This document shows positions 1 to 64,000 of a stretch of 64,000 bases of DNA, piece by piece (within the stretch, counting starts at the first letter, position 1; every line of letters begins with the position of its first letter). The notes beneath the pieces are model-generated. The model made no database searches. It saw only the letters and a program-made list of their open reading frames with translations, and was not told the origin of the DNA. The translations under genes and the position numbers were made by a program. The stretch comes from Agromyces cavernae (lineage in GTDB: Bacteria; Actinomycetota; Actinomycetes; Actinomycetales; Microbacteriaceae), in contig NZ_JAJNMP010000002.1 of assembly GCF_021044935.1 (NCBI RefSeq), positions 186,001 through 250,000 of the forward strand, given 5' to 3'.

Positions 1-1252
1 GCCGGTCTACGCGCAGGCGTACGACTTCCACTCGATCTGGCTCAACACCGCCGCGCTCGGCGAGGTCGGCATCGAGGACGACACCGTTTCGCCGCCCGGC
101 GGCGTGATCCACCGCGACGCCGCCGGCCACGCGACCGGCTACGTCGACGAGACCGCGATGCACCGGCTCGTCTGGCCGGTCATCGAATCCATGGTCACCG
201 ACGCCGATCGCGATCGCGACCTCGAGACGGCGCTGCGCGGCTACCGCGAGACGGGCGTCACCGCGACCACCGACATGGCCCTCGACGAGGGCGACCTCGC
301 GGCGATGGTCCGGGCCGAGGCCGCCGGCACCGTGACCACGCGCATCGCCGCGCACTGGCGCGTGCAGCCCACGGGCGACGAAGGGCAGAACCTCGCCCAG
401 GTCGCCCGCGCGGCCGAACTCGCCATGCGCCACCACTCCGAGTGGCTGCGCATCACCGGCATCAAGGTGCTCATCGACGGCACGGTCGACGGCTGCACGG
501 CCGCGGTCGGCGTCCCCTACTCCGACGGCAGCAGCGCCGATCCGATCTGGAGCCTCGACGAGCTCGCGCCCGTCGTGATCGCCGCCGACGCGGCCGGCCT
601 CCAGGTCGCGATGCACGCCATCGGCGACGAGGCGATCCGGATCGCCATCTCGGCCGTCGAGCAGGCGATCGTCGCGAACGGCCCCCGCGAGCGCCGCCAC
701 CGCATCGAGCACCTCGAGGTCGTCGGTCCCGACGAGATCGCCCGCCTCGCCGCCATCGGCATCACGGCGAGCATGCAACCGGTGCACGCCGACCCGTCGA
801 TCCAGGCGAACTGGCGTGCGATGCTCGGGGACGCGCGCGTCGAGCGCGGCTACCCCTGGCCCGAGATGGCCGACGCCGGCGCCCCGCTCGTGTTCGGCAC
901 CGACTCACCCACCTCGCCGCAGCCGCCGCTGCCGAACATGTTCGTCGCGGCGACCCGCCGCTCGGCGCTCGAGCCGCGCCTGCCCGCGAACCTCCCGCAT
1001 TACGCCCTGCCGCTCGCCGAGGCGATCGAGCACGGCACCCGGGATGCCGCGTGGGCCTGTCGTGCCGAGCACGACTACGGCCGCCTGGCCTCCGGCCTCC
1101 ACGCCGACTTCATCGTGCTCGACCGCGACGTGTTCGCGGCCGACGTCGACGAGCTGCTCGAGACGCAGGTACTCCGCACCGTCGTCGGCGGCCGCACGGT
1201 GCACGCCGCCGCGGGCATTCCGGCCGAGGCATCCGGTGCGGCCCGAACCTGA
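1..1252 (+). CDS. YtcJ-type amidohydrolase, 5' end outside window
   Basis: Metal-dependent amidohydrolase (amidohydrolase_3/YtcJ type), probably cytosolic, hydrolysing an amide or cyclic amide imported by the ABC system encoded just downstream. The frame is open from base 2, so the start and the N-terminal HxH metal motif lie outside the window. Visible family motifs are HSIWLNTAAL near base 30, HAIGDEA near 620, HRIEHLE near 700 and the FGTDSP segment near 893 that carries the expected metal-binding Asp. The next gene starts 52 bases downstream on the same strand. A homologue at 53463 sits beside a second ABC importer, which supports pairing of hydrolase and transporter. The substrate is unknown. 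Confidence 0.85.
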   Translation, partial: PVYAQAYDFHSIWLNTAALGEVGIEDDTVSPPGGVIHRDAAGHATGYVDETAMHRLVWPVIESMVTDADRDRDLETALRGYRETGVTATTDMALDEGDLAAMVRAEAAGTVTTRIAAHWRVQPTGDEGQNLAQVARAAELAMRHHSEWLRITGIKVLIDGTVDGCTAAVGVPYSDGSSADPIWSLDELAPVVIAADAAGLQVAMHAIGDEAIRIAISAVEQAIVANGPRERRHRIEHLEVVGPDEIARLAAIGITASMQPVHADPSIQANWRAMLGDARVERGYPWPEMADAGAPLVFGTDSPTSPQPPLPNMFVAATRRSALEPRLPANLPHYALPLAEAIEHGTRDAAWACRAEHDYGRLASGLHADFIVLDRDVFAADVDELLETQVLRTVVGGRTVHAAAGIPAEASGAART

Positions 1253-1304
1253 ACGACGTCGGGCAGCCCGGCCCGACCCTCACTCACGAAAGGCAGGTGA
1301 ACGC

Positions 1305-2315
1305 ATGAGCGAGACCACGGTGGTCGCCGCGCAGGCCGTCGCCCGCAAGCGCGGCAGCGGCCGGCAGACGGTTCGCTTCGTTCTCGGCCGCATCGGCGGC
1401 CTGTTGGCGACCCTCTTCGTCGCGAGCCTCGTCGTGTTCGGCGCCCTCTACGCCGCCCCGGGCAACCCGCTGAGCTTCCTCACGCAGGGGCGCTCGATGA
1501 CGCCCGAGGCGATCGCCGTCCTCGAGGCGCAGTACCACCTCGACGACCCCGTGTGGCTGCAGTACCTGCGCTGGCTCGGCGGCGCCCTGACCGGCGATTT
1601 CGGCACCTCGATCATCTACAACCAGCCGGTCTCGCAGGTGCTCGCCGCCCGTGCACCTGCCTCGGCACTGCTCATCATGATGGCGGCGATCATCGTCCTC
1701 CTGGCCGGACTCGCCGTCGGCGCGTACGCCGGGCTCAAGCCCGGCCTGCTCTCGCGCTCGATGATGGCCGGCGCGACCGCCGTGATGGCGGTGCCGACAT
1801 TCGTCGCCGCGGTCGTGCTCATCCTCGTGTTCGCCGTGCAGCTCGGCTGGTTTCCGGTGTTCGGCGCCGGCACGCCGGGGCTCGACGCGGTGCACCACAC
1901 GACGCTGCCGGCGATCGCGCTCGCACTCGCTTCGGTGGCGTTCGTCGGCCGGCTGTCGCAGGCCGCGATCCGGCAGGAGCTGTCGGCCGACCACGTGCAG
2001 ACCGCGATCAGCCGCGGGCTGCCGCGCCGCTTCATCGTGCAGCGCCACGTGATCCGCAACGCCGCGATGCCGGTGCTCACGGTCGCGGGCCTCACGATCG
2101 CAGGCCTCATCGCCGCCAGCGTGGTCATCGAGCAGGTGTTCCAGCTCGGCGGCCTCGGGCAGCTGCTCGTCTCGAGCGTGCAGCAGAAGGACTTCCCGGT
2201 GGTGCAGGCGATCTGCCTCGTCTACGTCGCCGCGTTCATCGTGCTCAACACCGTCATCGACCTCGCCTACGCGCTGCTCGATCCGCGAATCGGCCTCGGA
2301 AGGAGGACCTCATGA
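1305..2315 (+). CDS. Dpp/Opp-type ABC transporter permease (DppB-like)
   Basis: Inner-membrane permease of a peptide/nickel-type ABC importer, 336 residues, the usual length for DppB. After a charged N-terminus there is one membrane segment (about residues 25-47), a soluble stretch with YHLDDPVWLQYLRWL, then five more membrane segments. The EAA-like loop that contacts the ATPases includes AAIRQEL and SRGLPRRFIVQRHVIRN. ATG 1305 is preceded by AGGCAGG; longer upstream starts would run into the amidohydrolase. The stop overlaps the next start by four bases (ATGA at 2312), so translation is probably coupled. The cargo is likely the substrate of the adjacent amidohydrolase (inference). Confidence 0.93.
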   Translation: MSETTVVAAQAVARKRGSGRQTVRFVLGRIGGLLATLFVASLVVFGALYAAPGNPLSFLTQGRSMTPEAIAVLEAQYHLDDPVWLQYLRWLGGALTGDFGTSIIYNQPVSQVLAARAPASALLIMMAAIIVLLAGLAVGAYAGLKPGLLSRSMMAGATAVMAVPTFVAAVVLILVFAVQLGWFPVFGAGTPGLDAVHHTTLPAIALALASVAFVGRLSQAAIRQELSADHVQTAISRGLPRRFIVQRHVIRNAAMPVLTVAGLTIAGLIAASVVIEQVFQLGGLGQLLVSSVQQKDFPVVQAICLVYVAAFIVLNTVIDLAYALLDPRIGLGRRTS

Positions 2316-3193
2316 CCGCCGTCGCCGACAACGTCGAGGTCGAGGCGCGCATCATCGCGCGCACTGCGCGGCGCCTGCGCCATGCCGGCTCGCTCGGGGT
2401 GTCCGGGTGGATCGCCCTCGGCGCCTTCGCCGCGGTCGTGCTGATCGCCGCGATCGGCCCACTCCTCGTCACGACCGACCCCAACGCGGTGAGCCTCTCC
2501 GAGGCCTTCCAAGGGCCGAGCGCGGTGCACCCGCTCGGCACCGACGCCAGCGGCCGCGACCTGCTCGCCCGCCTCGTGTTCGGCGGCCGCACTGCGCTCA
2601 TCGGGCCGTTCCTCGTCGTCCTCTGCTCGACCATCCTCGGCACGGCGCTCGCGCTGACCGCCGTGTGGTTCGGCGGCTGGTTCGACCAGATGGTCGTGCG
2701 CGTGATCGATGCGATCTTCGCGTTCCCCGGCCTCCTGCTCGCGATCCTCGCGACGGCGCTGTTCGGTGCGGGCCTGCCGGCCGCGATCGCGGCGCTCTCG
2801 ATCGCCTACCTGCCCTACATCGCTCGCATCGTGCGGAGCGCCGCGCTCCGCGAACGGAACCTGCCCTACGTCGCGGCGCTGCGCGTGCAGGGCGTCCACG
2901 GCGCGTGGATCTCGCTGCGGCACATCTTGCCGAACATCGCCGGACTCATCGTCGCGAACGCGACCCTCGCGTTCGGCTTCGCCCTGATGGACCTCGCCGG
3001 CCTCTCCTTTATCGGCCTCGGCGTCCAGCCGCCGACCGCCGACTGGGGCGCCATGGTCGGCACCGGCATGGGCGGCATCCTGCAGGGCCACCCGGCCGAG
3101 GCGCTGTACGCCTCCGCACTCATCGTCATCACCGTCGCCGCCGTAAACGTCATCGGCGACCGCCTCAACGAACGATCGGAGGTCCGCGCATGA
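2312..3193 (+). CDS. Dpp/Opp-type ABC transporter permease (DppC-like)
   Basis: Second permease of the importer, 293 residues, DppC family. It has an N-terminal membrane segment (about residues 34-56), then the family signature HPLGTDASGRDLLARLVFGG, and four or five membrane segments including FPGLLLAILATALFG. The conserved C-terminal block GLSFIGLGVQPPTADWGAM is intact. A strong AGGAGG lies just before the ATG. It overlaps both neighbours by ATGA junctions (2312 and 3190), so it belongs to a tightly coupled operon. The paralogue at 57806 has the same architecture. Confidence 0.93.
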   Translation: MTAVADNVEVEARIIARTARRLRHAGSLGVSGWIALGAFAAVVLIAAIGPLLVTTDPNAVSLSEAFQGPSAVHPLGTDASGRDLLARLVFGGRTALIGPFLVVLCSTILGTALALTAVWFGGWFDQMVVRVIDAIFAFPGLLLAILATALFGAGLPAAIAALSIAYLPYIARIVRSAALRERNLPYVAALRVQGVHGAWISLRHILPNIAGLIVANATLAFGFALMDLAGLSFIGLGVQPPTADWGAMVGTGMGGILQGHPAEALYASALIVITVAAVNVIGDRLNERSEVRA

Positions 3194-4239
3194 CCGCGCT
3201 CCTCAATGTCAACGGCCTCACCGTCAAACTCCCCGTCATGGGGGAGCTTCGCACCGTGCTGCGCGACGTCGACCTCGAACTCGAGGCCGGCAAGACCCTC
3301 GGCCTCGTCGGCGAGTCGGGTTCGGGCAAGTCGATGACCGTTCGCACCATCGCCCGGCTGCTGCCTGATGGCGCCGACGTAAAGGGCCACGTGCGCTTCG
3401 ACGGCGCCGAGGTCTTCGACCTCCGCGGCGAGGCCCTTCGCAGGTACCGGGCCGGCGACGTCTCCATGGTGTTCCAGGACGCGCGGGCGCACACCAACCC
3501 GGTGCGCCGCATGGGCGATTTTCTCACCGAGGCACTGTGCACCAACGACCGGATGCCTCGCCGCGCCGCCGAGGCCAAGGCGATCCAGCTCCTGGCCGAC
3601 GTCGGCATCAGCGACCCCGAGCGGCGCCTCCGCCAATACCCGCACGAGCTCTCGGGCGGCCTGCTGCAGCGCGTCATGATCGCGGCCTCCGTCGCGGTGC
3701 GCCCCCGGCTGATCCTCGCCGACGAGCCCACCACCGCACTCGACGTGACGACGCAGGCCGAGGTCATGTCGATCCTCGCCCGCATGCAGGCCGAGTACGG
3801 CATGGCCGTGCTCTTCATCACGCACGACCTCGAACTCGCAGGCGCCGTCTGCGACGACACGATCGTGCTCTACGCCGGCCAGGTCGTCGAGCGCCAGCGC
3901 TCGACGCAGCTGCACCGCGACCCGCTGCACCCGTACACTGCGGCGCTCGTGCAGGCCCGCCCCGAGATCGGCCACCGGGCACGTCGCCTGCCGGCGATCC
4001 CGGGCCACCCGACCACCGCCTACGAGGCGCCCGGCGGCTGCGCCTTCGCCCCGCGCTGCCGCTTCGCGCAGGACGCATGCCGCCGCGCGGTGCCGTCACT
4101 GCTGCAGATCGGCGAGCAGGGTTCGACCCGCTGCATCCGGATGCCCGACCTGCACGGACGGCTGCTCGCGACGACGGGTGCCGGCGACGAGGCATCCGAT
4201 CACCAGCGGGCGGATGCCGCGGAGGAGGCGACCCGATGA
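3190..4239 (+). CDS. Dpp/Opp-type ABC transporter ATPase (DppD-like)
   Basis: Cytoplasmic ATPase of the importer, 349 residues. Walker A GESGSGKS is near residue 40, the Q-loop lies in VFQDARAHTNP, the ABC signature is LSGGLLQR, Walker B is LILADEPTTALD and the switch His is in FITHDLELA. The C-terminal oligopeptide-transporter extension is present, with four cysteines in GGCAFAPRCRFAQDAC and SLLQIGEQGSTRC, the usual Fe-S-type motif of DppD/OppD. ATGA overlaps link it to the upstream permease and the downstream ATPase. The signature is LSGG with L-L-Q-R rather than the more usual Q-R-Q-R; the same variant recurs in the fused ATPase at 58666, as expected for the D-type subunit. Confidence 0.93.
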   Translation: MTALLNVNGLTVKLPVMGELRTVLRDVDLELEAGKTLGLVGESGSGKSMTVRTIARLLPDGADVKGHVRFDGAEVFDLRGEALRRYRAGDVSMVFQDARAHTNPVRRMGDFLTEALCTNDRMPRRAAEAKAIQLLADVGISDPERRLRQYPHELSGGLLQRVMIAASVAVRPRLILADEPTTALDVTTQAEVMSILARMQAEYGMAVLFITHDLELAGAVCDDTIVLYAGQVVERQRSTQLHRDPLHPYTAALVQARPEIGHRARRLPAIPGHPTTAYEAPGGCAFAPRCRFAQDACRRAVPSLLQIGEQGSTRCIRMPDLHGRLLATTGAGDEASDHQRADAAEEATR

Positions 4240-5039
4240 GCGCACCGCTGCTCGCCGTCGAGAACCTGACCAAGCGCTTCGGATCCGGGCGCACCGAGAC
4301 GACCGCCGTCGCCGACGTGAGCTTCGAGCTCGCATCCGGCGGCTCGCTCGGCATCGTCGGCGAGTCGGGCTCGGGCAAGACCACCACCGCGCGCATGATC
4401 ATCGGCCTCGAGAAGCCGAGCGGGGGTCGAATCCTCTTCCGAGGCGAAGACCGCACGCAACCGGCTCGTACCGCGAAGGCCCTCCGCGAGCGCGGCCGGA
4501 ACGTCCAGATCGTGTTCCAGGACCCGTACACCTCGCTCGACCGGCGCCAGCGCATCGGCGACTGCCTCGCCGAGGTGCTCGGCGTGCACTTCAAGCTCAG
4601 CCGCGACGAGACGAAGCGACGCGTGCGCGGGCTCGGCGAGCTCGTCGGCCTCGACGAGCGCCAGCTGAACTCCCTGCCGAAGGCGCTCTCGGGCGGTCAG
4701 CGGCAGCGCGTCGCGATCGCCCGGGCCCTCGCGGCCGAGCCCGAGATCCTCATCCTCGACGAAGCGGTCTCCGCCCTGGACGTCTCCATCCAGGCGCAGA
4801 TCCTGAACCTCCTCTCCGACATCCGCGACGAGCGTGGCGTGAGCTACCTGTTCATCAGCCACGATCTCGCGGTGATCCGCCAGGTGTGCGACGACACGAT
4901 CGTCATGCGCCACGGAGCCGTCGTCGAACAGGGCGCCACCGCCGCCGTGCTCGATGACCCGCACCACGCCTACACCCGCCTGCTGCGCGACAGCGTTCCG
5001 CGCGACGGCTGGGATCCGGCATCCCTCGCACGATCCTGA
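4236..5039 (+). CDS. Dpp/Opp-type ABC transporter ATPase (DppF-like)
   Basis: Second ATPase of the importer, 267 residues. Walker A GESGSGKT, Q-loop VFQDPYTSLD, signature LSGGQRQR, Walker B LILDEAVSALD and H-loop FISHDLAV are all present. It is shorter than DppD and lacks a Cys-rich tail, as usual for the F subunit, although it ends in the typical HAYTRLLRDSVPRDGWD segment. It starts in an ATGA overlap with the upstream ATPase, 43 bases before the binding-protein gene. In the second importer of this window (58666) the D and F subunits are one polypeptide. Confidence 0.92.
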   Translation: MSAPLLAVENLTKRFGSGRTETTAVADVSFELASGGSLGIVGESGSGKTTTARMIIGLEKPSGGRILFRGEDRTQPARTAKALRERGRNVQIVFQDPYTSLDRRQRIGDCLAEVLGVHFKLSRDETKRRVRGLGELVGLDERQLNSLPKALSGGQRQRVAIARALAAEPEILILDEAVSALDVSIQAQILNLLSDIRDERGVSYLFISHDLAVIRQVCDDTIVMRHGAVVEQGATAAVLDDPHHAYTRLLRDSVPRDGWDPASLARS

Positions 5040-5082
5040 ACACCCTGTCCGCGATCACCACATCCTGAACCAGGAGCATCCG

Positions 5083-6728
5083 ATGCACACCACCACGAGG
5101 CGCATCCGCGCTGCCGTCGCTGTCGCCGGCATCGCCGCCGTCGTCGCCCTGACCGCCTGCAGCGCGGGCGAATCCACCGACACCCCGTCGCAGGGAGCCG
5201 ACGCGCTCACCACGCTCACGCCAACCGCGAAGGGCGAGGTCGACACGATCACGTGGAACGTCTTCCAGGGCGAGCCGCAGACCATCGACCCGTACCGTTC
5301 GGCCGACTACACGCCGAACATGATCAACTCGAACCTCTGCGAGAACCTGCTCGTGCAGACCCCCGAGTTCGAGATCGAGCCGAACCTCGCGAAGTCGTTC
5401 TCGAACCCCGACCCCCTCACCTGGGTCTACGAGCTGCGCGACGACGTCACCTTCTGGGACGGCACGCCGATGACGGCCGACGACGTGGTCTACAGCCTGA
5501 ACCGCCACCTCACGGATCCGACGAGCTTCTCGCACTATCTCTACCTCAACGTCGCCTCGATCGCGAAGACGGGGGAGCACCAGGTCACGATCCGTCTGAA
5601 CGCGCCCGACTACCTGCTCAACAGGAGCTGGCGAACTTCGCGGGCGTCGTCGTGCAGCAGGAGTTCGCCGAGGAGGCCGGCGAGGGCTTCGGCAGCCCCG
5701 AGACAGGCGTCATGTGCACCGGACCGTTCCGTTTCGAGAAGTGGACCCAGGGGCAGTCGATCACCGTCGCGCGCTACGACGACTACTGGAACCAGGAGCT
5801 GCAGCCCAAGGCCAAGCAGATCGAGTTCACCTTCCTCACCGACGACGCGGCGATCACCTCGGGCCTGCAGTCGGGCCAGATCGACGGCACCTTCGGCGTT
5901 CCGGTCTCGGGCGTCGCCCAGCTGAACGCCTCGGGCGTGGGCAACTACTACGTCGGCCCGGCCCCGCTCGAGACGACGCTGGTCGTGGCGAACCCTGACG
6001 GCCCGATGGGGAACGCGGACGCGCGCAAAGCGCTGCACCTCGCGATCGACTGGAAGGGCATCGGCGAGCAGGTCTACGGCGGCCTCGGCACCCCCTCGGC
6101 GCTGCAGACCCCGCCGGCCGCCTACGGCTTCGCGACCGAGCAGCTGACCGCGTACGCCGATACCGTCGCGACCGACGGCACTCCGCAGATCGAAGCGGCG
6201 AAGAAGCTCGTCGACGCCCTGCCCGCGGACGTGAAGTCCGACGCGATCAGCCTCGTCGTGCCGCAACAGAGCGAGACGCAGCAGCTCGGCGTCGCGATCA
6301 AGGACGCGGCCGACAGGATCGGCCTGAACTTCGAGCTCGAGGTCGTGCCGGCCACCGGCTACTCCAACTACCTCTACGACCCTGCAACGCGCGGCGACAC
6401 CGATCTGCTCTACACGCAGTTCTGGGCGGGCGTGCCGAACCCGCTCGACTGGATCTCGGCGACCGCGGTGACCGCCGGCATCTTCAACCAGTCGGGCTAC
6501 GACGGCATCGATGAGCTGTACTACGAGGCCGTCGCCACCGAGGACGAGGCCGAGCGCGCCGAACTCGTCGTGCAGATGGAGCAGCAGCTGTACGAGGAGA
6601 TGGGGCCGATGTTCCCGGGCGTCCGCCTCGACAACGACGTCTTCATGAACAAGCGGATCACCGGAGCACCCGCCTCTTTCTCCTATGTCTGGTATCCGTG
6701 GGCGGCTCACCTCGGCAGCGCCGAGTAG
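5083..6728 (+). pseudogene. ABC transporter peptide-type binding lipoprotein, one-base frameshift
   Basis: Solute-binding lipoprotein of SBP family 5 (DppA/OppA type). ATG 5083 follows CAGGAGCATCCG. The signal peptide ends in lipobox LTAC with Cys26, then IDPYRSADYTPN, WVYELRDDVTFWDGTPMTADDV and, in another frame, TGPFRFEKWTQGQSITVARY. The reading frame changes at about 5621-5627: upstream ends DYLLN, downstream resumes ELANFAGVVVQQEF. The interval is 1646 bases; one extra base gives 1647 (548 residues). Adding an A in the AACAGG stretch restores DYLLNKELANF. Both halves are otherwise well conserved, so this may be a sequencing error in an intact gene rather than real decay. Confidence 0.85.
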
Positions 6729-6743
6729 CGTCGCGCGGTTCGA

Positions 6744-6789
6744 CGAACGGCGGGTCCCGGATTCCGGGGGCCCGCCGTTCGGCGCTTTT
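6744..6789 (+). terminator. Rho-independent terminator after importer operon
   Basis: Arms CGAACGGCGGG (6744-6754) and CCCGCCGTTCG (6771-6781) are exact reverse complements, extended inwards by CCC/GGG. They are followed by GCGCTTTT. It lies 15 bases after the lipoprotein stop. The U-tract is short, as is common in high-GC actinobacteria. Confidence 0.7.
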
Positions 6790-6830
6790 GCCTCAGGCCA
6801 GGGCCTGCTCGAACGCAGACTTGGCCTCCG

Positions 6831-7480
6831 GTCAAGGAATTCGGCCGCGCCACCGAACTCCTGCTCATAACGAAGCAGGAGCGGCTCACCTCCAATCCGG
6901 ACGTCAACCGGTTCCTCGAGAACACCCGCTGGAGCATGAAGGGCAACTTCCTCGACGTGCCCACCGATTGCCCGACCCGTGAGCGACTCGGCTGGACGGG
7001 CGACGCCCAGGTCTTCTTCGACACCGCCGCCTACCTTATGGGCGTCGCGAGCTTCTTTCGCAAGTGGCTCCGCGACGTCCAGGACGCGCAGGCGAATTCC
7101 GGCAAGGTGGCGGCCGTCGTCCCATACAACGGCATCGCAATGATGTACGACGCGACAGGGGGATCAGTCGGCTGGGGCGACGCGCTCGTGTTGGTTCAAT
7201 ACCGCTTCTGGAAGCGATACGGGGACACCGACCTCATCCGCGAGTTCTACCCGATGATGCGGGCCTACGCGACGTTCATGCTCGCGCGATCCGGGCACAA
7301 GGACAAGCAGGCGGCGGCCGCCAACCCCTACAACCGGTACGTCTATGAGAAGGGCTTCCACCTCGGGGAATGGCTCGAGCCTGAGGAGTTCCGCGACAAG
7401 GTCTCCGGGAGGGCGGCGCCGCCGCGCACTGAGGAGCCAACCGCGTACCTCCACTACACACTCGCGCATCTCGCGGAGAC
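6831..7480 (+). pseudogene. GH78 alpha-L-rhamnosidase remnant
   Basis: An internal piece of a GH78 alpha-L-rhamnosidase (six-hairpin glycosidase fold). The readable stretch begins near VKEFGRATELL and includes GNFLDVPTDCPTRERLGWTG, SVGWGDALVLVQYRFWKRYG and FHLGEWLEPEEF. It is about 215 residues against 700-1000 for the family. No signal, N-terminal beta domains or C-terminal half of the barrel are encoded nearby, and similarity stops near HYTLAHLAE. The first in-frame ATG (6936) is inside the conserved core, so this is not a plausible functional start. Codon use resembles the neighbours. It is flanked by a terminator and a MarR gene, so a former neighbour was probably deleted. Confidence 0.8.
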
Positions 7481-7677
7481 ACGGGGAGGCATCACTCCCC
7501 GGTGCACCTCGCGAGCGGGGACCGAACGCGGCTCGCGACTGGCGTCGCCAAACCAGCTCTGACTAGTTGCGCCCGACAGGCCTTTGACGGGCTTCTCCAT
7601 GGTCGACGTTTGCGGACGGCTCGTTGGGTGGGCTGCAATTGCGGATTGGAGTGGGCGCATCAGGGCCTTCTCACGGG
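7481..7677. other. Intergenic stretch, no recognisable gene
   Basis: Together with the preceding remnant this makes almost 1 kb without an intact gene. Short open stretches exist on both strands but none resembles a known protein, and I see no transposase remnant or terminal repeats. It ends at the MarR promoter. Confidence 0.5.
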
Positions 7678-7706
7678 TTGACGTGTGCGCCATAAACACT
7701 TAACGT
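7678..7706 (+). promoter_or_regulatory. Promoter for leaderless MarR gene
   Basis: A -35-like TTGACG (7678-7683) and a -10-like TAACGT (7701-7706) are separated by 17 bases. A start about seven bases after the -10 element falls at or next to GTG 7714, consistent with a leaderless transcript. Confidence 0.5.
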
Positions 7707-7715
7707 CTTAAGTGT
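7696..7715. promoter_or_regulatory. MarR operator overlapping promoter and start codon
   Basis: Perfect inverted repeat ACACTTAA-CGTC-TTAAGTGT. It covers the predicted -10 element and runs into the GTG start codon of the MarR gene, so the regulator is likely to repress itself and the coupled hydrolase. Arm length and position fit MarR dimers. Confidence 0.7.
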
Positions 7716-8127
7716 GATCGATATCCCACATCTCCTGCACCGGATCGTCCACCAGATGGATCGCGCGGCGGATCGGACAGTCCGCCACGAGCTCGGCGTT
7801 TCGCACCGCCGCGCTATCGCGCTTCTCGTCATCGAGCGCGACGGGCCGATGAGCCAGCGCGCGCTCGCGGATGCCCTCGGCCACACGGAGCCCGCCGTGA
7901 GCGCCATGATGCGTGAGCTGGTAGAGCGCGGCGCCGTCACGCTCGAGGCCGTCGACGGTCGTGAGCGACGCGTGGTGATCACGGAGGAGGGGCGCCGCAT
8001 CGTCGCGGCGGTCCGGGCGATGACAGGGCCGATGTTCGACGCGGCGATGGCCTCGGCCGGCGTCGACAGCGAGGTGCTCGGCGACCAGTTGCAGCGCCTC
8101 GCCGCCGGACTGGGGGTCGGCCGATGA
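7714..8127 (+). CDS. MarR family transcriptional regulator
   Basis: Winged-helix DNA-binding dimer of the MarR family, 137 residues. The fold reads: dimerisation helix (residues 1-25), recognition region SQRALADALGHTEPAVSAMMRELVERG (about 50-76, given here only as a helix-turn-helix span), wing EAVDGRERRVVITEEGRR, and C-terminal helices. GTG 7714 lies inside a perfect palindrome and has no Shine-Dalgarno sequence, which fits leaderless translation. The stop overlaps the start of the alpha/beta hydrolase by ATGA (8124), so the two form an operon. The ligand is unknown; the hydrolase substrate or product is a reasonable guess. Confidence 0.9.
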   Translation: MIDIPHLLHRIVHQMDRAADRTVRHELGVSHRRAIALLVIERDGPMSQRALADALGHTEPAVSAMMRELVERGAVTLEAVDGRERRVVITEEGRRIVAAVRAMTGPMFDAAMASAGVDSEVLGDQLQRLAAGLGVGR

Positions 8128-9152
8128 GCACCACGATCCAACACGCGTTCGCCCCCTTCACCGCGATGCTGCGCCGCCCAGCCGAGCGGCGGCGGAACGC
8201 TCGCGCCCTCGTCGCGTCGACCACGGAAGGAGTCGACCGGCGGGAATGGGTCCGGCTCGGCGGCGTCGACCAGTGGATCACGATTCGCAGCGCGAGCCAG
8301 GGGAATCCGGTGCTGCTCGTCATCCCCGGCGGACCGGCCTCGCCGTACATCCCGTTCAATCCGCAGCTGCAGGCGTGGGAGCGGATCTTCACGGTGGTGC
8401 AGTGGGACCAGCGTGGCGTCGGCCGGACGTTCGTCCGGAACGGCGCGGATGCCGAGCTCACGCTCGCGAGGCTTGCCGCCGACGGTGTGGAGCTCGCGCG
8501 CTGGCTGACACGGGAGCTCGGAACCGAGCGCATCGTGCTGATGGGCAGCTCGGTCGGCACGGTCATCACCGCGCAGATGGCCATGGAGGCCCCCGAGCTC
8601 TTCAGCCAGCTCGTCGGCGCGAACCAGGTCGGCGTGGGGAGCCGGGCGGCTTCGTGGCGGGAGACGCGCGCCGAGCTCGAGCGTCGCGGAAAGCGGAAGC
8701 GCGTCGCGGCACTCGATGCCATCGGCCCCGACCCGCTGGGCTGGACCCCCGCGCAGGCGGAGGAGGTCAGCAAGCATGCCATCGCGGCCTCGCCGCAGGT
8801 GCCCGACATGGTCTACGACCTGATGCTGCCGGCGCTGATGTTCACGCCGGACTACTCGATGAGCGACATCCGTGCCATTGGGAAGAGCATGGAGATCGCG
8901 CGCGACGAGCTCTACGCGGAGCTTTGCGATCCGGATGTCGCGGGCCGGTACGAGATTCCGGTCCTCATGGTGCACGGCGAGGGCGATCTCGTGAACCCGG
9001 TGAGCGCCGTCCGCGCCCTGCTCCCGCGCGTCGACTCGCCGCGCACCGAGCTCGTCACGGTGCCGGACGTCGGGCACCTGGTCGAGTTCGCGGCGGTGGA
9101 ACGGTTCGCCGGCATCCTCGAGGAGAAGGTGTTGCAGCGAACGCCTCGATGA
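8124..9152 (+). CDS. Alpha/beta hydrolase, proline-iminopeptidase-like
   Basis: Serine hydrolase of the alpha/beta fold, 342 residues, no signal peptide, so cytosolic. Visible are the oxyanion region VIPGGPASPY, the WDQRGVGRTF block characteristic of the proline iminopeptidase group, the nucleophile elbow MGSSVGTV, a variable cap rich in charged residues, and the late VMVHGEGDLVNP (acid) and DVGHLVEF (His) segments completing the triad. It starts in an ATGA overlap with the MarR gene and ends seven bases before a convergent TetR gene. True peptidase activity cannot be read from sequence; esterase or lactonase activity is equally possible. Confidence 0.85.
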   Translation: MSTTIQHAFAPFTAMLRRPAERRRNARALVASTTEGVDRREWVRLGGVDQWITIRSASQGNPVLLVIPGGPASPYIPFNPQLQAWERIFTVVQWDQRGVGRTFVRNGADAELTLARLAADGVELARWLTRELGTERIVLMGSSVGTVITAQMAMEAPELFSQLVGANQVGVGSRAASWRETRAELERRGKRKRVAALDAIGPDPLGWTPAQAEEVSKHAIAASPQVPDMVYDLMLPALMFTPDYSMSDIRAIGKSMEIARDELYAELCDPDVAGRYEIPVLMVHGEGDLVNPVSAVRALLPRVDSPRTELVTVPDVGHLVEFAAVERFAGILEEKVLQRTPR

Positions 9153-9159
9153 GCCGCCG

Positions 9160-9732
9160 CTATGAGTGTGCGCTTCGGGCGGGTGGCGAGATCGTGCGCT
9201 CGAAGACGAGCCGGCGCACGGCGTCGTGATCGTGCCCGGCCACGTCGAACCGCATGAGGTGTCCCGCCATCCACACGGCGCTCGCGATCGCGGCGCTCGC
9301 GATGGCCTCCTGCTCGTCGCCCGTCGCCTCGAGCAGCAGTGCGTGGAGGTAGCCGACGCGTGCACGGTCGACGCGGCGGATGCGCTCGGCCACGCTCGGG
9401 TCGCGCCGGGCCCACTCGCGGATCGCGAGCTCGAGGCCGATGATGCCGTCGCGTTCCTGCACACTCCGCGACAGCGACTGGAGCCGCTCGTACGCGTCGC
9501 CGTTGCCGGCCTCGACCTCATCGATGACCGCGTTCGCGGCCTCGCGCTCCCACGCGTCCAGCATCTCGGTCAAGAGCTCCTCTCGGCCGGTGAAGTAGCC
9601 GTAGAACCCGCCCTTGGTCACGCCGAGGCGCTTCGCCAGCGCTTCGATGCGTACGGCGTCGGGCCCGCCCTCCTCGAGGGCCGTGAGGCCGGCGCGAATC
9701 CAGGTCGAACGGGGTGTGCGCGCACGAGCCAT
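9160..9732 (-). CDS. TetR family transcriptional regulator
   Basis: TetR/AcrR-type repressor, 190 residues. The N-terminal helix-turn-helix (about residues 10-55) ends in the family hallmark GVTKGGFYGYFTGREELL. The C-terminal ligand-binding half is helical and unassigned. It is transcribed away from the DUF2867-like gene at 9831, and the 98-base gap holds two matching palindromes (9750-9765, 9785-9800). It probably represses itself and that neighbour. It meets the hydrolase gene tail-to-tail with seven bases between stops. Confidence 0.9.
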   Translation of the reverse strand: MARARTPRSTWIRAGLTALEEGGPDAVRIEALAKRLGVTKGGFYGYFTGREELLTEMLDAWEREAANAVIDEVEAGNGDAYERLQSLSRSVQERDGIIGLELAIREWARRDPSVAERIRRVDRARVGYLHALLLEATGDEQEAIASAAIASAVWMAGHLMRFDVAGHDHDAVRRLVFERTISPPARSAHS

Positions 9733-9749
9733 CTCGTCTCCTCCTGATC

Positions 9750-9765
9750 TATACGACAGCGTACA
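9750..9765. promoter_or_regulatory. TetR operator, copy 1
   Basis: Near-perfect palindrome TATACG-ACAG-CGTACA, with five of six arm positions complementary. It lies 17 bases upstream of the TetR start. Its partner at 9785 has the same arms in opposite order, so each may bind one TetR dimer. Confidence 0.65.
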
Positions 9766-9784
9766 GACTTGCTACAGTGTGGAT

Positions 9785-9800
9785 TGTACGCACCCGTATA
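9785..9800. promoter_or_regulatory. TetR operator, copy 2
   Basis: TGTACG-CACC-CGTATA, the mirror of copy 1, with starts 35 bases apart. Outer bases CT/AG extend the symmetry between the two copies. It lies 30 bases before the DUF2867-like gene, where it would block that promoter. Confidence 0.65.
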
Positions 9801-9830
9801 GATCGCATCCGTAGAGACCGAGGGGGAGAA

Positions 9831-10892
9831 ATGACGCGGTTGCCGATATCCGCCCACCTGGAGCGACCATGGCGCATCCATGAGTTCGCGCCCGAGTTCG
9901 ACGTCGAAGACGTCTGGTCGTTCCGCACGCCCGGCGCCGGCGCTGACGACTTCGACGCCATGGTCGACGCGATGCGCGACGCGGGAGGTCCCGGCTCGTC
10001 GTCGCGGCTCACTCGGGCGCTTTTCGCGTTGCGGTGGCGCCTCGGCGCGCTCTTCGGCTGGGACGACGGAGGCGGCGGGCTGGGTGCTCGCGTCACAGCC
10101 GTGCGCGACCGACTCCCCGAAGGGCTTCGCCAGACGGTCGCGGGGGAGCCGTACGACAGCGTCTTCATTCCGGCGTACCGCGTGCGAGACGAACTCGCGA
10201 GCGAACTGGCGAACCGCACAGTGCACACGATCATGCACCTCGGCTGGGTGCCCGGCGCGAACGGATACGAACTTCGGATGGCCGTGCTCGTGCGCCCCAA
10301 CGGACTCTTCGGCCGCATGTACCTAGCGGCGATCCTGCCCTTCCGCTACCTCATCGTCTATCCGTCGCTGACCCGGCAGTGGGAGGGGGCGTGGCGGGCA
10401 CGGAAGACCGCGGACGGCGGGCGGGTCGCGCGGCTCCGCAGTGCCGAGTTGTCCGCCCCGATCCGATTGCTCGGCGATCCCGACGCCGACGCGGTCGATG
10501 CTGTGGCCATCAGGACGGCGGTGCGTGTCGACCCGGTCGAATGGGCCTCCGCCCTGCTCGACGGCCTGGGCGATCGCGGCCAGTTCATCTGGCGCCGGGT
10601 GCTCGGTCTGCGTCTCTCCGATCTCGGCGAAACCGACACCGTGGCGGGCTGGCCGATCGTCGCCCGCGACGTCGACTGGGTGCGACTGGAGGCCTCGTCG
10701 AAGGATCTCACCGGCCAGCTCGTCATCAGCGTCGATGGGGACACGGTGACGCTGGCGACCTTCGTCCGATACCGGCGGATGCGCGGGCGGATCGTCTGGC
10801 AGCTCATCCTGCCGATGCACCGGGTCGTGACCGCACGTCTCTTGCGCGACGCACCCGCGGGCGTCAGTACGACGCCTCGCTCTCGCGGATGA
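9831..10892 (+). CDS. DUF2867-like two-domain protein
   Basis: Protein of unknown function, 353 residues, no signal peptide or clear membrane helix. Residues about 10-190 match the DUF2867 pattern I know from SDR-associated proteins: an aromatic/acidic start (RPWRIHEFAPEFDVEDVWSF), ALFALRWRLGALFGWDD, and ANRTVHTIMHLGWVPG followed by PFRYLIVYP. The second half (about 220-340) looks like another domain of the same type, with WPIVARDVDWVRLEASS, a beta-rich TLATFVRYRRMRGRIVWQ and a closing LPMHRVVTARLL resembling PFRYLIVYP. The family is thought to be a lipid- or ligand-binding fold; no catalytic residue is evident. GGGGGAG precedes ATG 9831. Divergent TetR control suggests it is induced by a small molecule. 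Confidence 0.75.
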   Translation: MTRLPISAHLERPWRIHEFAPEFDVEDVWSFRTPGAGADDFDAMVDAMRDAGGPGSSSRLTRALFALRWRLGALFGWDDGGGGLGARVTAVRDRLPEGLRQTVAGEPYDSVFIPAYRVRDELASELANRTVHTIMHLGWVPGANGYELRMAVLVRPNGLFGRMYLAAILPFRYLIVYPSLTRQWEGAWRARKTADGGRVARLRSAELSAPIRLLGDPDADAVDAVAIRTAVRVDPVEWASALLDGLGDRGQFIWRRVLGLRLSDLGETDTVAGWPIVARDVDWVRLEASSKDLTGQLVISVDGDTVTLATFVRYRRMRGRIVWQLILPMHRVVTARLLRDAPAGVSTTPRSRG

Positions 10893-10924
10893 GGGACCGA
10901 ATCGGGCGGTTCGTTGGTGCGTGA

Positions 10925-11422
10925 TCAGATCAGGTCGAACTTCCCGGTTTCGGTTCTCTTCGTGACGGTGCCGGCCGCGAAGAGCCGAGCGCTCATCGCG
11001 ATGTAGACCCCCGGCGCAGATGTCTGGGCGGCTCCGATCGCGTAGCCGAGGTTGAAGTGCGCATCGGTGCGACTCATCGCTGCGGGCTGCAGGGCACCGG
11101 TGATCACGATGGTCTTGTCGGGCGGCGCGTGTTCGCTCAGGTAGTCGGCGGTGTCGGTCATGGTGTCCGTGCCGTGGGTAATGACGATGCGGTCGGCGGC
11201 GATCTCGGCGATTCGCGCGAGTAGCCGGGAACGATCGTCGTCGGTCAAGTCGAGGCTGTCTTTGGCGATGACGGCTTCGATCGGGATGGTTTGATCCGTG
11301 GCGATGCCGTCAAGTACGCGTATCGCGGCAGGGGGCCCGATCTCGAGTTCTCCGGCGAGGGTGTAGGTTTTGTCGATGGTGCCGCCGGTAGCCAGGATCA
11401 CGAGCTCGCTCTGGTCGGTCAT
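10925..11422 (-). CDS. Single-domain L-asparaginase-like protein
   Basis: Asparaginase-fold protein of only 165 residues, against about 330 for normal asparaginases. The N-terminal catalytic domain is complete: first Thr in LATGGTIDKTY, the Thr-Asp pair in THGTDTMTDTA, the Lys in the PPDKTIV strand and the following TGALQP. The C-terminal domain, which in the classic tetramer supplies substrate-binding residues to the neighbouring subunit, is absent, and the protein ends cleanly at KFDLI. Standalone short forms of this kind are known. It is the last gene of the minus-strand operon, 36 bases after the PLP enzyme. Activity on asparagine, another amide, or none at all remains open. Confidence 0.8.
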   Translation of the reverse strand: MTDQSELVILATGGTIDKTYTLAGELEIGPPAAIRVLDGIATDQTIPIEAVIAKDSLDLTDDDRSRLLARIAEIAADRIVITHGTDTMTDTADYLSEHAPPDKTIVITGALQPAAMSRTDAHFNLGYAIGAAQTSAPGVYIAMSARLFAAGTVTKRTETGKFDLI

Positions 11423-11458
11423 GTGTGGGCGTCCTTGATTGTCGTGCAGCCGGCGGGG

Positions 11459-12586
11459 TCACCAGCCGTTGTGGCGGTGCCACGTGCCCGTGGGCGGGTG
11501 TTGGCCGGTGAGCTGGTAGTGCTCGTGTTGGGATGCGGTGGCGCAGGCGTGGTTCGGGATGATCCGCAGTCGGGTCCCGATGGCCAGGTCGGGAAGGTCG
11601 CGGTTGCTTCCGGGTCTGATGGCGAGTTGTCCGTGTTCTTGGCTGGCGGCGACCATGATCAGATCTGCGATGACGTGACCGTCGAGGGTCGCGACGAGGC
11701 CGTAGCCCTGGTCTACGGGTTGCTGGGCGGTGCCGCGGTCGCGCGAGGTGGCCATCCAACCTCCGTCGGTGATGATCCACCGGTGGGCGGGTTGGTGCCC
11801 GATGACCGTGACCACGACGGACAGTGCGATGTCTTCGATTCGGCAGACACCGATGCCGGCCATGACGAGGTCGAAGAAGACGAAGTTGCCGGCGCGGACT
11901 TCGGTGACGCCGGCGAGGGTCGTCGCGGCGTGTGCGGTGGGTGTGGAGCCGACGCTGACCACCGGGCACTCCACTCCTGCGGTGCGTAGCCGGTCGGCCG
12001 CGTCGACGAGGGTGGCGCGTTCGTTCTCGGCAGCGTCCTGCTGTGCCGGCCCGGTCGCGGCGAAGTAGGACTCGCCTGCGTGATCGAGCACGCCGCGCAT
12101 CAGTCCGGCGGCATCGAGGATTCGCGCGATCTCGAGCAGGGTGGGATCGTCGGGGCGGATGCCGCCGCGATGCCCGTCGCAGTCGATCTCGATCAGCGCG
12201 GGGAGGCGGACGTGGTGTTCGGCGCAGTAGGCGACGACGGCCTCGGCCTGCGCTGGGCTGTCCAGGAGCAGGGTGAGGTCGACCCCTCTGCGGAACAACT
12301 GGGCGGCGCGTTGCAGCTTGTGCGGGTCGATGCCGACGGCGTAGAGGATGTCGGTGTACCCGGCGTCGGCGAAGTACTCCGCTTCGGCGAGCGTCGACAC
12401 CGTGATGGGGCCGCTACCTGTGGGGTACACGCGGGCGGCGACGTCGACGGACTTCGCGGTCTTCACATGCAACCGCAACGGAATGCCCAGCGCGTCCAGG
12501 CGTGTTCGCAGTCGGTCGATGTTCGCGTCGACCCGGTCGACGTCAACGGCGAGGAACGGCGTGTCAGGAATGGTCAGGTCGCTCAT
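11459..12586 (-). CDS. D-serine dehydratase / D-threonine aldolase-like PLP enzyme
   Basis: PLP enzyme of fold type III (alanine-racemase-like barrel, DSD1/D-threonine aldolase group), 375 residues. The cofactor lysine is in LHVKTAKS (residues 40-46). HAGESY and the TPTA phosphate-binding turn follow. The C-terminal PNHACAT holds the His and Cys that bind the catalytic metal in eukaryotic D-serine dehydratase. Relatives act on D-serine, D-threonine or D-threo-3-hydroxyaspartate; which applies here cannot be told. Its start overlaps the stop of the reductase gene by ATGA. The usual HVKTHK is HVKTAK here, which may alter the cofactor environment. Confidence 0.82.
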   Translation of the reverse strand: MSDLTIPDTPFLAVDVDRVDANIDRLRTRLDALGIPLRLHVKTAKSVDVAARVYPTGSGPITVSTLAEAEYFADAGYTDILYAVGIDPHKLQRAAQLFRRGVDLTLLLDSPAQAEAVVAYCAEHHVRLPALIEIDCDGHRGGIRPDDPTLLEIARILDAAGLMRGVLDHAGESYFAATGPAQQDAAENERATLVDAADRLRTAGVECPVVSVGSTPTAHAATTLAGVTEVRAGNFVFFDLVMAGIGVCRIEDIALSVVVTVIGHQPAHRWIITDGGWMATSRDRGTAQQPVDQGYGLVATLDGHVIADLIMVAASQEHGQLAIRPGSNRDLPDLAIGTRLRIIPNHACATASQHEHYQLTGQHPPTGTWHRHNGW

Positions 12587-13503
12587 GTCGCTTCCCGCGC
12601 GGTGTGGGCAGCCAGGATGTGCTCGGCCAGCGTGAGGTCCTGCAAGGCGAATCCCGAGCTGTCGAAGATCGTGACCTGATCGCGGATGACGCGGCCGGGG
12701 GCGTCGCCTCGGAGCACGTCTCGTAGGGGGGTGATCGGCATGTGCTGCGGTGCGTGCTGGAACTCACCCAGGGTGCGGGTCTGTTCGATGACGTCGCAGA
12801 ACAGTGCGGCTCGGGCGTGCAGGGCCGTAGGAAGTTCTTGCTTTCCCGGCCCGTCGGCACCCATGGCGGAGACGTGGGTGCCGGGTCGCACCCATTCCGC
12901 GTTGAACAACGGTTCCCGGGAGGTGGTGACCGTGACCAGCACGTCGGCGGCCTCGACCGCGGCCTGGATGGAAGTGGGAGTCACAGGGACTGAGAGGTGC
13001 GCGGACAGCCGATCAGCCAGCTGCGCTGCCTTGGCCTCGCTTCGGCCACTGATCAGCACTCTGGCGATGGGTCGGACTCGGGCGACGGCTGCGGCTTCGT
13101 AGAACGCTTGGGTTCCGGTACCGACGACGGTGAGGGTGGATGCATCGTCTCGGGCGAGTGCCTGGACAGCGAGCGCGTCGGCGGCCGCGGTGCGCATCGC
13201 ATTCGCCGCGGCGGCTTCGATTACGGCGCTGAGTCGACCGGTTTCCGGGTCGAGCAGCAGTGTGGTGGATCCGTGTCGTGGCAGGCCGAGCTCGCTGTTT
13301 CCATGCCAGTAGGTGCCCACCTTCACCCCGGTGGCGGTGCCGGTGCTGCCCGACTTCACGGTGAACCGTTGCCCCTCGGTGAGGGTGTGCCCGATCACGA
13401 CCGGAAACACCGCCCCATCGGATGTGAACGCCGATCGAGCGGCTGCGAGAGCGAGTTCCTCGTCGACCAGCTCGCTGGTGACCGCTTCACTCAGATACCG
13501 CAT
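12583..13503 (-). CDS. Ornithine cyclodeaminase / mu-crystallin family reductase
   Basis: NAD(P)-dependent imine reductase or amino-acid dehydrogenase-like protein of the OCD/mu-crystallin family, 306 residues. Visible are the substrate-side VKSGSTG block, the Rossmann motif VVGTGTQA, the ISGRSEAKA strand end that helps choose NADPH (Arg after Gly-Ser type turn), and VTVTTSREPLF. The start is the ATG at 13503; an open frame further upstream has no similarity and lies inside the regulator. It overlaps the regulator gene by 17 bases and the D-serine-dehydratase-like gene by four. Relatives reduce iminosuccinate, imino-arginine or cyclic ketimines. Confidence 0.85.
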   Translation of the reverse strand: MRYLSEAVTSELVDEELALAAARSAFTSDGAVFPVVIGHTLTEGQRFTVKSGSTGTATGVKVGTYWHGNSELGLPRHGSTTLLLDPETGRLSAVIEAAAANAMRTAAADALAVQALARDDASTLTVVGTGTQAFYEAAAVARVRPIARVLISGRSEAKAAQLADRLSAHLSVPVTPTSIQAAVEAADVLVTVTTSREPLFNAEWVRPGTHVSAMGADGPGKQELPTALHARAALFCDVIEQTRTLGEFQHAPQHMPITPLRDVLRGDAPGRVIRDQVTIFDSSGFALQDLTLAEHILAAHTAREAT

Positions 13504-14152
13504 CGAGCGTCTCCCTGATCTTTCTGAGGTCGTTGTACAAACCTGCGCGGGACACGTCCAGGCGGGCGGCCACCACGGCAGCTGCGCCGCGCATCTCGAA
13601 CACGGCGGCGTTGGCGAGGTCTCGGATCGCGGCGACACGCGTCCCTCGGTCGAACGCGCGCGCCGGCACACCAGCATCCCGTTCGTGTTGTTCGATGATT
13701 CTGTCCGTCCTCTCCACCAGCCCAGCGGTGAACTCGGTAACCGGTGCGCTCTCATCGGTGGAGGTGCCGGGTAGCCCGATCAGGTCGTTGACCGCGTCGG
13801 AGATCCGGCCGAGGGCGGTGACGTCGACGTTGATGCAGAGTGCGCCGATCAGTCTTCCCGCGTCGTCCCGCAGCGGGATGGTCGTGCTCTTCAACACCGT
13901 GCCGCCGGGGGTGCGGGTGAGGTAGTTCAGGTCCGTTGTTGCGGCGTCACCGGCAACAAGGACGCGCCGACCGATGTCGCTCATCCCATCCCCGACCTGC
14001 CGGCCGGTCACATCTCCCGCGACAGCGATCACCGAACGTTCCGGGGTTCGATAGTCGTGCAGCACGACCTCGCAAGACCGGCCGAACGTTGCCGCCATCC
14101 CAGGGATGAGGCCGCGGACGGTGTCCAGCACCCGGTCAGCAGAATCCGTCAT
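13487..14152 (-). CDS. YheO/DauR-type transcriptional regulator
   Basis: Transcription factor, 221 residues, with an N-terminal YheO-like PAS domain (about residues 12-125, including CEVVLHDYRTPERSVIAVAG and GALCINVDVTAL) and a C-terminal DauR-type helix-turn-helix (about 175-215, ending AARLDVSRAGLYNDLRKIRE). The best-known relative, DauR, controls a D-arginine catabolic operon that also has an OCD-family reductase, which strengthens the idea of D-amino-acid or imino-acid catabolism here. It is coupled to the upstream PLP gene by ATGA (14149) and overlaps the reductase by 17 bases. A likely binding site is the inverted repeat at 15299-15315. Confidence 0.85.
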   Translation of the reverse strand: MTDSADRVLDTVRGLIPGMAATFGRSCEVVLHDYRTPERSVIAVAGDVTGRQVGDGMSDIGRRVLVAGDAATTDLNYLTRTPGGTVLKSTTIPLRDDAGRLIGALCINVDVTALGRISDAVNDLIGLPGTSTDESAPVTEFTAGLVERTDRIIEQHERDAGVPARAFDRGTRVAAIRDLANAAVFEMRGAAAVVAARLDVSRAGLYNDLRKIRETLDAVSE

Positions 14153-15288
14153 GCCCGCACCCCCTCGACCAGGTCGAGCACAAGCGGAGCGGCCTTCAGC
14201 CCCGACCCGCTCAGCATCACCACCGTCGTCTCCGCCGGTGTGATGCTCCCTGACCGTAGCAGCGTCGAATAGGCTGCGGCCGCGCTGGCGCTTGTCGGTT
14301 CCACGAACAATCCTCGCGAGCAGAGGGCATCCAGGGCGCGGACGATGTCCTCTTCAGGGATCGCAACCGTCGCCCCGCCGGTCTCACGCAGCGCGGTGAT
14401 CATCTGCGTCAGCCGCAACGGGTGAGCGATCGCCGTACCTTCCGCGATCGTCGGACGCACCGGTCGTGCCACTGGGACGTCGACGCCGGCGGTGAAACTC
14501 GCATCCACGGGCGAACAGTTCAGCGGCTGCGCCGCGAACAGGCGCGGCATCCGCGCGATCTGCCCTGCGTTCAGCAACTCCCGGAACCCGAGGTAGCAAC
14601 CCAGCAGGCTGCTGCCGGCCCCCACCGAGACGATCACGTTGTCGGGTGCGCGGAATCCGAGATTCTCCCAGAGCTCGTAGGCCTGCGTCTTCGTCCCCTG
14701 CAGGAAGAAGGCCTGCCAATTGTGGCTCGCATAGAACGCGTCACCGGTCGCCTGCCGGATCGCCGCGTTCTGCGACTCCTCACGCGGACCTTCGACCAAC
14801 TCCACGTCGGCCCCGTAGGCGCGGACCTGCGCGATCTTCGCCGGCGACGTACTGGCCGGCGCGAAGATCTTGACCCGCATTCCGCCCGCGGCTCCATAGC
14901 CGGCGACCGACGACCCGCCGTTGCCCGAGCTGTCCTCCAGCACACTCGAGATACCTCGGTCCCGCAGATATGAGAGCATCACGCTCGAACCGCGATCCTT
15001 GAAACTCCCGGTCGGGCTGAACCACTCCGCCTTGAACAGCGGACGCGATCCGTCCACCCACTCGTGCTCGACCAGTGGCGTGAATCCCTCGCCCATCGTG
15101 ATGGGCGCCGCGATATCGACCGGGAACGCCGCCCGGTACCGCCAGAGCGACCGCTCCGCGCCGTCGACGTCGTCGCGCCCGATTCCCGGCCCCGGATCAA
15201 TCCACAGCGGACGGCCCGCCGCCGAACGCCACCGCGGTACGTCCAACGGATACGTGCTGCCGTCCACCTGATCTCGATAAGCGCTCAC
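14149..15288 (-). CDS. Threonine-synthase-like PLP-dependent lyase
   Basis: PLP enzyme of fold type II (threonine synthase / threonine dehydratase group), 379 residues from GTG 15288. The cofactor lysine is K97 in SPTGSFKDRG. SSGNGGSS forms the substrate/phosphate loop, with VSVGAGSSL and the C-terminal MLSGSGLKAA. The first ~65 residues resemble the short N-terminal domain of threonine synthases. Chromosomal threonine synthase normally sits with thrB/hom; here the partners are an OCD reductase, a DSD1-like enzyme and an asparaginase, so a catabolic beta-elimination role is more likely. GTG 15288 has no Shine-Dalgarno site but lies seven bases after a good -10, so leaderless initiation is likely. 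Confidence 0.8.
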   Translation of the reverse strand: MSAYRDQVDGSTYPLDVPRWRSAAGRPLWIDPGPGIGRDDVDGAERSLWRYRAAFPVDIAAPITMGEGFTPLVEHEWVDGSRPLFKAEWFSPTGSFKDRGSSVMLSYLRDRGISSVLEDSSGNGGSSVAGYGAAGGMRVKIFAPASTSPAKIAQVRAYGADVELVEGPREESQNAAIRQATGDAFYASHNWQAFFLQGTKTQAYELWENLGFRAPDNVIVSVGAGSSLLGCYLGFRELLNAGQIARMPRLFAAQPLNCSPVDASFTAGVDVPVARPVRPTIAEGTAIAHPLRLTQMITALRETGGATVAIPEEDIVRALDALCSRGLFVEPTSASAAAAYSTLLRSGSITPAETTVVMLSGSGLKAAPLVLDLVEGVRA

Positions 15289-15295
15289 CTGGGTA

Positions 15296-15324
15296 AGTGT
15301 AGACGATGTGTCTACTAATGTACA
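15296..15324 (-). promoter_or_regulatory. Promoter of the amino-acid operon, leaderless
   Basis: Reading the minus strand: TGTACA (plus 15319-15324) as -35, 17 bases, then TACACT (plus 15296-15301) as -10, then seven bases to GTG 15288. This is the standard actinobacterial leaderless arrangement. Confidence 0.6.
15299..15315. promoter_or_regulatory. Operator of the amino-acid operon
   Basis: Exact inverted repeat GTAGAC-N5-GTCTAC covering part of the -10 element and the spacer. Repression or ligand-dependent switching by the DauR-like regulator encoded second in the operon is the simplest reading. Confidence 0.6.
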
Positions 15325-15400
15325 TTTCGACCACGACGCCGCAGTAGCGCGCGGGAACCGCCATCTCATGCGGATAGCTGCTGTCCGTATCCTGAGGCGC

Positions 15401-16582
15401 TTACGCAGTCCTCATCCGACCGGTGCCGGATGCTCTGCTCGCGCCTGTCGCGCCGAGTACGAAGGACTGGATCGCCAAGGCTGCGGCGCCGCGGCACCAT
15501 TCCGCGTTGTCGCCGTCGGTGTAGATGATCGGTGGGGTGCGCGCGAGCGGGTTGCGGTGCTCACTGAGGCTTTGCGTCATGTCGACTTGCGCGAGTACTG
15601 CCAGTCGCACTCCCTCGCCCCCGATGATCAGGTGCTGGGGGAGTGTCAGGTTGCAGATCGCGGCGGTCAGGATGCCGAGGCCGCGGCCGGCTTCTCGGAC
15701 GATCTGGATGGCTGCGGGTTGGCCGTTCTCGGCGGCGTCGAGGACGTCGTCGAAGGAGAGCTCTCGGCCGACTGCGATCGAAGCGCGCCTCGCGATCGAG
15801 TCCGAGTTGAGCAGACTGGCGGCGCACCCGCGGTGGCCTTCCTCGCACAGTGGTCCCGTGGGATCGAGTGGCCAGTGTCCGACGAGTCCGAGTCCGTAGT
15901 CCTCGTCGACGATGAGTCCGCCGTTGGCGACGAGGCCGAAACCGGTACCGATCCCGAGCGTGATCACGGCGAAGCGGTCATCATTGCGACCTGCGCCGAA
16001 CCAGCGTTCGTACTCGGTGAAGGCGATCACGTCGTTGTCGACGTGCGTCGGGAATCCGGTCCGCTCGGTGACGAGCTCGGCGAGCGGTACGTCGGACCAG
16101 CCGAGAAAGCGAGCTGACATGACGTGGCTGCGGTTGTGGACGCGGCCTCCGAGACCGATGCCGACTCCGCCGACCGCAAATCCGTCCCGGAGCAGGTCGA
16201 TCAGCTCGACCAGGGTGCCCACGACCTCGTCGGGGGTTCGGCCCGGCAGGGGCACTGTCAGTTGATCGAGTACTCGCCCCCTCAAATCAGTGAGTGCGCC
16301 GACTGCTTCGTCCTCGCGGAGCTTGATTCCGACGAAGAGCCTTGAGGTCGGCTCGATATCCAGGAGTCGGGTCGGGCGACCGACGCGGCCGTCGTTGTGC
16401 TCGCCGATGTCGACGATGAGTCCTTGCTCGATCAGCGGGGCGGTCAGGCGGCTCAGGGAGCCGGCCGACATCTGCATGCGTCGTGCGAGCTCGGCACGCG
16501 AGATCGGTCCATGGCGCAGCACTTCGATCGCCACGGGCAACGATGCGTCGAGGCGGTCCGTCCAAGCAGGTGTAGCGGCCAT
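15401..16582 (-). CDS. ROK family transcriptional regulator of dextran locus
   Basis: ROK (repressor, ORF, kinase) protein, 393 residues from ATG 16582. It has an N-terminal winged helix (about residues 12-70, SRAELARRMQMSAGSLSRLT) followed by a sugar-kinase-like fold with GVGIGLGG, VDNDVIAFTEYERWFGAG and GIGTGFGLVANGGL. The usual zinc motif CxCGxxGC is reduced to CEEGHRGC, so zinc coordination may be weakened. ATG 16621 is a possible alternative; longer open starts would run into the divergent lipoprotein gene. It faces the sugar importer operon across 152 bases that hold an inverted repeat, so it is most likely the repressor of the dextran operon. Confidence 0.85.
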   Translation of the reverse strand: MAATPAWTDRLDASLPVAIEVLRHGPISRAELARRMQMSAGSLSRLTAPLIEQGLIVDIGEHNDGRVGRPTRLLDIEPTSRLFVGIKLREDEAVGALTDLRGRVLDQLTVPLPGRTPDEVVGTLVELIDLLRDGFAVGGVGIGLGGRVHNRSHVMSARFLGWSDVPLAELVTERTGFPTHVDNDVIAFTEYERWFGAGRNDDRFAVITLGIGTGFGLVANGGLIVDEDYGLGLVGHWPLDPTGPLCEEGHRGCAASLLNSDSIARRASIAVGRELSFDDVLDAAENGQPAAIQIVREAGRGLGILTAAICNLTLPQHLIIGGEGVRLAVLAQVDMTQSLSEHRNPLARTPPIIYTDGDNAEWCRGAAALAIQSFVLGATGASRASGTGRMRTA

Positions 16583-16650
16583 CGAGGTCAACTCTATCCG
16601 GTCATTAGGTGCACTGCGCATCAAATCCAAGGCGAAATCATTCGTAATGT

Positions 16651-16676
16651 CAGAACTTGACGCCGTAATAGTTCTG
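16651..16676. promoter_or_regulatory. Inverted repeat between ROK gene and sugar importer
   Basis: CAGAAC (16651-16656) and GTTCTG (16671-16676) are exact reverse complements 14 bases apart. CGTAAT/CGTAAA motifs recur around them (about 16643, 16664, 16678). Candidate ROK operator controlling both directions. Confidence 0.45.
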
Positions 16677-16734
16677 CCGTAAACATAATCCAGCCCGATC
16701 ACCGGGTGGCCATATCCCGACCAATGGAGTTCAC

Positions 16735-18039
16735 GTGTCAGCACGCAATCACAGCGCAGCGCGTCGCCGGCTTCTCGCCACCGCGGCTCTCGCCGCTGCT
16801 GCAACCCTCAGCTTCGCCGGATGCACCACCAGCGGGACATCCGACAATCAGACCCTGAAGGTCTGGTGGTGGGAGAACGACGACAGCGCCCTCTCGACTG
16901 CTTGGAATACGGCAATCGAGATCTTCGAAGCGGAGCACCCCGGCGTCACCGTCGAGTTCGAGCTCAAGACCTACGAGCAGATGCAGCAGTCCGGTCAGCT
17001 CATCTTGGACTCCAATGAAGCCCCGGACGTGCTCGAGTACCTGAAGGGCAACGCCACCGCAGGCGTCGTCTCGAACGCGGGCCTGCTCACCGATCTCACG
17101 GATGTCGCTGAGGAGCGCGGCTGGGATCTGGAGAACACCGCCCAGGATGTCGGTCTCTACGAGAACGGCCTGATGGGTTCGGGCAACCGCTATGGCGTGA
17201 CCAACTACGGCGAGTACGTCTCCGTCTGGTACAACGCGGATGCGTTCGCCCAGCACGGACTCGAGGCGCCGACCACTCTCGAGGAGCTCGAGTCGGTCAT
17301 GCAGACCTTCGTCGACAACGGGATCACCCCGCTCGCGCTCGGCTCGGCCGACTACCCCGGCCCGCACCTGCTGTACGCGCTCGCCCTCGCCGAGATGAAC
17401 GACGAGTCGCTCGCCGCGTACCAGCAGTTCACCGGTGACGTGGACTGGCAGGCGTGGGAAGACGCAGCCACCCGGATGGCCGACTGGGTCGCGAAGGGGT
17501 ACATCGCCGCCGACTCCACGGGGATCCCGGCACAGGACGCCGGCAACGCGTTCGTCGCCGGGCAATACCCGCTGTTCTACTCCGGCACCTGGTGGGCGGG
17601 CAGCTTCGTCAACGACATCAGCGACGTCGCCTACGACCAGTTCCTCTTCCCCGGCAACGACCTGCACCCCGGCTCGGGCGGCAACCTCTGGGTCGTCCCC
17701 GAGAAGGCGAAGAACAAGGACCTGGCCTACGACTTCATCGAGACCACGCTGCGCCCCGAGGTGCAGAACGAACTCGGCGACCTCGGCGGCGTTCCCGTGG
17801 CCGCAGATACCGACGCCGTCACGACCGACATCGGAGAGCTCACCATCACCCGATTCGACGAGCTTCTCGAGAGCACTGACGGTGGCCTCGCCTGGTACCC
17901 GGACTGGCCGGTTGCCGGACTGAACGACATCCTCGTCCAGAACGTCACCGACCTCGTCCAGGGCAACACCACCCCCACCCAAGCGGTCGAGAACCTCAAG
18001 ACCGCCTACGACCAGGGCAAGGCCGACGCCGGGTTCTGA
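16735..18039 (+). CDS. ABC sugar-binding lipoprotein, dextran oligosaccharides
   Basis: Extracellular solute-binding lipoprotein of family 1 (MalE-like), 434 residues. GTG 16735 is preceded by ATGGAG. The signal peptide (RRR, hydrophobic A/L run) ends in lipobox FAGC with Cys30. Then come LKVWWWENDDSALSTAWNTA, the hinge-region FVAGQYPLFYSGTWWAGSF and WVVPEKAKNKDLAYDF. Aromatic residues are plentiful, as in oligosaccharide-binding relatives. It is the first gene of an operon with two MalF/G permeases and an oligo-1,6-glucosidase, beside a dextranase, so isomalto-oligosaccharides are the likely ligand. No ATPase is encoded; a shared MsiK-type ATPase elsewhere is expected. Confidence 0.9.
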   Translation: MSARNHSAARRRLLATAALAAAATLSFAGCTTSGTSDNQTLKVWWWENDDSALSTAWNTAIEIFEAEHPGVTVEFELKTYEQMQQSGQLILDSNEAPDVLEYLKGNATAGVVSNAGLLTDLTDVAEERGWDLENTAQDVGLYENGLMGSGNRYGVTNYGEYVSVWYNADAFAQHGLEAPTTLEELESVMQTFVDNGITPLALGSADYPGPHLLYALALAEMNDESLAAYQQFTGDVDWQAWEDAATRMADWVAKGYIAADSTGIPAQDAGNAFVAGQYPLFYSGTWWAGSFVNDISDVAYDQFLFPGNDLHPGSGGNLWVVPEKAKNKDLAYDFIETTLRPEVQNELGDLGGVPVAADTDAVTTDIGELTITRFDELLESTDGGLAWYPDWPVAGLNDILVQNVTDLVQGNTTPTQAVENLKTAYDQGKADAGF

Positions 18040-18049
18040 TCCCCGACCG

Positions 18050-18078
18050 CAGGGCGGCGGCGGCGCGCCGCCGCCCTG
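18050..18078 (+). promoter_or_regulatory. GC-only stem-loop between lipoprotein and permease genes
   Basis: Arms of 13 bases (CAGGGCGGCGGCG and its exact complement) with a three-base loop. There is no U-tract, so it is more likely a processing or stabilising hairpin that raises lipoprotein mRNA over permease mRNA than a full terminator. Confidence 0.6.
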
Positions 18079-18096
18079 TGACCACGAAAGAACACC

Positions 18097-19035
18097 ATGA
18101 CCCAACTCAGTGTCCAACGCCCCAACGCACGGCCCAACCGCGGGGAACGCCCCGGCGGGTATTACTGGTACATCGTCCCGGGAGCGGTCGGCTTCATCGC
18201 CATCGTCCTGCTCCCATTCGCGATGAACATCTGGTACAGCCTCACCCGGTGGAGCGGCGTGGGCATCCCGCAGTTCATCGGCCTGGAGAACTACGCACGG
18301 CTGTTCGTGGACCAGACATTCTGGGCGTCATTCCTGCACAGCGCAGCGTTCATCGTCGCCATGGCGATCATCCCAACCGCGTTCGGCGTCTTCATCGCCG
18401 CGGTCCTGTTCGACTACATCTCGCCCCGATTCGGCACACGGATCGCCTCATTCCTCCGCGCAACGTTCTACCTGCCGCAGATCCTCCCGATCGCTGTGGC
18501 CGGCGTGCTCTGGAGCTGGATGTACCAGCCCCAGTACGGCATCATCAACACCATCCTCCGCAACGTCGGGATGGGCGATCTCGCACAGAACTGGCTCGGC
18601 GACTCAGACTTCGCCATCTACGCGGTCATGAACGTGCTCATCTGGCTCCGGATCGGGTACACCGTCGTCATCTTCATGGCCGGGCTCTCACGCGTCGACC
18701 CGGCGCTCCACGAGGCAGCGGAGATCGACGGCGCCGGATGGTTCCAGCGCTTCCGCGCGATCACGCTGAACCAGCTGCGGCCCGAGATCGCCGTGGTCCT
18801 GATCACCACCTCCGTCGCCGCTCTGAAGGTCTTCGCGCCGATCTTCGTGCTCACCGGCGGCGGGCCTGGCACTGCCACCATCGTGCCGGCCTACTTCTCC
18901 TTCACGAACTTCTTCACCACCAACCGCGTCGGGTACGGCGCAGCGATCGCGACCGTCCTCGCGGTGCTCGTGACCGTCATCGCCGTCGCGCTCCTGCGCT
19001 ACCAGACCCGCAACACCGAAGGGTTCGAGAAATGA
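18097..19035 (+). CDS. ABC sugar transporter permease (MalF-like)
   Basis: Membrane permease of carbohydrate uptake family 1, 312 residues, six predicted membrane segments beginning YYWYIVPGAVGFIAIVLLPF. The cytoplasmic EAA loop is clear: DPALHEAAEIDGAGWFQRFR (about residues 203-222). FVLTGGGPGTATIVPAYF is the usual C-terminal signature. GAAAGAACACC precedes ATG 18097. It overlaps the next permease by ATGA at 19032. It forms the importer with the 16735 and 19032 products. Confidence 0.93.
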   Translation: MTQLSVQRPNARPNRGERPGGYYWYIVPGAVGFIAIVLLPFAMNIWYSLTRWSGVGIPQFIGLENYARLFVDQTFWASFLHSAAFIVAMAIIPTAFGVFIAAVLFDYISPRFGTRIASFLRATFYLPQILPIAVAGVLWSWMYQPQYGIINTILRNVGMGDLAQNWLGDSDFAIYAVMNVLIWLRIGYTVVIFMAGLSRVDPALHEAAEIDGAGWFQRFRAITLNQLRPEIAVVLITTSVAALKVFAPIFVLTGGGPGTATIVPAYFSFTNFFTTNRVGYGAAIATVLAVLVTVIAVALLRYQTRNTEGFEK

Positions 19036-19943
19036 CCATCGACACCGCAGTGCGCGAGGAAGTGATCCCCGCTCAGACGGTCCGACCCGCGCCGAGCGGA
19101 CGCCGCCGAAACGCACGCGCACACCGCGGCGTCAGCGGCTGGGCAGTCCTCGCACTTCTGGTGGTCGCCGCGCTCCTGATGCTCTTCCCGTTCTGGGTCG
19201 CAATCGTGAACGCCTTCAAACCGCCAGCCGACTACATCGCCGACGGACCGATCTCGATCCCCACCCAACTCGACTTCACCGCGCTCGTCGATTTCTGGAA
19301 CGGCGTCAACTTCAACCAGAAACTCCTGAACAGCCTCATCGTCAGTGGCAGCGTCGCGATCCTCGCCGCCGCGCTGAGTCTTCTCAGCGCGTTCGCGATC
19401 GGCATCGGACGCATCCGTGGGCGGGTGTGGGTCCTCGCCGTGTTCATGGTGGCGTTCACGATCCCGCAGGAGGCGCTGGTCTACCCCCTGTTCGTCCTCT
19501 CCCGCGACCTGTACCTCTACGACACCCTGGCCGGCGTGATCATCATCCTCGCGGTACTGCAGTCCGCGTTCGGAACCTACATGCTCTCCTCAGTGCTCGG
19601 GGCGTTCCCGCTCGAAGTGCTCGAAGCGGCCAGACTCGACGGCGCCACCCGGTTCCAAACCCTCCGCCTCATCGTGTTCCCGCTGACCCGGCCGACACTC
19701 GCGGTGCTGATCACGTTCTTCTTCATCTGGACGTGGAACGACTTCTTCCTCCCGCTCGTGATGCTCCCATCGGCCGGCAACCAGACCGTCTCGGTCGCAC
19801 TCGGCGCGCTCAGCGGGCAGTACACCAGCGATCCCACGGCCCTCGCCGCCGCGTCGCTGGCAGGCATCCTGCCCGCCATCGTGTTCTTCCTCATCTTCCA
19901 GCGCACGCTCATGCGCGGCGTGAACCTAGGAGCCATCAAGTGA
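19032..19943 (+). CDS. ABC sugar transporter permease (MalG-like)
   Basis: Second permease of the importer, 303 residues. A charged N-terminal tail of ~40 residues with an RRRNAR patch precedes six membrane segments. The EAA loop is LEVLEAARLDGATRFQTLRL (about residues 195-214). The C-terminus FLIFQRTLMRGVNLGAIK is typical of MalG relatives. Start and stop both lie in four-base overlaps (ATGA 19032, GTGA 19940). Confidence 0.93.
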   Translation: MTIDTAVREEVIPAQTVRPAPSGRRRNARAHRGVSGWAVLALLVVAALLMLFPFWVAIVNAFKPPADYIADGPISIPTQLDFTALVDFWNGVNFNQKLLNSLIVSGSVAILAAALSLLSAFAIGIGRIRGRVWVLAVFMVAFTIPQEALVYPLFVLSRDLYLYDTLAGVIIILAVLQSAFGTYMLSSVLGAFPLEVLEAARLDGATRFQTLRLIVFPLTRPTLAVLITFFFIWTWNDFFLPLVMLPSAGNQTVSVALGALSGQYTSDPTALAAASLAGILPAIVFFLIFQRTLMRGVNLGAIK

Positions 19944-21670
19944 CCACCCTCCAGCCTGCGACCAGACACGCCAGCCTCCGCGCCGGCGACGAGTGGTGGA
20001 AAGCCGCCGTCGTCTACCAGGTCTACCCCCGCAGCTTCGCCGACTCCAACGGCGACGGAATCGGCGACATCCCCGGCATCATCGAACATCTCGACCACCT
20101 CGAAGACCTCGGAATCGATGTCGTCTGGCTCTCACCGGTGTACGCCTCACCACACGATGACAACGGGTACGACATCAGCGACTACTACGCCGTCGACCCG
20201 AGCTTCGGGACCCTCGAGGACCTCGACGAGCTCATCGTCGGGCTGCACGCCCGCGGAATGAAACTCGTCATGGACCTCGTCGTCAACCACACTTCCGACG
20301 AGCACGGCTGGTTCCGCCAGTCAGCCTCGAGTCGAGACAACCCCAAGCGGGACTGGTACATCTGGCGCGACCCTCGCGACGGCGCCGAACCCAACAACTG
20401 GGGCTCGTTCTTCTCCGGGCCGACCTGGACCCTCGACGAGACGAGCGGGCAGTACTACCTCCACTTGTTCTCCAGCAAGCAACCCGACCTGAACTGGGAG
20501 AACCCGGACGTGCGTTCCGCGATCTACCAGATGATGAACTGGTGGCTCGATCGAGGCGTCGACGGCTTCCGGATGGATGTCATCAGCTTCATCTCGAAGC
20601 ACCCCGACCTTCCGGACGGGAGGGTCAACGAGGGCGCTTCGTATGCCGACGGCATCGACTTCTACGGCTCCGGGCCGCGAGTCCACGACTACCTCCAAGA
20701 GATGCACCGCGAGGTGTTCGCCGGGCGTGACGCCGAGCTGATGACTGTCGGCGAGATGATCGACGCGACCCCGGAGAAGGCCCGGCTGTACACCGACTCG
20801 ACGCGGCACGAGCTCAACATGATCTTCCACTTCGAGCACGTCGGTCTCGACCACGGGCCGGGCGGAAAGTTCGCCCCGAAGCCCCTCCAGCTCGTCGAGC
20901 TCAAACAGTCCTTCGCCCGGTGGCAGCGTGAGCTCGCCGACGTCGGCTGGAACAGCCTCTACTGGAACAACCACGATCAGCCCCGCGTGGTGTCTCGCTT
21001 CGGCAACGACACCGACTACTGGTACGAGTCCGCGACCGCCCTCGCCACGGTGCTGCACCTGATGCGAGGCACGCCGTACGTCTACCAAGGCGAAGAGCTC
21101 GGCATGACGAACATGCCGTTCTCGTCCATTGATCAGTTCCGGGACATCGAGAGCCTGAACTACTACCGGGAGGCGACCGTCGCCGGCGGTCGCGCCCAAG
21201 CTGCCGAGGTGCTCGCCGGCATCGCTCGCGGAGGCCGTGACAACGCGCGAACCCCGATGCAGTGGAGCAGCGACCCGAACGCCGGATTCACCGCGGGCGA
21301 ACCGTGGATCCCCGTGAACCCGAACCACGCGGACATCAACGCCGCAGCTCAGCGCGACGGGAACCGGTCCGTCTTCGCCTGGTATCGCGGGCTCATCAAT
21401 CTGCGCCACACCGAGCCGGTCGTGATCGACGGAGCATTCGATCTGCTGCTCCCGGAGCATCCGCAGCTCTTCGCGTACACCCGGACGAACGAGGACACCG
21501 CCCTGCTGGTCGTGGCGAACTGCTCCAATGATTCCGCGCCGCTGGACGCCGCCCTGGTCACCGCCTGGGGCAGCGCCGAGACGATCCTCGCCAACAACGT
21601 CGGCGACCGCCGACTCCCGCTGCTCATGCTGCCGTGGGAGGTGATCGTCCTCAAGCGGATCACCGGCTGA
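19940..21670 (+). CDS. GH13 oligo-1,6-glucosidase
   Basis: Cytoplasmic alpha-glucosidase of GH13, 576 residues, hydrolysing imported isomalto-oligosaccharides to glucose. Conserved regions: DVVWLSPVYASP, LVMDLVVNHTSDEH, nucleophile Asp213 in DGFRMDV, acid/base Glu272 in TVGEM, transition-state stabiliser Asp346 in NNHDQPR. The residue after the nucleophile is Val214. In this subfamily Val at that place marks alpha-1,6 preference, whereas maltases carry Ala or Thr. The calcium-like NGDGIGD loop is present. It starts at a GTG overlapping the permease stop. There is no signal peptide, so it acts after uptake. Confidence 0.9.
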   Translation: MTTLQPATRHASLRAGDEWWKAAVVYQVYPRSFADSNGDGIGDIPGIIEHLDHLEDLGIDVVWLSPVYASPHDDNGYDISDYYAVDPSFGTLEDLDELIVGLHARGMKLVMDLVVNHTSDEHGWFRQSASSRDNPKRDWYIWRDPRDGAEPNNWGSFFSGPTWTLDETSGQYYLHLFSSKQPDLNWENPDVRSAIYQMMNWWLDRGVDGFRMDVISFISKHPDLPDGRVNEGASYADGIDFYGSGPRVHDYLQEMHREVFAGRDAELMTVGEMIDATPEKARLYTDSTRHELNMIFHFEHVGLDHGPGGKFAPKPLQLVELKQSFARWQRELADVGWNSLYWNNHDQPRVVSRFGNDTDYWYESATALATVLHLMRGTPYVYQGEELGMTNMPFSSIDQFRDIESLNYYREATVAGGRAQAAEVLAGIARGGRDNARTPMQWSSDPNAGFTAGEPWIPVNPNHADINAAAQRDGNRSVFAWYRGLINLRHTEPVVIDGAFDLLLPEHPQLFAYTRTNEDTALLVVANCSNDSAPLDAALVTAWGSAETILANNVGDRRLPLLMLPWEVIVLKRITG

Positions 21671-21762
21671 GCCATCGCCGGCTCCGGCTGAGCGAGCGCC
21701 GGCTCCGGCTGGACGCTGCTGGCATCGACACAACGAAGTGTATGGCCCGACGCGGGCTGTCT

Positions 21763-21779
21763 TGAGGGCACCGCCCTCA
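21763..21779 (+). promoter_or_regulatory. Short hairpin upstream of dextranase ribosome site
   Basis: TGAGGGC-ACC-GCCCTCA is a perfect 7-bp stem with a three-base loop. It ends about seven bases before the AGAGGAG ribosome-binding site of the dextranase gene. It could stabilise the leader or tune initiation. Confidence 0.45.
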
Positions 21780-21797
21780 CGAACGAGAGGAGCCGCA

Positions 21798-24700
21798 ATG
21801 CCCAGAGCAGTGCTGCGACATGTAGCCAGAACGATCACCCTCGCGACCGCCACCATCCTGGTCGCCACCTCCAGCGCAGTCGTTCCCGCGAGCGCAGAGG
21901 AGGATCACCTCATCGCCGAGGCCGCGCCGTCAGTAGCAGAGATCTCCACCGCGACGACGGCCGAGCTGACCACGTGGTGGCACGAGAACAGCGTGGCCGA
22001 CCCCAGCGCCGCCGTCGCCGACGACGCGGTCCGACGTTCGGCCTTCTACGATGTCAACGTCGCGACCACCACCGCACCCGACATCAGCTACGACTCGTTC
22101 AGCTACATGAGCCTGCCCCGCGGCGGAAAGGGCAAAGCCGGCTACACCGAAGAAGACGGCGCCGAATACGCCGCATCCGCCGGCCTCAGCATGAGTTGGT
22201 CGAGCTTCGAATACGCCACGGACGTGTGGGTCGACGTCAGCATGAAGACCGGGCAGGAAATCAGCTCGGTCGACCAGGTCACGATCCGGCCGACCGACCT
22301 CGGCCTTGAAACCAAGCTCGTCGACCCCACGACGGTTCGCGTCAAGGTGCCATACAGCCCCGACGGGTACCGATTCTCCGTCGAGTTCGATCCGCAACAG
22401 CACACCACATACAGCAACCTCGCCGGCGGCAGCGGACAGCTCACCACCGAGGCAGAGGGCAACCGTGCCATCCACACGGAACCCAAGAACTCCATGCTCA
22501 TCTTCGCCAACCCGAAGCCCGTCGAGGCCGAGACCGAACGGCTCATCCCCACCGAGCAGTCCGGAACCATCCACCGCCCGCAGCCGGGCCTGGTCAACAA
22601 CCTCAGCGACATCACCGAAGAGATCATCTACTTCGCCCCCGGCACCTACTACATGGGTTCCGACCATCACGCGGTCCTCCCCGAGAACGTCAGATGGGTG
22701 TACCTCGCACCCGGCGCTTACGTGAAAGGCGCCTTCCGGTTCTTCCACGACACTCAGAGCCGGTACAAGGTCACCGGTCTGGGAGTGCTCTCGGGCGAGC
22801 AGTACGTCTACGAGGCGGACACCACCAACGGGTACCAGCACAACGTCAATGACAACTGCCACGTGACCTGCGTGAAGATGCTCCAGTTCGAATCCTCCGA
22901 CGCGGAGCAGATCCTCGACCTCCAGGGCATCACGATCAACGAGCCTCCGTACCATTCCTTCGTCGTCTACGCGCATGAAGGCACCACGGAGGTGAGCGTT
23001 GACCGCTTCCACATGGACGTGGAGAACTACAAGCAGGTCGGCAGTTGGTACTGGCAGACCGACGGCATCGAGCTCTACAGCGGTAGCACCATGAAGAACA
23101 CGTTCTTCCACGCCAACGACGACGTGCTCAAGATGTACCACAGCGACGTCACCATCGAGAACACCGTGATCTGGAAGAACGAGAACGGCCCCGTCATCCA
23201 ATGGGGATGGACCCCGCGCAACATCGACGGCGTCAGCGTCACCAACACAGACATCATCCATAACCGCATGTACTGGAAGGACGTCAAGTACAACACCTGC
23301 ATCTTCAACTCGTCATCGCACTGGCAGGACATGGGCGCGAACGACCGCGCGGATCCGAGCACGACGGTGAAGAACATGCGTTTCGTCGATACGAGGGTCG
23401 AAGGGATGACGAACTGCGCCATCCGCGTCTTCGCCCTCTCGGACACCGAGAACATCGACATCGACGGCCTCGAAATCGAAGCATGGAACGAGCTCGACAT
23501 GGACGCTCAGGCCAGCCTCCTCAAGCGCTACACGGACACCTCTGGCACCAAGGTCACCATCGGGAACGAGATGACCGAGCACAACGGCATCTCCCTGCAC
23601 AACTACACCGTCGGCGGAACCGCGATCCTCCGAGCCGGCGACAACTGGGCCTCCGACGAGCTGGGCCGGTTGAACTTCGACGGCGACACTTGGGACAGCT
23701 GGAACGTCTGGAGCGACGACGAGCCCACCGGGCAGGCGCCCACCCTGCACCTTGAGAACCTCGCCGACGGCTCCACCTCCACCGCGCGCGAGATCCACGT
23801 GACCGGTACCACTGATGCGCCGAACGTGACCGTGTCAGTCAACGGCACCAAGACGACGGTCCCCGTCGTTGAGGGCCGCTTCGACGCGCCGGCCACGCTC
23901 CCCGCGATCTCCAACCGCATCGTCGTCACCGCAACGGCATCAACCGGTGTGATGGCCGTCGAACGCAGGACCCTCTACGCGTTCGGCACGAAGATCGGCG
24001 CCGTGTCGGACCCAGTGGGCGACGACGATGGTCCGGGAAGCTACGTCTACCCGACCGATGGCGCGTTCAACCCGGGCAGCCTCGACCTCACCGGCCTCGA
24101 GGTCTACCGCGACGGGGAGACCGTCCGCTTCCTCACCTCCACTGCCGGGGTCATCAACAACCCCTGGGGCGGAAACGGCATGAGCACCCAGCGAGTCAAC
24201 ATCTACCTCAGCGACCGAAGCGCGCGCACCACCAGCCCCCTCCTGCCCGGAACGAACACGTCGGTCAACGGCCCCTGGAAGTACGCGATCGTCGCCGACG
24301 GTCGATACGACAGCTCCCGATTCGGTAGCGGCGTGTACACCGCCGACCTCACTCGCGCCGCAGACGCGCAACTGCAGGTGATCCCTTCCGGAATGATCGT
24401 CAGCTCCATCCCCGCCAGCGCACTCTCAGGGATCGATCTGCAACAGGCCGGGTACCAGGTCTCGATGTACAGCGATGCGGAAGACGGCGAAGGCATCGGC
24501 AACGTCCGACCCGTCTACAGCGCCGCCTGCTGGCAAGGCGATGGCTGCCCGAGCTTCGTCGGCCAATACCGGCTCGGTGGCGGCGCCGGAGACTGGACGG
24601 ACGTCGGCGAGGCCAAGGACACCGACGCCACCGATTCAAACGCCATCGACATCATCTCGGGCGACGCCCCGCAGTCAACGGTGATGGACTGGACTCTAGG

Positions 24701-25037
24701 ACCGGTCGTGGTGCCCTATGTCACCTTGGACACCGCAGAGGCGGCGATCGACGTTTCCCTCAGCGTCACCGGCAACAAGGTCCGAGGATCGCAGGTGCTG
24801 ACGATCACGGCGCAGAACAGCGGCGAGACTCCGGTCGCTCTCAGCGTGACGACCCCATATGGCGCCATTCGCATCGGAGAACTCGCGGCCGGCACGAGCA
24901 AGGACTACACGATCGATACCCATCTGCGCCGACTCCCAGCGTTCACCGTCGAGGTGACCGCCACCGCGCCGGACGGAACCGCACGCACCTACGACGTGCG
25001 GTACGCCGGCTCAGGCTACCCGTCGGACCGTCGGTAG
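21798..25037 (+). CDS. Secreted GH49 dextranase with glucodextranase-type modules
   Basis: Secreted endo-dextranase, 1079 residues. The Sec signal ends near VVPASAEE. The GH49 N-terminal beta domain begins near TTWWHENSVADPSAA, and the right-handed beta-helix spans about residues 270-650. Catalytic aspartates of the family are present: Asp422 in QTDGIEL and the pair Asp441/Asp442 in ANDDVLK, with the same 19/20 spacing as in Penicillium Dex49A (Asp376, 395, 396). The segment is strikingly like Arthrobacter dextranases. It is followed by a glucodextranase-B-like Ig module (about 665-735), a glucodextranase-C-like module (about 740-960, starting VSDPVGDDDGPGSYVYP) and a final beta domain. AGAGGAG precedes ATG 21798. 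It supplies substrate for the importer upstream. Confidence 0.92.
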   Translation: MPRAVLRHVARTITLATATILVATSSAVVPASAEEDHLIAEAAPSVAEISTATTAELTTWWHENSVADPSAAVADDAVRRSAFYDVNVATTTAPDISYDSFSYMSLPRGGKGKAGYTEEDGAEYAASAGLSMSWSSFEYATDVWVDVSMKTGQEISSVDQVTIRPTDLGLETKLVDPTTVRVKVPYSPDGYRFSVEFDPQQHTTYSNLAGGSGQLTTEAEGNRAIHTEPKNSMLIFANPKPVEAETERLIPTEQSGTIHRPQPGLVNNLSDITEEIIYFAPGTYYMGSDHHAVLPENVRWVYLAPGAYVKGAFRFFHDTQSRYKVTGLGVLSGEQYVYEADTTNGYQHNVNDNCHVTCVKMLQFESSDAEQILDLQGITINEPPYHSFVVYAHEGTTEVSVDRFHMDVENYKQVGSWYWQTDGIELYSGSTMKNTFFHANDDVLKMYHSDVTIENTVIWKNENGPVIQWGWTPRNIDGVSVTNTDIIHNRMYWKDVKYNTCIFNSSSHWQDMGANDRADPSTTVKNMRFVDTRVEGMTNCAIRVFALSDTENIDIDGLEIEAWNELDMDAQASLLKRYTDTSGTKVTIGNEMTEHNGISLHNYTVGGTAILRAGDNWASDELGRLNFDGDTWDSWNVWSDDEPTGQAPTLHLENLADGSTSTAREIHVTGTTDAPNVTVSVNGTKTTVPVVEGRFDAPATLPAISNRIVVTATASTGVMAVERRTLYAFGTKIGAVSDPVGDDDGPGSYVYPTDGAFNPGSLDLTGLEVYRDGETVRFLTSTAGVINNPWGGNGMSTQRVNIYLSDRSARTTSPLLPGTNTSVNGPWKYAIVADGRYDSSRFGSGVYTADLTRAADAQLQVIPSGMIVSSIPASALSGIDLQQAGYQVSMYSDAEDGEGIGNVRPVYSAACWQGDGCPSFVGQYRLGGGAGDWTDVGEAKDTDATDSNAIDIISGDAPQSTVMDWTLGPVVVPYVTLDTAEAAIDVSLSVTGNKVRGSQVLTITAQNSGETPVALSVTTPYGAIRIGELAAGTSKDYTIDTHLRRLPAFTVEVTATAPDGTARTYDVRYAGSGYPSDRR

Positions 25038-25042
25038 AGAGA

Positions 25043-25073
25043 TGGTCGGCGGCCGCGTCGGCAGCGCCGACCA
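25043..25073. terminator. Bidirectional terminator candidate
   Basis: TGGTCGGCG (25043-25051) and CGCCGACCA (25065-25073) are exact complements around a 13-base loop, in the short gap between convergent dextranase and response-regulator genes. There is no U-tract. Confidence 0.5.
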
Positions 25074-25099
25074 CCGCAGCCCGCGCTCAGTCGACGAGA

Positions 25100-25747
25100 T
25101 CAGGGAGCGAGTCCGTTCCGGTATGCCCAGATGACGATCTGAACTCGGTCGCGGAGGTGCAGTTTGGCGAGGATGCGGCCGACGTGGGTCTTCACCGTAG
25201 CCTCGGCCAGGAAGACGGCAGACGCGATCTCCGCGTTGCCGAGCCCCCGTGCCACGAGCCTCGCGACCTCGAGTTCGCGTTCGGTGAGTGCCGCCTCGGC
25301 GGCGACGCGTCGGCCGGGGTCGGGCAGGACCGGGAGCATCAGCTCGATGAGACGGCTCGTGGTCGACGGGGAGAGCACCGCGTCGCCGCGGTGCACGGTG
25401 CGGATCGCGGTGGCGAGCTCATCGACGGAGGCGTCCTTCAGGAGGAATCCGGATGCCCCGGCGCGCAACGCCGCGAAGACGTACTCGTCGGCGTCGAACG
25501 TCGTCAGCACGAGCACTCGGGTGTCGGCGTGACGTTCGAGGATCCGGTGGGTGGCGTCGATGCCGTCGAGCTGGGGCATCCGGATGTCCATCAGCACGAC
25601 ATCGGGTCTGGTCCGGCTCGCTTCGCGCACGGCGTCTGCGCCGGTCGCGGCCTCGCCGACGACCTCCATGTCGGGCTGTGCGTCGACGCTCGCCACGGCG
25701 CCCGCGCGCACCAGTGCCTGGTCGTCGACGGCCAGGACGCGGATCAT
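25100..25747 (-). CDS. NarL/LuxR-type response regulator
   Basis: DNA-binding response regulator, 215 residues. The receiver domain has the acidic pair DD (8-9), phosphoacceptor Asp54 in VVLMDIRMP, Thr in VLTTFD and Lys in FLLKDA. The C-terminal LuxR-type helix-turn-helix runs from LTERELEVARLVARG to TVKTHVGRILAKL. Its ATG overlaps the stop of the kinase gene (ATGA 25744), making a cotranscribed pair. Targets are unknown; the membrane protein at the head of the operon is the obvious candidate. Confidence 0.93.
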   Translation of the reverse strand: MIRVLAVDDQALVRAGAVASVDAQPDMEVVGEAATGADAVREASRTRPDVVLMDIRMPQLDGIDATHRILERHADTRVLVLTTFDADEYVFAALRAGASGFLLKDASVDELATAIRTVHRGDAVLSPSTTSRLIELMLPVLPDPGRRVAAEAALTERELEVARLVARGLGNAEIASAVFLAEATVKTHVGRILAKLHLRDRVQIVIWAYRNGLAP

Positions 25748-26919
25748 CCGGCGTGCCCGGAGTGCAGGGGTGTTCTCGCGGTGATGGTGAACCCATCGTG
25801 GCCGGTGTACTCGGCCGTCAACGTGCCGTCGACCGCGCGCAGTCGTTCGCTCATGCCCCGTAATCCCATTCCGGGCCCGATGGTCTCGGCCTGCGGGCGC
25901 CCGAGCACACGATCGTTCGCCACGGTCACGGCCAGGTCGTCATCGCTCCACCGCATCGAGAGGTCGATGGCAGCACCGGCGTGCGCATGCTTCGTCACGT
26001 TGGTCAACGCCTCCTGCACGAAGCGGTAGACGGACACCTGCGCGGGAACTCCGAGCGGCCTCGGCGTGCCCTCCGTCGTGTACGTGACGTCGGCGCCGAG
26101 TGCGCGCACCTGCTCGATCAGCGCGGGGAGCTCCGCGAGCGTCGGTTGCGGGCGCGGTGTGGCATCGTCGCGAAGCAGTCGGAGCATGACCCTGATCTCG
26201 TGAAGTGAATTGCGCGCGGTCTCCTCGATCGTCGTGAGTGCGGGCGCTCGCCGCGACTCGTTGAAACGAGCCACCCTCGCCTGCCCGATGATGACGGCCA
26301 GCGAATGGGCGAGGATGTCGTGCATGTCGCGCGAGACCCGGGCGCGCTCCTCGAATGCGGCGAGCGCCTCGCGCTGCTCCCTTTCGCGCCGTTCGCCCTC
26401 CGCGCGCTCCTCCGCGACGCGGGTTGCGTGCACCTGGGCGCGTCGCAGGCGTCCCATCGTCCACGAGCACGTCACGACGGCCGCGAAGAGGAGGAACAGC
26501 AACCACGGCGACGGCCCGAATCCCGACCCGATGACGCTCGCATCCGCGGCGTAGCGACCGGCCGCGATGGCTGCACCGACGAGCCCGACCGCGATGGCCG
26601 GCCAGTTTGCGCCCGTCGCGACGCCGTACGCCGCCGCGGAGTAGAGCGCGATCGGGAACACGAGTGTCGAGGGCAGCACGAAGAACAGGCCCGTCACAGC
26701 GACTTGGCCACCGACCGCGGCCGCGACGACGACCAGCACGGTCAACGGTCGGGAGCGGCGCCAGGGCAACGCCAAGTGTGCGACGAGCGCGAGTGCCATC
26801 ACGACCCATGCGGCGAGGCCGGTGAGCGACGTGAACGCGACAACCGCAGTGAGGGGGAGCAGCGTGAGCGCGGCGGCAGCGGCGATAAGCAGGTCGGCGC
26901 GAGTCGGTGTCGTGGTCAT
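25744..26919 (-). CDS. HisKA_3-type sensor histidine kinase
   Basis: Membrane histidine kinase, 391 residues. The N-terminal half has five or six hydrophobic segments (about residues 8-155) with almost no extracytoplasmic domain, so it probably senses a membrane signal. The phosphoacceptor is His200 in SRDMHDILAHSL, after a charged coiled-coil linker (about 165-195). The ATPase has VQEALTNVTKHAHA and GPGMGLRGMSERL. A GAGG within the stop region of the upstream membrane-protein gene serves as ribosome site (seven-base gap). It pairs with the NarL-type regulator. Confidence 0.92.
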   Translation of the reverse strand: MTTTPTRADLLIAAAAALTLLPLTAVVAFTSLTGLAAWVVMALALVAHLALPWRRSRPLTVLVVVAAAVGGQVAVTGLFFVLPSTLVFPIALYSAAAYGVATGANWPAIAVGLVGAAIAAGRYAADASVIGSGFGPSPWLLFLLFAAVVTCSWTMGRLRRAQVHATRVAEERAEGERREREQREALAAFEERARVSRDMHDILAHSLAVIIGQARVARFNESRRAPALTTIEETARNSLHEIRVMLRLLRDDATPRPQPTLAELPALIEQVRALGADVTYTTEGTPRPLGVPAQVSVYRFVQEALTNVTKHAHAGAAIDLSMRWSDDDLAVTVANDRVLGRPQAETIGPGMGLRGMSERLRAVDGTLTAEYTGHDGFTITARTPLHSGHAG

Positions 26920-26926
26920 GAAGCCC

Positions 26927-27841
26927 TCATCTCGCGGTCGCCCCCTCGGTTCGTGTCGCTGCCTGACCGCGGAGCGACGGATGCCCGTCCATGAAGCGGA
27001 GCGTCGCGGCGAGCACTGCCACTCCGAGCATGAGCCATGTGCCGTAGACGCACAACACCATCAACGTCGCTTCGCCGTTCGCGAACTCGACGGAGCCGGT
27101 CGAGACGCCCGTCATCTGAGCGATCAGCCCGAAGACCATGAGGAATCCCATGCTGAGCAGGGCAGCCGACCCGAGCCACCCGCCCACGATGAGCAGCCAC
27201 CCAGGCACCACGGGCTTCCGTGACGAGGCGAGCAGCAGCACCAGGACCAGGGCTGCGCCGAAGGCGAGCAGTTCCAGTGCGGGGAACGGCGCGTGGGCGC
27301 CGGGCGTGTGGCTCGAGACATCCTGCATCCACAACCAGAGCTTCAGCAGCGGATAAGGGAGGGTGAATGCGACAGCCAACCAGACCAGCGCCGTCCCCGC
27401 CCGCGTGGAGTGGCCGGAAGCGACCTGCGTCCTCCCCGCCCGCAACCGCCAGGTCCAGGCGACAGTGGCGACCGCGGCGAGCAGATTCACGCCACGTGCG
27501 ATCGCCCCCGGCCAGTCGACGGTCGCGAAATCTCCCGCCGGAATGCCCGTCACCAAGAAGAACGCCCGGAATCCGTCGAGGATCGCACCGCCTGACGCGC
27601 CGAAGAAGAACACCGCTGCGGCCCAGCCGAGAATGGTCGCGGTTCGGGTGCCGCGCATGGAATGCGACGCGTTGACCGACGCGAGCAGGAGGCCCGCGGC
27701 GATGAACGTGACCCAGCGCGGCGGGAAGATGAGTGCGTACGCTTCGGTCGTGCCGATCAGGAGAGCCGTTGACGAGGCGACGATGGCGAGCGTCGACACT
27801 CCGATCACGAGTGCGAGGGTGCCGAGCGGTTTCGATGTCAT
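26927..27841 (-). CDS. Polytopic membrane protein, unknown function
   Basis: 304 residues from ATG 27841, about eight hydrophobic segments and no recognised enzymatic motif. Upstream in-frame codons give a soluble Arg-rich stretch with no membrane character, so the internal ATG starting MTSKPLGTLALVIGV is preferred. It is the first gene of an operon with a NarL-type two-component pair, and could be a co-sensor or regulatory partner of the kinase, which itself lacks a sensor domain. That role is inference only. Confidence 0.75.
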   Translation of the reverse strand: MTSKPLGTLALVIGVSTLAIVASSTALLIGTTEAYALIFPPRWVTFIAAGLLLASVNASHSMRGTRTATILGWAAAVFFFGASGGAILDGFRAFFLVTGIPAGDFATVDWPGAIARGVNLLAAVATVAWTWRLRAGRTQVASGHSTRAGTALVWLAVAFTLPYPLLKLWLWMQDVSSHTPGAHAPFPALELLAFGAALVLVLLLASSRKPVVPGWLLIVGGWLGSAALLSMGFLMVFGLIAQMTGVSTGSVEFANGEATLMVLCVYGTWLMLGVAVLAATLRFMDGHPSLRGQAATRTEGATAR

Positions 27842-28024
27842 GTGCCAAGCATCGGCGGATGACCCGCGCCGCACATCCACCGCGGGTCGCGACACTGTCC
27901 GACCTGGGTCTCGGACGCCCACGTTGGCGTACCGGCTAACCGGCGTTTGCCCCAGGCATTGCTCGTCGCCGTCCGCAGACGTCCCGACCAGCGTCAGGAT
28001 CAGCAGAGATCACTCGCTGTGTCT

Positions 28025-28429
28025 TCATCCGACACGGCTCAGCAGTGTGACAAGCGTCGCGACTTCGTCGTCGGTCAGACGTCCGAAGACATCGTGTTGG
28101 ATGTTCGTCATCACCTCGGCCAGCCGGTGAGACGCCTCGTGGCCGGTGGAGGTGAGCGAGACCAAGATTCTACGGCCGTGGCTCGGGTCCTTGGCGCGCA
28201 ACACGAGGCCACGCTCCTCGAGCGAACGCACGGTGTTGGTGACGTCACCACGATCGAGCGCCGTTGCCCGAGCGAGGTCGGACTGGCTCAGCGACTCCGC
28301 GATCGCGGCGAGTGCGGCAATGCATCGGTACTGGTAGCCGGTGAATCCCTCGGCAGCCAAGGCGTGGTGCAGTCGCTGATGTGATCGAGCTGCAGCAGAA
28401 CTCAGTATCCACGTTGGGAGCGGCTCCAT
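28025..28429 (-). CDS. MarR family transcriptional regulator
   Basis: MarR-type winged-helix protein, 134 residues from ATG 28429. The recognition helix region is SQSDLARATALDRGDVTNTV and the wing is KDPSHGRRILVSLTSTG. An alternative ATG at 28474 would place one of the operator copies (28456-28468) inside the coding region; the shorter start is preferred. Two identical-arm operators lie between it and the divergent small protein gene. It most likely represses both. The segment between this gene and the membrane protein gene (27842-28024) holds no further gene that I can see. Confidence 0.87.
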   Translation of the reverse strand: MEPLPTWILSSAAARSHQRLHHALAAEGFTGYQYRCIAALAAIAESLSQSDLARATALDRGDVTNTVRSLEERGLVLRAKDPSHGRRILVSLTSTGHEASHRLAEVMTNIQHDVFGRLTDDEVATLVTLLSRVG

Positions 28430-28455
28430 CGCATTCTTCACCCAAAAGCCTTTCG

Positions 28456-28468
28456 TTGGTACCACCAA
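28456..28468. promoter_or_regulatory. MarR operator, copy 1
   Basis: TTGGT-ACC-ACCAA, a perfect 5-3-5 inverted repeat. The second copy is centred exactly 25 bases away, roughly two and a half helical turns. Confidence 0.7.
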
Positions 28469-28480
28469 CAACATAGTGTG

Positions 28481-28493
28481 TTGGTAACACCAA
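28481..28493. promoter_or_regulatory. MarR operator, copy 2
   Basis: TTGGT-AAC-ACCAA, the same arms as copy 1. It lies seven bases before the AAGGAGG ribosome site of the plus-strand gene, so binding would block its promoter. Confidence 0.7.
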
Positions 28494-28511
28494 GATTACA
28501 AGGAGGAACTC

Positions 28512-28931
28512 GTGCCCACCAGATCTCTTCCCACTGTCATCGGTCCTACCGAAAACGCGCTCCGCGCGCTCTTGACCGCCACCCTGTCGACGACCCGGAT
28601 CGATGGGTATGTCGCCTGGGTCGTACTGAACGCCGTCAGTCGCGCCCAGAGCGGCGACTGGCGACCCGCTACCGCCAAGGCATTGAAGGTCCCGCAGTCA
28701 GTTGTCGATGACGTCGCGGAGCGCCTCGAAAGGGACGGTCTGCTCACCGGCGCCGGCGTGCTGACAGACGACGGCACGCGGGAGCTGGAAGCCGCGCGCT
28801 CCGCCGTCGCCCGGGCCACGTCGCGCGTGGTTGCCGGAATCGACGACGCCGATCAGGAGCAGGCGCGCCGAACGCTTGACCAGATCCGCCGCAACGCGGA
28901 GGCGGAGCTGATGAAACTGTCGACAGGGTGA
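28512..28931 (+). CDS. Small winged-helix-like protein divergent from MarR
   Basis: 139 residues, not recognised with certainty. GTG 28512 follows a strong AAGGAGGAACTC. The middle (about residues 35-100) reads like a MarR-type winged helix: YVAWVVLNAVSRAQ, ATAKALKVPQSVVDDVAERLERDGLL, then GVLTDDGTRELEAARS, with a charged C-terminal helix. It may be a second regulator or a protein that antagonises the divergent MarR. Gene order and shared operators argue that the MarR protein controls it. Confidence 0.65.
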   Translation: MPTRSLPTVIGPTENALRALLTATLSTTRIDGYVAWVVLNAVSRAQSGDWRPATAKALKVPQSVVDDVAERLERDGLLTGAGVLTDDGTRELEAARSAVARATSRVVAGIDDADQEQARRTLDQIRRNAEAELMKLSTG

Positions 28932-29083
28932 CGCTCACAGGATGGCATTCGTGCGCGCCGGCGCGGCGGTATCGAGCCCGATGACGGTAGCCAGATCGGC
29001 TGACCCGAATGGATTGTCCGACCCGGTCGGTGACTTGGTCCGCGACCGGGGAGTTGGTGAAGACCGTCGCGAAGAGGAAGCTC

Positions 29084-29824
29084 TCACCCTCCGCCGATCA
29101 ACTCCTCGAGGCCGGCGATCGGGTCGTAGAGCCCCGCGTCGAGGATCCACGTCTGCAGCTGCTTGTCGAACCCGGTGATGACGGCCAGGCCGACGACCAC
29201 GAAGATGGCGCCGATCACCTTGCGGAACCAGCCGCCGGGGTTCGCGAGCCAGCCGAGGCGGCGCACGAGGCCGCGGCCGAGCAGGGCGATGAGGAGCAGC
29301 ATCGCGGCGAGCCCGACCGCGTACGCGATGACGTAGATCACTCCTTCGGCGAATGAGACGGGCAGCACTGCGGCGATGATGAGCGCGTAGGTGGGGCTGC
29401 AGCTCGAGAACACGGGCCCGAGGGCTGCGCCGGTGAGGATGTCACCCATCGTGCTCTGCCGCGACACCGAACGGTCGAGGAACTCGCCGCTGCGTGCCTG
29501 CAGCCGGAGCGCTGTCGAGAGGCGATCCCATAACGCGGGGAAGAGCAGGTCCACGCCGAGCAGGATGATGATGCCGCCCGACACGAGTTGCCACACCTGC
29601 GGCGGCACACCGAGCAGCGCAGTGGTGGCCTTGAGCAGCAGGGTGAAGGCCACCACGCTCACCGCGAGGGACGCGGCGATGACGTACGGCCGCCGGCGTG
29701 CCCGGCGCTCGTCGCCGCCCCCCACGATCGCACCGCCCACGATGACGGGCAGGAGCGGCAACACGCACGGTGCCGCGACGGTCAGGACGCCCGCGGCGAG
29801 GCTCAGTACGAGGGAGGGAGTCAT
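29084..29824 (-). CDS. ccdA: CcdA-type thiol-disulfide transmembrane transporter
   Basis: Membrane protein of the CcdA/DsbD family, 246 residues, six predicted membrane segments, passing reducing equivalents from cytosolic thioredoxin to the extracytoplasmic side. The two conserved cysteines are Cys20 in VAAPCVLPLLP and Cys142 in GPVFSSCSPTYA. It lies 52 bases downstream of a thioredoxin-like lipoprotein gene on the same strand, which is the natural electron acceptor. No cytochrome c maturation genes are nearby, so a general thiol-redox or stress role is as likely as heme delivery. The 152 bases before it (28932-29083) show no gene. Confidence 0.88.
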   Translation of the reverse strand: MTPSLVLSLAAGVLTVAAPCVLPLLPVIVGGAIVGGGDERRARRRPYVIAASLAVSVVAFTLLLKATTALLGVPPQVWQLVSGGIIILLGVDLLFPALWDRLSTALRLQARSGEFLDRSVSRQSTMGDILTGAALGPVFSSCSPTYALIIAAVLPVSFAEGVIYVIAYAVGLAAMLLLIALLGRGLVRRLGWLANPGGWFRKVIGAIFVVVGLAVITGFDKQLQTWILDAGLYDPIAGLEELIGGG

Positions 29825-29876
29825 GGGCGCGTGGCGCTTCGGTCGGTATCGGCGGTCGAGTTGCGGCGCGTCAGGT

Positions 29877-30377
29877 TCACGGGATCGCCGCGACGAGCGA
29901 CGCGATCGACGGGTCGTCGTAGAGCACGGTGCGCGAGATCAGCTCTCCCCGGTCGTCGACGAACACGACGGTGGTCTGCAGTGTCACGCCGTACTTCTGG
30001 CGCAGGTCGGTGCGGTTGTCGTAGTCGACCTTGAACACCGTGAGGCCGTCGGGCGCGCCCTGGGTGCGGAGCTCCTCGTCGAGCTGGCGGCACTTCGGAC
30101 ACCAGGTCGCGTGGAAGAACAGAACCTTCGGCCCGGCGGTGGACTCGATCGCCCCATCGGTGTAATCGAGATAGGCGCCCTCCGAGGGCGCGAGCGGCGC
30201 GACGGATGAACCGGCCTCCGCGTCCGCGCGTGGTGTCGGGATCTCCGGGGTCGCGCTCGGAGTGCTGATCCGATCGCTCGAACCGGGGGGCGCGGCATCC
30301 GTCGGTTGGGTCGCACACCCGGTGAGTGCGAGTGCGGATGCGAGCAGCGCGGCCGCGCCCCTTCTGCGTGCGTGCAT
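29877..30377 (-). CDS. Thioredoxin-like lipoprotein
   Basis: Membrane-anchored thioredoxin-fold protein, 166 residues. The lipoprotein signal RRRGAAALLASALALTGC puts the lipid on Cys21. A Pro/Ser-rich linker (about 22-62) precedes the domain. The active site is WCPKC (Cys93, Cys96), and the cis-proline region is TLQTTVVFVDD, where Thr replaces the usual Pro. It is probably kept reduced by CcdA encoded next. A GCGGGG/CCCCGC hairpin (30395-30411) lies in the leader just upstream of the start. Confidence 0.87.
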   Translation of the reverse strand: MHARRRGAAALLASALALTGCATQPTDAAPPGSSDRISTPSATPEIPTPRADAEAGSSVAPLAPSEGAYLDYTDGAIESTAGPKVLFFHATWCPKCRQLDEELRTQGAPDGLTVFKVDYDNRTDLRQKYGVTLQTTVVFVDDRGELISRTVLYDDPSIASLVAAIP

Positions 30378-30567
30378 CGTGCCTCGTCCGATCTGCGGGG
30401 ATCCGCCCCGCTCACACCCACGCTAACCAGGGCGCCGAGGGCCGGGTGATGCGAGAGATTACGGATTGCTGACGTCGGGAACCCCTCACGAACCGGAGGC
30501 AGCGCCCGTCATGGGATCGTAAGGATCTCCCGCCCGGCGCGCGACCCGAGCGCGGCATGGTGGAGTG

Positions 30568-31365
30568 ATGGTGGACATCGTGGGCGTGATCGGCGGCACC
30601 GGCGTGGGCGAGCTCGTCGTCGGCGGCGAGATGCGCGACATTCCGACGCCATTCGGTTCGGTGATCGTCACCGTGGGCGAGCTCGCCGGACGGCGCGTCG
30701 CGTTCCTGCCCCGGCACGGCGCAGGCCACACGATCGCGCCCCATCTCATCAACGCACGCGCCAACCTGTGGGCGCTCGCGAGCCTGGGTGTGCGCGCAGT
30801 GGTCTCGACAGCCGCCGTCGGGTCGCTCAGGCCGGGGTTTCCGACCGAGTCGTTCGCGCTCGCCGACCAGCTCGTCGACCGCACGGCCGGGCGGGCCGAC
30901 ACGTTCTTCGACGGCGGACTCGTGCGGCATCTGCCGTTCGCCGAGCCGTTCTGCCCGGTGCTGCGATCGCTCGCGATCGATGTACTGCCGGATGCCGCGC
31001 CGCGGGCGACCGTCGCCGTGATCCAAGGGCCGAGGTTCTCGACCGCGGCCGAGTCGCGCATCTTCCGCGAGTCGGGCATCGACCTCGTGAACATGTCGCT
31101 GTGCCCAGAAGTCGCGCTCGCCGCCGAGATCGGGATCGGCACCGTCACGATGTGCATCGTCACAGACACCGACAGCGGCACCTCCGCCGGCGATCCCGAC
31201 GCGGTCACCGCCGAGCTCGTCTTCCGCCGGCTCGCCGCGGTGAAGCCGCGCATCGTGGCGGCGATCGAGGGCATCGTCGCGGCTGTGCCGAGCCGGTACA
31301 TGCCGCGGCCACTCATGGATGACGAGGCGGTCGCGGCGCTCCGAGCGCTGCGGGTGGCGCGATGA
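30568..31365 (+). CDS. MTA/purine nucleoside phosphorylase family
   Basis: S-methyl-5'-thioadenosine phosphorylase-like enzyme (PNP/MTAP superfamily), 265 residues, cytosolic. Family motifs: GVIGGTGVGEL (phosphate loop), FLPRHGAGHTIAPHLINARAN, STAAVGSL, VAVIQGPRFSTAAE and VNMSLCPEVALAAE. The first methionine is uncertain: GTG 30565 and ATG 30568 are adjacent after a GGAG. It is coupled to the epimerase gene by ATGA at 31362. The GPRF-x-T-A-A-E block matches MTAP more than plain PNP. MTA salvage is the default call; 6-oxopurine nucleosides are possible. Confidence 0.85.
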   Translation: MVDIVGVIGGTGVGELVVGGEMRDIPTPFGSVIVTVGELAGRRVAFLPRHGAGHTIAPHLINARANLWALASLGVRAVVSTAAVGSLRPGFPTESFALADQLVDRTAGRADTFFDGGLVRHLPFAEPFCPVLRSLAIDVLPDAAPRATVAVIQGPRFSTAAESRIFRESGIDLVNMSLCPEVALAAEIGIGTVTMCIVTDTDSGTSAGDPDAVTAELVFRRLAAVKPRIVAAIEGIVAAVPSRYMPRPLMDDEAVAALRALRVAR

Positions 31366-32402
31366 CCCTGCTCGTCACGGGCGGCGCCGGGTTCATCGGC
31401 GGAACGATCGTGAAGCTCGCAGTGGCGCGCGGCCACGACGTGCGGGTTCTCGATTCGCTGCGCGACGACGTGCACCGCGTGGAACCGAAGCCGATCGACG
31501 GTGTCCAGTTCCTGCGCGGCGACATCCGTGATCCCGACACGCTCGACCGGGCGCTGCGGGGCGTCGAGATCGTCTGCCACCAGGCCGCGAAGGTCGGCCT
31601 CGGCGTCGATCTCTCGGACGCACCCGACTACGCCTCGACGAACGTCACCGGTACTGCGGAGCTCGTCGCCGCGATGGGCCGAGCCGGCGTGATTCGGCTC
31701 GTGCTCGCGTCATCGATGGTCGTGTACGGCGAGGGCGCGTATCGCGACGCGATCGGACGCCGTCGCCGACCGGCCGCCCGCGCTTCACGCGACCTCGACG
31801 CCGGCCGGTTCGAGCCGCGCGACCCCGACTCCGGCGAACCGCTCACGCCCGACCTCATCGACGAGGACGACGCGCTCGACCCCCGCAACATCTACGCGCT
31901 CACGAAGCTCGCGCAGGAGCACCTCGCGGCGACGTGGGCCCGCACGGCCGCCGGAACGGCGGCGATGCTGCGCTACCACAACGTCTACGGCCCCGGTATG
32001 CCGCGCAACACCCCGTATGCCGGGGTTGCAGCCCTGTTCCGCTCGGCGATCGAGCGGGGCGAGGGGCCGCGCGTCTTCGAAGACGGCCGGCAGCGGCGCG
32101 ACTTCGTGCACGTCACGGATGTCGCGAGCGCGAACCTCGCGGCGATCGATTGGCTGCCCGCGCAGGCACCCGGCACCGTGCGTGCCTTCAACGTTGGATC
32201 CGGCACGGTCACCACGGTCGGCGAGGTCGCCGAAGGCCTCGCGCGGGTCATGCGCGGGCCGGCGCCAGTCGTCACCGGCGAGTACCGCCTCGGCGACGTG
32301 CGGCACATCACCGCGTCCTCCGCACGTGCCCGCGCGGAACTCGGCTGGCAGGCAGCGGTGCCCCTCGAGGACGGGCTCCGCGAGTTCGCCACCGCTCGCT
32401 GA
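31362..32402 (+). CDS. NAD-dependent epimerase/dehydratase
   Basis: Short-chain dehydrogenase of the extended (nucleotide-sugar epimerase) class, 346 residues. NAD-binding GGAGFIGG is at residues 7-14, followed by HQAAKVGLG, the catalytic serine region LASSMVVYGEG and the YALTKLAQE motif holding the active-site Tyr and Lys. Substrate-side NVYGPGMPRN and RDFVHVTDVA are typical of UDP-hexose epimerases. A proline/arginine-rich insert lies at about residues 128-160. It ends 23 bases before the convergent kinase gene. It may make a sugar for the GT2/DUF2064 operon beyond the two-component genes. Confidence 0.87.
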   Translation: MTLLVTGGAGFIGGTIVKLAVARGHDVRVLDSLRDDVHRVEPKPIDGVQFLRGDIRDPDTLDRALRGVEIVCHQAAKVGLGVDLSDAPDYASTNVTGTAELVAAMGRAGVIRLVLASSMVVYGEGAYRDAIGRRRRPAARASRDLDAGRFEPRDPDSGEPLTPDLIDEDDALDPRNIYALTKLAQEHLAATWARTAAGTAAMLRYHNVYGPGMPRNTPYAGVAALFRSAIERGEGPRVFEDGRQRRDFVHVTDVASANLAAIDWLPAQAPGTVRAFNVGSGTVTTVGEVAEGLARVMRGPAPVVTGEYRLGDVRHITASSARARAELGWQAAVPLEDGLREFATAR

Positions 32403-32425
32403 CCGTCGCGGCACCGGCCGACGCC

Positions 32426-33583
32426 TCAGGCGCTGAGCGACGCATCGCGTGGGAGCAGCAGGTCGAAGCGGCATCCGCCGGGTACGTTGCGCACCGCGAC
32501 CTCGCCGCGGTGCGCGCTCATGATGCCCTTGACGATCGCGAGGCCGAGCCCGGCGCCGCTCGAGGAGCCCTCGCGCATCGACGGCGTGCGGGCCTTCGAC
32601 CCGCGCCACGCCGGCTCGAACACGCGGTCGAGGTCGTCCTCGTCGATTCCGCCGCCCGCGTCGATCACCGACACCATCGCCCGGTCCTCGACGAGGTCGA
32701 CGGCGACCGTGATCGGCGAGCCCTCGGGCGTGTGCTGGATCGCGTTCATGAGCAGGTTCCCGATCGCGCGGGAGAGCTCCCGGGGGTCGGCCGTCACGAT
32801 GAGGTCCTGCGCGAGCGGTGCCTCGACGCGGATGTCGCGACCGCGGGACGCGGGTCGCAGGTCGGCGACCGTGTCGCTCACGACGTCGTAGAGCGACACC
32901 TCCTTGAGCGAGAGGTGCAGCGCGTCGGAGTCGATCTTCGACAGCTCGAAGAGGTCGTCGACCATGCTCGAGAGCTGGTCGACTCGGATGCGCATCTGGC
33001 GGTGGTACCGGGCGGGGTCTGGCGCGATGCCGTCCTCGAGGGCCTCGGCCATCGCCCGGATGCCGGCGAGCGGGGTGCGCAGGTCGTGCGAGATCCACGC
33101 GACGAGCTCGCGGCGGGAGCTCTCGATGCGCTGCTCGCGCTCGCGGGACTCGGCGAGCTTCGCGCTCGTCGCGACGAGTTCGTCGGCGAGGGCATTGAGC
33201 TCGCTGTTCGAGTACCGGCCGGCCGACTCGAGACGCTCGCCCGCGCCGATCCGCCGCGCCGCGAGCGACAGCGCACGTGAGTTGCGCGCGACGAGCCAGC
33301 CGAGCACGGCGACGAGCACGAGCGACACGACGCCCGAGATGGCCGCGACGGCCACCGCGACCGTGAGGTCGTGTTCGGAGAGGTACATCGCGTTGGCGAC
33401 GCCGACCATGCTCGCGACGACCGACGCGATCGCGGCGAGCACGAGCACGCAGACCTGCACGATGAGCGATGCACGCCGCAGCAGCAGCAGCGCGACGACA
33501 CCGAGCCCGCCGACGATCGCGGTGGTGCCGAGCGTGATCGAGGCGACCGCGACAAGATCAGACCACGGCATTCGGAACACCAT
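32426..33583 (-). CDS. EnvZ/BaeS-type sensor histidine kinase
   Basis: Membrane histidine kinase, 385 residues. There are two or three hydrophobic segments in residues 7-100, a HAMP-like stretch (about 100-145), the phosphoacceptor His166 in VAWISHDLRTPL, and an ATPase domain with NLLMNAIQHTPEG, VIDAGGGIDEDD and SGAGLGLAIVKGI. Start ATG 33583 overlaps the regulator gene by 26 bases; ATG 33571 is an alternative. It pairs with the OmpR-type regulator upstream in the same operon. The signal is unknown. Confidence 0.9.
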   Translation of the reverse strand: MVFRMPWSDLVAVASITLGTTAIVGGLGVVALLLLRRASLIVQVCVLVLAAIASVVASMVGVANAMYLSEHDLTVAVAVAAISGVVSLVLVAVLGWLVARNSRALSLAARRIGAGERLESAGRYSNSELNALADELVATSAKLAESREREQRIESSRRELVAWISHDLRTPLAGIRAMAEALEDGIAPDPARYHRQMRIRVDQLSSMVDDLFELSKIDSDALHLSLKEVSLYDVVSDTVADLRPASRGRDIRVEAPLAQDLIVTADPRELSRAIGNLLMNAIQHTPEGSPITVAVDLVEDRAMVSVIDAGGGIDEDDLDRVFEPAWRGSKARTPSMREGSSSGAGLGLAIVKGIMSAHRGEVAVRNVPGGCRFDLLLPRDASLSA

Positions 33584-34307
33584 CCATCGTGAATCGGTAG
33601 CCGACGCCCCAGACGGTCGTCAGCATGGTCGGCGAGCGTGGGTCGCGTTCGATCTTCTCCCGCAGCCGGCGCACGTGCACCGTGACGGTTGAGAGGTCGC
33701 CGTATGTCCAACCCCAGACCGTTCGCAGCAGGTCCTCGCGGCTGAAGACCTGGTTCGGGTGCTTGAGGAGGAATTCGAACAGGTCGAACTCACGGACCGT
33801 GAGCGACAGCTCGACGCCCGCCCGGGCCGCAATGCGAGCGGACGGGTCGAGGCGGAACTCGCCGTACTCGAGCACGGACTCGGGTGTGAACTCTCCGATC
33901 GAGCGGCGCAGCACCGACTGCACGCGCAGCACGAGCTCGCGCGGGGAGAACGGCTTCGCGAGATAGTCGTCTGCACCCGCCTCGAGGCCCGCGATGCGCT
34001 CATCCTCTGAGCCGAGGGCCGTCAGCAGGATGACCGGGGTCGACATGCGTTCGCGCAGCCGCCGGAACACCTCGAGGCCGTCGATGCCGGGCAACATCCG
34101 GTCGAGCACGATGAGATCCGGCGCGAAACGCTCCGCGGCCTGCAGAGCCGCGAAACCGTCACCGGCCTCCTCGACGACGAAGCCGCCGGCGCGCAGGTAA
34201 CTCGACGCGACCTCGGCGACCGTCGGGTCGTCGTCGACGAGCAGCACTCGCCGGCCGACGAGGTCTTCGTTGCCGGTCGAAGATGGAGCAGCGGCGGACA
34301 CGTTCAC
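33558..34307 (-). CDS. OmpR/PhoB-type response regulator
   Basis: DNA-binding response regulator, 249 residues, starting at GTG 34307. The receiver domain (about 20-135) has the acidic cluster LLVDDDP, phosphoacceptor Asp69 in LIVLDRMLPG, LLTALGSE and LAKPFSPREL. The winged helix (about 155-245) has LTVREFDLFEFLLKHPNQVF and VTVHVRRLREKIE. It overlaps the kinase gene and is divergent from the GT2 operon across 106 bases, which makes that operon a candidate target. Confidence 0.92.
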   Translation of the reverse strand: MNVSAAAPSSTGNEDLVGRRVLLVDDDPTVAEVASSYLRAGGFVVEEAGDGFAALQAAERFAPDLIVLDRMLPGIDGLEVFRRLRERMSTPVILLTALGSEDERIAGLEAGADDYLAKPFSPRELVLRVQSVLRRSIGEFTPESVLEYGEFRLDPSARIAARAGVELSLTVREFDLFEFLLKHPNQVFSREDLLRTVWGWTYGDLSTVTVHVRRLREKIERDPRSPTMLTTVWGVGYRFTMDGVPNAVV

Positions 34308-34413
34308 AGACTACGACCGCTTCGTCGGCGCGGCTCCTGACCCGGGGCATCCGTTCGCGTTCCGTAAGACTTGCCCGGCGCCCCGCGCCGCCGGGGTGAC
34401 CTAACGTCGAACC

Positions 34414-35082
34414 ATGCCGGTAGTCCGCGTCGACCTGGTGCTTCCGTGCCTCGATGAGGAACGGGCATTGCCGTGGGTGCTCGGCCGGCTGCCGGTCGGA
34501 GTCCGGGCTATCGTCGTCGACAACGGCTGCACCGATCGTTCGGCGGAGATCGCGGGGGAGTTCGGCGCGCTCGTCGTCACCGAGGCGCGGCGCGGCTTCG
34601 GCGCGGCCGCCCATGCGGGCCTCGAAGCGGCGGATGCCCCGATCGTCGCGTTCTGCGACGCCGACGCGTCGCTCGATCCCGCCGATCTCCCGCGCCTCGT
34701 GACGCTCCTCGAGCATGGCGGTGCCGATCTCGTGCTCGGGAGGCGCCGGCCGACGACGCGCGACGCGTGGCCGCTGCACGCCCGTGTGGCGAACCGGGTC
34801 CTCGCCGCCCGGATGTCGCAACGAACCGGCACCCGGATGTATGACCTCGGCCCGCTCAGGGTTGCGCGCACCGCTGACCTGCGGGCGCTGGGTCTCCGCG
34901 ACCGGCGCAGCGGGTACCCGCTCGAGATGGTGCTGCGCGCCGCGGCCGCCGGATGGTCGATTCGCGAGGTCGACGTCTCCTATGCGCCGCGAGCGGGCCG
35001 ATCGAAGGTCACGGGCACCCTGCGGGGCACGGTCACGGCGGTCGCCGACATGTCGCGGGTCTTCGCGGAGGTGTCGCGATGA
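34414..35082 (+). CDS. Family 2 glycosyltransferase
   Basis: GT-A-fold glycosyltransferase, 222 residues, cytosolic face. DLVLPCLDEERALPWVL is the nucleotide-sugar-binding strand, followed by VVDNGCTDRSAEIA, CDADASLDPADLP (the metal-binding D-x-D) and VLGRRRPTTRDAW. The C-terminus lacks membrane anchors. It is short, close to the TIGR04283-like rSAM/selenodomain-associated transferase 2 group, and the next gene is of the associated transferase 1 (DUF2064) group. The two are coupled by ATGA (35079). Donor and acceptor are unknown. Confidence 0.85.
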   Translation: MPVVRVDLVLPCLDEERALPWVLGRLPVGVRAIVVDNGCTDRSAEIAGEFGALVVTEARRGFGAAAHAGLEAADAPIVAFCDADASLDPADLPRLVTLLEHGGADLVLGRRRPTTRDAWPLHARVANRVLAARMSQRTGTRMYDLGPLRVARTADLRALGLRDRRSGYPLEMVLRAAAAGWSIREVDVSYAPRAGRSKVTGTLRGTVTAVADMSRVFAEVSR

Positions 35083-35726
35083 CCGTGGTCGTCGTCATCG
35101 CGAAGGAGTGCCTGCCGGGGCGGGTGAAGACGCGCCTGAGTCCGCCGTTCTCGCCGGCTGAGGCCGCGCGGCTCGCGCAAGCAAGCCTCCACGACACCTT
35201 CGCGACCGTCGCGTCGCTGCCGGCCTCGCGGCGGGTGCTCTACTTCGACGGATCGCACGTGCCGGCCGCTGCACTCAGCTCAGGGTTCGAGGTGCTGGCG
35301 CAGGTCGGCGGCGGGCTCGACGTACGTCTCGCACACCTCTTCGACCTGCTTGCGGAGCCGACCCTGCTCGTCGGCATGGACACCCCGCAGTTGGGCGCCA
35401 CCGATGTCGCCGCGGCCCTCGAGTCGCTCACACAAGGCGGCGACCACGAGGTGGACTGCTGGTTCGGCCCAGCGGCCGACGGCGGGTTCTGGGCGCTCGG
35501 CATGCGAGACCCGCGCGGCGACCTCGTCCGCGGGGTGCCGATGTCGCGTGACGACACGGGGGCGCGGCAGCTTCACCGGCTCGAGGAGGCGGGTCTCTCG
35601 GTGGGGACGCTGCCCGTGCTCACCGACCTCGACACCGTGGCCGATGCATTCCTCATCGCCGCGACCGCACCCGACTCGCGGTTCGCGCGCGAGTTCCGCC
35701 GGCTCACGGTGGGGCAACCGTCATGA
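35079..35726 (+). CDS. DUF2064/TIGR04282-like transferase
   Basis: Nucleotidyl- or glycosyltransferase-like protein (CofC/DUF2064 family), 215 residues. The start TVVVVIAKECLPGRVKTRLSP is the family hallmark (K-x-R-L-S-P contacts nucleotide), with LLVGMDTPQLGATDV and WFGPAADGGFWALGM. It is linked by four-base overlaps to the GT2 gene and to a 29-codon ORF downstream. The pair GT2 + DUF2064 is a known uncharacterised couple, often near radical SAM genes; one lies 5 kb downstream here. Confidence 0.85.
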   Translation: MTVVVVIAKECLPGRVKTRLSPPFSPAEAARLAQASLHDTFATVASLPASRRVLYFDGSHVPAAALSSGFEVLAQVGGGLDVRLAHLFDLLAEPTLLVGMDTPQLGATDVAAALESLTQGGDHEVDCWFGPAADGGFWALGMRDPRGDLVRGVPMSRDDTGARQLHRLEEAGLSVGTLPVLTDLDTVADAFLIAATAPDSRFAREFRRLTVGQPS

Positions 35727-35812
35727 ACGTGCCGGCCGTCGCCCATTGGGAGGCGTCGCGGCGTCAGTTCGTGCGGGCGGTGCCGTCGTCGGCCGCACCA
35801 GCCGAGCCATGA
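35723..35812 (+). CDS. 29-codon micro-ORF coupled on both sides
   Basis: Encodes MNVPAVAHWEASRRQFVRAV followed by a short tail ending AAPAEP. It starts in an ATGA overlap with the DUF2064 gene and ends in an ATGA overlap with the membrane-protein gene. It resembles no family I know. Related clusters usually carry a methyltransferase here, so it may be the trimmed end of a deleted gene that kept the reading-frame junctions, or a genuine microprotein. Confidence 0.45.
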   Translation: MNVPAVAHWEASRRQFVRAVPSSAAPAEP

Positions 35813-37188
35813 GGCGGGGCATGACCACCGAGCCGGTGCCGGCGAGCCCGACGCCGGCCGGACGGCCGGGGCGGAGCCCCGCGCCGTGGATCGGGCTTGG
35901 GATCGCCGTCGCGCTCGTCGTGCTCGCGATCACCATTCCGGTGCTGTTCGGCCAGAGCGTGCACGTCAAGTCGTTCCCGCCGCTGCACGCGGAGTGGATG
36001 CCTCGACTCGGACCCGGCACACTGCCGGCTCTCGTACTCGCGGTGCTTGCGGCGGTCTCCGGCGTCGACGCGGCCGCGCGGGCGCCGTGGCGAGCACTCC
36101 TCGCCGGGAGCTTCGTCGTCGGGGTGGCCTGGCTCGCAAGCCTCGCGACCGTCGACGGACTCGACGGGATCGGGGTCATCCTCGACACGCAGTACGAGTA
36201 CCTCGACACGGCGCGCGCCGTCACCGACTTCCCCGCGACGTTGCGCGAGTACGTGTCGCGCATCCCGCTCGACTCCGACGGCAACTGGCCCGTGCACCTC
36301 GCCGGCCACCCGCCTGGCGCCCTGCTCTTCTTCGTCGTTCTCGTTCGACTCGGGCTCGGCGACGGTCTCGCCGCCGGATTGGTCGTCCTGCTGGTGGCGG
36401 CCACGACGCCCGTCGCGGTGCTCCTTCTCCTCCGCCGGCTCGGCGCGGAGCAGTTGGCGCGGCGGGCGGCGCCGTTCCTCGTGATGGGTTCGGCGGCGAT
36501 CTGGATGGCGGTCTCGGCCGACGGCATGTTCGGTGCGGTCGCGGCGTGGGGGCTCTGCGCGCTCGCATTCTCGGCGACCGCGGCGACGTGGCGTGCGACT
36601 GCGGGGTGGGGAATCGGGGCGGGGCTGCTGCTCGGCTACTGCGTCATGCTCTCGTACGGGCTCCCACTCCTCGGCATCCTCGCCATCGCCGTGCTCCTCC
36701 TCGCCCGCAACTGGCGGCCCTTGCCCTGGGTGGTCGCGGCAGCCGTCACCGTGGTGCTCACGTTCGCGGTGTTCGGCTTCGTATGGTGGGAGGCGTACCC
36801 GGTGCTCGTCGAGCGGTACTGGGACGGCGTCGCGAGCCGCCGCCCGTTCACCTACTGGGCCTGGGGCAACCTCGGTGCCCTCGCCGTGAGCGCGGGGCCC
36901 ATGGTCGGTGCGGCGGTCGCGATGGCCGTGCAGCGCGGCATTCGGCCGGGCATGCTGCTCACCGGGGAACGAGTCATCGTGCTGATCACCCTCGCCGGCA
37001 CCCTCACGGTGCTCGTCGCCGATCTCTCGCAGATGAGCAAGGCCGAGGTCGAGCGCATCTGGCTGCCGTTCGTTCCCTGGATGCTGCTCGGCACGGCGCT
37101 GCTCTCCGAACGCTGGCGACGCATCGGATTCGCAGGGCAGCTCGGATTCGCGCTCGTCGTGCAGCACCTGCTCTTCACCGGGTGGTGA
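35809..37188 (+). CDS. Polytopic membrane protein, possible lipid-linked glycosyltransferase
   Basis: 459 residues, about ten or eleven hydrophobic segments, Pro-rich N-terminus. A large extracytoplasmic loop after the third or fourth segment (about residues 130-170) contains DTQYEYLDTARAV, DSDGNWPVHLAGHPPGALL; charged residues in such a first loop are typical of GT-C glycosyltransferases (ArnT/mannosyltransferase type). I cannot point to a definite catalytic Asp. WPFVPWMLLGTALLSERWRR near the C-terminus is also GT-C-like (the actual start is LPFVPW). Position after GT2 and DUF2064 suggests the transfer of a lipid-linked sugar. ATG 35821 is an alternative start. Confidence 0.7.
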   Translation: MRRGMTTEPVPASPTPAGRPGRSPAPWIGLGIAVALVVLAITIPVLFGQSVHVKSFPPLHAEWMPRLGPGTLPALVLAVLAAVSGVDAAARAPWRALLAGSFVVGVAWLASLATVDGLDGIGVILDTQYEYLDTARAVTDFPATLREYVSRIPLDSDGNWPVHLAGHPPGALLFFVVLVRLGLGDGLAAGLVVLLVAATTPVAVLLLLRRLGAEQLARRAAPFLVMGSAAIWMAVSADGMFGAVAAWGLCALAFSATAATWRATAGWGIGAGLLLGYCVMLSYGLPLLGILAIAVLLLARNWRPLPWVVAAAVTVVLTFAVFGFVWWEAYPVLVERYWDGVASRRPFTYWAWGNLGALAVSAGPMVGAAVAMAVQRGIRPGMLLTGERVIVLITLAGTLTVLVADLSQMSKAEVERIWLPFVPWMLLGTALLSERWRRIGFAGQLGFALVVQHLLFTGW

Positions 37189-37284
37189 AGAGGGCGCGCG
37201 CACGCCGTCGTCAGCACTTCGTAATGATTCGCCATTGCCGCACCACCACCCCGTGCGTTGACTGAAAACCGGAGAGGCCAGGCG

Positions 37285-37821
37285 ATGACGATTGCGATCC
37301 ACGATCCGCCGGCAGGCCCGCTGGCGTCGGGGCTGTCGCGAGGGCTACTGGCTGCCGTGCGCATCGGCGTGGCAGTGATGTGGATCCAGAACGTGGCGTG
37401 GAAGCGTCCGCCCGACTTCGGCCGGGCGGACGACAACGGCCTCTTCTTCTGGGCCGGCCGAGCGGTCGAGTTCCCGGTGTTCCCGCCGTACTCGGCGTTC
37501 GTCGAGGTGCTCGTCCTGCCCCACATCGAGGTCGCCGGATGGATCATCCTCCTGGTCGAGGGCGGTTTGGGGGCCTTCTTGCTCATCGGCCTCGCGACGC
37601 GCTTCTGGGCGGCGGTCGGGTTCGCGCAGACGCTCGCGATCACCGTTTCCGTGCTGAACGCGCCGCACGAGTGGCACTGGTCGTACTACCTGATGCTCCT
37701 CGCGCACCTCGCGATCTTCGCGACGGCGGCGGGACGCTGGTTCGGACTCGACGGAGTGCTGCGCCCGGCCTGGTCACGATCATCCGGGTCACTGGCGCGA
37801 GCGATGGTGCGGCTCTCGTGA
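37285..37821 (+). CDS. DoxD/DoxX-like membrane protein
   Basis: 178 residues, four hydrophobic segments, resembling the DoxD-like subunit of thiosulfate:quinone oxidoreductase and the wider DoxX family. Marks of the family are the first helix with RIGVAVMWIQNVAWKRPPDF, a polar stretch LFFWAGRAVEFPVFPPYSAF between helices 1 and 2, VEGGLGAFLLIGLATRFWA and NAPHEWHWSYYLML. GGAGAGGCC precedes ATG 37285. It is the first gene of a five-gene coupled operon. Thiosulfate oxidation is not shown by sequence; DoxX proteins are often of unknown redox role. Confidence 0.75.
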   Translation: MTIAIHDPPAGPLASGLSRGLLAAVRIGVAVMWIQNVAWKRPPDFGRADDNGLFFWAGRAVEFPVFPPYSAFVEVLVLPHIEVAGWIILLVEGGLGAFLLIGLATRFWAAVGFAQTLAITVSVLNAPHEWHWSYYLMLLAHLAIFATAAGRWFGLDGVLRPAWSRSSGSLARAMVRLS

Positions 37822-38246
37822 ACGGCGAAGCTCTCGTGTACGAAGAACGCGCACGCTACGACCGCGCGGCGATCGCCCTGGGCACCGGAAGCCTCGTCGC
37901 GTCGGTGTTCGTGTTCGGCGCGGCTGCGCCCACGCCGATCGACTTCGCGCACGTCGGCCTCGGTGGCGCGATCGTGCTCGCCGTGCTCGGCGTCGTCGGA
38001 ATCCTGGGCGGCGCGCTGCACCGCGGCATCCTGACCCTGATAGCAGGCGGCGGGCTCACGATCGCCGCGCTCGTGCAGCTCGCCACGCTGCAGCTCTCAC
38101 CACGGCTGCTCGGCGGCGACGCGTCGTTGATGTCGCTCCTCGGTGCGTTCGGCATCGGTCTGCTCGCCGTGGGCGTCGCCCGCCGCTCCGCCGCATCCAC
38201 GCCGTCGGGCACGACCTCGACTCTCGACAGAAGGGGAGGACCCTGA
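37818..38246 (+). CDS. Small membrane protein, unknown
   Basis: 142 residues with four hydrophobic segments and a hydrophilic C-terminal tail. GTG 37818 overlaps the stop of the DoxD-like gene. Gly/Ala-rich helices and no polar motif point to a structural or partner role for the DoxD-like protein, perhaps as a second subunit. It is linked to the flavoprotein gene by a TGATG junction at 38244-38248. I do not recognise a named family. Confidence 0.65.
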   Translation: MNGEALVYEERARYDRAAIALGTGSLVASVFVFGAAAPTPIDFAHVGLGGAIVLAVLGVVGILGGALHRGILTLIAGGGLTIAALVQLATLQLSPRLLGGDASLMSLLGAFGIGLLAVGVARRSAASTPSGTTSTLDRRGGP

Positions 38247-39415
38247 TGGATCTCCACGACCGACTCGATCCGGTGCTCGTGATCGCGTCCGAGCACGCCT
38301 ACGACGTCGACCAGCGGGGCCGGTTCCCCGACGAGGCGGTGGCCGCGCTCCGCGATTCAGGCCTGCTGGGTCTCACCCTGCCTTCGGAGCACGGCGGACT
38401 CGGCGGTGGCCCACAGGACTTCGTCGACGTGATGAGCGCCGTCGCGGGCGCGTGCGGGTCGACCGCGATGATCTACCTGATGCATGTGTCCGCTTCGATG
38501 CCTCTCGCGACTGCCACCCCACCCGGAATCCCCGGCCTCCTCGGAGACCTCGCATCAGGCCGAGTCCTCGCGTCGCTCGCCTTGTCCGAGGCGGGATCCC
38601 GCTCGCACTTCTGGGCACCGGTCTCGCAACCCGCTGACGACGGCACCGGACTGCACGTCACGGCGAAGAAGAGCTGGGTCACGTCCGCAGGACATGCCGA
38701 CTTGTACGTCATCTCGACGAAGACGCCGGATGCCTCGGGTGTCGATCTCTACGCGATCCCGGCCGACACCCCAGGCGTTGCCGTCGACTCCCTGTTCTCG
38801 GGGATGGGACTGCGGGGCAACGCCTCGAGCCCGATGACCTTCGATGTCAAGCTCCCCGTGCATCTGAGACTCGGAGACAGCCGAGCGGGTACCGACCTCA
38901 TGCTCGGCGTGGTGCTGCCCTGGTTCAACCTCGGCAACTCCGCAGTCTCGCTCGGGCTGAGCCGCGCTGCCGTGGATGCCGCCATCCGGCACACCGCAGG
39001 TGCGCGGTTCGAGCATCTCGATCAGAGCCTGTCGGCGCTGCCCACGATCCGCGCCCAGCTCGCCAAGATGTCGATCGACCTCGCGACCGCATCTGCATAC
39101 CTCGACAGGGCGGCGAGCCGCGTGGCCGAGACCGCAGACGACACGCCGCTGTTCGTGCTGGGCAGCAAGGCCGCTGCGAACGACACCGCGCTGCGCATCA
39201 CCGACGCGGCCATGCGCGTATGCGGCGGCGCGGCGTTCTCACAGCACCTGCAGCTCGACCGGTACTTCCGCGATGCTCGTGCCGGCCACGTGATGGCGCC
39301 GACCGCAGACGCGCTCTACGAGTTCTACGGCCGGGCGATCACCGGCCGGCCGCTCTTCGACCCACCGGCCGAAACCGCACCGGCAACGATGGCCGGCTCT
39401 GGAGTGGCGCCGTGA
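38246..39415 (+). CDS. Acyl-CoA-dehydrogenase-like flavoprotein
   Basis: FAD enzyme of the acyl-CoA dehydrogenase fold, 389 residues. N-terminal helices include LGLTLPSEHGGLGGGPQDF; the middle beta domain has LALSEAGSRSHFW and TAKKSWVTSAGHADLYVIST; the C-terminal helices end in DRYFRDARAGHVMAPTADAL. The classical C-terminal catalytic Glu loop (YEGT type) is not clear: the sequence there is TADALYEFYGR. It may therefore be a flavin oxidase or monooxygenase-like relative rather than a beta-oxidation enzyme. No thiolase or enoyl-CoA hydratase gene is nearby, which fits that view. Confidence 0.8.
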   Translation: MDLHDRLDPVLVIASEHAYDVDQRGRFPDEAVAALRDSGLLGLTLPSEHGGLGGGPQDFVDVMSAVAGACGSTAMIYLMHVSASMPLATATPPGIPGLLGDLASGRVLASLALSEAGSRSHFWAPVSQPADDGTGLHVTAKKSWVTSAGHADLYVISTKTPDASGVDLYAIPADTPGVAVDSLFSGMGLRGNASSPMTFDVKLPVHLRLGDSRAGTDLMLGVVLPWFNLGNSAVSLGLSRAAVDAAIRHTAGARFEHLDQSLSALPTIRAQLAKMSIDLATASAYLDRAASRVAETADDTPLFVLGSKAAANDTALRITDAAMRVCGGAAFSQHLQLDRYFRDARAGHVMAPTADALYEFYGRAITGRPLFDPPAETAPATMAGSGVAP

Positions 39416-40236
39416 TCCCCGCCTCGACCGTCCCGCGCCTGATCGGATCGGTCGCGTATTCCCCGAACGTCGTGACCGTATGGGAGGGCATGCGCGCCTA
39501 TTTCACCGGCACGGACACCCCGATCGACTTCGTGCTGTTCTCGAACTACGGCCGGCTCGTCGACGCGCTCATCGGGGGAACGGTCGACCTGGCGTGGAAC
39601 ACGAACCTCGCCTACGTGCGCACGCTCCTCCAGACGAAAGGCGCCTGCCGGGCGCTTGCGTCGCGTGACACGGACGTCGTCTTCCAGAGCGTGTTCGTGT
39701 CGCGCGCCGGCACCGGGTTCGACGGGCTCGAGGCGGTGCGGGGGCGCCGCCTGGCGCTCGGTTCACGGGACTCCGCGCAGGCGGCGATCCTTCCCTTGCA
39801 GTACCTGCACGAGGCCGGCATCGGCGACGACGACGTCACGCTCATGCGCATCGACAGCGACGTCGGCAAGCACGGCGACACCGGTCGCAGCGAGCTCGAC
39901 GCCCTGCGCGCGGTGCTCGACGACCGGGCGGATGCCGCCGCCATCGGCGTCAACACCTGGCAGGCCATCACCCGAGGCGAGATCATGACCGGTGCGATCG
40001 AGTCGTTCTGGATGTCGCCCGAGTACAGTCACTGCACCTTCACCGCTCTGCCGGCGCTGTCGACTGAGTGGGCCGAGGCATGGCTCGCAGACCTGTTCGC
40101 GATGGACTGGGAGAACCCGGATCATCGCGCCATCCTCGAGTTGGAGGGGCTCCGCCGCTGGGTGCCGCCGAACCTCGACGGTTACGGCAGCCTCATCGCC
40201 GCCGTCGCAGAACAAGGAATTCCCGACCGATGGTGA
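39412..40236 (+). CDS. PhnD/SsuA-like binding protein without signal peptide
   Basis: Periplasmic-binding-protein fold of the phosphonate/phosphite (PhnD) type, 274 residues. Typical features are VAYSPNVVTVWEGMRAYF, LVDALIGGTVDLAWNTNLAYV (ligand-binding turn), RRLALGSRDSAQAAILPL and DAAAIGVNTWQAI. There is no signal peptide or lipobox, and no ABC permease or ATPase in the operon, so it is probably cytosolic. GTG 39412 overlaps the flavoprotein stop. It could be a ligand sensor or a substrate-delivery protein for the enzymes on either side. It overlaps the radical SAM gene by seven bases. Confidence 0.8.
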   Translation: MIPASTVPRLIGSVAYSPNVVTVWEGMRAYFTGTDTPIDFVLFSNYGRLVDALIGGTVDLAWNTNLAYVRTLLQTKGACRALASRDTDVVFQSVFVSRAGTGFDGLEAVRGRRLALGSRDSAQAAILPLQYLHEAGIGDDDVTLMRIDSDVGKHGDTGRSELDALRAVLDDRADAAAIGVNTWQAITRGEIMTGAIESFWMSPEYSHCTFTALPALSTEWAEAWLADLFAMDWENPDHRAILELEGLRRWVPPNLDGYGSLIAAVAEQGIPDRW

Positions 40237-41249
40237 ACCACGGCCTCGTGCTCGATCTCATCGATCGGCTCGGTCGCATACCAGCCGGGTCGACCGTCAC
40301 GCTCGACGTCATGTCAGGCACTGCCGATGCCGGGGAGATCGCCGATAACATCGACATGATCGCGACCTGGTGCCGGGCGAGCGGCAACGCACTCGTCGAG
40401 TCGCGGCACGACGCGGTCGTCGTACGCCACGGTCGCAGCCCCGACACCCTTGCCGGTCTCCACCCCGACCAGGTCCCGGGCACTCGACTCTGGATGTACA
40501 CGAACTTCGATTGCAACCTGCACTGCGACTACTGCTGCGTGAGTTCCTCACCTCAGGCCGACCGCCGGGCGCTGGGCGCCGACCGCGTCGCACGGCTTGC
40601 CGAGGAGGCGGAACCGGCCGGCGTACGTCAGCTGATCCTCACGGGCGGCGAGCCCTTCCTCTTGCCCGACATCGACGAACTCGTCGCCTCCTGCACCGCA
40701 CACCTGCCGACGACGCTGCTGACGAACGGCATGCTCTTCCGTGGAGCTCGTCTCGAGCGGCTCCGCCGGATGGACCGCGAGCGACTCACCCTGCAGATCA
40801 GCCTCGACTCCGCGACACCCGAGCAGCACGACGCGCACCGCGGACCTCACTCATGGGAGCGCGCGGTCGCCGGCATCGGGCTGGCGCTCGACGAGGGCTT
40901 CGACGTGAAGGTCGCGGCCACGCTCCCGGCCGAGCAGACGCACGAGGTCGCCCCGTTCAAGGCGTTCCTCGGAACGCTCGGCATCCGCCCCGAAAACCAG
41001 GTGATCCGCGCGGTCGCTCACCAGGGTGCAGCTCACGACGGTATCGAGCTCACGGTCGAATCCCTCATCCCGGAGGTCACGATCACCGCGGACGGGGTGT
41101 GGTGGCATCCGGTCTCCGCGACCGATGCGTCGCAGTTCGTACGGCGGGAGATCTTCCCGCTCGCCGACGCCATCGCCGACGTGCGGCGGCGTTTCGTGCG
41201 ACACCGCGAGGCGGCCGATCGGGCCGCCGACTGGTTCCCCTGCTCCTGA
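40230..41249 (+). CDS. Radical SAM protein with apparent TusA-like N-terminal domain
   Basis: Radical SAM enzyme, 339 residues. The cluster motif is Cys95-x3-Cys99-x2-Cys102 in CNLHCDYC, followed by GGE (139-141) in ILTGGEP, TLLTNG and LQISLDSATPEQHDAHRG. Residues about 1-70 look like a TusA/SirA-type fold (PAGSTVTLDVMSG, DNIDMIATWCRASGNALVES, AVVVRHGR), but the sulfur-carrying Cys-Pro of TusA near the N-terminus is missing. No SPASM-type Cys-rich C-terminus is seen; the chain ends in WFPCS. It is the last gene of the five-gene operon. Substrate unknown; neighbours hint at sulfur or phosphonate chemistry. Confidence 0.85.
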   Translation: MVNHGLVLDLIDRLGRIPAGSTVTLDVMSGTADAGEIADNIDMIATWCRASGNALVESRHDAVVVRHGRSPDTLAGLHPDQVPGTRLWMYTNFDCNLHCDYCCVSSSPQADRRALGADRVARLAEEAEPAGVRQLILTGGEPFLLPDIDELVASCTAHLPTTLLTNGMLFRGARLERLRRMDRERLTLQISLDSATPEQHDAHRGPHSWERAVAGIGLALDEGFDVKVAATLPAEQTHEVAPFKAFLGTLGIRPENQVIRAVAHQGAAHDGIELTVESLIPEVTITADGVWWHPVSATDASQFVRREIFPLADAIADVRRRFVRHREAADRAADWFPCS

Positions 41250-41283
41250 CGATCACGATGAGACCTGATGCGCGCAAACGCGG

Positions 41284-42786
41284 TCAGCCGGCGAGCAGCG
41301 GCCGCACGCCGGCATAGCCGTCGGTGACCGTGGTCGTCGGGGTGTCGTAGACACGGGTCGCGCGCGCGGCATCCGTGTACCGAGGCCAGCCCGGCTCGCC
41401 GGTCGTGATGAAGGTGACAGCAGCGCGGTGCACCTCGTCGGCCAATTGCTGCGGTGGGTTCGGCCCCGCGAGCGGTTCGATTGCGATCGAGTCGAGGCAG
41501 TCGAAGAAGAACGGCACGTCGACGCAGTGCTCGGCGAACCCGAAGGTGCCCGACGGCCAGGAGAACCGGTACACCCAGGTGGGCGCGTCGTCGCGGACCT
41601 GGACGAGGCGCACGAGGGAGGTGCGGAACATCCGGTCGGTGAGGAAGCGTCCCGCAATGCGCGCCGTTCCCTTGGCCGCCACGTCGGCGTTCGCCGCGAG
41701 GTACGGTTTCAGCGCCGCCCTCGGCATGCCGAGCTTGCGCAGCATGAACGACTTCGGGATCCAGCGCAGCTTCTTCTCGGCGTCGGCGAACACCATCGAG
41801 AACTCGTCATCGGTCGCACCGATCACGAGCGGCTTGTCGGCGCCGACCCCGGCCGCGAGCGAGTCGCTCGTCGAACGCGGGATGAGGTCACCGTCGACGG
41901 TCGGGCAGAGGGCCAGCCCGTTCTCGAGCATGTCCTCGAATCCCTCGGCGCCGAGGTCGGTCGCCGTCTTCTGCAGCTCGAGGATGCGCTCCTCGGGCAG
42001 CGTCGAGAGGCCGGCGCGCGTCGGCTCGACGCCGGCCGCGACGGCGAGCTCGCGACCGAACTTCTCGCTGCGCTCGGGCGTGACGTCGGCGAGGGCTCCC
42101 GAGATCGCGTAGACGCCGTGGAAGAGGTGCTGCGCCGCGTCCATGCCGAGCAGGGTGAGCACGGCGCCGCCGCCCGCCGATTGGCCGGCGATCGTGACGC
42201 GGTCGGGGTCGCCGCCGAACGCGGCGATGTTGTCGCGCACCCACTCGAGGGCGAGGAGCCAGTCGCGCACTCCGCGATTCTGCGGGGCGTCCGAGATCCA
42301 GCCGAAGCCGTCGAACCCGAGCCGGTACGAGACCGACACGGTGACGACGCCGTCGCGGTTGAACGCAGCGCCGTCGTACCAGGGGCTCGCGGGGGAGCCT
42401 GCGAAGTAGCCGCCGCCGTGGATCCAGACCAGTACCGGCAGCGCCTCGTCGGTGCCCGGCTCGACTCGCTCGGGGCGCGGCGTGAAGACATTGACGTTCA
42501 GCGTCGAGTCGCCCGGCACGCTCGGCTCGGGGATGAGCGTCACGCCGGGGTCGCCGCGCTGCGCGGTCGCGCCGTACTCGAGCGCGTCGCGCACGCCTTC
42601 CCACGGCGCCTTCGGCACCGGTGCGGCGAAGCGCAGCACGCCGACGGGCGGCTCGGCGAACGGGATGCCGAGGAACGCGGCGGATGTCCCGGGGGCATCC
42701 GGTCGACCCCGCCACGCGCCGCGCACACGGCCCGCCCGGGTGTCGACCTCGACGAACGTGCCGGTGCCTGTGCTGGTCTGCGTCAT
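41284..42786 (-). CDS. Type B carboxylesterase
   Basis: Alpha/beta hydrolase of the carboxylesterase/para-nitrobenzyl-esterase family, 500 residues, normal length, no signal peptide. Oxyanion motif WIHGGGYFAGS, nucleophile Ser203 in AGQSAGGG, acid in GATDDEFS and His in GFAEHCVDVPF. It lies 10 bases after the GPH transporter gene on the minus strand. Likely role is removing ester groups (acetyl, feruloyl or similar) from an imported glycoside before it reaches the GH3 enzymes made from the divergent operon. Confidence 0.88.
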   Translation of the reverse strand: MTQTSTGTGTFVEVDTRAGRVRGAWRGRPDAPGTSAAFLGIPFAEPPVGVLRFAAPVPKAPWEGVRDALEYGATAQRGDPGVTLIPEPSVPGDSTLNVNVFTPRPERVEPGTDEALPVLVWIHGGGYFAGSPASPWYDGAAFNRDGVVTVSVSYRLGFDGFGWISDAPQNRGVRDWLLALEWVRDNIAAFGGDPDRVTIAGQSAGGGAVLTLLGMDAAQHLFHGVYAISGALADVTPERSEKFGRELAVAAGVEPTRAGLSTLPEERILELQKTATDLGAEGFEDMLENGLALCPTVDGDLIPRSTSDSLAAGVGADKPLVIGATDDEFSMVFADAEKKLRWIPKSFMLRKLGMPRAALKPYLAANADVAAKGTARIAGRFLTDRMFRTSLVRLVQVRDDAPTWVYRFSWPSGTFGFAEHCVDVPFFFDCLDSIAIEPLAGPNPPQQLADEVHRAAVTFITTGEPGWPRYTDAARATRVYDTPTTTVTDGYAGVRPLLAG

Positions 42787-42796
42787 GTTGGATCTC

Positions 42797-44109
42797 CTAA
42801 CGAACGCTCTTGATGGGTGCCACGGCGACCGCTGCGATGACGACGAAGACCATGGCGAAGATGAACAGCATCGGGTAGCCGCCGAGCACGGTGATGATGA
42901 GGCCGGCGATCGCGGCGCTCATCGCCTGGGGGATGTTGGTGGCGATGTTCAGGATGCCGAGGTCCTTGCCGGCGGCCTTGCCGCCGCCGGGCAGCACCTC
43001 GGTCATGAGGGCCGTGTCGACCGACATGTAGAACCCGAATCCGAAGCCGATGATGATGTTCATGAGCAGCATGCCGGTCATGTTCGGCATGATCAGCGGG
43101 AGCGAGAGGCTCGCGACCATGATGACCGACGAGGCGTAGATGAACACCTTGCGGCGGCCGATCTTGTCGCTCCACCAGCCCGAGACGGCGACGGCGAGCA
43201 GCGTCGGCACGAGTCCGGCGAGCGTCAGCTGCACCTGTGCGCCGGCGGCCTCGGTGAGCCCCATGCCGATGTAGTCGGTCAGGATGTAGAGCCCGTAAGC
43301 CGCGATGACGAAGTAGCCGAGCATGAAGAGGAACCGGGCCCCGAACGCCCAGGCGAAGTCGGGGTGCTGCTTCGGGTTGATCCAGAAGCCGCCGAAGAAC
43401 TGCTTCCAGCTCCACGGCTCGACCGCGGCCTCCTTCGACGACCAGTCGCGGTCGATGACGACGTAGGCGATCGTCACGACGATCACGATGACGCCGAACA
43501 CCGAGTAGCCGACGCCGAAGTTGGTGGCGAACTGGCCGGCGATGACGATGCCGAGGGTGGCGCCGATCTGCATGCCGAGGCCGAACATGGCGCTCGCGAT
43601 GCCGCGCCTGTCACGCGGGAATCGGTCGGGGGTGATCGCCGACATCGGCCCCTGCAGGGCGTTCAGCGACACCTGGATGAGCACCCAGAAGATCGTGAGC
43701 ACAGGATCGAGTCGAGGAAGCCCATGCCGAGCAGCAGCACGCCGCCGATGAGCGCGCCGCCGACCATCCACGGTGCACGACGGCCGAAGCGCGACCGCGT
43801 GCGGTCGCTGATCGCACCGGCGATCGGTTGGGCGAAGAGGGTGAACACGAAGGAGGTCGTGACGATGATCGCGAGGTTGGTGACCTTGTTCGCCGCGTCG
43901 ATGAGGGCGACCTGGATCGGCAGCAGGATGCCGATGAGGCCCGCGTAGGTGGCGAAGAGGGCGAGGGAGACGCCGAGGAGGCCGGGGAGCGTGCGCTTCG
44001 TCGGGGGCGGGCTCTGCGGCAGGTCGCCGGGAACAGGTTCGGTGGCGGAGATGACGCCGGTCGGGGCGAGCTCGTTGGCAGGATCGGGGGTGGGCGGGTG
44101 CAGGGACAC
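42797..44109 (-). pseudogene. GPH-family MFS sugar transporter, one-base frameshift
   Basis: Glycoside-pentoside-hexuronide cation symporter, twelve membrane segments expected. The N-terminal part (44109 to about 43702) includes ISDRTRSRFGRRAPWMVGG; the rest reads in another frame from LTIFWVLIQVSLNALQGPM to the end. The total of 1313 bases is one short of a 437-residue frame. Inserting a G where CTGTGC stands (plus position about 43701-43703) would join GFLDSIL to VLTIFWVL. The paralogue at 46179 is uninterrupted across the matching region, so the break is not a family feature. A sequencing error is likelier than decay because both halves are well conserved. Confidence 0.85.
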
Positions 44110-44215
44110 GGGGACTCCTCATCGTTGAGACGGCCTTGGTGGTCGGGTGGTCGGTGTGCGGCGACATGAAACCGAACGCAACTCGGCAATGAGTATGACG
44201 CGTCCCGAGTCTGAA

Positions 44216-44228
44216 TTCAACCGTTGAA
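44216..44228. promoter_or_regulatory. Palindrome upstream of minus-strand transporter
   Basis: TTCAA-CCG-TTGAA, about 107 bases before the GPH transporter start and downstream of the ROK stop. It is a candidate operator for the ROK or TetR regulator encoded upstream in the same direction. The remaining sequence between 44110 and 44289 shows no gene. Confidence 0.4.
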
Positions 44229-44289
44229 CTAATGTGGAAGCGCTACGGCTGACGCGCTCGCATCGCCTGCGCGGGCGGGCGACCCGCGG

Positions 44290-45495
44290 TCAGACGGCGA
44301 GGTTCAGCGGATCGGCCAGTACCCGATCGCGAGCCGCCCAGGCTGCCCCGAGCAGTGCGGCGTCGGCGCCGAGCCGGCCCGCCATGATCGCGGGCACTTC
44401 GGATGTCGCGGCGAACCCCGCAGCGATCGCCGGCCGGTTCTCGCGGAACGCCGCGTCGATGGAGGCCGTGTGGGCCGACCAGAATCCGCCGATCACGATC
44501 ACCTCGGGGTCGGTCGCGAGCGAGAGGATCTGCATGGTGCGCGCGATCCACGGCAGGGCATCGGCCCAGGCCGCGGCAGCGCGCGGCTCGCCCGCCGTGA
44601 TGCGGGCGGAGAGCTCGTCGAGTGCCGCCGCGAGGCCGTGATCGGTGACGAGGCCGGCGATGCCGGCGCGGGCGAGCAGCACGTCGGGGCCGGCGACGGT
44701 GACGAGGCATCCGTGCTGGCCGCAGGCGCAGCGGTCGCCGCCAGGGACCACCGCGAGGTGCCCGAGTGCCCCGCCGACGCCGTGGGCGCCTTCGACGAGC
44801 CGGCCGCCCGAGACGATCGCCCCGCCGATGCCCGAGTTGCTCTTGAGGTAGACGACCTCGTCGACTCCGGGGAGGAGCGAGCGCTCGGCGAGCGCGGCGA
44901 GCCAACCGTCGGAGGCGAGGGAGGCGACCGTCGGCAGGGCGGGCACACGTTCGCGGAGCGCCGCGAGCACGTCGACGGCGTCCCAGCCGAGATCGGTGTC
45001 GGCGATGACGACCGGCGGTTCGCCGCCGACAGGGGCGAAGACCACCACGGGCAGCTCGACGACCCGCCTGCCGAGATCGGACGCCGCCTCGAGCGCCTCG
45101 GCCGTCACGTCGCCGAGCACGTCGAGCACGGCGGCGGGGTCGCCCATCGGGCGCCCGTGCCGCGTCGAGACGCGGAACAGCTCCTCGCCCGCGAGCGAGG
45201 TGAGCAGGGCGGTCGCGGTGTCGGCGTCGAGCTGCGCGACGAGGATCGCCACCTCGGCGGCGACGAGCTCGAGTCGTGTGATGGGCCGCCCCTTCGCGCT
45301 GGGCAGTGGGTCGGTCTCAGCGAGCACGCCGGCGTCGGTGAGCGCGTTCACGAGCAGCGTGACGGCCCCCTTCGTGAGGCCGGTCGCCGTCGCGATCTCG
45401 CTTCGTGCGCTCGGACCCGACCGCACGATGTGCTCGAGCACGAGGGTGAGGTTGTGTCGGCGTACGTCGCCTGAGACGAGGCTGGCCCGGGACAT
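44290..45495 (-). CDS. ROK family transcriptional regulator
   Basis: ROK repressor, 401 residues. The winged helix (about 15-70) reads SEIATATGLTKGAVTLLVNAL. The kinase-like fold has LKSNSGIGGAIVSGGRLVEG and a complete zinc motif CACGQHGC, then VIVIGGFWSAH. The ATP-binding DxGxT of true kinases is changed to VAQLDADTATALL, so it is a regulator. It follows the TetR gene by four bases and precedes the transporter gene. Together with the TetR it probably controls both arms of the divergent glycoside locus. Confidence 0.87.
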   Translation of the reverse strand: MSRASLVSGDVRRHNLTLVLEHIVRSGPSARSEIATATGLTKGAVTLLVNALTDAGVLAETDPLPSAKGRPITRLELVAAEVAILVAQLDADTATALLTSLAGEELFRVSTRHGRPMGDPAAVLDVLGDVTAEALEAASDLGRRVVELPVVVFAPVGGEPPVVIADTDLGWDAVDVLAALRERVPALPTVASLASDGWLAALAERSLLPGVDEVVYLKSNSGIGGAIVSGGRLVEGAHGVGGALGHLAVVPGGDRCACGQHGCLVTVAGPDVLLARAGIAGLVTDHGLAAALDELSARITAGEPRAAAAWADALPWIARTMQILSLATDPEVIVIGGFWSAHTASIDAAFRENRPAIAAGFAATSEVPAIMAGRLGADAALLGAAWAARDRVLADPLNLAV

Positions 45496-45499
45496 CCGC

Positions 45500-46078
45500 T
45501 CAGGCCTTGCGGGTGACGAGTTGCCAGAGGTAGGCGACGTGGTCGGCCATGTCGATCGAGCGGTCCAGCATCCACTGGGTCTGCAGTCCGTCGGCTGCAG
45601 CGAGGAAGAGGTTGCCGATGCGCTCGATGTCGAGATCGGGGTCGATGTTGCCCGCGGCCTGCTCGTCTCGCAGCATGCCGCCGAACAGCGCCCGGAACTG
45701 CACGTAGCGCTCGACGAAGAATTCGTGGGCAGGATGTTCGGGGTCGCCGGCCTCGGTCGAGAGCTGGGCGTAGAGCTGCACGAGTCCGGGCACCTCGCTG
45801 TTGTGCCGGATCACGCCGAAGAACGCCTCGATCGGCTGGTCGACGTCGAGGTCGAACGCGGCGGAGTCGACTTCGTCGCGCTTGCGCAGGATCTCCTGGA
45901 AGAGCTCCTCCTTCGACGAGAAGTAGTGCAGGAGGCCGGCCTGGCTGAGGCCGACCGCGTCGGCGAGCTCGCGTACGGACGTGCGGCGGTAGCCGTTGCG
46001 TGCGATCACATCGAGTGCGGTCGTGAGGATCTCCTCGCGCTTCGCGACGCCCTTCGCATATGAACCCCTGCGTGCCAT
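45500..46078 (-). CDS. TetR family transcriptional regulator
   Basis: TetR-type repressor, 192 residues. HTH (about 12-58): REEILTTALDVIARNGYRRT then LSQAGLLHYFSSKEELFQEI. The C-terminal domain with WMLDRSIDMADHVAYLWQLV is of the type often seen beside GPH sugar transporters in actinobacteria. Its start is 100 bases from the divergent GPH transporter gene (46179), with an AAAACC/GGTTTT repeat in between. It is followed after four bases by the ROK gene. Confidence 0.9.
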   Translation of the reverse strand: MARRGSYAKGVAKREEILTTALDVIARNGYRRTSVRELADAVGLSQAGLLHYFSSKEELFQEILRKRDEVDSAAFDLDVDQPIEAFFGVIRHNSEVPGLVQLYAQLSTEAGDPEHPAHEFFVERYVQFRALFGGMLRDEQAAGNIDPDLDIERIGNLFLAAADGLQTQWMLDRSIDMADHVAYLWQLVTRKA

Positions 46079-46110
46079 ACCTGAATGCTACGGAAGAGTT
46101 GTTGCGAACG

Positions 46111-46133
46111 AAAACCGAGCGATGTATGGTTTT
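46111..46133. promoter_or_regulatory. Inverted repeat in divergent TetR/transporter region
   Basis: AAAACC (46111-46116) and GGTTTT (46128-46133), exact complements 11 bases apart, midway between the divergent starts. Candidate operator for the TetR protein. Confidence 0.45.
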
Positions 46134-46178
46134 GCCACTCGCCTCGATGCCGAGGCCCCGGAAAGGAATTCCCCCAAG

Positions 46179-47486
46179 ATGACAATGGCGTCGACTCCCC
46201 AACCTGCAACCGAACCCCTGCCCGACGAGGCGGCGGCCTTCTTCGAGGACGCCGCAGGCAATGAGGACCCGCCCGCGCCGATCAAGGGCGTCGGTCGCCT
46301 CCTCGGCTGGATCATCCCCGCGAACCTCGGCATCTTCCTGATCTGGGGCGCCGTGCCCGGCATCCTGCTGCCCGCGCAGGTCACGCAACTGTTCGGCGAG
46401 GCCGACAAGGTCGCGAACCTCGCGATCGTGATGACGATCGGCGCATTCTGCTCGATGCTCGCCCAACCGATCGCCGGGCAGCTCTCCGACCGCACCCGTT
46501 CGCGCTTCGGCCGCCGGGCGCCGTGGATCGTCCTCGGCTCGCTCGCGGGCGGGCTCGCTCTCGTCGGCCTCGCCTTCGCCGACTCGCTCGTGGGCGTGGT
46601 CATCGCATGGAGCCTCGTGCAGATCACCTACAACTTCGCGCAGGGCCCGCTCAGCGCGGTCATGCCCGACCGGGTGCCGCTCAAGCGCCGCGGCACCTTC
46701 GCCGCGCTCTCGGGCATCGGCCTCATGGTCGGCGCACTCGGCGGCCAGATCGTCGGCTCGGTCTTCCTCGGTTCCATCGCGGCCGGCTACGTGACCTTCG
46801 CGGTGTTCTCGCTCGTGATCCTCACCCTCTTCGTCGTCTTCAACCCCGACCACTCCTCGACGGAGCTCGAGCCCGAGCCGTTCAAGCTCGGCGACTTCCT
46901 GCGCACCTTCTGGGTGAACCCGATCAAGCACCCCGACTTCTTCTGGGCGTTCACCGGCCGTCTGCTGCTCTACACGGGCTACTTCGCGGTGACCGGATAC
47001 CAGTTCTTCCTGCTCACCGACTACTTCGGCATCGAGAACCCCGGCGAGGTCATCCCGATGCTCGGACTCATCAGCCTCGCCGGCATCCTGGTCGCGACCG
47101 TCGCGTCCGGACAGCTCTCCGACAAGGTCGGTCGCCGCAAGCCCTTCGTGTTCGCCTCCTCGGTCGTCACGGGCCTCGCGCTCGTGCTGCCGTGGGCGTG
47201 GCCCGACCTCACCGCGTGGATGATCATGACCTTCATCGCGGGCCTCGGCTTCGGCATGTTCCAGGCCGTCGACACGGCGCTCATGAGCGAGGTGCTGCCC
47301 TCGGCGAAGTCCTTCGCGAAGGATCTCGGCGTCGTGAACATCGCGGCGACCCTGCCGCAGACGCTCGCACCGGGCATCGCCGGCGCGATCGTGCTCTCGC
47401 TCGGCTACGCCGCACTGTTCCCCGTCGGCATCGCCCTCTCGCTCCTGGGGGCCTTCGCCGTCTGGCCGATCAAGGCGGTGAAGTGA
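46179..47486 (+). CDS. GPH-family MFS glycoside transporter
   Basis: Cation-coupled sugar transporter of the glycoside-pentoside-hexuronide group, 435 residues, twelve membrane segments. An acidic cytosolic N-terminus (about 1-40) precedes the first helix. QLSDRTRSRFGRRAPWIV is the loop 2-3 signature, QGPLSAVMPDRVP the helix 5 region, and GQLSDKVGRRKPFVF the repeat in the second half. GGAAAGGAA precedes ATG 46179; the open frame upstream is non-coding. It is cotranscribed with PAP2 and GH3 genes (TGATG at 47484), so it likely imports beta-glucosides. It is paralogous to the broken transporter at 42797. Confidence 0.9.
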   Translation: MTMASTPQPATEPLPDEAAAFFEDAAGNEDPPAPIKGVGRLLGWIIPANLGIFLIWGAVPGILLPAQVTQLFGEADKVANLAIVMTIGAFCSMLAQPIAGQLSDRTRSRFGRRAPWIVLGSLAGGLALVGLAFADSLVGVVIAWSLVQITYNFAQGPLSAVMPDRVPLKRRGTFAALSGIGLMVGALGGQIVGSVFLGSIAAGYVTFAVFSLVILTLFVVFNPDHSSTELEPEPFKLGDFLRTFWVNPIKHPDFFWAFTGRLLLYTGYFAVTGYQFFLLTDYFGIENPGEVIPMLGLISLAGILVATVASGQLSDKVGRRKPFVFASSVVTGLALVLPWAWPDLTAWMIMTFIAGLGFGMFQAVDTALMSEVLPSAKSFAKDLGVVNIAATLPQTLAPGIAGAIVLSLGYAALFPVGIALSLLGAFAVWPIKAVK

Positions 47487-48271
47487 TGACGGATGCCACG
47501 AGCGCCACGGTCCCGTCGTCGTCCGGGCCGCTCGGGGCCGATGCCGGCGATGCATCCGCTCGCCCGATGCGTCCGCGCGCGCTGCTCGTCGCCGGCCTCG
47601 CGGGGCTGGCCGTCTTCATCGGCTTCGGGTTCGCGGTCGCGCAGAACGTCGACGCGCCGTTCACTCAGCCCATCGACGACGCCTGGCGTGCGCTCGTCGG
47701 CCTCGCACCCGGCACGGGCGGCGAGACCTGGGCGCTGCCGATGCTCTTCCAGCACCTCGGCCAGATCCCCGGCGCCGTGCTCACCATGCTCCTCATCCCG
47801 GCATGGCTGTTCGTGATCCGCCGCTGGCGCTCGGCGCTGTTCTTCCTCACGGCCGAACTCGTCGGCAACTTCGGTGTCTCGCAGCTCACGAAGAACCTCG
47901 TCGACCGGCCGCGTCCGGCCGACGACACGGCGGCGGGGCTCTTCGGTCCACTGTTCCAGGTCGACCACGGTTCGTTCCCCTCCGGGCACGCCGTGAGCAC
48001 CGGCATCCTCGTCATCGCCGTCGCCGCCCTGCTGCCGCCGGCGAAGCGACTCAGCTGGTGGATCATCGGCGCGCTGCTCGTGGTCGGCATGATCTGGCAG
48101 CGCACCCTCATCAACGCGCACTGGCTCTCGGATGCGCTGTTCGGCATCATCGGCGGGGCATCCGCGACCCTCATCATCTGGTGGGCGTTCGCGACCCTGC
48201 TGCAGAAGGACTACGGAAAACCACTCTTCCGGCGCGCGATCGCGGCGCCGGCGAACGAAGGAGCAGCATGA
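47486..48271 (+). CDS. PAP2 family membrane phosphatase
   Basis: Phosphatidic-acid-phosphatase type 2 enzyme, 261 residues, six membrane segments. All three catalytic motifs are present: KNLVDRPRP (K-x6-R-P), FPSGH and RTLINAHWLSDALFG (R-x5-H-x3-D). The active site faces the outside. It is embedded between a sugar transporter and a beta-glucosidase with overlaps on both sides (TGATG 47484, ATGA 48268), an unusual place for a lipid or undecaprenyl-pyrophosphate phosphatase. It may act on a phosphorylated substrate from outside, or just share the operon. Confidence 0.88.
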   Translation: MTDATSATVPSSSGPLGADAGDASARPMRPRALLVAGLAGLAVFIGFGFAVAQNVDAPFTQPIDDAWRALVGLAPGTGGETWALPMLFQHLGQIPGAVLTMLLIPAWLFVIRRWRSALFFLTAELVGNFGVSQLTKNLVDRPRPADDTAAGLFGPLFQVDHGSFPSGHAVSTGILVIAVAALLPPAKRLSWWIIGALLVVGMIWQRTLINAHWLSDALFGIIGGASATLIIWWAFATLLQKDYGKPLFRRAIAAPANEGAA

Positions 48272-50589
48272 CCGACACCCTGCAGACCGACCGCTCGACC
48301 GGCTTCGCCGAGCGCGAGGCGGCCGAGATCGTGGCCGAACTCACGCTCGAGGAGAAGGCGTCGCTCACGAGCGGCGCGAGCTTCTGGACGACGAAGGCCG
48401 TCGAGCGCGCCGGCATCCCCTCGATCGTGCTCACCGACGGTCCGCACGGCGTGCGCCTGCAGCGCGGCAGCGCCGACCACCTCGGCATCGGCGACAGCGT
48501 TCCGGCGACGTGCTTCCCGCCCGCGGTCGCGCTCGGTTCGGCGTTCGACCCCGAACTCGCCGAACGGGTGGGCCGCGCGCTCGGTGAGGAGGCGCGTGCA
48601 GAAGGCGTCGGCGTGCTGCTCGGCCCCGGCATCAACATCAAGCGCTCTCCGCTGTGCGGTCGCAACTTCGAGTACCTGTCCGAGGACCCGCTCGTCTCGG
48701 GCGTGCTCGGCGCCGCACTCGTGAAGGGCCTGCAGTCGCAGGGTGTCGGCGCCTCGCTCAAGCACTTCGCGGCGAACAACCAGGAGCACGACCGCATGCG
48801 CGCGTCGAGCGACGTCGACCCGCGGCCGCTGCGCGAGATCTACCTCCGTGGTTTCCAGCGCGTCGTCGAGGAGGCGCAGCCGTGGACGGTCATGTGCTCG
48901 TACAACCGGCTCAACGGGGTGTACACGAGCGAGGACCCGTGGCTGCTCACGAGCGTGCTGCGCGACGAGTGGGGCTTCGAGGGCCTCGTCGTCAGCGACT
49001 GGGGTGCGGTGAACGACCGCGTCGCGGGCCTGCCCGCAGGCCTCGACCTCGAGATGCCCGCCTCCGACGGACGCACCGACGCGCAGCTCGTCGCCGCCGT
49101 GCGCGACGGCCGGCTCGACCAGGCCGTTCTCGATGTCGCCGTCCGCCGCGCCGTCGAGCTCGCGCAGAAGGCCACCGCCGACGCTCGCTCGTCGGTTGAG
49201 CCCGTCGAAACCTACGACGTCGACGCCCACCACGCACTCGCCCGCGAGGCCGCCGGACGCGGCGTCGTGCTCCTGAAGAACGACGATACGTTGCTGCCGC
49301 TCGCGACGGGTTCCGACGCCGCACAGCGCATCGCCGTCATCGGCGAGTTCGCCCGCACGCCGCGCTACCAGGGCGCCGGCTCCTCGCTCATCAACCCCAC
49401 GCGACTCGACACCGCGCTCGCAGAGATCGAACTGCTCGCGGGGGCCGACCGCGTCGGCTTCGCGCCCGGTTTCGCGCTCGACGCGTCGGATGCCCCGGCG
49501 GATGCCGCGCTCGTCGCCGAGGCCGCCGCCGCAGCGGCAGCCGCCGACGTCGTCCTGCTCTTCCTCGGACTGCCGGGCGCAGCCGAGTCGGAGGGCTTCG
49601 ACCGGGAGCACCTGCGGTTGCCCGCCGGCCAGCTCGAGCTGCTGACCGCGGTGCGCGCCGCGAACCCGAACATCGTCGTCGTGCTCGCCAACGGCGGCGT
49701 CGTCGAACTGCCGTTCGCCGACGACGTGCCCGCGATCGTCGAGGGCTGGCTGGGCGGTCAGGCCGGCGGCGGCGGCGTCGCCGACGTGCTGTTCGGCGTC
49801 GTCAACCCCTCGGGTCGGCTCGCCGAGACGATCCCGGTGCGGCTCGAGGACACCCCGGCCTACCTCGACTTCCCGGGGGAGTTCGGGCACGTGCGCTACG
49901 GCGAGGGCCTGTTCGTCGGCTACCGCTGGTACGACGCGCGCGACGCGGCAGTGCGGTACCCGTTCGGGCACGGCCTCTCGTACACGAGATTCGCGTACTC
50001 CGGTCTCTCGGCGACCGCCGACGAGGCAGGGCTCGCGGTGCGCGTCACGGTGACGAACACCGGCGACCGTGCCGGGCGCGAGGTCGTGCAGGTGTACACG
50101 GCGCTCGCCGGGTCATCCGTCGCCCGCGCTCCACGCGAGCTCAAGGGCTTCGCGAACGTCGCGCTCGAGGCGGGGGAGTCGCGCGAGGTCGAGGTCGCGG
50201 TGCGCCGCGAGGACCTCGCCTACTGGGACATCCGCGTCGACCACTGGATCGTCGAGGGAGGCGCGTACACCGTCGAAGTGGGGGCGTCGAGCCGGGACAT
50301 CCGTCTCGTCGGCGCTGTCGACGTGGCCGGCGACGACGTGCGGCTGCCACTGACGATGGAGTCGTCGATCGGCGACGTCATGGCGAACCCGATCGCCGGG
50401 CCGATCGTCATGCAGGCGATGGGATCGTTCACGGCCGGGCTCGGCGAGAGCGACGTCTTCACCGACGACGGCATGGAGAAGATGATGGCGTCGTTCCCGA
50501 TCGGTCGTCTCGTCGGCTTCCCCGGCATCCCGGTCACCTACGAGCAGATCGAGCAGCTCATCGCGCTCGCGAACGCCCGACAGGACTGA
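48268..50589 (+). CDS. GH3 beta-glucosidase with fibronectin-like domain
   Basis: Cytoplasmic GH3 beta-glycosidase, 773 residues, no signal peptide. The N-terminal TIM-like domain has DGPHGVRLQ, KHFAANNQEHDRM and nucleophile Asp244 in VVSDWGAVND. The alpha/beta sandwich domain carries GRGVVLLKNDDTLLPL and FLGLPGAAESEGFDRE. The fibronectin-III-like domain includes YPFGHGLSYTRFAYS, then a helical tail (about 700-773) follows. The linker after the first domain contains SSVEPVET encoded by a genus-type repeat (49194-49212). It is coupled to the PAP2 gene. Likely substrates are beta-glucosides brought in by the GPH transporter. Confidence 0.9.
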   Translation: MTDTLQTDRSTGFAEREAAEIVAELTLEEKASLTSGASFWTTKAVERAGIPSIVLTDGPHGVRLQRGSADHLGIGDSVPATCFPPAVALGSAFDPELAERVGRALGEEARAEGVGVLLGPGINIKRSPLCGRNFEYLSEDPLVSGVLGAALVKGLQSQGVGASLKHFAANNQEHDRMRASSDVDPRPLREIYLRGFQRVVEEAQPWTVMCSYNRLNGVYTSEDPWLLTSVLRDEWGFEGLVVSDWGAVNDRVAGLPAGLDLEMPASDGRTDAQLVAAVRDGRLDQAVLDVAVRRAVELAQKATADARSSVEPVETYDVDAHHALAREAAGRGVVLLKNDDTLLPLATGSDAAQRIAVIGEFARTPRYQGAGSSLINPTRLDTALAEIELLAGADRVGFAPGFALDASDAPADAALVAEAAAAAAAADVVLLFLGLPGAAESEGFDREHLRLPAGQLELLTAVRAANPNIVVVLANGGVVELPFADDVPAIVEGWLGGQAGGGGVADVLFGVVNPSGRLAETIPVRLEDTPAYLDFPGEFGHVRYGEGLFVGYRWYDARDAAVRYPFGHGLSYTRFAYSGLSATADEAGLAVRVTVTNTGDRAGREVVQVYTALAGSSVARAPRELKGFANVALEAGESREVEVAVRREDLAYWDIRVDHWIVEGGAYTVEVGASSRDIRLVGAVDVAGDDVRLPLTMESSIGDVMANPIAGPIVMQAMGSFTAGLGESDVFTDDGMEKMMASFPIGRLVGFPGIPVTYEQIEQLIALANARQD
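49194..49212 (+). repeat. Translated copy of a dispersed repeat in GH3 linker
   Basis: GGTTGAGCCCGTCGAAACC matches the GGTTGAGCTTGTCGAAACC-type element that I know as a common intergenic repeat in Microbacteriaceae genomes. Here it is read in frame as VEPVET between GH3 domains. It is not conserved in other GH3 enzymes as far as I can tell. Confidence 0.5.
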
Positions 50590-50682
50590 TCACCCGATCG
50601 GATGCCTCGCCCCAGTGCTGCCCGCAACACCGTCGACATCGGGGCGGGCATCCGACATCGAAACACACGACGTGAGGAAACC

Positions 50683-52509
50683 ATGACCGAGCTCGACGAG
50701 ACCACGACTACGACCACGACCACGACCACCGACACCGCCGTCGACACCCGCTATCGTGACGCGAGCCTTCCGGTTCACGAGCGCGTCGAGATCCTGCTCG
50801 AGCAGATGACCCTCGAGGAGAAGGCGGGCCTCTTCTTCCAGACCATGATCGTCATGAACGACGACGGCACCCTCGCCGAGGGCGTGAACGCGTTCGGCCT
50901 GCCGGGCACGCGTGACCTCGTCGCCGGACGACTCATGAATCACTTCAACATCCTCGCTGCCGCCTCGAAGCCCGAGCTCATCGCCGAATGGCAGAACCGC
51001 CTGCAGGAACTGGCCGCGAGCACCCGCCTCGGCATCCCCGTGACGATCTCGACCGACCCGCGCCACTCGTACAGCGACAACCCGCTCGCCGGCCTGACCA
51101 CCGGGGCGTTCTCGGTGTGGCCCGAGACGCTGGGCCTCGCGGCCACCCGCGACGAGGCGCTCGTCGAGCGCTTCGGCGACATCGCACGCCAGGAGTACAC
51201 CGCGGTCGGCATCCGCGTCGCCCTGCACCCCCAGGTCGACCTCACCACGGAGCCGCGCTGGTCCAGGCAGCTGGCCACGTTCGGCGAGGACGCCGAGCTC
51301 ACGGCACGACTCGGCGCTGCATACATCCGCGGCTTCCAGGGCACCCAGCTCGGACCGGAGTCGGTCGCGACGATGACCAAGCACTTCCCGGGCGGCGGGC
51401 CGCAGAAGGACGGCGAGGACCCCCACTTCGACTACGGTCGCGAGCAGGTGTACCCGGGCGGCGAGTTCGAGCTGCACCTGAAGCCCTTCGAGGCGGCGTT
51501 CGACGCCGGAACCAGCCAGATCATGCCGTACTACGGAATGCCGGTGGGCACAGAGCACGAGGAGGTCGGCTTCGGGTTCAACCGGTCGATCATCACGGGG
51601 CTTCTGCGTGAGCGCTACGGCTTCGACGGCATCGTCTGCACCGACTGGGGGCTCATCACCGATGGTGAGATCTTCGGCCAGCCGTTCCCCGCGCGAGCGT
51701 GGGGCGTCGAACACCTGTCGCCGCGCGAGCGCATGAAGAAGGTGCTCGACGCCGGTGCCGACCAGTTCGGCGGCGAGGCGTGCCCCGAGCTGCTCGTCGA
51801 CCTGGTTCGCAGCGGAGAGGTTGCGCAGGCACGCCTCGACGTGTCGGTGCGCCGTCTCCTGCGCGAGAAGTTCGTGCTCGGACTGTTCGACGACCCCTAC
51901 GTGGACCCGGTCCGTGCGTCCGCCGTGGTCGGCAACGCCGAGTTCCGTGCGGCGGGCGAGGCGGCGCAGCGGGCGTCCGTCACGGTGCTCACCAACAAGC
52001 TGCCGGCCACCGGAGGCACGCCGATCCTCCCGCTCGCCGACGGGGCGAAGCTCTACATCGAGGGGATCGCGCCCGAGATCGCGAGCGCATACGGAACCGT
52101 CGTCGACGTGCCGGCGGATGCGGATGTCGCGATCGTCCGCATCCACGCGCCGTACGAAGAGCGGGCGACGGTCTTCGAGAACTTCTTCCATGCCGGCTCA
52201 CTCGCGTTCAGCGATGACCAGGTCGAGCACATCGGAGGCATTGCCGCGCAGGTGCCGACCGTGGTCGACGTCTTCCTCGACCGCCCGGCGATCCTCGCGC
52301 CGATCGTCGAGACGACCGCCGCGATCGTCGCGAACTACGGGGCCGCACCCGAGGCGATCCTCGACGTGCTGTTCGGTCGCGCCACGCCCAGGGGAAGGCT
52401 GCCGTTCGACCTGCCGAGCAGCATGGCCGCCGTCGAAGCGAGTCGGCCGGATGTGCCGTTCGACACGGCTGATCCGCTGTTCCGATTCGGTCACGGGCTG
52501 GTGCTCTGA
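50683..52509 (+). CDS. GH3 beta-glycosidase, exo-glucanase type
   Basis: Second GH3 enzyme of the operon, 608 residues, two-domain form without a fibronectin domain. A run of ten threonines follows MTELDE. Then ERVEILLEQMTLEEKAGLF, STDPRHSYSDNPLAG, MTKHFPGGGPQKDGEDPHFD and nucleophile Asp321 in VCTDWGLITDG. The second domain ends RLPFDLPSS and FRFGHGLVL. It belongs to the group with the DPRHS motif related to exo-1,3/1,4-beta-glucosidases. No signal peptide. GTGAGGAAACC precedes ATG 50683, 93 bases after the first GH3 gene. The two may split longer and shorter beta-glucosides. Confidence 0.88.
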   Translation: MTELDETTTTTTTTTTDTAVDTRYRDASLPVHERVEILLEQMTLEEKAGLFFQTMIVMNDDGTLAEGVNAFGLPGTRDLVAGRLMNHFNILAAASKPELIAEWQNRLQELAASTRLGIPVTISTDPRHSYSDNPLAGLTTGAFSVWPETLGLAATRDEALVERFGDIARQEYTAVGIRVALHPQVDLTTEPRWSRQLATFGEDAELTARLGAAYIRGFQGTQLGPESVATMTKHFPGGGPQKDGEDPHFDYGREQVYPGGEFELHLKPFEAAFDAGTSQIMPYYGMPVGTEHEEVGFGFNRSIITGLLRERYGFDGIVCTDWGLITDGEIFGQPFPARAWGVEHLSPRERMKKVLDAGADQFGGEACPELLVDLVRSGEVAQARLDVSVRRLLREKFVLGLFDDPYVDPVRASAVVGNAEFRAAGEAAQRASVTVLTNKLPATGGTPILPLADGAKLYIEGIAPEIASAYGTVVDVPADADVAIVRIHAPYEERATVFENFFHAGSLAFSDDQVEHIGGIAAQVPTVVDVFLDRPAILAPIVETTAAIVANYGAAPEAILDVLFGRATPRGRLPFDLPSSMAAVEASRPDVPFDTADPLFRFGHGLVL

Positions 52510-52566
52510 GGTTTCCCGCGACGCTTCCGCGTGCCGCCGGGCGCGAGCACCTGCGCTGCGCGGAGC

Positions 52567-53268
52567 TCAGGCGTCGGCGCGTGCCGTGCGCTCGGCGGAC
52601 TGGATGACCGCCTCGACGCCGAGGAGGAACAGTTCGCGGTCTTCGAGGGCGGACAGCTGCGCCCCGAAACTCGAGATGAGCGGATACGTCCGCGGGTCGG
52701 CGAGGATCGGCCCCTCCAACCAGGGGCTCGTGGCGTCGGCGTTCCAGCCGCGCTCGCTGCGGCCGCGGGCGATGCCGGCGGCGCTCGACAGGACGTGCGA
52801 GGCGAGGAGGGCGTAGTGGCGCACGAGGTCGTCGCCGCTGAGGCCGGCGCGCGAGAACGCGTCGAGCATGAACTCGATCGCGTCGAGTTCGCCCGGACCG
52901 TGGGTGGTGAGCACGATCGCCTCGACGCCGATCGCCGGGTACGCGGCGAACAGGTCGAGCGTCGACTCCGCGAGCTGCCGCAATCGGTCGCGCCAGTGCT
53001 CGGGTGACGCCGTGACCGCGGCAACGCTGCGGCCGATCACCTCATCGAGGAGCGCCTGCATGAGGTGCTCCTTGTTGCGGAAGTGGCGGTAGATCGCCGT
53101 GGGGTCGGCGCCCAGCCGGGCGCCGAGCTCGCGGACTGAGATCGAGGTGGTGCCCGGCTGGGCCGCCAGTTCGAGGCCGGTGGCGATGATGGTCTGCCGG
53201 TCGAGGCGCACTCTGCCGCCCGGGGGCCGCTGTTCCTTGCTGCGGTCCGAACTCGTTGCTGTCGTCAT
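52567..53268 (-). CDS. TetR family transcriptional regulator
   Basis: TetR-type repressor, 233 residues from ATG 53268, which is preceded by GGAGAGG; the longer start at 53301 lacks such a site. The HTH is ISVRELGARLGADPTAIYRH, a form with C-terminal TetR_C-like domain (about 90-225). It is divergent from the amidohydrolase/ABC operon. The gap contains a 35-base palindrome (53372-53406), its likely operator. The ligand may be the substrate hydrolysed by the amidohydrolase. Confidence 0.9.
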   Translation of the reverse strand: MTTATSSDRSKEQRPPGGRVRLDRQTIIATGLELAAQPGTTSISVRELGARLGADPTAIYRHFRNKEHLMQALLDEVIGRSVAAVTASPEHWRDRLRQLAESTLDLFAAYPAIGVEAIVLTTHGPGELDAIEFMLDAFSRAGLSGDDLVRHYALLASHVLSSAAGIARGRSERGWNADATSPWLEGPILADPRTYPLISSFGAQLSALEDRELFLLGVEAVIQSAERTARADA

Positions 53269-53371
53269 CGCCCTCTCCGGTGTCGGCTCTGCGCAGTTCA
53301 TGCTGCCAGCCCGCGACCCAGTTCGGTGACGTGCGCGCGGGCGTGGCGCCCGACCAGCATACCCAATTTGG

Positions 53372-53406
53372 CAACACCGCTGTCAACGATGTTGACAGCA
53401 GTGTTG
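53372..53406. promoter_or_regulatory. 35-base palindromic operator
   Basis: Arms CAACAC-CG-CTGTCAAC and GTTGACAG-CA-GTGTTG around GAT. All 14 arm positions pair, with only the CG/CA dinucleotides unmatched. It is centred between the TetR start and the TTG start of the amidohydrolase. It is large enough for one dimer with extended contacts or two overlapping dimers. Confidence 0.75.
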
Positions 53407-53462
53407 CGGCGTGGGTATCGTCTCCTCGTCCGACCCTGTTCAACGAGGAAGCGAGGGGCGCA

Positions 53463-55118
53463 TTGCCTGCTGACGTACTCTTCACCGGCGGTGCCGTCTT
53501 CACCGGAACCGGCGAACCCCTCTCCGGCCACGCCGTCGCGGTGGCCGACGGTCGCATCGTCGCCATCGTGCCCGAATCGGATGCCGCGGGTCTCGTCGGC
53601 GAAGGCACCGACGTGGTGCGGCTCGGCGGAGCGCTCCTCAGCCCCGGCTTCCAGGACGCGCATGTGCATCCGATCGGGGCCGGAGTCGAGCTGCTCCAGT
53701 GCAACCTCACCGAGGCTGCCGATGCCGAGGGCGCGGTCGCCGCGGTCGCGGCGTACGCCGAAGCGAACCGCGATGAGCCGTGGATCCTCGGCGGCGGTTG
53801 GTCGATGGACCACTTCCCGGGCGGCGCGCCGGTCCGCGGCCTGCTCGACGCCGTCGTGCCCGATCGCCCCGTGCTGCTGCTCAGCCGCGACCACCACAGC
53901 ACCTGGGCGAACTCCGCCGCGATCCGTCTCGCCGGCATCGACGCATCGACACCCGACCCGGCCGACGGCCGCATCGAGCGCGAACCCGACGGCACTCCGG
54001 CGGGCACCTTCCACGAGGGCGCCGGAGGGCTGTTCGACGAGGTGCGCCCGGCGACAAGCGAAGACCTCGGGTACGCCGGCCTGCTGCGGGCACAGGATGA
54101 GCTCATCGCCCTCGGCATCACCGGATGGCAGGACGCGCTCGTCGGCACCGGGTTCAGCGGCGTCCCCGAGGGCCTTCCGCTCTACCTCCGTGCACTTGGC
54201 GAGGGCACGCTGCGCGTGCACGTCGTCGGCGCCCAGTGGTGGGAGCGCACGCGGGGCATCGAGCAGGTCGCGGAGATGGCGGCGAGACGCGACGAGGTCG
54301 CGTCGATCGACTCCGGTCGCCTCTCACTCGCGTCGACGAAGATCATGGTCGACGGCGTCGCCGAGAACCAGACCGCCGCGATGCTCACCCCGTACCGCGA
54401 CGTGCACGGCCACGACACCCACAACCACGGACTCTCGTTCGTCGACCCCGAGCGACTGCGCGAGTACGTCGTCGCACTCGACGCCGCGGGGCTCCAGGTG
54501 CACTTCCACGCCCTCGGCGACCGCGCCGTCCGCGAGGCGCTCGACGCGCTCGAGGCCGCACGCGACGCGAACGGCGCGACCGACGGCCGCCACCACCTCG
54601 CCCACCTGCAGATCGTCGAGGAGGCCGAGACCGCTCGCTTCGCCGGCCTCGGCGCCGTGGCGAACCTCCAGGCGCTCTGGGCCTGCCACGAGGACCAGAT
54701 CGACGAGCTCACGCTCCCGTTCCTGCAGGACGGCGCCGAAGCCAGGCAGTACCCGTTCGGCGACCTCGTGCGCGACGGCGCGCGGCTGGCTGCCGGCAGC
54801 GACTGGCCCGTCTCCAGCGCCGATCCCATGGACGCCATCCACATCGCCGTGAACAGGGTCGCGCCCGGCCGCGACGACGAGCCGCTCGGCGGCGAGCGTC
54901 AGCGACTCGACCTCGCCACAGCGATGGCGGCGTACACCTCCGGCACCGCCTATGTGAACCACCGCGATCACGACACCGGCTCCATCCGCGAGGGCTACCT
55001 CGCGAACCTCGTCGTGCTCGACCCCGACCCGTTCGGCCTCCCGGTCGAGGAGATCCACCGCTCGACGGTCGTCTCCACGTGGATCGAGGGCGAGCCCGTC
55101 TACTCCCGAACCACCTGA
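53463..55118 (+). CDS. YtcJ-type amidohydrolase
   Basis: Metal-dependent amidohydrolase (YtcJ/amidohydrolase_3), 551 residues, cytosolic. N-terminal beta domain ILFTGG-type start (PADVLFTGGAVFTG), metal motif DAHVHP, HHSTWANSAAIRLAG, STKIMVDGVAENQTA, HALGDRAV, HLAHLQIV and GSDWPVS, then the returning beta domain ANLVVLDPDPF. TTG 53463 has GAGGGG just upstream and matches the family's start; no ATG or GTG is better placed. It heads a TetR-controlled operon with an ABC importer. It is homologous to the gene at 1 but differs in gene order around it. Confidence 0.9.
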   Translation: MPADVLFTGGAVFTGTGEPLSGHAVAVADGRIVAIVPESDAAGLVGEGTDVVRLGGALLSPGFQDAHVHPIGAGVELLQCNLTEAADAEGAVAAVAAYAEANRDEPWILGGGWSMDHFPGGAPVRGLLDAVVPDRPVLLLSRDHHSTWANSAAIRLAGIDASTPDPADGRIEREPDGTPAGTFHEGAGGLFDEVRPATSEDLGYAGLLRAQDELIALGITGWQDALVGTGFSGVPEGLPLYLRALGEGTLRVHVVGAQWWERTRGIEQVAEMAARRDEVASIDSGRLSLASTKIMVDGVAENQTAAMLTPYRDVHGHDTHNHGLSFVDPERLREYVVALDAAGLQVHFHALGDRAVREALDALEAARDANGATDGRHHLAHLQIVEEAETARFAGLGAVANLQALWACHEDQIDELTLPFLQDGAEARQYPFGDLVRDGARLAAGSDWPVSSADPMDAIHIAVNRVAPGRDDEPLGGERQRLDLATAMAAYTSGTAYVNHRDHDTGSIREGYLANLVVLDPDPFGLPVEEIHRSTVVSTWIEGEPVYSRTT

Positions 55119-55136
55119 CCCCATCCGAGGAGCATC

Positions 55137-56795
55137 ATGTCCGCAGCCCACACCTCCGCGACCCGCGGCCCTGCGCGCCGCTCGATCGCGATCACCGCCG
55201 GCGCCCTCGGGGCCGCGCTCGCGCTCTCGGCGTGCACCGCACCCGAGCGCGGCCCCGACTCGAGCGCCGACTGGGAGCTCACGGCCCAGACCGCTGAACC
55301 CTCCGGCGACATCGACTCGTACACCTGGGCGAACTACGCCGAGCCGTACTCGCTCGACTACGCCTACGCGTTCGACTACGCCGACAACCAGGTGCTCGCG
55401 AACGTCTGCGAGTCGCTGCTCCGGCTGAACCCCGACTTCACGCTGAGCCCCGGGCTCGCCGAGGCGTTCGATCACCCCACGCCCGAGACGTGGGTCTACA
55501 CGATCCGCGAGGGCGTGACCTTCCACGACGGCACGCCGCTCACCGCGAACGACGTCGTCGTGTCGATGAGCCGGCACCTCGACCCGGCGGTCGGGTCCTC
55601 GTGGTACTCGGTCTACCAGCACGTCGCATCCATCGAGCAGACCGGCGACCGCGAGGTCACGGTCACGATGACGCAGCCCGACTCCCAGTTCAACCTCGCC
55701 ATGGGCGGCTCCGCCGGCGTCATCGAATCGGCGGCGACGCTCGCCGAGACGGGCGCCGACTACGGAAACTCGACCGGCGGCGTGAACTGCACGGGCCCGT
55801 TCAGCTTCGGCGAGTGGAAGTCGGGCGAGTCGATCACGCTCGAACGCTACGACGGCTACTGGGATGACTCGCTCCGCGCGAAGTCGGGCGAGGTCGAGTT
55901 CCTGTTCATGACCGATGCGAACGCGCGCGTCAACGCGCTGAAGTCGGGCGAGGTCGACGGCGGATGGATGCTGCCGATGGATGCCGTGCCGCAGCTGCAG
56001 GCGTCGGGCTCCGGCGAGGTCGCCTTCGGCCTGAACTCGGCGGTGGCCAGCTTCATCGTGTCCGACCTCGAAGGTCCGCTCGCCGATGTGCGGGTCCGTC
56101 AGGCGCTGCTCATGGCGCTCGACCGCGAAGGCGTCGTCGATGCGGCGCTCGCCGGCTTCGGCGACGTCACGAACGCCCTCACCACGGAGTCGGTCTGGGT
56201 GGGCGCGAGCGAGTCGGGTCTCGACACCGCGTTCGGCGGCCTCGAGGAGTACCCCTACGACCTCGACGCCGCGAAGCAGCTCGCCGAGGAGGCTGGAGCG
56301 ACCGGGCAGGAGATCGTCATCGCGACCGCGCCGATCGCCCAGGAGTTCGCGGTCACCTCGCAGGCCCTCGCGGCGGCGGCGCAGTCGATCGGCCTGAAGG
56401 CCACGATCGAGACCATCACGCCGAACGCGTACACGGCGCTCTTCTCCGACCCGAGCGCACGGGAGGGCATCGACCTCTTCTTCACCTCGTGGTATCTCTC
56501 CAGCCCCGACCCCCTCGAGATGTACTCCGTGCTCCGGCCGGGCGAGTTCAGCAACTACGGCAACTGGGACAACCCCGAATTCACCGCGATCGTGAACGAG
56601 GCGATCGCGATCGAGGACCCGGCCGAGCGCAGCGAGAAGTCCGCCGAGGCCCAGCGCATCGCGAACGCCGAGCTGCCCTGGTTGCCGCTGTACGCGTCGC
56701 CGGTGACGGTGTTCCAAGGTGAGCGCATCACTGGCGTCGCACCGTCGATCGCGTACCTCTACTACCCGTGGGCGGCCACCATTGGCGCACGTTAG
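55137..56795 (+). CDS. ABC transporter peptide-type binding lipoprotein
   Basis: Solute-binding lipoprotein of SBP family 5, 552 residues. The signal peptide ends in lipobox LSAC with Cys33. Conserved parts are LANVCESLLRLNPDFTLSPG, WVYTIREGVTFHDGTPLTAN, TGPFSFGEWKSGESITLERY and the C-terminal LPWLPLYASPVTVF. CGAGGAGCATC precedes ATG 55137. It is followed by two permeases and a fused ATPase. It is the intact counterpart of the frameshifted lipoprotein at 5083, which allows the missing base there to be judged. Confidence 0.92.
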   Translation: MSAAHTSATRGPARRSIAITAGALGAALALSACTAPERGPDSSADWELTAQTAEPSGDIDSYTWANYAEPYSLDYAYAFDYADNQVLANVCESLLRLNPDFTLSPGLAEAFDHPTPETWVYTIREGVTFHDGTPLTANDVVVSMSRHLDPAVGSSWYSVYQHVASIEQTGDREVTVTMTQPDSQFNLAMGGSAGVIESAATLAETGADYGNSTGGVNCTGPFSFGEWKSGESITLERYDGYWDDSLRAKSGEVEFLFMTDANARVNALKSGEVDGGWMLPMDAVPQLQASGSGEVAFGLNSAVASFIVSDLEGPLADVRVRQALLMALDREGVVDAALAGFGDVTNALTTESVWVGASESGLDTAFGGLEEYPYDLDAAKQLAEEAGATGQEIVIATAPIAQEFAVTSQALAAAAQSIGLKATIETITPNAYTALFSDPSAREGIDLFFTSWYLSSPDPLEMYSVLRPGEFSNYGNWDNPEFTAIVNEAIAIEDPAERSEKSAEAQRIANAELPWLPLYASPVTVFQGERITGVAPSIAYLYYPWAATIGAR

Positions 56796-56852
56796 TTCCA
56801 CGGGCCGGGTCGGGCGACACCTCGACCGAGCCGGCGGACCGGCGGTCGCGCG

Positions 56853-57809
56853 ATGACCGCCGTCCGCCGGATCGCCGGCAAGCTCGGCGCCCTGCTCCTC
56901 ACGCTCTTCCTCGCCTCCCTGCTCGTCTTCTTCTCGCGCTTCATAGTGCCGGGTGACCCGGTGAGCTTCCTGCTCCGCGGCCGCACGCCGAGCCCCGACG
57001 CCGTTGCGGCGGTCACGGCCCAGTACGGGCTCGACCTGCCGCCGTGGCAGCAGTACCTCAACTGGCTGTTCGGAGCGCTGCAGGGCGACTTCGGTCGCTC
57101 GCTCCAGTACCGCCAGGATGTCTCGACCGTGCTCGGCGAGCGGCTCCCGGTCACGCTCGGACTCGTCGTCATGGCCGGCCTGCTCATCGCGGTCATCGGC
57201 CTGAGCGCCGGCGCCGTCGCGGCGCTCAACCGGGGACGGATCGCGGATCGCGCGACGCTCGTCGGCCTCACCGTGCTCGGCGCCGTCCCGTCGTTCGTCG
57301 GCTCCATCGTGCTCATCGCCGTCTTCTCGGTGCAGCTCAGATGGTTCCCGTCGTTCGGGTCGGGTGAGGGCTTCCTCGACACGATCTACCACCTCGTGCT
57401 GCCCTCGATCGCCCTCGCGATCGTCTTCGTGGTGCTCGTCGGCAAGGTGACCCGCTCCTCGATGGTCGAGCAGCTCGGCCGCGAGCATGTCGAGGTCGCC
57501 ATGAGCCGCGGGCTGAAGCGCGCGACGGTGATCCGTCGCCACGTCTTCCGCAACGCGATCCGGCCCATCCTCACGGTCGCCGGCGTCCTCGTCGCAGGCC
57601 TGCTCGTCTCGAGCGCGATCGTCGAGGCCGCGTTCGGCCTTTCGGGCATGGGATCCCTGCTCGTGCAGTCGGTCGACCGGCTCGACTTCCCAGTGGTGCA
57701 GGCGATCGTGATGTTCGTCGTGACCGCGTTCGTGGTGGTCAACGCGATCATCGACATCCTCGAACCCTGGATCGATCCTCGATCCGCCGCAGGAGCTGGT
57801 GCCCGATGA
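56853..57809 (+). CDS. Dpp/Opp-type ABC transporter permease (DppB-like)
   Basis: DppB-type permease, 318 residues, six membrane segments beginning LGALLLTLFLASLLVFFSRF. RGRTPSPDAVAAVTAQYGLD is the usual periplasmic stretch and SRGLKRATVIRRHVFRNAI the cytosolic coupling loop. It starts 57 bases after the lipoprotein gene and overlaps the next permease by ATGA at 57806. Sequence blocks parallel the gene at 1305. Confidence 0.92.
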   Translation: MTAVRRIAGKLGALLLTLFLASLLVFFSRFIVPGDPVSFLLRGRTPSPDAVAAVTAQYGLDLPPWQQYLNWLFGALQGDFGRSLQYRQDVSTVLGERLPVTLGLVVMAGLLIAVIGLSAGAVAALNRGRIADRATLVGLTVLGAVPSFVGSIVLIAVFSVQLRWFPSFGSGEGFLDTIYHLVLPSIALAIVFVVLVGKVTRSSMVEQLGREHVEVAMSRGLKRATVIRRHVFRNAIRPILTVAGVLVAGLLVSSAIVEAAFGLSGMGSLLVQSVDRLDFPVVQAIVMFVVTAFVVVNAIIDILEPWIDPRSAAGAGAR

Positions 57810-58669
57810 CCACGCCCACGCTCGCCGTCAAGGTGCTGCGCGCACCTCGCGCCCGGCGCCGCAGCTCGACGACCTACCTGATCAGCCTCGGCGTCCTCGC
57901 CGTGATGACGCTCGCCGCCGTCTTCGCACCGCTCATCGCGCCGTACGACCCCGACCAGGTCGACTTCTCCGCGTTCTATGCGGGGCCGTCGCCAGAGCAC
58001 TGGCTCGGCACCGACGGCCTCGGCAGGGACATCCTGAGCCGCATGATCTTCGGCGCGCGCACCGCGCTGCTCGGCCCGCTGCTCGTGGTCGTCTCGTCGA
58101 CGATCCTCGGCGTCCTGCTCGGACTCCTCGCGGGCTGGCGGGGCGGCTGGATCGACGCCGTGCTCGGCCGGATCTTCGACGTCATCTTCGCGTTCCCCGC
58201 GCTGCTCATCGCGATCCTCGCGGTCGCGCTGTTCGGAAAGGGCCTCGTCGCCCCGGTGATCGCGATGAGCATCGCGTACGCGCCGTTCGTCGCGCGCCTC
58301 ACTCGCACGCTCGTCGCCGCGGAGCGCAATCGGCCGTACGTGGCCGCGTATCGCGTGCAGGGCTTCGGCGGAGCGTGGATCGCCCTGCGACGCGTGCTGC
58401 CGAACGTCACGCCGATCGTCGGCGCCCAGTCCACGCTGAACTTCGGGTACGTGCTCGCCGAGCTCGCGGGCCTGTCGTTCCTCGGCCTCGGGGTGCAGGC
58501 GCCGACCGCCGACTGGGGCGCCATGATCAACGAGGCCCAGGCCGGACTCATCGGCGGGTACTTCCTGCCGGCGCTCGTGCCGGCCGTGGCCGTCGTCATC
58601 GTCGTGGTCGCGGTCAACGTGGTCGGCGAAGAACTCTCAGACCGGATCGGCGGAGGGACCCCCGCATGA
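57806..58669 (+). CDS. Dpp/Opp-type ABC transporter permease (DppC-like)
   Basis: DppC-type permease, 287 residues. Signature HWLGTDGLGRDILSRMIFGA after the first membrane segment, FPALLIAILAVALFG, the coupling loop YVAAYRVQGFGGAWIALRRV, and the C-terminal GLSFLGLGVQAPTADWGAM. It is coupled to the fused ATPase gene by ATGA at 58666. Confidence 0.92.
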   Translation: MTTPTLAVKVLRAPRARRRSSTTYLISLGVLAVMTLAAVFAPLIAPYDPDQVDFSAFYAGPSPEHWLGTDGLGRDILSRMIFGARTALLGPLLVVVSSTILGVLLGLLAGWRGGWIDAVLGRIFDVIFAFPALLIAILAVALFGKGLVAPVIAMSIAYAPFVARLTRTLVAAERNRPYVAAYRVQGFGGAWIALRRVLPNVTPIVGAQSTLNFGYVLAELAGLSFLGLGVQAPTADWGAMINEAQAGLIGGYFLPALVPAVAVVIVVVAVNVVGEELSDRIGGGTPA

Positions 58670-60396
58670 CACTCCTCGACATCTCCGGGCTCACGCTCGA
58701 CCTGCCGAACGGCAACCGCCTGCTCGACGGCATCAGCCTCGACGTCTCCGCAGGTGAGACCGTGGGCCTCGTCGGCGAGTCTGGCTCGGGCAAGTCGGTC
58801 ACCGCCCGCTCGGTGCTCGGCCTGCTGCCCGATCGTGCGACCACCGGCGGTTCGGTGCGTCTCGACGGCCGGGAGGTGCTCGGCGCCCCGATGGGGGAGC
58901 TGCTCGACCTCCGCCGCCACCGGGCATCGATGATCTTCCAGGACCCGCGCGCTGGCATCAACCCGATGCGCACGATCGGCGACCACATGACCGAGACCCT
59001 GCGCCTCTGCGAGGGCAAGTCGACCGCCGAGGCCCGGGCGCGCGCGATCGAGCTGCTGCACGCAGTGCGGTTGCCGCGCCCAGAGGACCACCTGCGCCAG
59101 TACCCGCACGAATTCTCGGGCGGCATGCTGCAGCGCGTCATGATCGCCGGCGCTCTCACGAGTTCGCCCAGGCTGCTCATCTGCGACGAGCCGACGACCG
59201 CGCTCGACGTGACCACCCAGGCCGAGATCATCACGGTGCTCGCCGAGCAACGCGCGAGCCGTGACATGGGCATGCTCTTCATCACCCACGACCTGAACCT
59301 CGCGGCGTCGCTCTGCGATCGCGTGGTCGTGATGAGCGGCGGGCGCGTCGAGGAGCACGGTGACGCCCGGCGCGTGTTCCGCGAGCCGCGCGCCGAGTAC
59401 ACGAAGCGGCTCGTGGCCGCCACGCCCACCATCGCGGTCGGCGAGGCATCCGTCGGTCGAGCAGTAAGCGCCGGCGAGCGTATCGAGACCTCCGCACCAG
59501 ACACCCGACTGCCCAGTGCGCAGTCTCGATACGGCGCTGGCGCGCCGACTCGACCGGCGGCCGGGCCGATGCTCGCGACGCTCGGGCTCTCGAAGACCTA
59601 CCACCGACGCGGCAAGGAGCCGGTGCGCGCGGTCGCCGATGCCTCGATCGAGATCGCGCGCGGCGGGGCGCTCGGCGTCGTCGGCGAATCGGGATCCGGA
59701 AAGTCGACGCTGGCGCGCATGATCGTCGGACTCGAGCAGGCCGACGCGGGGGACATCCGCATCGCCGGCCGGGAGCGCACGGCGGCACCGCGCACGCGCG
59801 ACGAGCGGCTCGCGCACGCGCGCAGCGTGCAGATGGTCTTCCAGGACCCGTACCTCTCGCTCGACCCGCGCATCACCGCCGGCCGCGCGATCGAGGACGC
59901 GCTGCGACTGCACACCAGGCTCGCCTCGGCCGAGGCCCGCACCCGCGTGCTGGAGCTCCTCGACCTGGTCGGCCTTGCCGAGCAGCACGCGAACGCGCGG
60001 CCTCGCACGCTCTCGGGCGGCCAGCGACAGCGGGTCGCCATCGCCCGCGCCCTCGCGATCGCGCCCGACGTGCTCGTGATGGATGAGGCGACGAGTGCGC
60101 TCGACGTTTCGGTGCAGGCCCAGGTTCTCGACGTCGTCGCCGAGATCCGGCGTGAGCGGGGCCTGACCGTGCTGTTCATCAGTCACGATCTCGCAGTGGT
60201 GCGCCGAGTGTGCGAGGAGACCGTGGTGATGAAGGACGGCGAGATCGTCGAGCGCGGGCGCACCGTGCGGCTGCTCGATGCGCCCGAGCATCCCTACACG
60301 CGGTTGCTCATCGACTCGGTGCCCCGGCCCGACTGGGATCTCGACGCGGTCATGGCCGAGGCATCCATCGACGCACTGTCCGCGACGCAGGGCTGA
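58666..60396 (+). CDS. Fused DppD-DppF ABC ATPase
   Basis: Single polypeptide of 576 residues carrying both importer ATPases. First domain (about 1-250): GESGSGKSVTARS, VFQDPRAGINP-type Q-loop, SGGMLQR signature, ICDEPTTALD, FITHDLNLA. Second domain (about 305-560): GESGSGKST, VFQDPYLSLDP, SGGQRQR, VMDEATSALD, FISHDLAV. The linker (about 255-300) reads ASVGRAVSAGERIETSAPDT and so on and is encoded by an inverted repeat (59455-59555). The first importer in this window has the two ATPases as separate genes. The D-half lacks the Cys-rich C-terminal tail. Confidence 0.92.
   Translation: MTLLDISGLTLDLPNGNRLLDGISLDVSAGETVGLVGESGSGKSVTARSVLGLLPDRATTGGSVRLDGREVLGAPMGELLDLRRHRASMIFQDPRAGINPMRTIGDHMTETLRLCEGKSTAEARARAIELLHAVRLPRPEDHLRQYPHEFSGGMLQRVMIAGALTSSPRLLICDEPTTALDVTTQAEIITVLAEQRASRDMGMLFITHDLNLAASLCDRVVVMSGGRVEEHGDARRVFREPRAEYTKRLVAATPTIAVGEASVGRAVSAGERIETSAPDTRLPSAQSRYGAGAPTRPAAGPMLATLGLSKTYHRRGKEPVRAVADASIEIARGGALGVVGESGSGKSTLARMIVGLEQADAGDIRIAGRERTAAPRTRDERLAHARSVQMVFQDPYLSLDPRITAGRAIEDALRLHTRLASAEARTRVLELLDLVGLAEQHANARPRTLSGGQRQRVAIARALAIAPDVLVMDEATSALDVSVQAQVLDVVAEIRRERGLTVLFISHDLAVVRRVCEETVVMKDGEIVERGRTVRLLDAPEHPYTRLLIDSVPRPDWDLDAVMAEASIDALSATQG
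59455..59555 (+). repeat. Inverted repeat element forming the ATPase linker
   Basis: Arm 1 (59455-59490) begins GGTCGAG and ends CGTATCGAGAC(C). Arm 2 (59523-59555) begins GTCTCGATACG and ends CTCGACC. The outer 7 and inner 11 bases are exact reverse complements; the GC-rich middles are imperfect. The motif resembles GTCTCGATACG...CTCGACC elements common between genes in Microbacteriaceae. Here both arms are translated as the linker of the fused ATPase. Confidence 0.6.
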
Positions 60397-60420
60397 CGCC
60401 CCGCGTCTGCTCCCGGGGCG
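60397..60420 (+). terminator. Stem-loop after fused ATPase gene
   Basis: CGCCCCG (60397-60403) and CGGGGCG (60414-60420) directly follow the ATPase stop. Ten-base loop, no U-tract; weak terminator or mRNA-end hairpin. Confidence 0.4.
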
Positions 60421-60457
60421 CACCCCGAATCGAACCATGGAATTGGAGAACACCCTG

Positions 60458-60634
60458 ATGGACGTCATCATCGCGGAGGCCGGCATCGGCGGCCTGACGG
60501 CCGCTGTCGCGCTGCACGCTGCGAGCACCGGCGACGCGTCCCCGTACGAATCCGCGCCCGAACTCCGGTGCGCGAGCCCGTCGGTCGCGGTCAGCACGGT
60601 ATCGGGCCGGAACGGCCACGAGGGGGAGCAGTGA
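60458..60634 (+). pseudogene. FAD monooxygenase N-terminal remnant
   Basis: 58 codons: MDVIIAEAGIGGLTAAVALH resembles the first beta-alpha-beta of FAD monooxygenases (normally VGAGIGGLTAA), then SPYESAPELRCASPS loosely matches the following YES-x-x-x-LR block. After that similarity ends. The first Gly of GxGxxG is Glu here, so FAD binding is doubtful. TTGGAGAAC precedes ATG 60458 and the stop overlaps the GTG of the oxidoreductase gene by four bases. Deleted gene remnant that may still be translated and couple ribosomes to the next gene. Confidence 0.6.
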
Positions 60635-62061
60635 GCGCCCACACCACCGTCTTCGAGCGCGCGACTCCATCGCCCGCGGCCGTCGAGCACGCTCTCGCGG
60701 GCACGGTGGCCCGCTCGTTCTGGATCGACGACATCCAAGACCGCCGGAGCGCCCACCCCGCGCTCGCCGGGGACGCCGAGGCCGACCTCGTCGTGGTCGG
60801 CGGCGGGTACACGGGCCTGTGGACCGCGCTGCGCGCGGTCGAGCGGGAACCCGGCCTGCGGGTGGTGCTGCTCGAAGCCGAGGCCGTCGGCTGGGCGGCG
60901 TCGGGCCGCAACGGCGGGTTCTGCGAGGCGAGCCTCACCCACGGCGAGGAGAACGGGACGTCGCGCTGGCCTGACGAGATGGAGACCCTCACGAGGCTCG
61001 GCGTCGAGAACCTCGACGCCATCGAGGAGACCGTCGCCCGGTATGGGATGGACTGCGACTTCGAGCGCACCGGTCTGCTCGCGGTCGCGGTCGAGCCTCA
61101 TCAGGTGGGCTGGCTGTCGGGGGCCGATGCCGCGGACGGCAGCGACGTGTTCCTCGACCGCGACGCCGTGCGCGCCGAGCTCGCTTCGCCGACGTACCTC
61201 GCGGGGCGCTGGGATCGCCGGACGAACGCGATCGTGCACCCCGCGAAGCTCGCCGCCGAGCTCGCGCGCGTCGCCGCCGAGCACGGCGTCGAATTGCGCG
61301 AGCACACCGCCGTTCGTCGCATCGACGACGCCGGTGACCGGGTCGAGGTCGTCACCGACCACGGCACCGTTCGCGCCCCGCGCGTCGCCCTCGCGACGAA
61401 CGTGTTCCCGTCATTGCTCAAGCGCAACCGGCTGATGACCGTGCCCGTGTACGACTACGTGCTCATGACCGAGCCGCTGTCGGCCGCGCAGCTCGACGAG
61501 ATCGGCTGGCGCAATCGGCAGGGGGTCAGCGACCTCGCGAACCAATTCCATTACTACCGGCTGAGCGCCGACGACCGGATCCTTTTCGGCGGCTACGACG
61601 CGATCTATCACGCCGGGGGCAAGGTCATGCCCGAGTACGAGGACCGCCGCTCGACGTTCGAGACGCTCGCGAACCACTTCCTCGCGACGTTCCCACAGCT
61701 CGAGGGCCTCCGGTTCACGCATCGCTGGTCGGGCGCGATCGACGCGAGCACGCGCTTCTGCGCCTTCTACGGGCTCGCCCGGCGCGGCAAGGTCGCCTAC
61801 GCCGCCGGCTTCACCGGCCTCGGCGTCGGTGCGGCACGGTTCGCCGCCGACGTCATGCTCGATCGGCTCGCAGGCCTCGACACCGAGCGCACCTCCCTCG
61901 CAATGGTCGAGGACCGTCCGTGGCCGTTCCCGCCCGAGCCCGCGGCATCCATCGGCATCAACCTCACGCGGTGGTCGCTCGACCGAGCCGACCACCGCGA
62001 GGGGCGCCGCAACCTGCTGTTGAAGACGCTCGATGCGCTCGGCCTCGGGTTCGATTCGTAG
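60631..62061 (+). CDS. FAD-dependent oxidoreductase (DAO family)
   Basis: Flavin amine oxidase-like enzyme of the DadA/PuuB (D-amino acid oxidase, gamma-glutamylputrescine oxidase) group, 476 residues. FAD motif VVVGGGYTGLWTALRA near residue 55, WAASGRNGGFCEASLTHG, HPAKLAAELARVA, RFTHRWSGAIDAS and the late AAGFTGLGVGAARFAADVM. It starts at a GTG coupled to the remnant upstream. As the last member of the second importer operon, it probably oxidises the amine released by the amidohydrolase (inference). No signal peptide. Confidence 0.88.
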   Translation: MSAHTTVFERATPSPAAVEHALAGTVARSFWIDDIQDRRSAHPALAGDAEADLVVVGGGYTGLWTALRAVEREPGLRVVLLEAEAVGWAASGRNGGFCEASLTHGEENGTSRWPDEMETLTRLGVENLDAIEETVARYGMDCDFERTGLLAVAVEPHQVGWLSGADAADGSDVFLDRDAVRAELASPTYLAGRWDRRTNAIVHPAKLAAELARVAAEHGVELREHTAVRRIDDAGDRVEVVTDHGTVRAPRVALATNVFPSLLKRNRLMTVPVYDYVLMTEPLSAAQLDEIGWRNRQGVSDLANQFHYYRLSADDRILFGGYDAIYHAGGKVMPEYEDRRSTFETLANHFLATFPQLEGLRFTHRWSGAIDASTRFCAFYGLARRGKVAYAAGFTGLGVGAARFAADVMLDRLAGLDTERTSLAMVEDRPWPFPPEPAASIGINLTRWSLDRADHREGRRNLLLKTLDALGLGFDS

Positions 62062-62132
62062 GACGCGGATGTCGCGTACGGATGCCTCGGCACACCGCCT
62101 CGGGGGTTCCATGCCCCGGATGAGACCCCGGG

Positions 62133-62933
62133 TCAGGCGCTCGAGATGTGCTCGGGCGACATCGTGGTCGCGCCGGCCGGGGCTGCCTGCGCAAGCATGA
62201 TCGCGTCGACGGCGGCATCGCCCCTGATGCGCCGCATGGCGGCGACGACCTCGTGGACCACGAGCGGCGTGAGCTGATCGCAGACGATGCTGTTCGCCCC
62301 GAGCGACTCGAGCCCGCCTGCACGGATGCGGATGACCTCCCAGCCGACCTCCCGCAAGGCGTCGTCTTTGTCGAGGTCGGACGCCTCCTTGAGTCCGAGG
62401 TGCGCGCGCCGGGACCGGCCGGGGTCGTCGTACTCCACCGCGATGCGCAGCTGCGGCACGATGACGTCGGGCCAGACCTCGTCACGCCCGTAGAACGTGC
62501 GCGCGATGTGGATGGAGTTGACCCGGTGGTTCAGGCGGATGCGCTCGCCGAGCAGCGCCTTCAGTCGCTGCTCGGTCTGCGATGTGCGCGTGCGCAGGGC
62601 GGGATTCATGAACGGCACGCCCGCCTCGCGCGCGGCTGCCGGTCCGGCGGCGTTCGCACGGCACTTCGCACACGCCGTGCCGGTGAGCACCTCGCGAACC
62701 GTGGCGCGGTAGCGATCGTGGCCGCGCCCGCAGCGCCACTCGTACTCGGCGCCGATGCGCGTCTCGCGTGCGAGCGCGGCGCGGTGCGGTGGCGCGACCT
62801 TGCGCAGGAGCTCGCTTCGAGATCGGTGGGTCTCATGGATCAGCATGCACAGTGGGCACGCGCGCCCGAGCGCGACGACGCCCGCCGCGCCCTGCTCGGC
62901 GCCATGGCCGCAGCCGAAGCTCACCGCGACCAA
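62133..62933 (-). CDS. Zinc-ribbon protein with PD-(D/E)XK-like endonuclease domain
   Basis: 266 residues, function not established. The N-terminal half has Cys/His pairs suited to zinc (CGHG, CPLC, CGRGH, CAKC). The C-terminal half, about residues 130-225, resembles the DUF559/Vsr-like nuclease fold: WPDVIVPQLRIAVEYDD (acidic active-site strand), then KEASDLDKDDALREVGWEVIRI. The Q-x-E/E-x-K type triad cannot be fully assigned. Single gene, tail-to-tail with the FAD oxidoreductase (71 bases between stops). Possible DNA repair or defence role. Confidence 0.65.
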   Translation of the reverse strand: MVAVSFGCGHGAEQGAAGVVALGRACPLCMLIHETHRSRSELLRKVAPPHRAALARETRIGAEYEWRCGRGHDRYRATVREVLTGTACAKCRANAAGPAAAREAGVPFMNPALRTRTSQTEQRLKALLGERIRLNHRVNSIHIARTFYGRDEVWPDVIVPQLRIAVEYDDPGRSRRAHLGLKEASDLDKDDALREVGWEVIRIRAGGLESLGANSIVCDQLTPLVVHEVVAAMRRIRGDAAVDAIMLAQAAPAGATTMSPEHISSA

Positions 62934-63045
62934 CGCCGACCTCCCGAAGACTCCATGACCTCATCCTGACGGCAGCCACCGACATCGTGCGGCGCCGCGA
63001 CGATCGCGGCCCGACGCTGTCGGAGGCGACCGCCAGAATGGGGTG

Positions 63046-64000
63046 GTGCAGTTGATCATCGCGGGAACCGAGCGGGCCCGCTTCGCGATCGTCGACCCCG
63101 CACGCCCGTCGCAACCCCTCGCCGTGGTCGGCTCCGATGAGCTCCCCGCGGCGGTGCGCGAACTCGATGCGGCGTCGCATCCGCGCTGGGTGTGGGCCGA
63201 GACGCACCTTCTCTACCCGGCACTGCTCGAGGCAGGAGTCCGCGTCGACCGGTGTCACGACCTGCGTCTCTGCGCCGCGATCCTCGACCGCTCCACGCTG
63301 ACCGAGCAGGTCAGGTCATCCGGGCGGCACGGGCGGCCGCCGTGGCTCCCGCCGGGGCCGGCCGAGGCGGGCACGGCGGGCGCGGCGGCGCCGGTGGCGG
63401 CGGGCCGATCGCACGACACCCTGTTCGAACTCGACGAGTTCGCCGACATCGACCCCGCGGGCGCCGTCGACGAAGGCAGCGACGTCCGAGCCTCCGACAC
63501 CGGGGCGACCGACGGGTCCGCCGTGACGATCGAGTCCCTGGCACGAGAACTCGACCGTCAGCAGGCGATGGTCGCCGAGAGCGCAGACCCGCGCGCGCTG
63601 CGCCTGCTGCTCGCCGCGGAGTCAGCCGGGGCGCTCATCGGCGCCGAGATGCATGCCGCGGGTATCCCATGGGATCGCGCCGTGCATGAACGGGTGCTCG
63701 AGCAGACGCTCGGCGCGAGGCCCAAGCCCGGATTCAAGCCCGCGCACGTCGAGCGACTCGCCGCGGCCGTGCGCGCGGCGCTCGCCGGGCCATCCGTCAA
63801 TCTCGACTCCCAGGTCGACCTGTTGCGCGCCCTGCGCCGCGCCGGCATCCAGGTCGACTCCACCTCGCGTTGGGAGCTCGGCGAGCACGACCACCCGGCC
63901 ATCGAGCCGCTGATCGCGTACAAGAAGCTCATGCGACTCCTGAGCGCGAACGGCTGGGCGTGGCTCGACGAGTGGGTGCACGACGGTCGGTTCCGGCCCG
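63046..64000 (+). CDS. PolA-like bifunctional 3'-5' exonuclease/DNA polymerase, 3' end outside window
   Basis: Only the first 318 codons are visible. Start GTG 63046 reads MQLIIAGTERARFAIVDP. Residues about 1-90 resemble a degenerate 3'-5' exonuclease domain (WVWAETHLLYPALLEAGV, CHDLRLCAAIL); a Gly/Ala/Pro-rich low-complexity stretch follows (about 90-125). LRLLLAAESAGALIGAEMHAAG and the later NLDSQVDLLRALRRAGIQVD with IEPLIAYKKLMRLLSANG are the entry of a family A polymerase domain. Actinobacteria commonly carry such a short PolA paralogue. The catalytic palm lies beyond the window. Confidence 0.8.
   Translation, partial: MQLIIAGTERARFAIVDPARPSQPLAVVGSDELPAAVRELDAASHPRWVWAETHLLYPALLEAGVRVDRCHDLRLCAAILDRSTLTEQVRSSGRHGRPPWLPPGPAEAGTAGAAAPVAAGRSHDTLFELDEFADIDPAGAVDEGSDVRASDTGATDGSAVTIESLARELDRQQAMVAESADPRALRLLLAAESAGALIGAEMHAAGIPWDRAVHERVLEQTLGARPKPGFKPAHVERLAAAVRAALAGPSVNLDSQVDLLRALRRAGIQVDSTSRWELGEHDHPAIEPLIAYKKLMRLLSANGWAWLDEWVHDGRFRP

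What the first reader, a model, noticed from the sequence alone, without database searches (positions are those of the whole stretch)
37285..41249. Five-gene coupled operon: DoxD-like, membrane protein, ACAD-like, cytosolic PhnD-like, TusA-like/radical SAM
Seen: all four junctions overlap (GTGA, TGATG, GTGA, 7-base overlap). The gene set mixes a DoxD-type redox membrane protein, a flavoprotein lacking a clear beta-oxidation Glu, a binding protein without export signal or transporter, and a radical SAM enzyme. Known: DoxD links to thiosulfate:quinone chemistry, PhnD to phosphonates, TusA to sulfur relay. Inference: a pathway that senses or channels a sulfur- or phosphorus-containing small molecule and modifies it by radical chemistry. 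I know of no described system with this content.
Basis: partly seen in the sequence, partly recalled or inferred. Interest (0 to 1): 0.82.

Follow-up and report, generated by a model that had tools for sequence, protein, structure and literature searches.

The report
Radical-enzyme cassette for sulfur-sugar caps
Five overlapping genes, among them one for a radical enzyme, sit beside genes resembling those that make methylthioxylose sugar caps on cell surfaces, and in a survey of 394 related genomes all 15 with that radical enzyme also carried a marker gene of such caps, so the set likely builds or modifies them and offers a testable role for the little-studied tuberculosis genes Rv1678 to Rv1681.

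Summary
The five overlapping genes are real and coupled as described. They are not an unknown assortment: genes 2-5 match the NCBIfam families named after M. tuberculosis Rv1678, Rv1679 (FadE16), Rv1680 and Rv1681, all above cut-off; my term searches showed no functional study of them. The new point is context. The genes just upstream (30565-37188) look like the methylthioxylose (MTX) cap pathway: MTA-phosphorylase-like, GalE-like epimerase, GT2, DUF2064 and a GT-C-like membrane protein. Both sets are interleaved in distant actinobacteria. In 394 class genomes, 15 of 15 with the radical SAM family have the MtxS-like GT2, against 148 of 379 without that family. In four loci of other classes a TusA-like/R2-type oxidase stands in place of the TusA-like/radical SAM protein. 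In two genomes of one genus the FadE16-SBP pair was not found and the radical SAM operon has an ABC importer instead. Conclusion: a conserved accessory cassette for MTX-type caps, probably radical tailoring of the sugar's C5 substituent. Pathway link about 0.65; exact chemistry about 0.2.

The parts
37285..37821 (+). DoxD-like membrane protein
   Evidence: PF04173 36.8 bits, cut-off 22.7; TQO equivalog NF041179 22.2 of 300, not met; fused to the gene-2 family in L113 and L007
37818..38246 (+). Rv1678-family small membrane protein
   Evidence: NF049986 88.1 bits, cut-off 50
38246..39415 (+). Rv1679/FadE16-family acyl-CoA-dehydrogenase-fold flavoprotein without the usual Glu
   Evidence: NF049984 656 bits, cut-off 600; Ala351 at that place in 35 of 35
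39412..40236 (+). Rv1680-family cytosolic substrate-binding-protein-like protein
   Evidence: NF049985 476 bits, cut-off 400; model pLDDT 90.9 nearest to PhnD1, PtxB, ArrX, AioX, HtxB; K153-H154-G155-D156 and H207-C208 identical in 37 of 37 near-full-length rows, of 40
40230..41249 (+). Rv1681-family radical SAM enzyme with TusA-like N-terminal domain
   Evidence: NF049973 519 bits, cut-off 380; CNLHCDYC at residues 94-101 counted from GTG 40233; Cys337 in 93 percent of 29 rows; model nearest to BlsE, SkfB, SuiB, MoaA
34414..35082 (+). GT2 family, MtxS (Rv0539)-like polyprenyl-phosphate sugar transferase
   Evidence: PF00535; best NCBIfam dolichyl-phosphate hexose transferase 81 of 375 bits; alignment A3
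35079..35726 (+). DUF2064 / CofC-like nucleotidyltransferase (Rv0540-like)
   Evidence: PF09837 76.2 bits; TIGR04282 120.6, cut-off 134
35821..37188 (+). GT-C-like membrane protein, MtxT (Rv0541c)-like; start estimated
   Evidence: no Pfam or NCBIfam family; one of 120 listed homologues is named methylthioxylose transferase; alignments A1, A2
30565..31365 (+). MTA-phosphorylase-like (Rv0535-like)
   Evidence: PF01048 111.5 bits; MTAP equivalogs 233 and 223.3, below cut-offs 306 and 274.85
31362..32402 (+). NAD-dependent epimerase, GalE-like (Rv0536-like)
   Evidence: PF01370 160 bits; galE 139.7, cut-off 262.3
32426..34307 (-). two-component pair (histidine kinase 32426-33583, response regulator 33558-34307)
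   Evidence: similar pairs recur in MTX-type loci

Best explanation
The five genes are a conserved accessory cassette that likely serves the methylthioxylose (MTX)-type envelope-cap pathway whose homologues lie directly upstream, and its radical SAM enzyme would carry out radical chemistry on the C5 substituent of the cap sugar or of its 5'-substituted adenosine precursor. Shown: gene order and families, physical linkage in many loci, co-occurrence in the class sample, loci in which a TusA-like R2-type oxidase stands where the TusA-like radical SAM protein would be, and two genomes in which the FadE16-SBP pair was not found while the operon has an ABC importer. Inferred: the upstream enzymes split a 5'-substituted adenosine (MTAP-like), invert C3 (epimerase), activate the sugar (DUF2064), load it on polyprenyl phosphate (GT2) and transfer it outside (GT-C), after the scheme known for MTX in M. 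tuberculosis. Inferred with less weight: FadE16 makes or processes a small, probably sulfur-containing anion; the cytosolic SBP holds it and does the job that an importer does elsewhere; the TusA-like domain docks the acceptor; the radical step attaches or rewrites the group at C5; the DoxD/Rv1678 pair links the step to quinone or thiol electrons.
For: Physical linkage: whole sets contiguous or interleaved in the window, L001, L020, L022, L024, L060, L103, L105, L109, and in L004 without FadE16; in L133 and L134 the radical SAM and DoxD genes lie in the MTX-type set while the FadE16-SBP pair is elsewhere in those genomes. Among the 28 named loci, 7 hold at least one of epimerase, GT2, DUF2064 or MtxT within flanks of at most 8 kb. 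Co-occurrence: 15 of 15 radical SAM-family genomes have the MtxS-like GT2 at E<=1e-60, against 148 of 379 others (one-sided Fisher 1.2e-6); inside the window's own family 3 of 3 against 1 of 18 (p 0.003). Distance 20 kb or less on one contig in 6 of 15. Of 10 genomes with the divergent FadE16-SBP pair, 7 have the GT2 at 241 bits or more. Radical-engine swap: TusA-R2 fusions beside FadE16-SBP in L062, L063, L066, L071 (R2lox model E 2.6e-9, 5e-4, 2e-4, 4e-5, all below its cut-off; TusA by profile). Importer swap: L113 operon of TusA-radical SAM, DoxD-Rv1678 fusion (58.2 of 50), SBP of TIGR04553 (326 of 250) with a signal, ABC ATPase, PhnE-family permease; L111 has the same SBP family (278 of 250); no FadE16-SBP match in those two genomes. 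Structural neighbours of the radical SAM model include enzymes recalled to act on nucleotides or sugars (BlsE, MoaA, viperin, AbmM, DesII), next to peptide-modifying ones (SkfB, SuiB). MTX from MTA, MtxS = Rv0539, MtxT = Rv0541c: passages of PMC11127046 and PMC8780516.
Against: MTX-type sets are common without the cassette: 145 of 379 cassette-less genomes have the MtxT homologue, and 12 such loci showed no cassette gene beyond two weak matches of 21 and 47 bits, so the cassette is not needed for a basic cap. In 9 of 15 genomes the cassette is on another contig or far away. By the MtxT profile co-occurrence is weaker (11 of 15 against 145 of 379, p 0.0075; four genomes lack a hit). The genome searches scored only the best 4 or 7 candidates per genome, so presence elsewhere may be undercounted. 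3 of 10 divergent FadE16-SBP genomes lack a high-scoring GT2. An antibody to MTX reacts with M. intracellulare and M. gordonae (PMC6258851 Table 1), species I could not place for the cassette. TusA-less radical SAM versions exist (L133, L027). The MTAP alignment shows no cassette-specific change. The co-occurrence tests do not correct fully for relatedness. The two importer genomes are of one genus. No product, substrate or activity was measured.
Confidence: 0.6

Rival explanations
1. The cassette is an independent sulfur-, selenium- or phosphorus-oxyanion assimilation or detoxification pathway that only happens to sit near cap genes.
For: SBP fold of PhnD/PtxB/ArrX/AioX type; next-best NCBIfam is the putative selenate SBP family TIGR04553; the L113 operon has a PhnD-family SBP, an ATPase and a PhnE-family permease; FadE16 resembles SfnB and a desulfinase below cut-off; cassette far from the cap genes or on another contig in 9 of 15 genomes.
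Against: 15 of 15 co-occurrence with the MtxS-like GT2, and interleaving in several families and classes.
Confidence: 0.2
2. The cassette oxidises or reduces the cap: FadE16 acts as a flavin S-oxygenase and the membrane proteins as redox partners, giving the methylsulfoxyxylose (MSX) form seen in M. tuberculosis LAM.
For: MSX is reported beside MTX (PMC8531672); FadE16 scores to SfnB and DszC models, below cut-offs.
Against: It leaves the radical SAM enzyme, the R2-type stand-in and the SBP unexplained; sulfoxide may form chemically.
Confidence: 0.1
3. A cofactor pathway (the M. tuberculosis gene is also called moeX; second-best match MoaA), with the CofC-like DUF2064 protein as nucleotidyltransferase.
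For: MoaA models score 67 bits, cut-offs 284 and 325.
Against: MoaA cut-offs not met; MTAP-, GT2- and GT-C-like partners do not fit a molybdenum cofactor; none of the other four genes is a Mo-cofactor gene.
Confidence: 0.04

Closest known systems
M. tuberculosis Rv1678-Rv1681 (NCBIfam NF049986, NF049984, NF049985, NF049973)
   Same: All four families matched above cut-off, in the order of the locus numbers.
   Different: In M. tuberculosis, by locus number (recalled), these genes lie far from the MTX genes Rv0535-Rv0541c; here they are contiguous with the MTX-like set. DoxD-like and Rv1678-family proteins are separate here and fused in L113 and L007.
Methylthioxylose cap pathway of M. tuberculosis LAM (MtxS Rv0539, MtxT Rv0541c, five-gene cluster)
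   Same: Homologues of all five kinds (MTAP, epimerase, GT2, DUF2064, GT-C) upstream; the composition of the published cluster is recalled.
   Different: The five-gene cluster mentioned in PMC5911930 does not, as far as I recall, include the cassette; the acceptor glycan of this organism is unknown.
Arsenosugar pathway around ArsS
   Same: Recalled analogy: a radical SAM product that is a 5'-substituted adenosine, then phosphorylase, DUF2064 and GT2 proteins; the DUF2064 protein scores 120.6 to TIGR04282 (cut-off 134).
   Different: ArsS model TIGR04167 39.5 bits of 300; no arsenic methyltransferase among the ten upstream genes scanned.
PhnD/PtxB/ArrX/AioX oxyanion-binding proteins
   Different: Cytosolic, no importer gene among the five, a DS-type loop instead of the STSG-type loop, KHGD and HC invariant.

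Membership tests
Rv1678-Rv1681 families (NCBIfam) | Scores over the curated cut-offs of all four models | tested here: met
   88.1/50, 656.1/600, 476.5/400, 519.4/380
MTX-type cap cluster | MTAP-, epimerase-, GT2-, DUF2064- and GT-C-like genes together | tested here: met
   window 30565-37188; identity by homology, below the curated equivalog cut-offs of MTAP, GalE and TIGR04282; for the GT-C by one named homologue of 120
MTX-type cap cluster | A methylthioxylose cap is made | not testable with these tools
   no glycan data
MTA phosphorylase (TIGR01694, PRK07823) | Curated cut-off | tested here: not met
   223.3 of 274.85 and 233 of 306
Phosphonate importer SBP (PhnD, TIGR03431) | Cut-off, export signal, neighbouring ABC genes | tested here: not met
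   32.7 of 261.1; starts at the first strand; none of the five genes is a transporter gene; next two genes downstream are an esterase and an MFS protein
Acyl-CoA dehydrogenase (beta-oxidation) | Catalytic Glu at the MCAD-type position (recalled) | tested here: not met
   Ala in 35 of 35
TusA sulfur carrier | CPxP cysteine | tested here: not met
   missing in the window protein
TusA-like fold | Profile similarity to TusA | tested here: inconclusive
   direct E 0.12; by way of TusA-R2 fusions E 4e-6 and 2e-9
Thiosulfate:quinone oxidoreductase DoxD | NF041179 cut-off | tested here: not met
   22.2 of 300; the broader Pfam DoxD cut-off is met
MoaA | TIGR02666 cut-off | tested here: not met
   66.6 of 284.05
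ArsS arsenosugar radical SAM | TIGR04167 cut-off | tested here: not met
   39.5 of 300

The most novel reading that the evidence does not exclude
An unrecognised class of envelope cap sugars: a radical enzyme (5'-deoxyadenosyl radical, or an R2-type dimetal oxidase in other actinobacterial classes), guided by a degenerate TusA domain, installs a group derived from a small oxyanion (sulfur, selenium, phosphorus or arsenic) at C5 of a pentofuranose, which MTX-type enzymes then carry to the cell surface. It would be a cell-wall counterpart of arsenosugar synthesis, present in the tuberculosis clade.
Probability: 0.15. Interest if true: 0.85.

Novelty: new variant of a known kind. Interest (0 to 1): 0.62.

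Why it matters
Rv1678-Rv1681 are catalogued families for which my searches showed no functional study. Tying them to the MTX cap, the epitope of a urine-test antibody for tuberculosis (PMC6258851, passages), gives a concrete hypothesis. If the exchange between a radical SAM enzyme and an R2-type oxidase on one docking domain is real, it points to a reaction that starts with a radical on an unreactive bond, which narrows the chemistry.

Tried and rejected
Phosphonate metabolism proper: PhnD cut-off not met by the window SBP and no phosphonate enzyme among the genes scanned; the PhnE-family permease of L113 keeps the idea alive for that variant. Canonical thiosulfate:quinone oxidoreductase, MoaA and ArsS: cut-offs not met. 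'Cassette needed for MTX itself': rejected as the main reading because MTX-type sets are complete without it in L144, L145, L148, L152, L155 and because of the antibody reactivity of M. intracellulare and M. gordonae; that M. smegmatis has the MTX genes without the epitope (PMC5911930) is explained there by missing mannose caps. A cassette-specific MTAP pocket: no difference seen in 16 aligned proteins. An alternative conserved base in FadE16: the only Glu kept in 95 percent or more of 35 rows is E115, role unknown. My simple gene callers mis-called antisense frames in GC-rich DNA and were replaced by profile searches. VIA rows for the radical SAM model covered residues 70-338 for the most part, so the TusA-like part was barely tested by fold.

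Papers: PMC11127046, PMC10503756, PMC8780516, PMC3229680, PMC8531672, PMC8081860, PMC6258851 and PMC5911930 were seen as passages found by search terms; Angala 2017 (PMC5357196) is not held and is known through citations and recall. That no held paper joined these genes to MTX rests on the term searches (40 of 316 listed), seen as listings.
Full report
1. Observation. The five genes lie at 37285-41249 on the + strand with the overlaps described. Pfam and NCBIfam give DoxD-like, Rv1678-family membrane protein, Rv1679/FadE16-family, Rv1680-family SBP-like and Rv1681-family radical SAM; the last four are over curated cut-offs. The closest named SBP relatives are from Agromyces. Downstream, on the other strand, follow an esterase and an MFS protein.

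2. Conservation. A scan of named genomes with the radical SAM protein returned 29 loci, of which 28 are family members, nearly all actinobacterial by title; one (L024, 49 percent identical) is labelled Candidatus Aeolococcus. SBP accompanies the radical SAM gene in 28 of 28, FadE16 in 23, DoxD in 23. In the unnamed-genome sample of the class, 15 of 394 carry the radical SAM family at 260 bits or more, the next genome scoring 87. In the 11 over the cut-off all five kinds of gene lie together; in the 4 below it the FadE16-SBP pair was not found.

3. The neighbourhood. Upstream of the five genes the window encodes an MTA-phosphorylase-like protein, an epimerase, a two-component pair on the other strand, a GT2, a DUF2064 protein and a GT-C-like membrane protein. 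This is the gene set that I recall for MTX biosynthesis in M. tuberculosis (Rv0535, Rv0536, Rv0539, Rv0540, Rv0541c). Passages seen say that MTX starts from MTA and uses a decaprenyl-phosphate donor and a GT-C enzyme (PMC11127046), that MtxS is Rv0539 and MtxT is Rv0541c (PMC8780516) and that a five-gene cluster is dedicated to it (PMC5911930). One homologue of the window's GT-C protein is named methylthioxylose transferase, 1 of 120 listed.

4. Linkage test. The two sets are contiguous or interleaved in L020, L022, L024, L060, L103, L105, L109 and others, with different gene orders, so the arrangement is hardly one frozen block. In the same 394 genomes the MtxS-like GT2 (E<=1e-60; best 7 candidates scored per genome) is present in 163; it is present in 15 of 15 radical SAM-family genomes and in 148 of 379 others (one-sided Fisher 1.2e-6). 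Within the window's family it is 3 of 3 against 1 of 18 (p 0.003). The MtxT profile (best 4 candidates scored) gives 11 of 15 against 145 of 379 (p 0.0075); the four misses (G606, G465, G300, G353) were confirmed with all candidates scored, yet they have GT2, DUF2064 and epimerase together. The distance from radical SAM to GT2 is 20 kb or less on one contig in 6 of 15 (G000, G150, G311, G331, G379, G453). These tests ignore relatedness except for the family-level one.

5. Stand-ins. In ten loci of other classes a FadE16-SBP pair (214 to 317 bits to my SBP profile) occurs. In four of them (L062, L063, L066, L071) the neighbour has a TusA-like N-terminus and an R2-like oxidase part (R2lox model E 2.6e-9 to 5e-4, all below its cut-off; L062 TusA model E 4e-4; profile of the four to E. 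coli TusA E 2e-9). The radical SAM N-terminal domain matches the N-terminus of these fusions (E 4e-6; control stretch E 0.78), and the model shows helix-strand-helix-strand-strand there. I read this as one docking domain with two radical engines. Seven of the ten genomes have the MtxS-like GT2 at 241 bits or more; G092, G100 and G124 do not. In G436 and G657, of one genus, the radical SAM gene scores 351 and 341 bits. In G657 (L113) it is followed by a DoxD-Rv1678 fusion (58.2 of 50), an SBP of TIGR04553 (326 of 250) whose signal I read by eye, an ABC ATPase (PhnC model 197 of 266, not met) and a permease over the PhnE cut-off (280 of 216.7); the SBP of G436 (L111) meets TIGR04553 too. Their MTX-type genes lie elsewhere in the genome. 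This suggests that FadE16 and the cytosolic SBP take the place of import.

6. Proteins. FadE16 carries VMAPT where 3pfd has the YE of the ACAD motif, invariant A351, so ordinary alpha,beta-dehydrogenation is unlikely. The SBP keeps the oxyanion-SBP fold but has KHGD and HC invariant. The radical SAM model is nearest to BlsE, SkfB, SuiB, MoaA, PqqE, viperin, AbmM and EpeE, within about 3 Z units of each other, so fold gives no single function.

7. Species. The 100 percent match and the contig length identify G150 as M. lacus, where the cassette lies about 18 kb from the MTX-type GT2.

8. Verdict. The pathway link is well supported; the reaction is not. I commit to radical tailoring of the C5 substituent of MTX-type cap sugars. 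The cassette is optional: twelve cassette-less MTX-type loci show no cassette gene beyond two weak matches.

Noticed in passing
window 32426-34307: A two-component pair on the opposite strand inside the MTX-like cluster; similar pairs recur in MTX-type loci (for example L103, L125, L126, L139, L146), so the cap pathway may have its own regulator.
   Followed up: partly
window 29087-30377: A CcdA/DsbD-like protein and a thioredoxin-like protein lie next to the MTAP-like gene; by eye, exported thioredoxin-like and CcdA-like genes also lie near the L113 operon and in L061.
   Followed up: no
L067:1924-10467: A variant cluster: MTAP-like, SAM methyltransferase, SPASM-type radical SAM, GT2, DUF2064, DoxD, FadE16, SBP and a MetE-like protein.
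   Followed up: partly
L062:5726-6991, L063:9874-11208, L066:9067-10344, L071:338-1615: TusA-like domain fused to an R2-like ligand-binding-oxidase-like protein; no NCBIfam cut-off met.
   Followed up: partly
L133:7870-8718 and L027:4017-4859: Shorter radical SAM relatives without the TusA-like domain, with the motif YHCNxACxYC, next to DoxD-like genes.
   Followed up: no
L004:6252-9008 and L005:6262-9002: Cassettes that lack FadE16 between the Rv1678-family and SBP genes.
   Followed up: no
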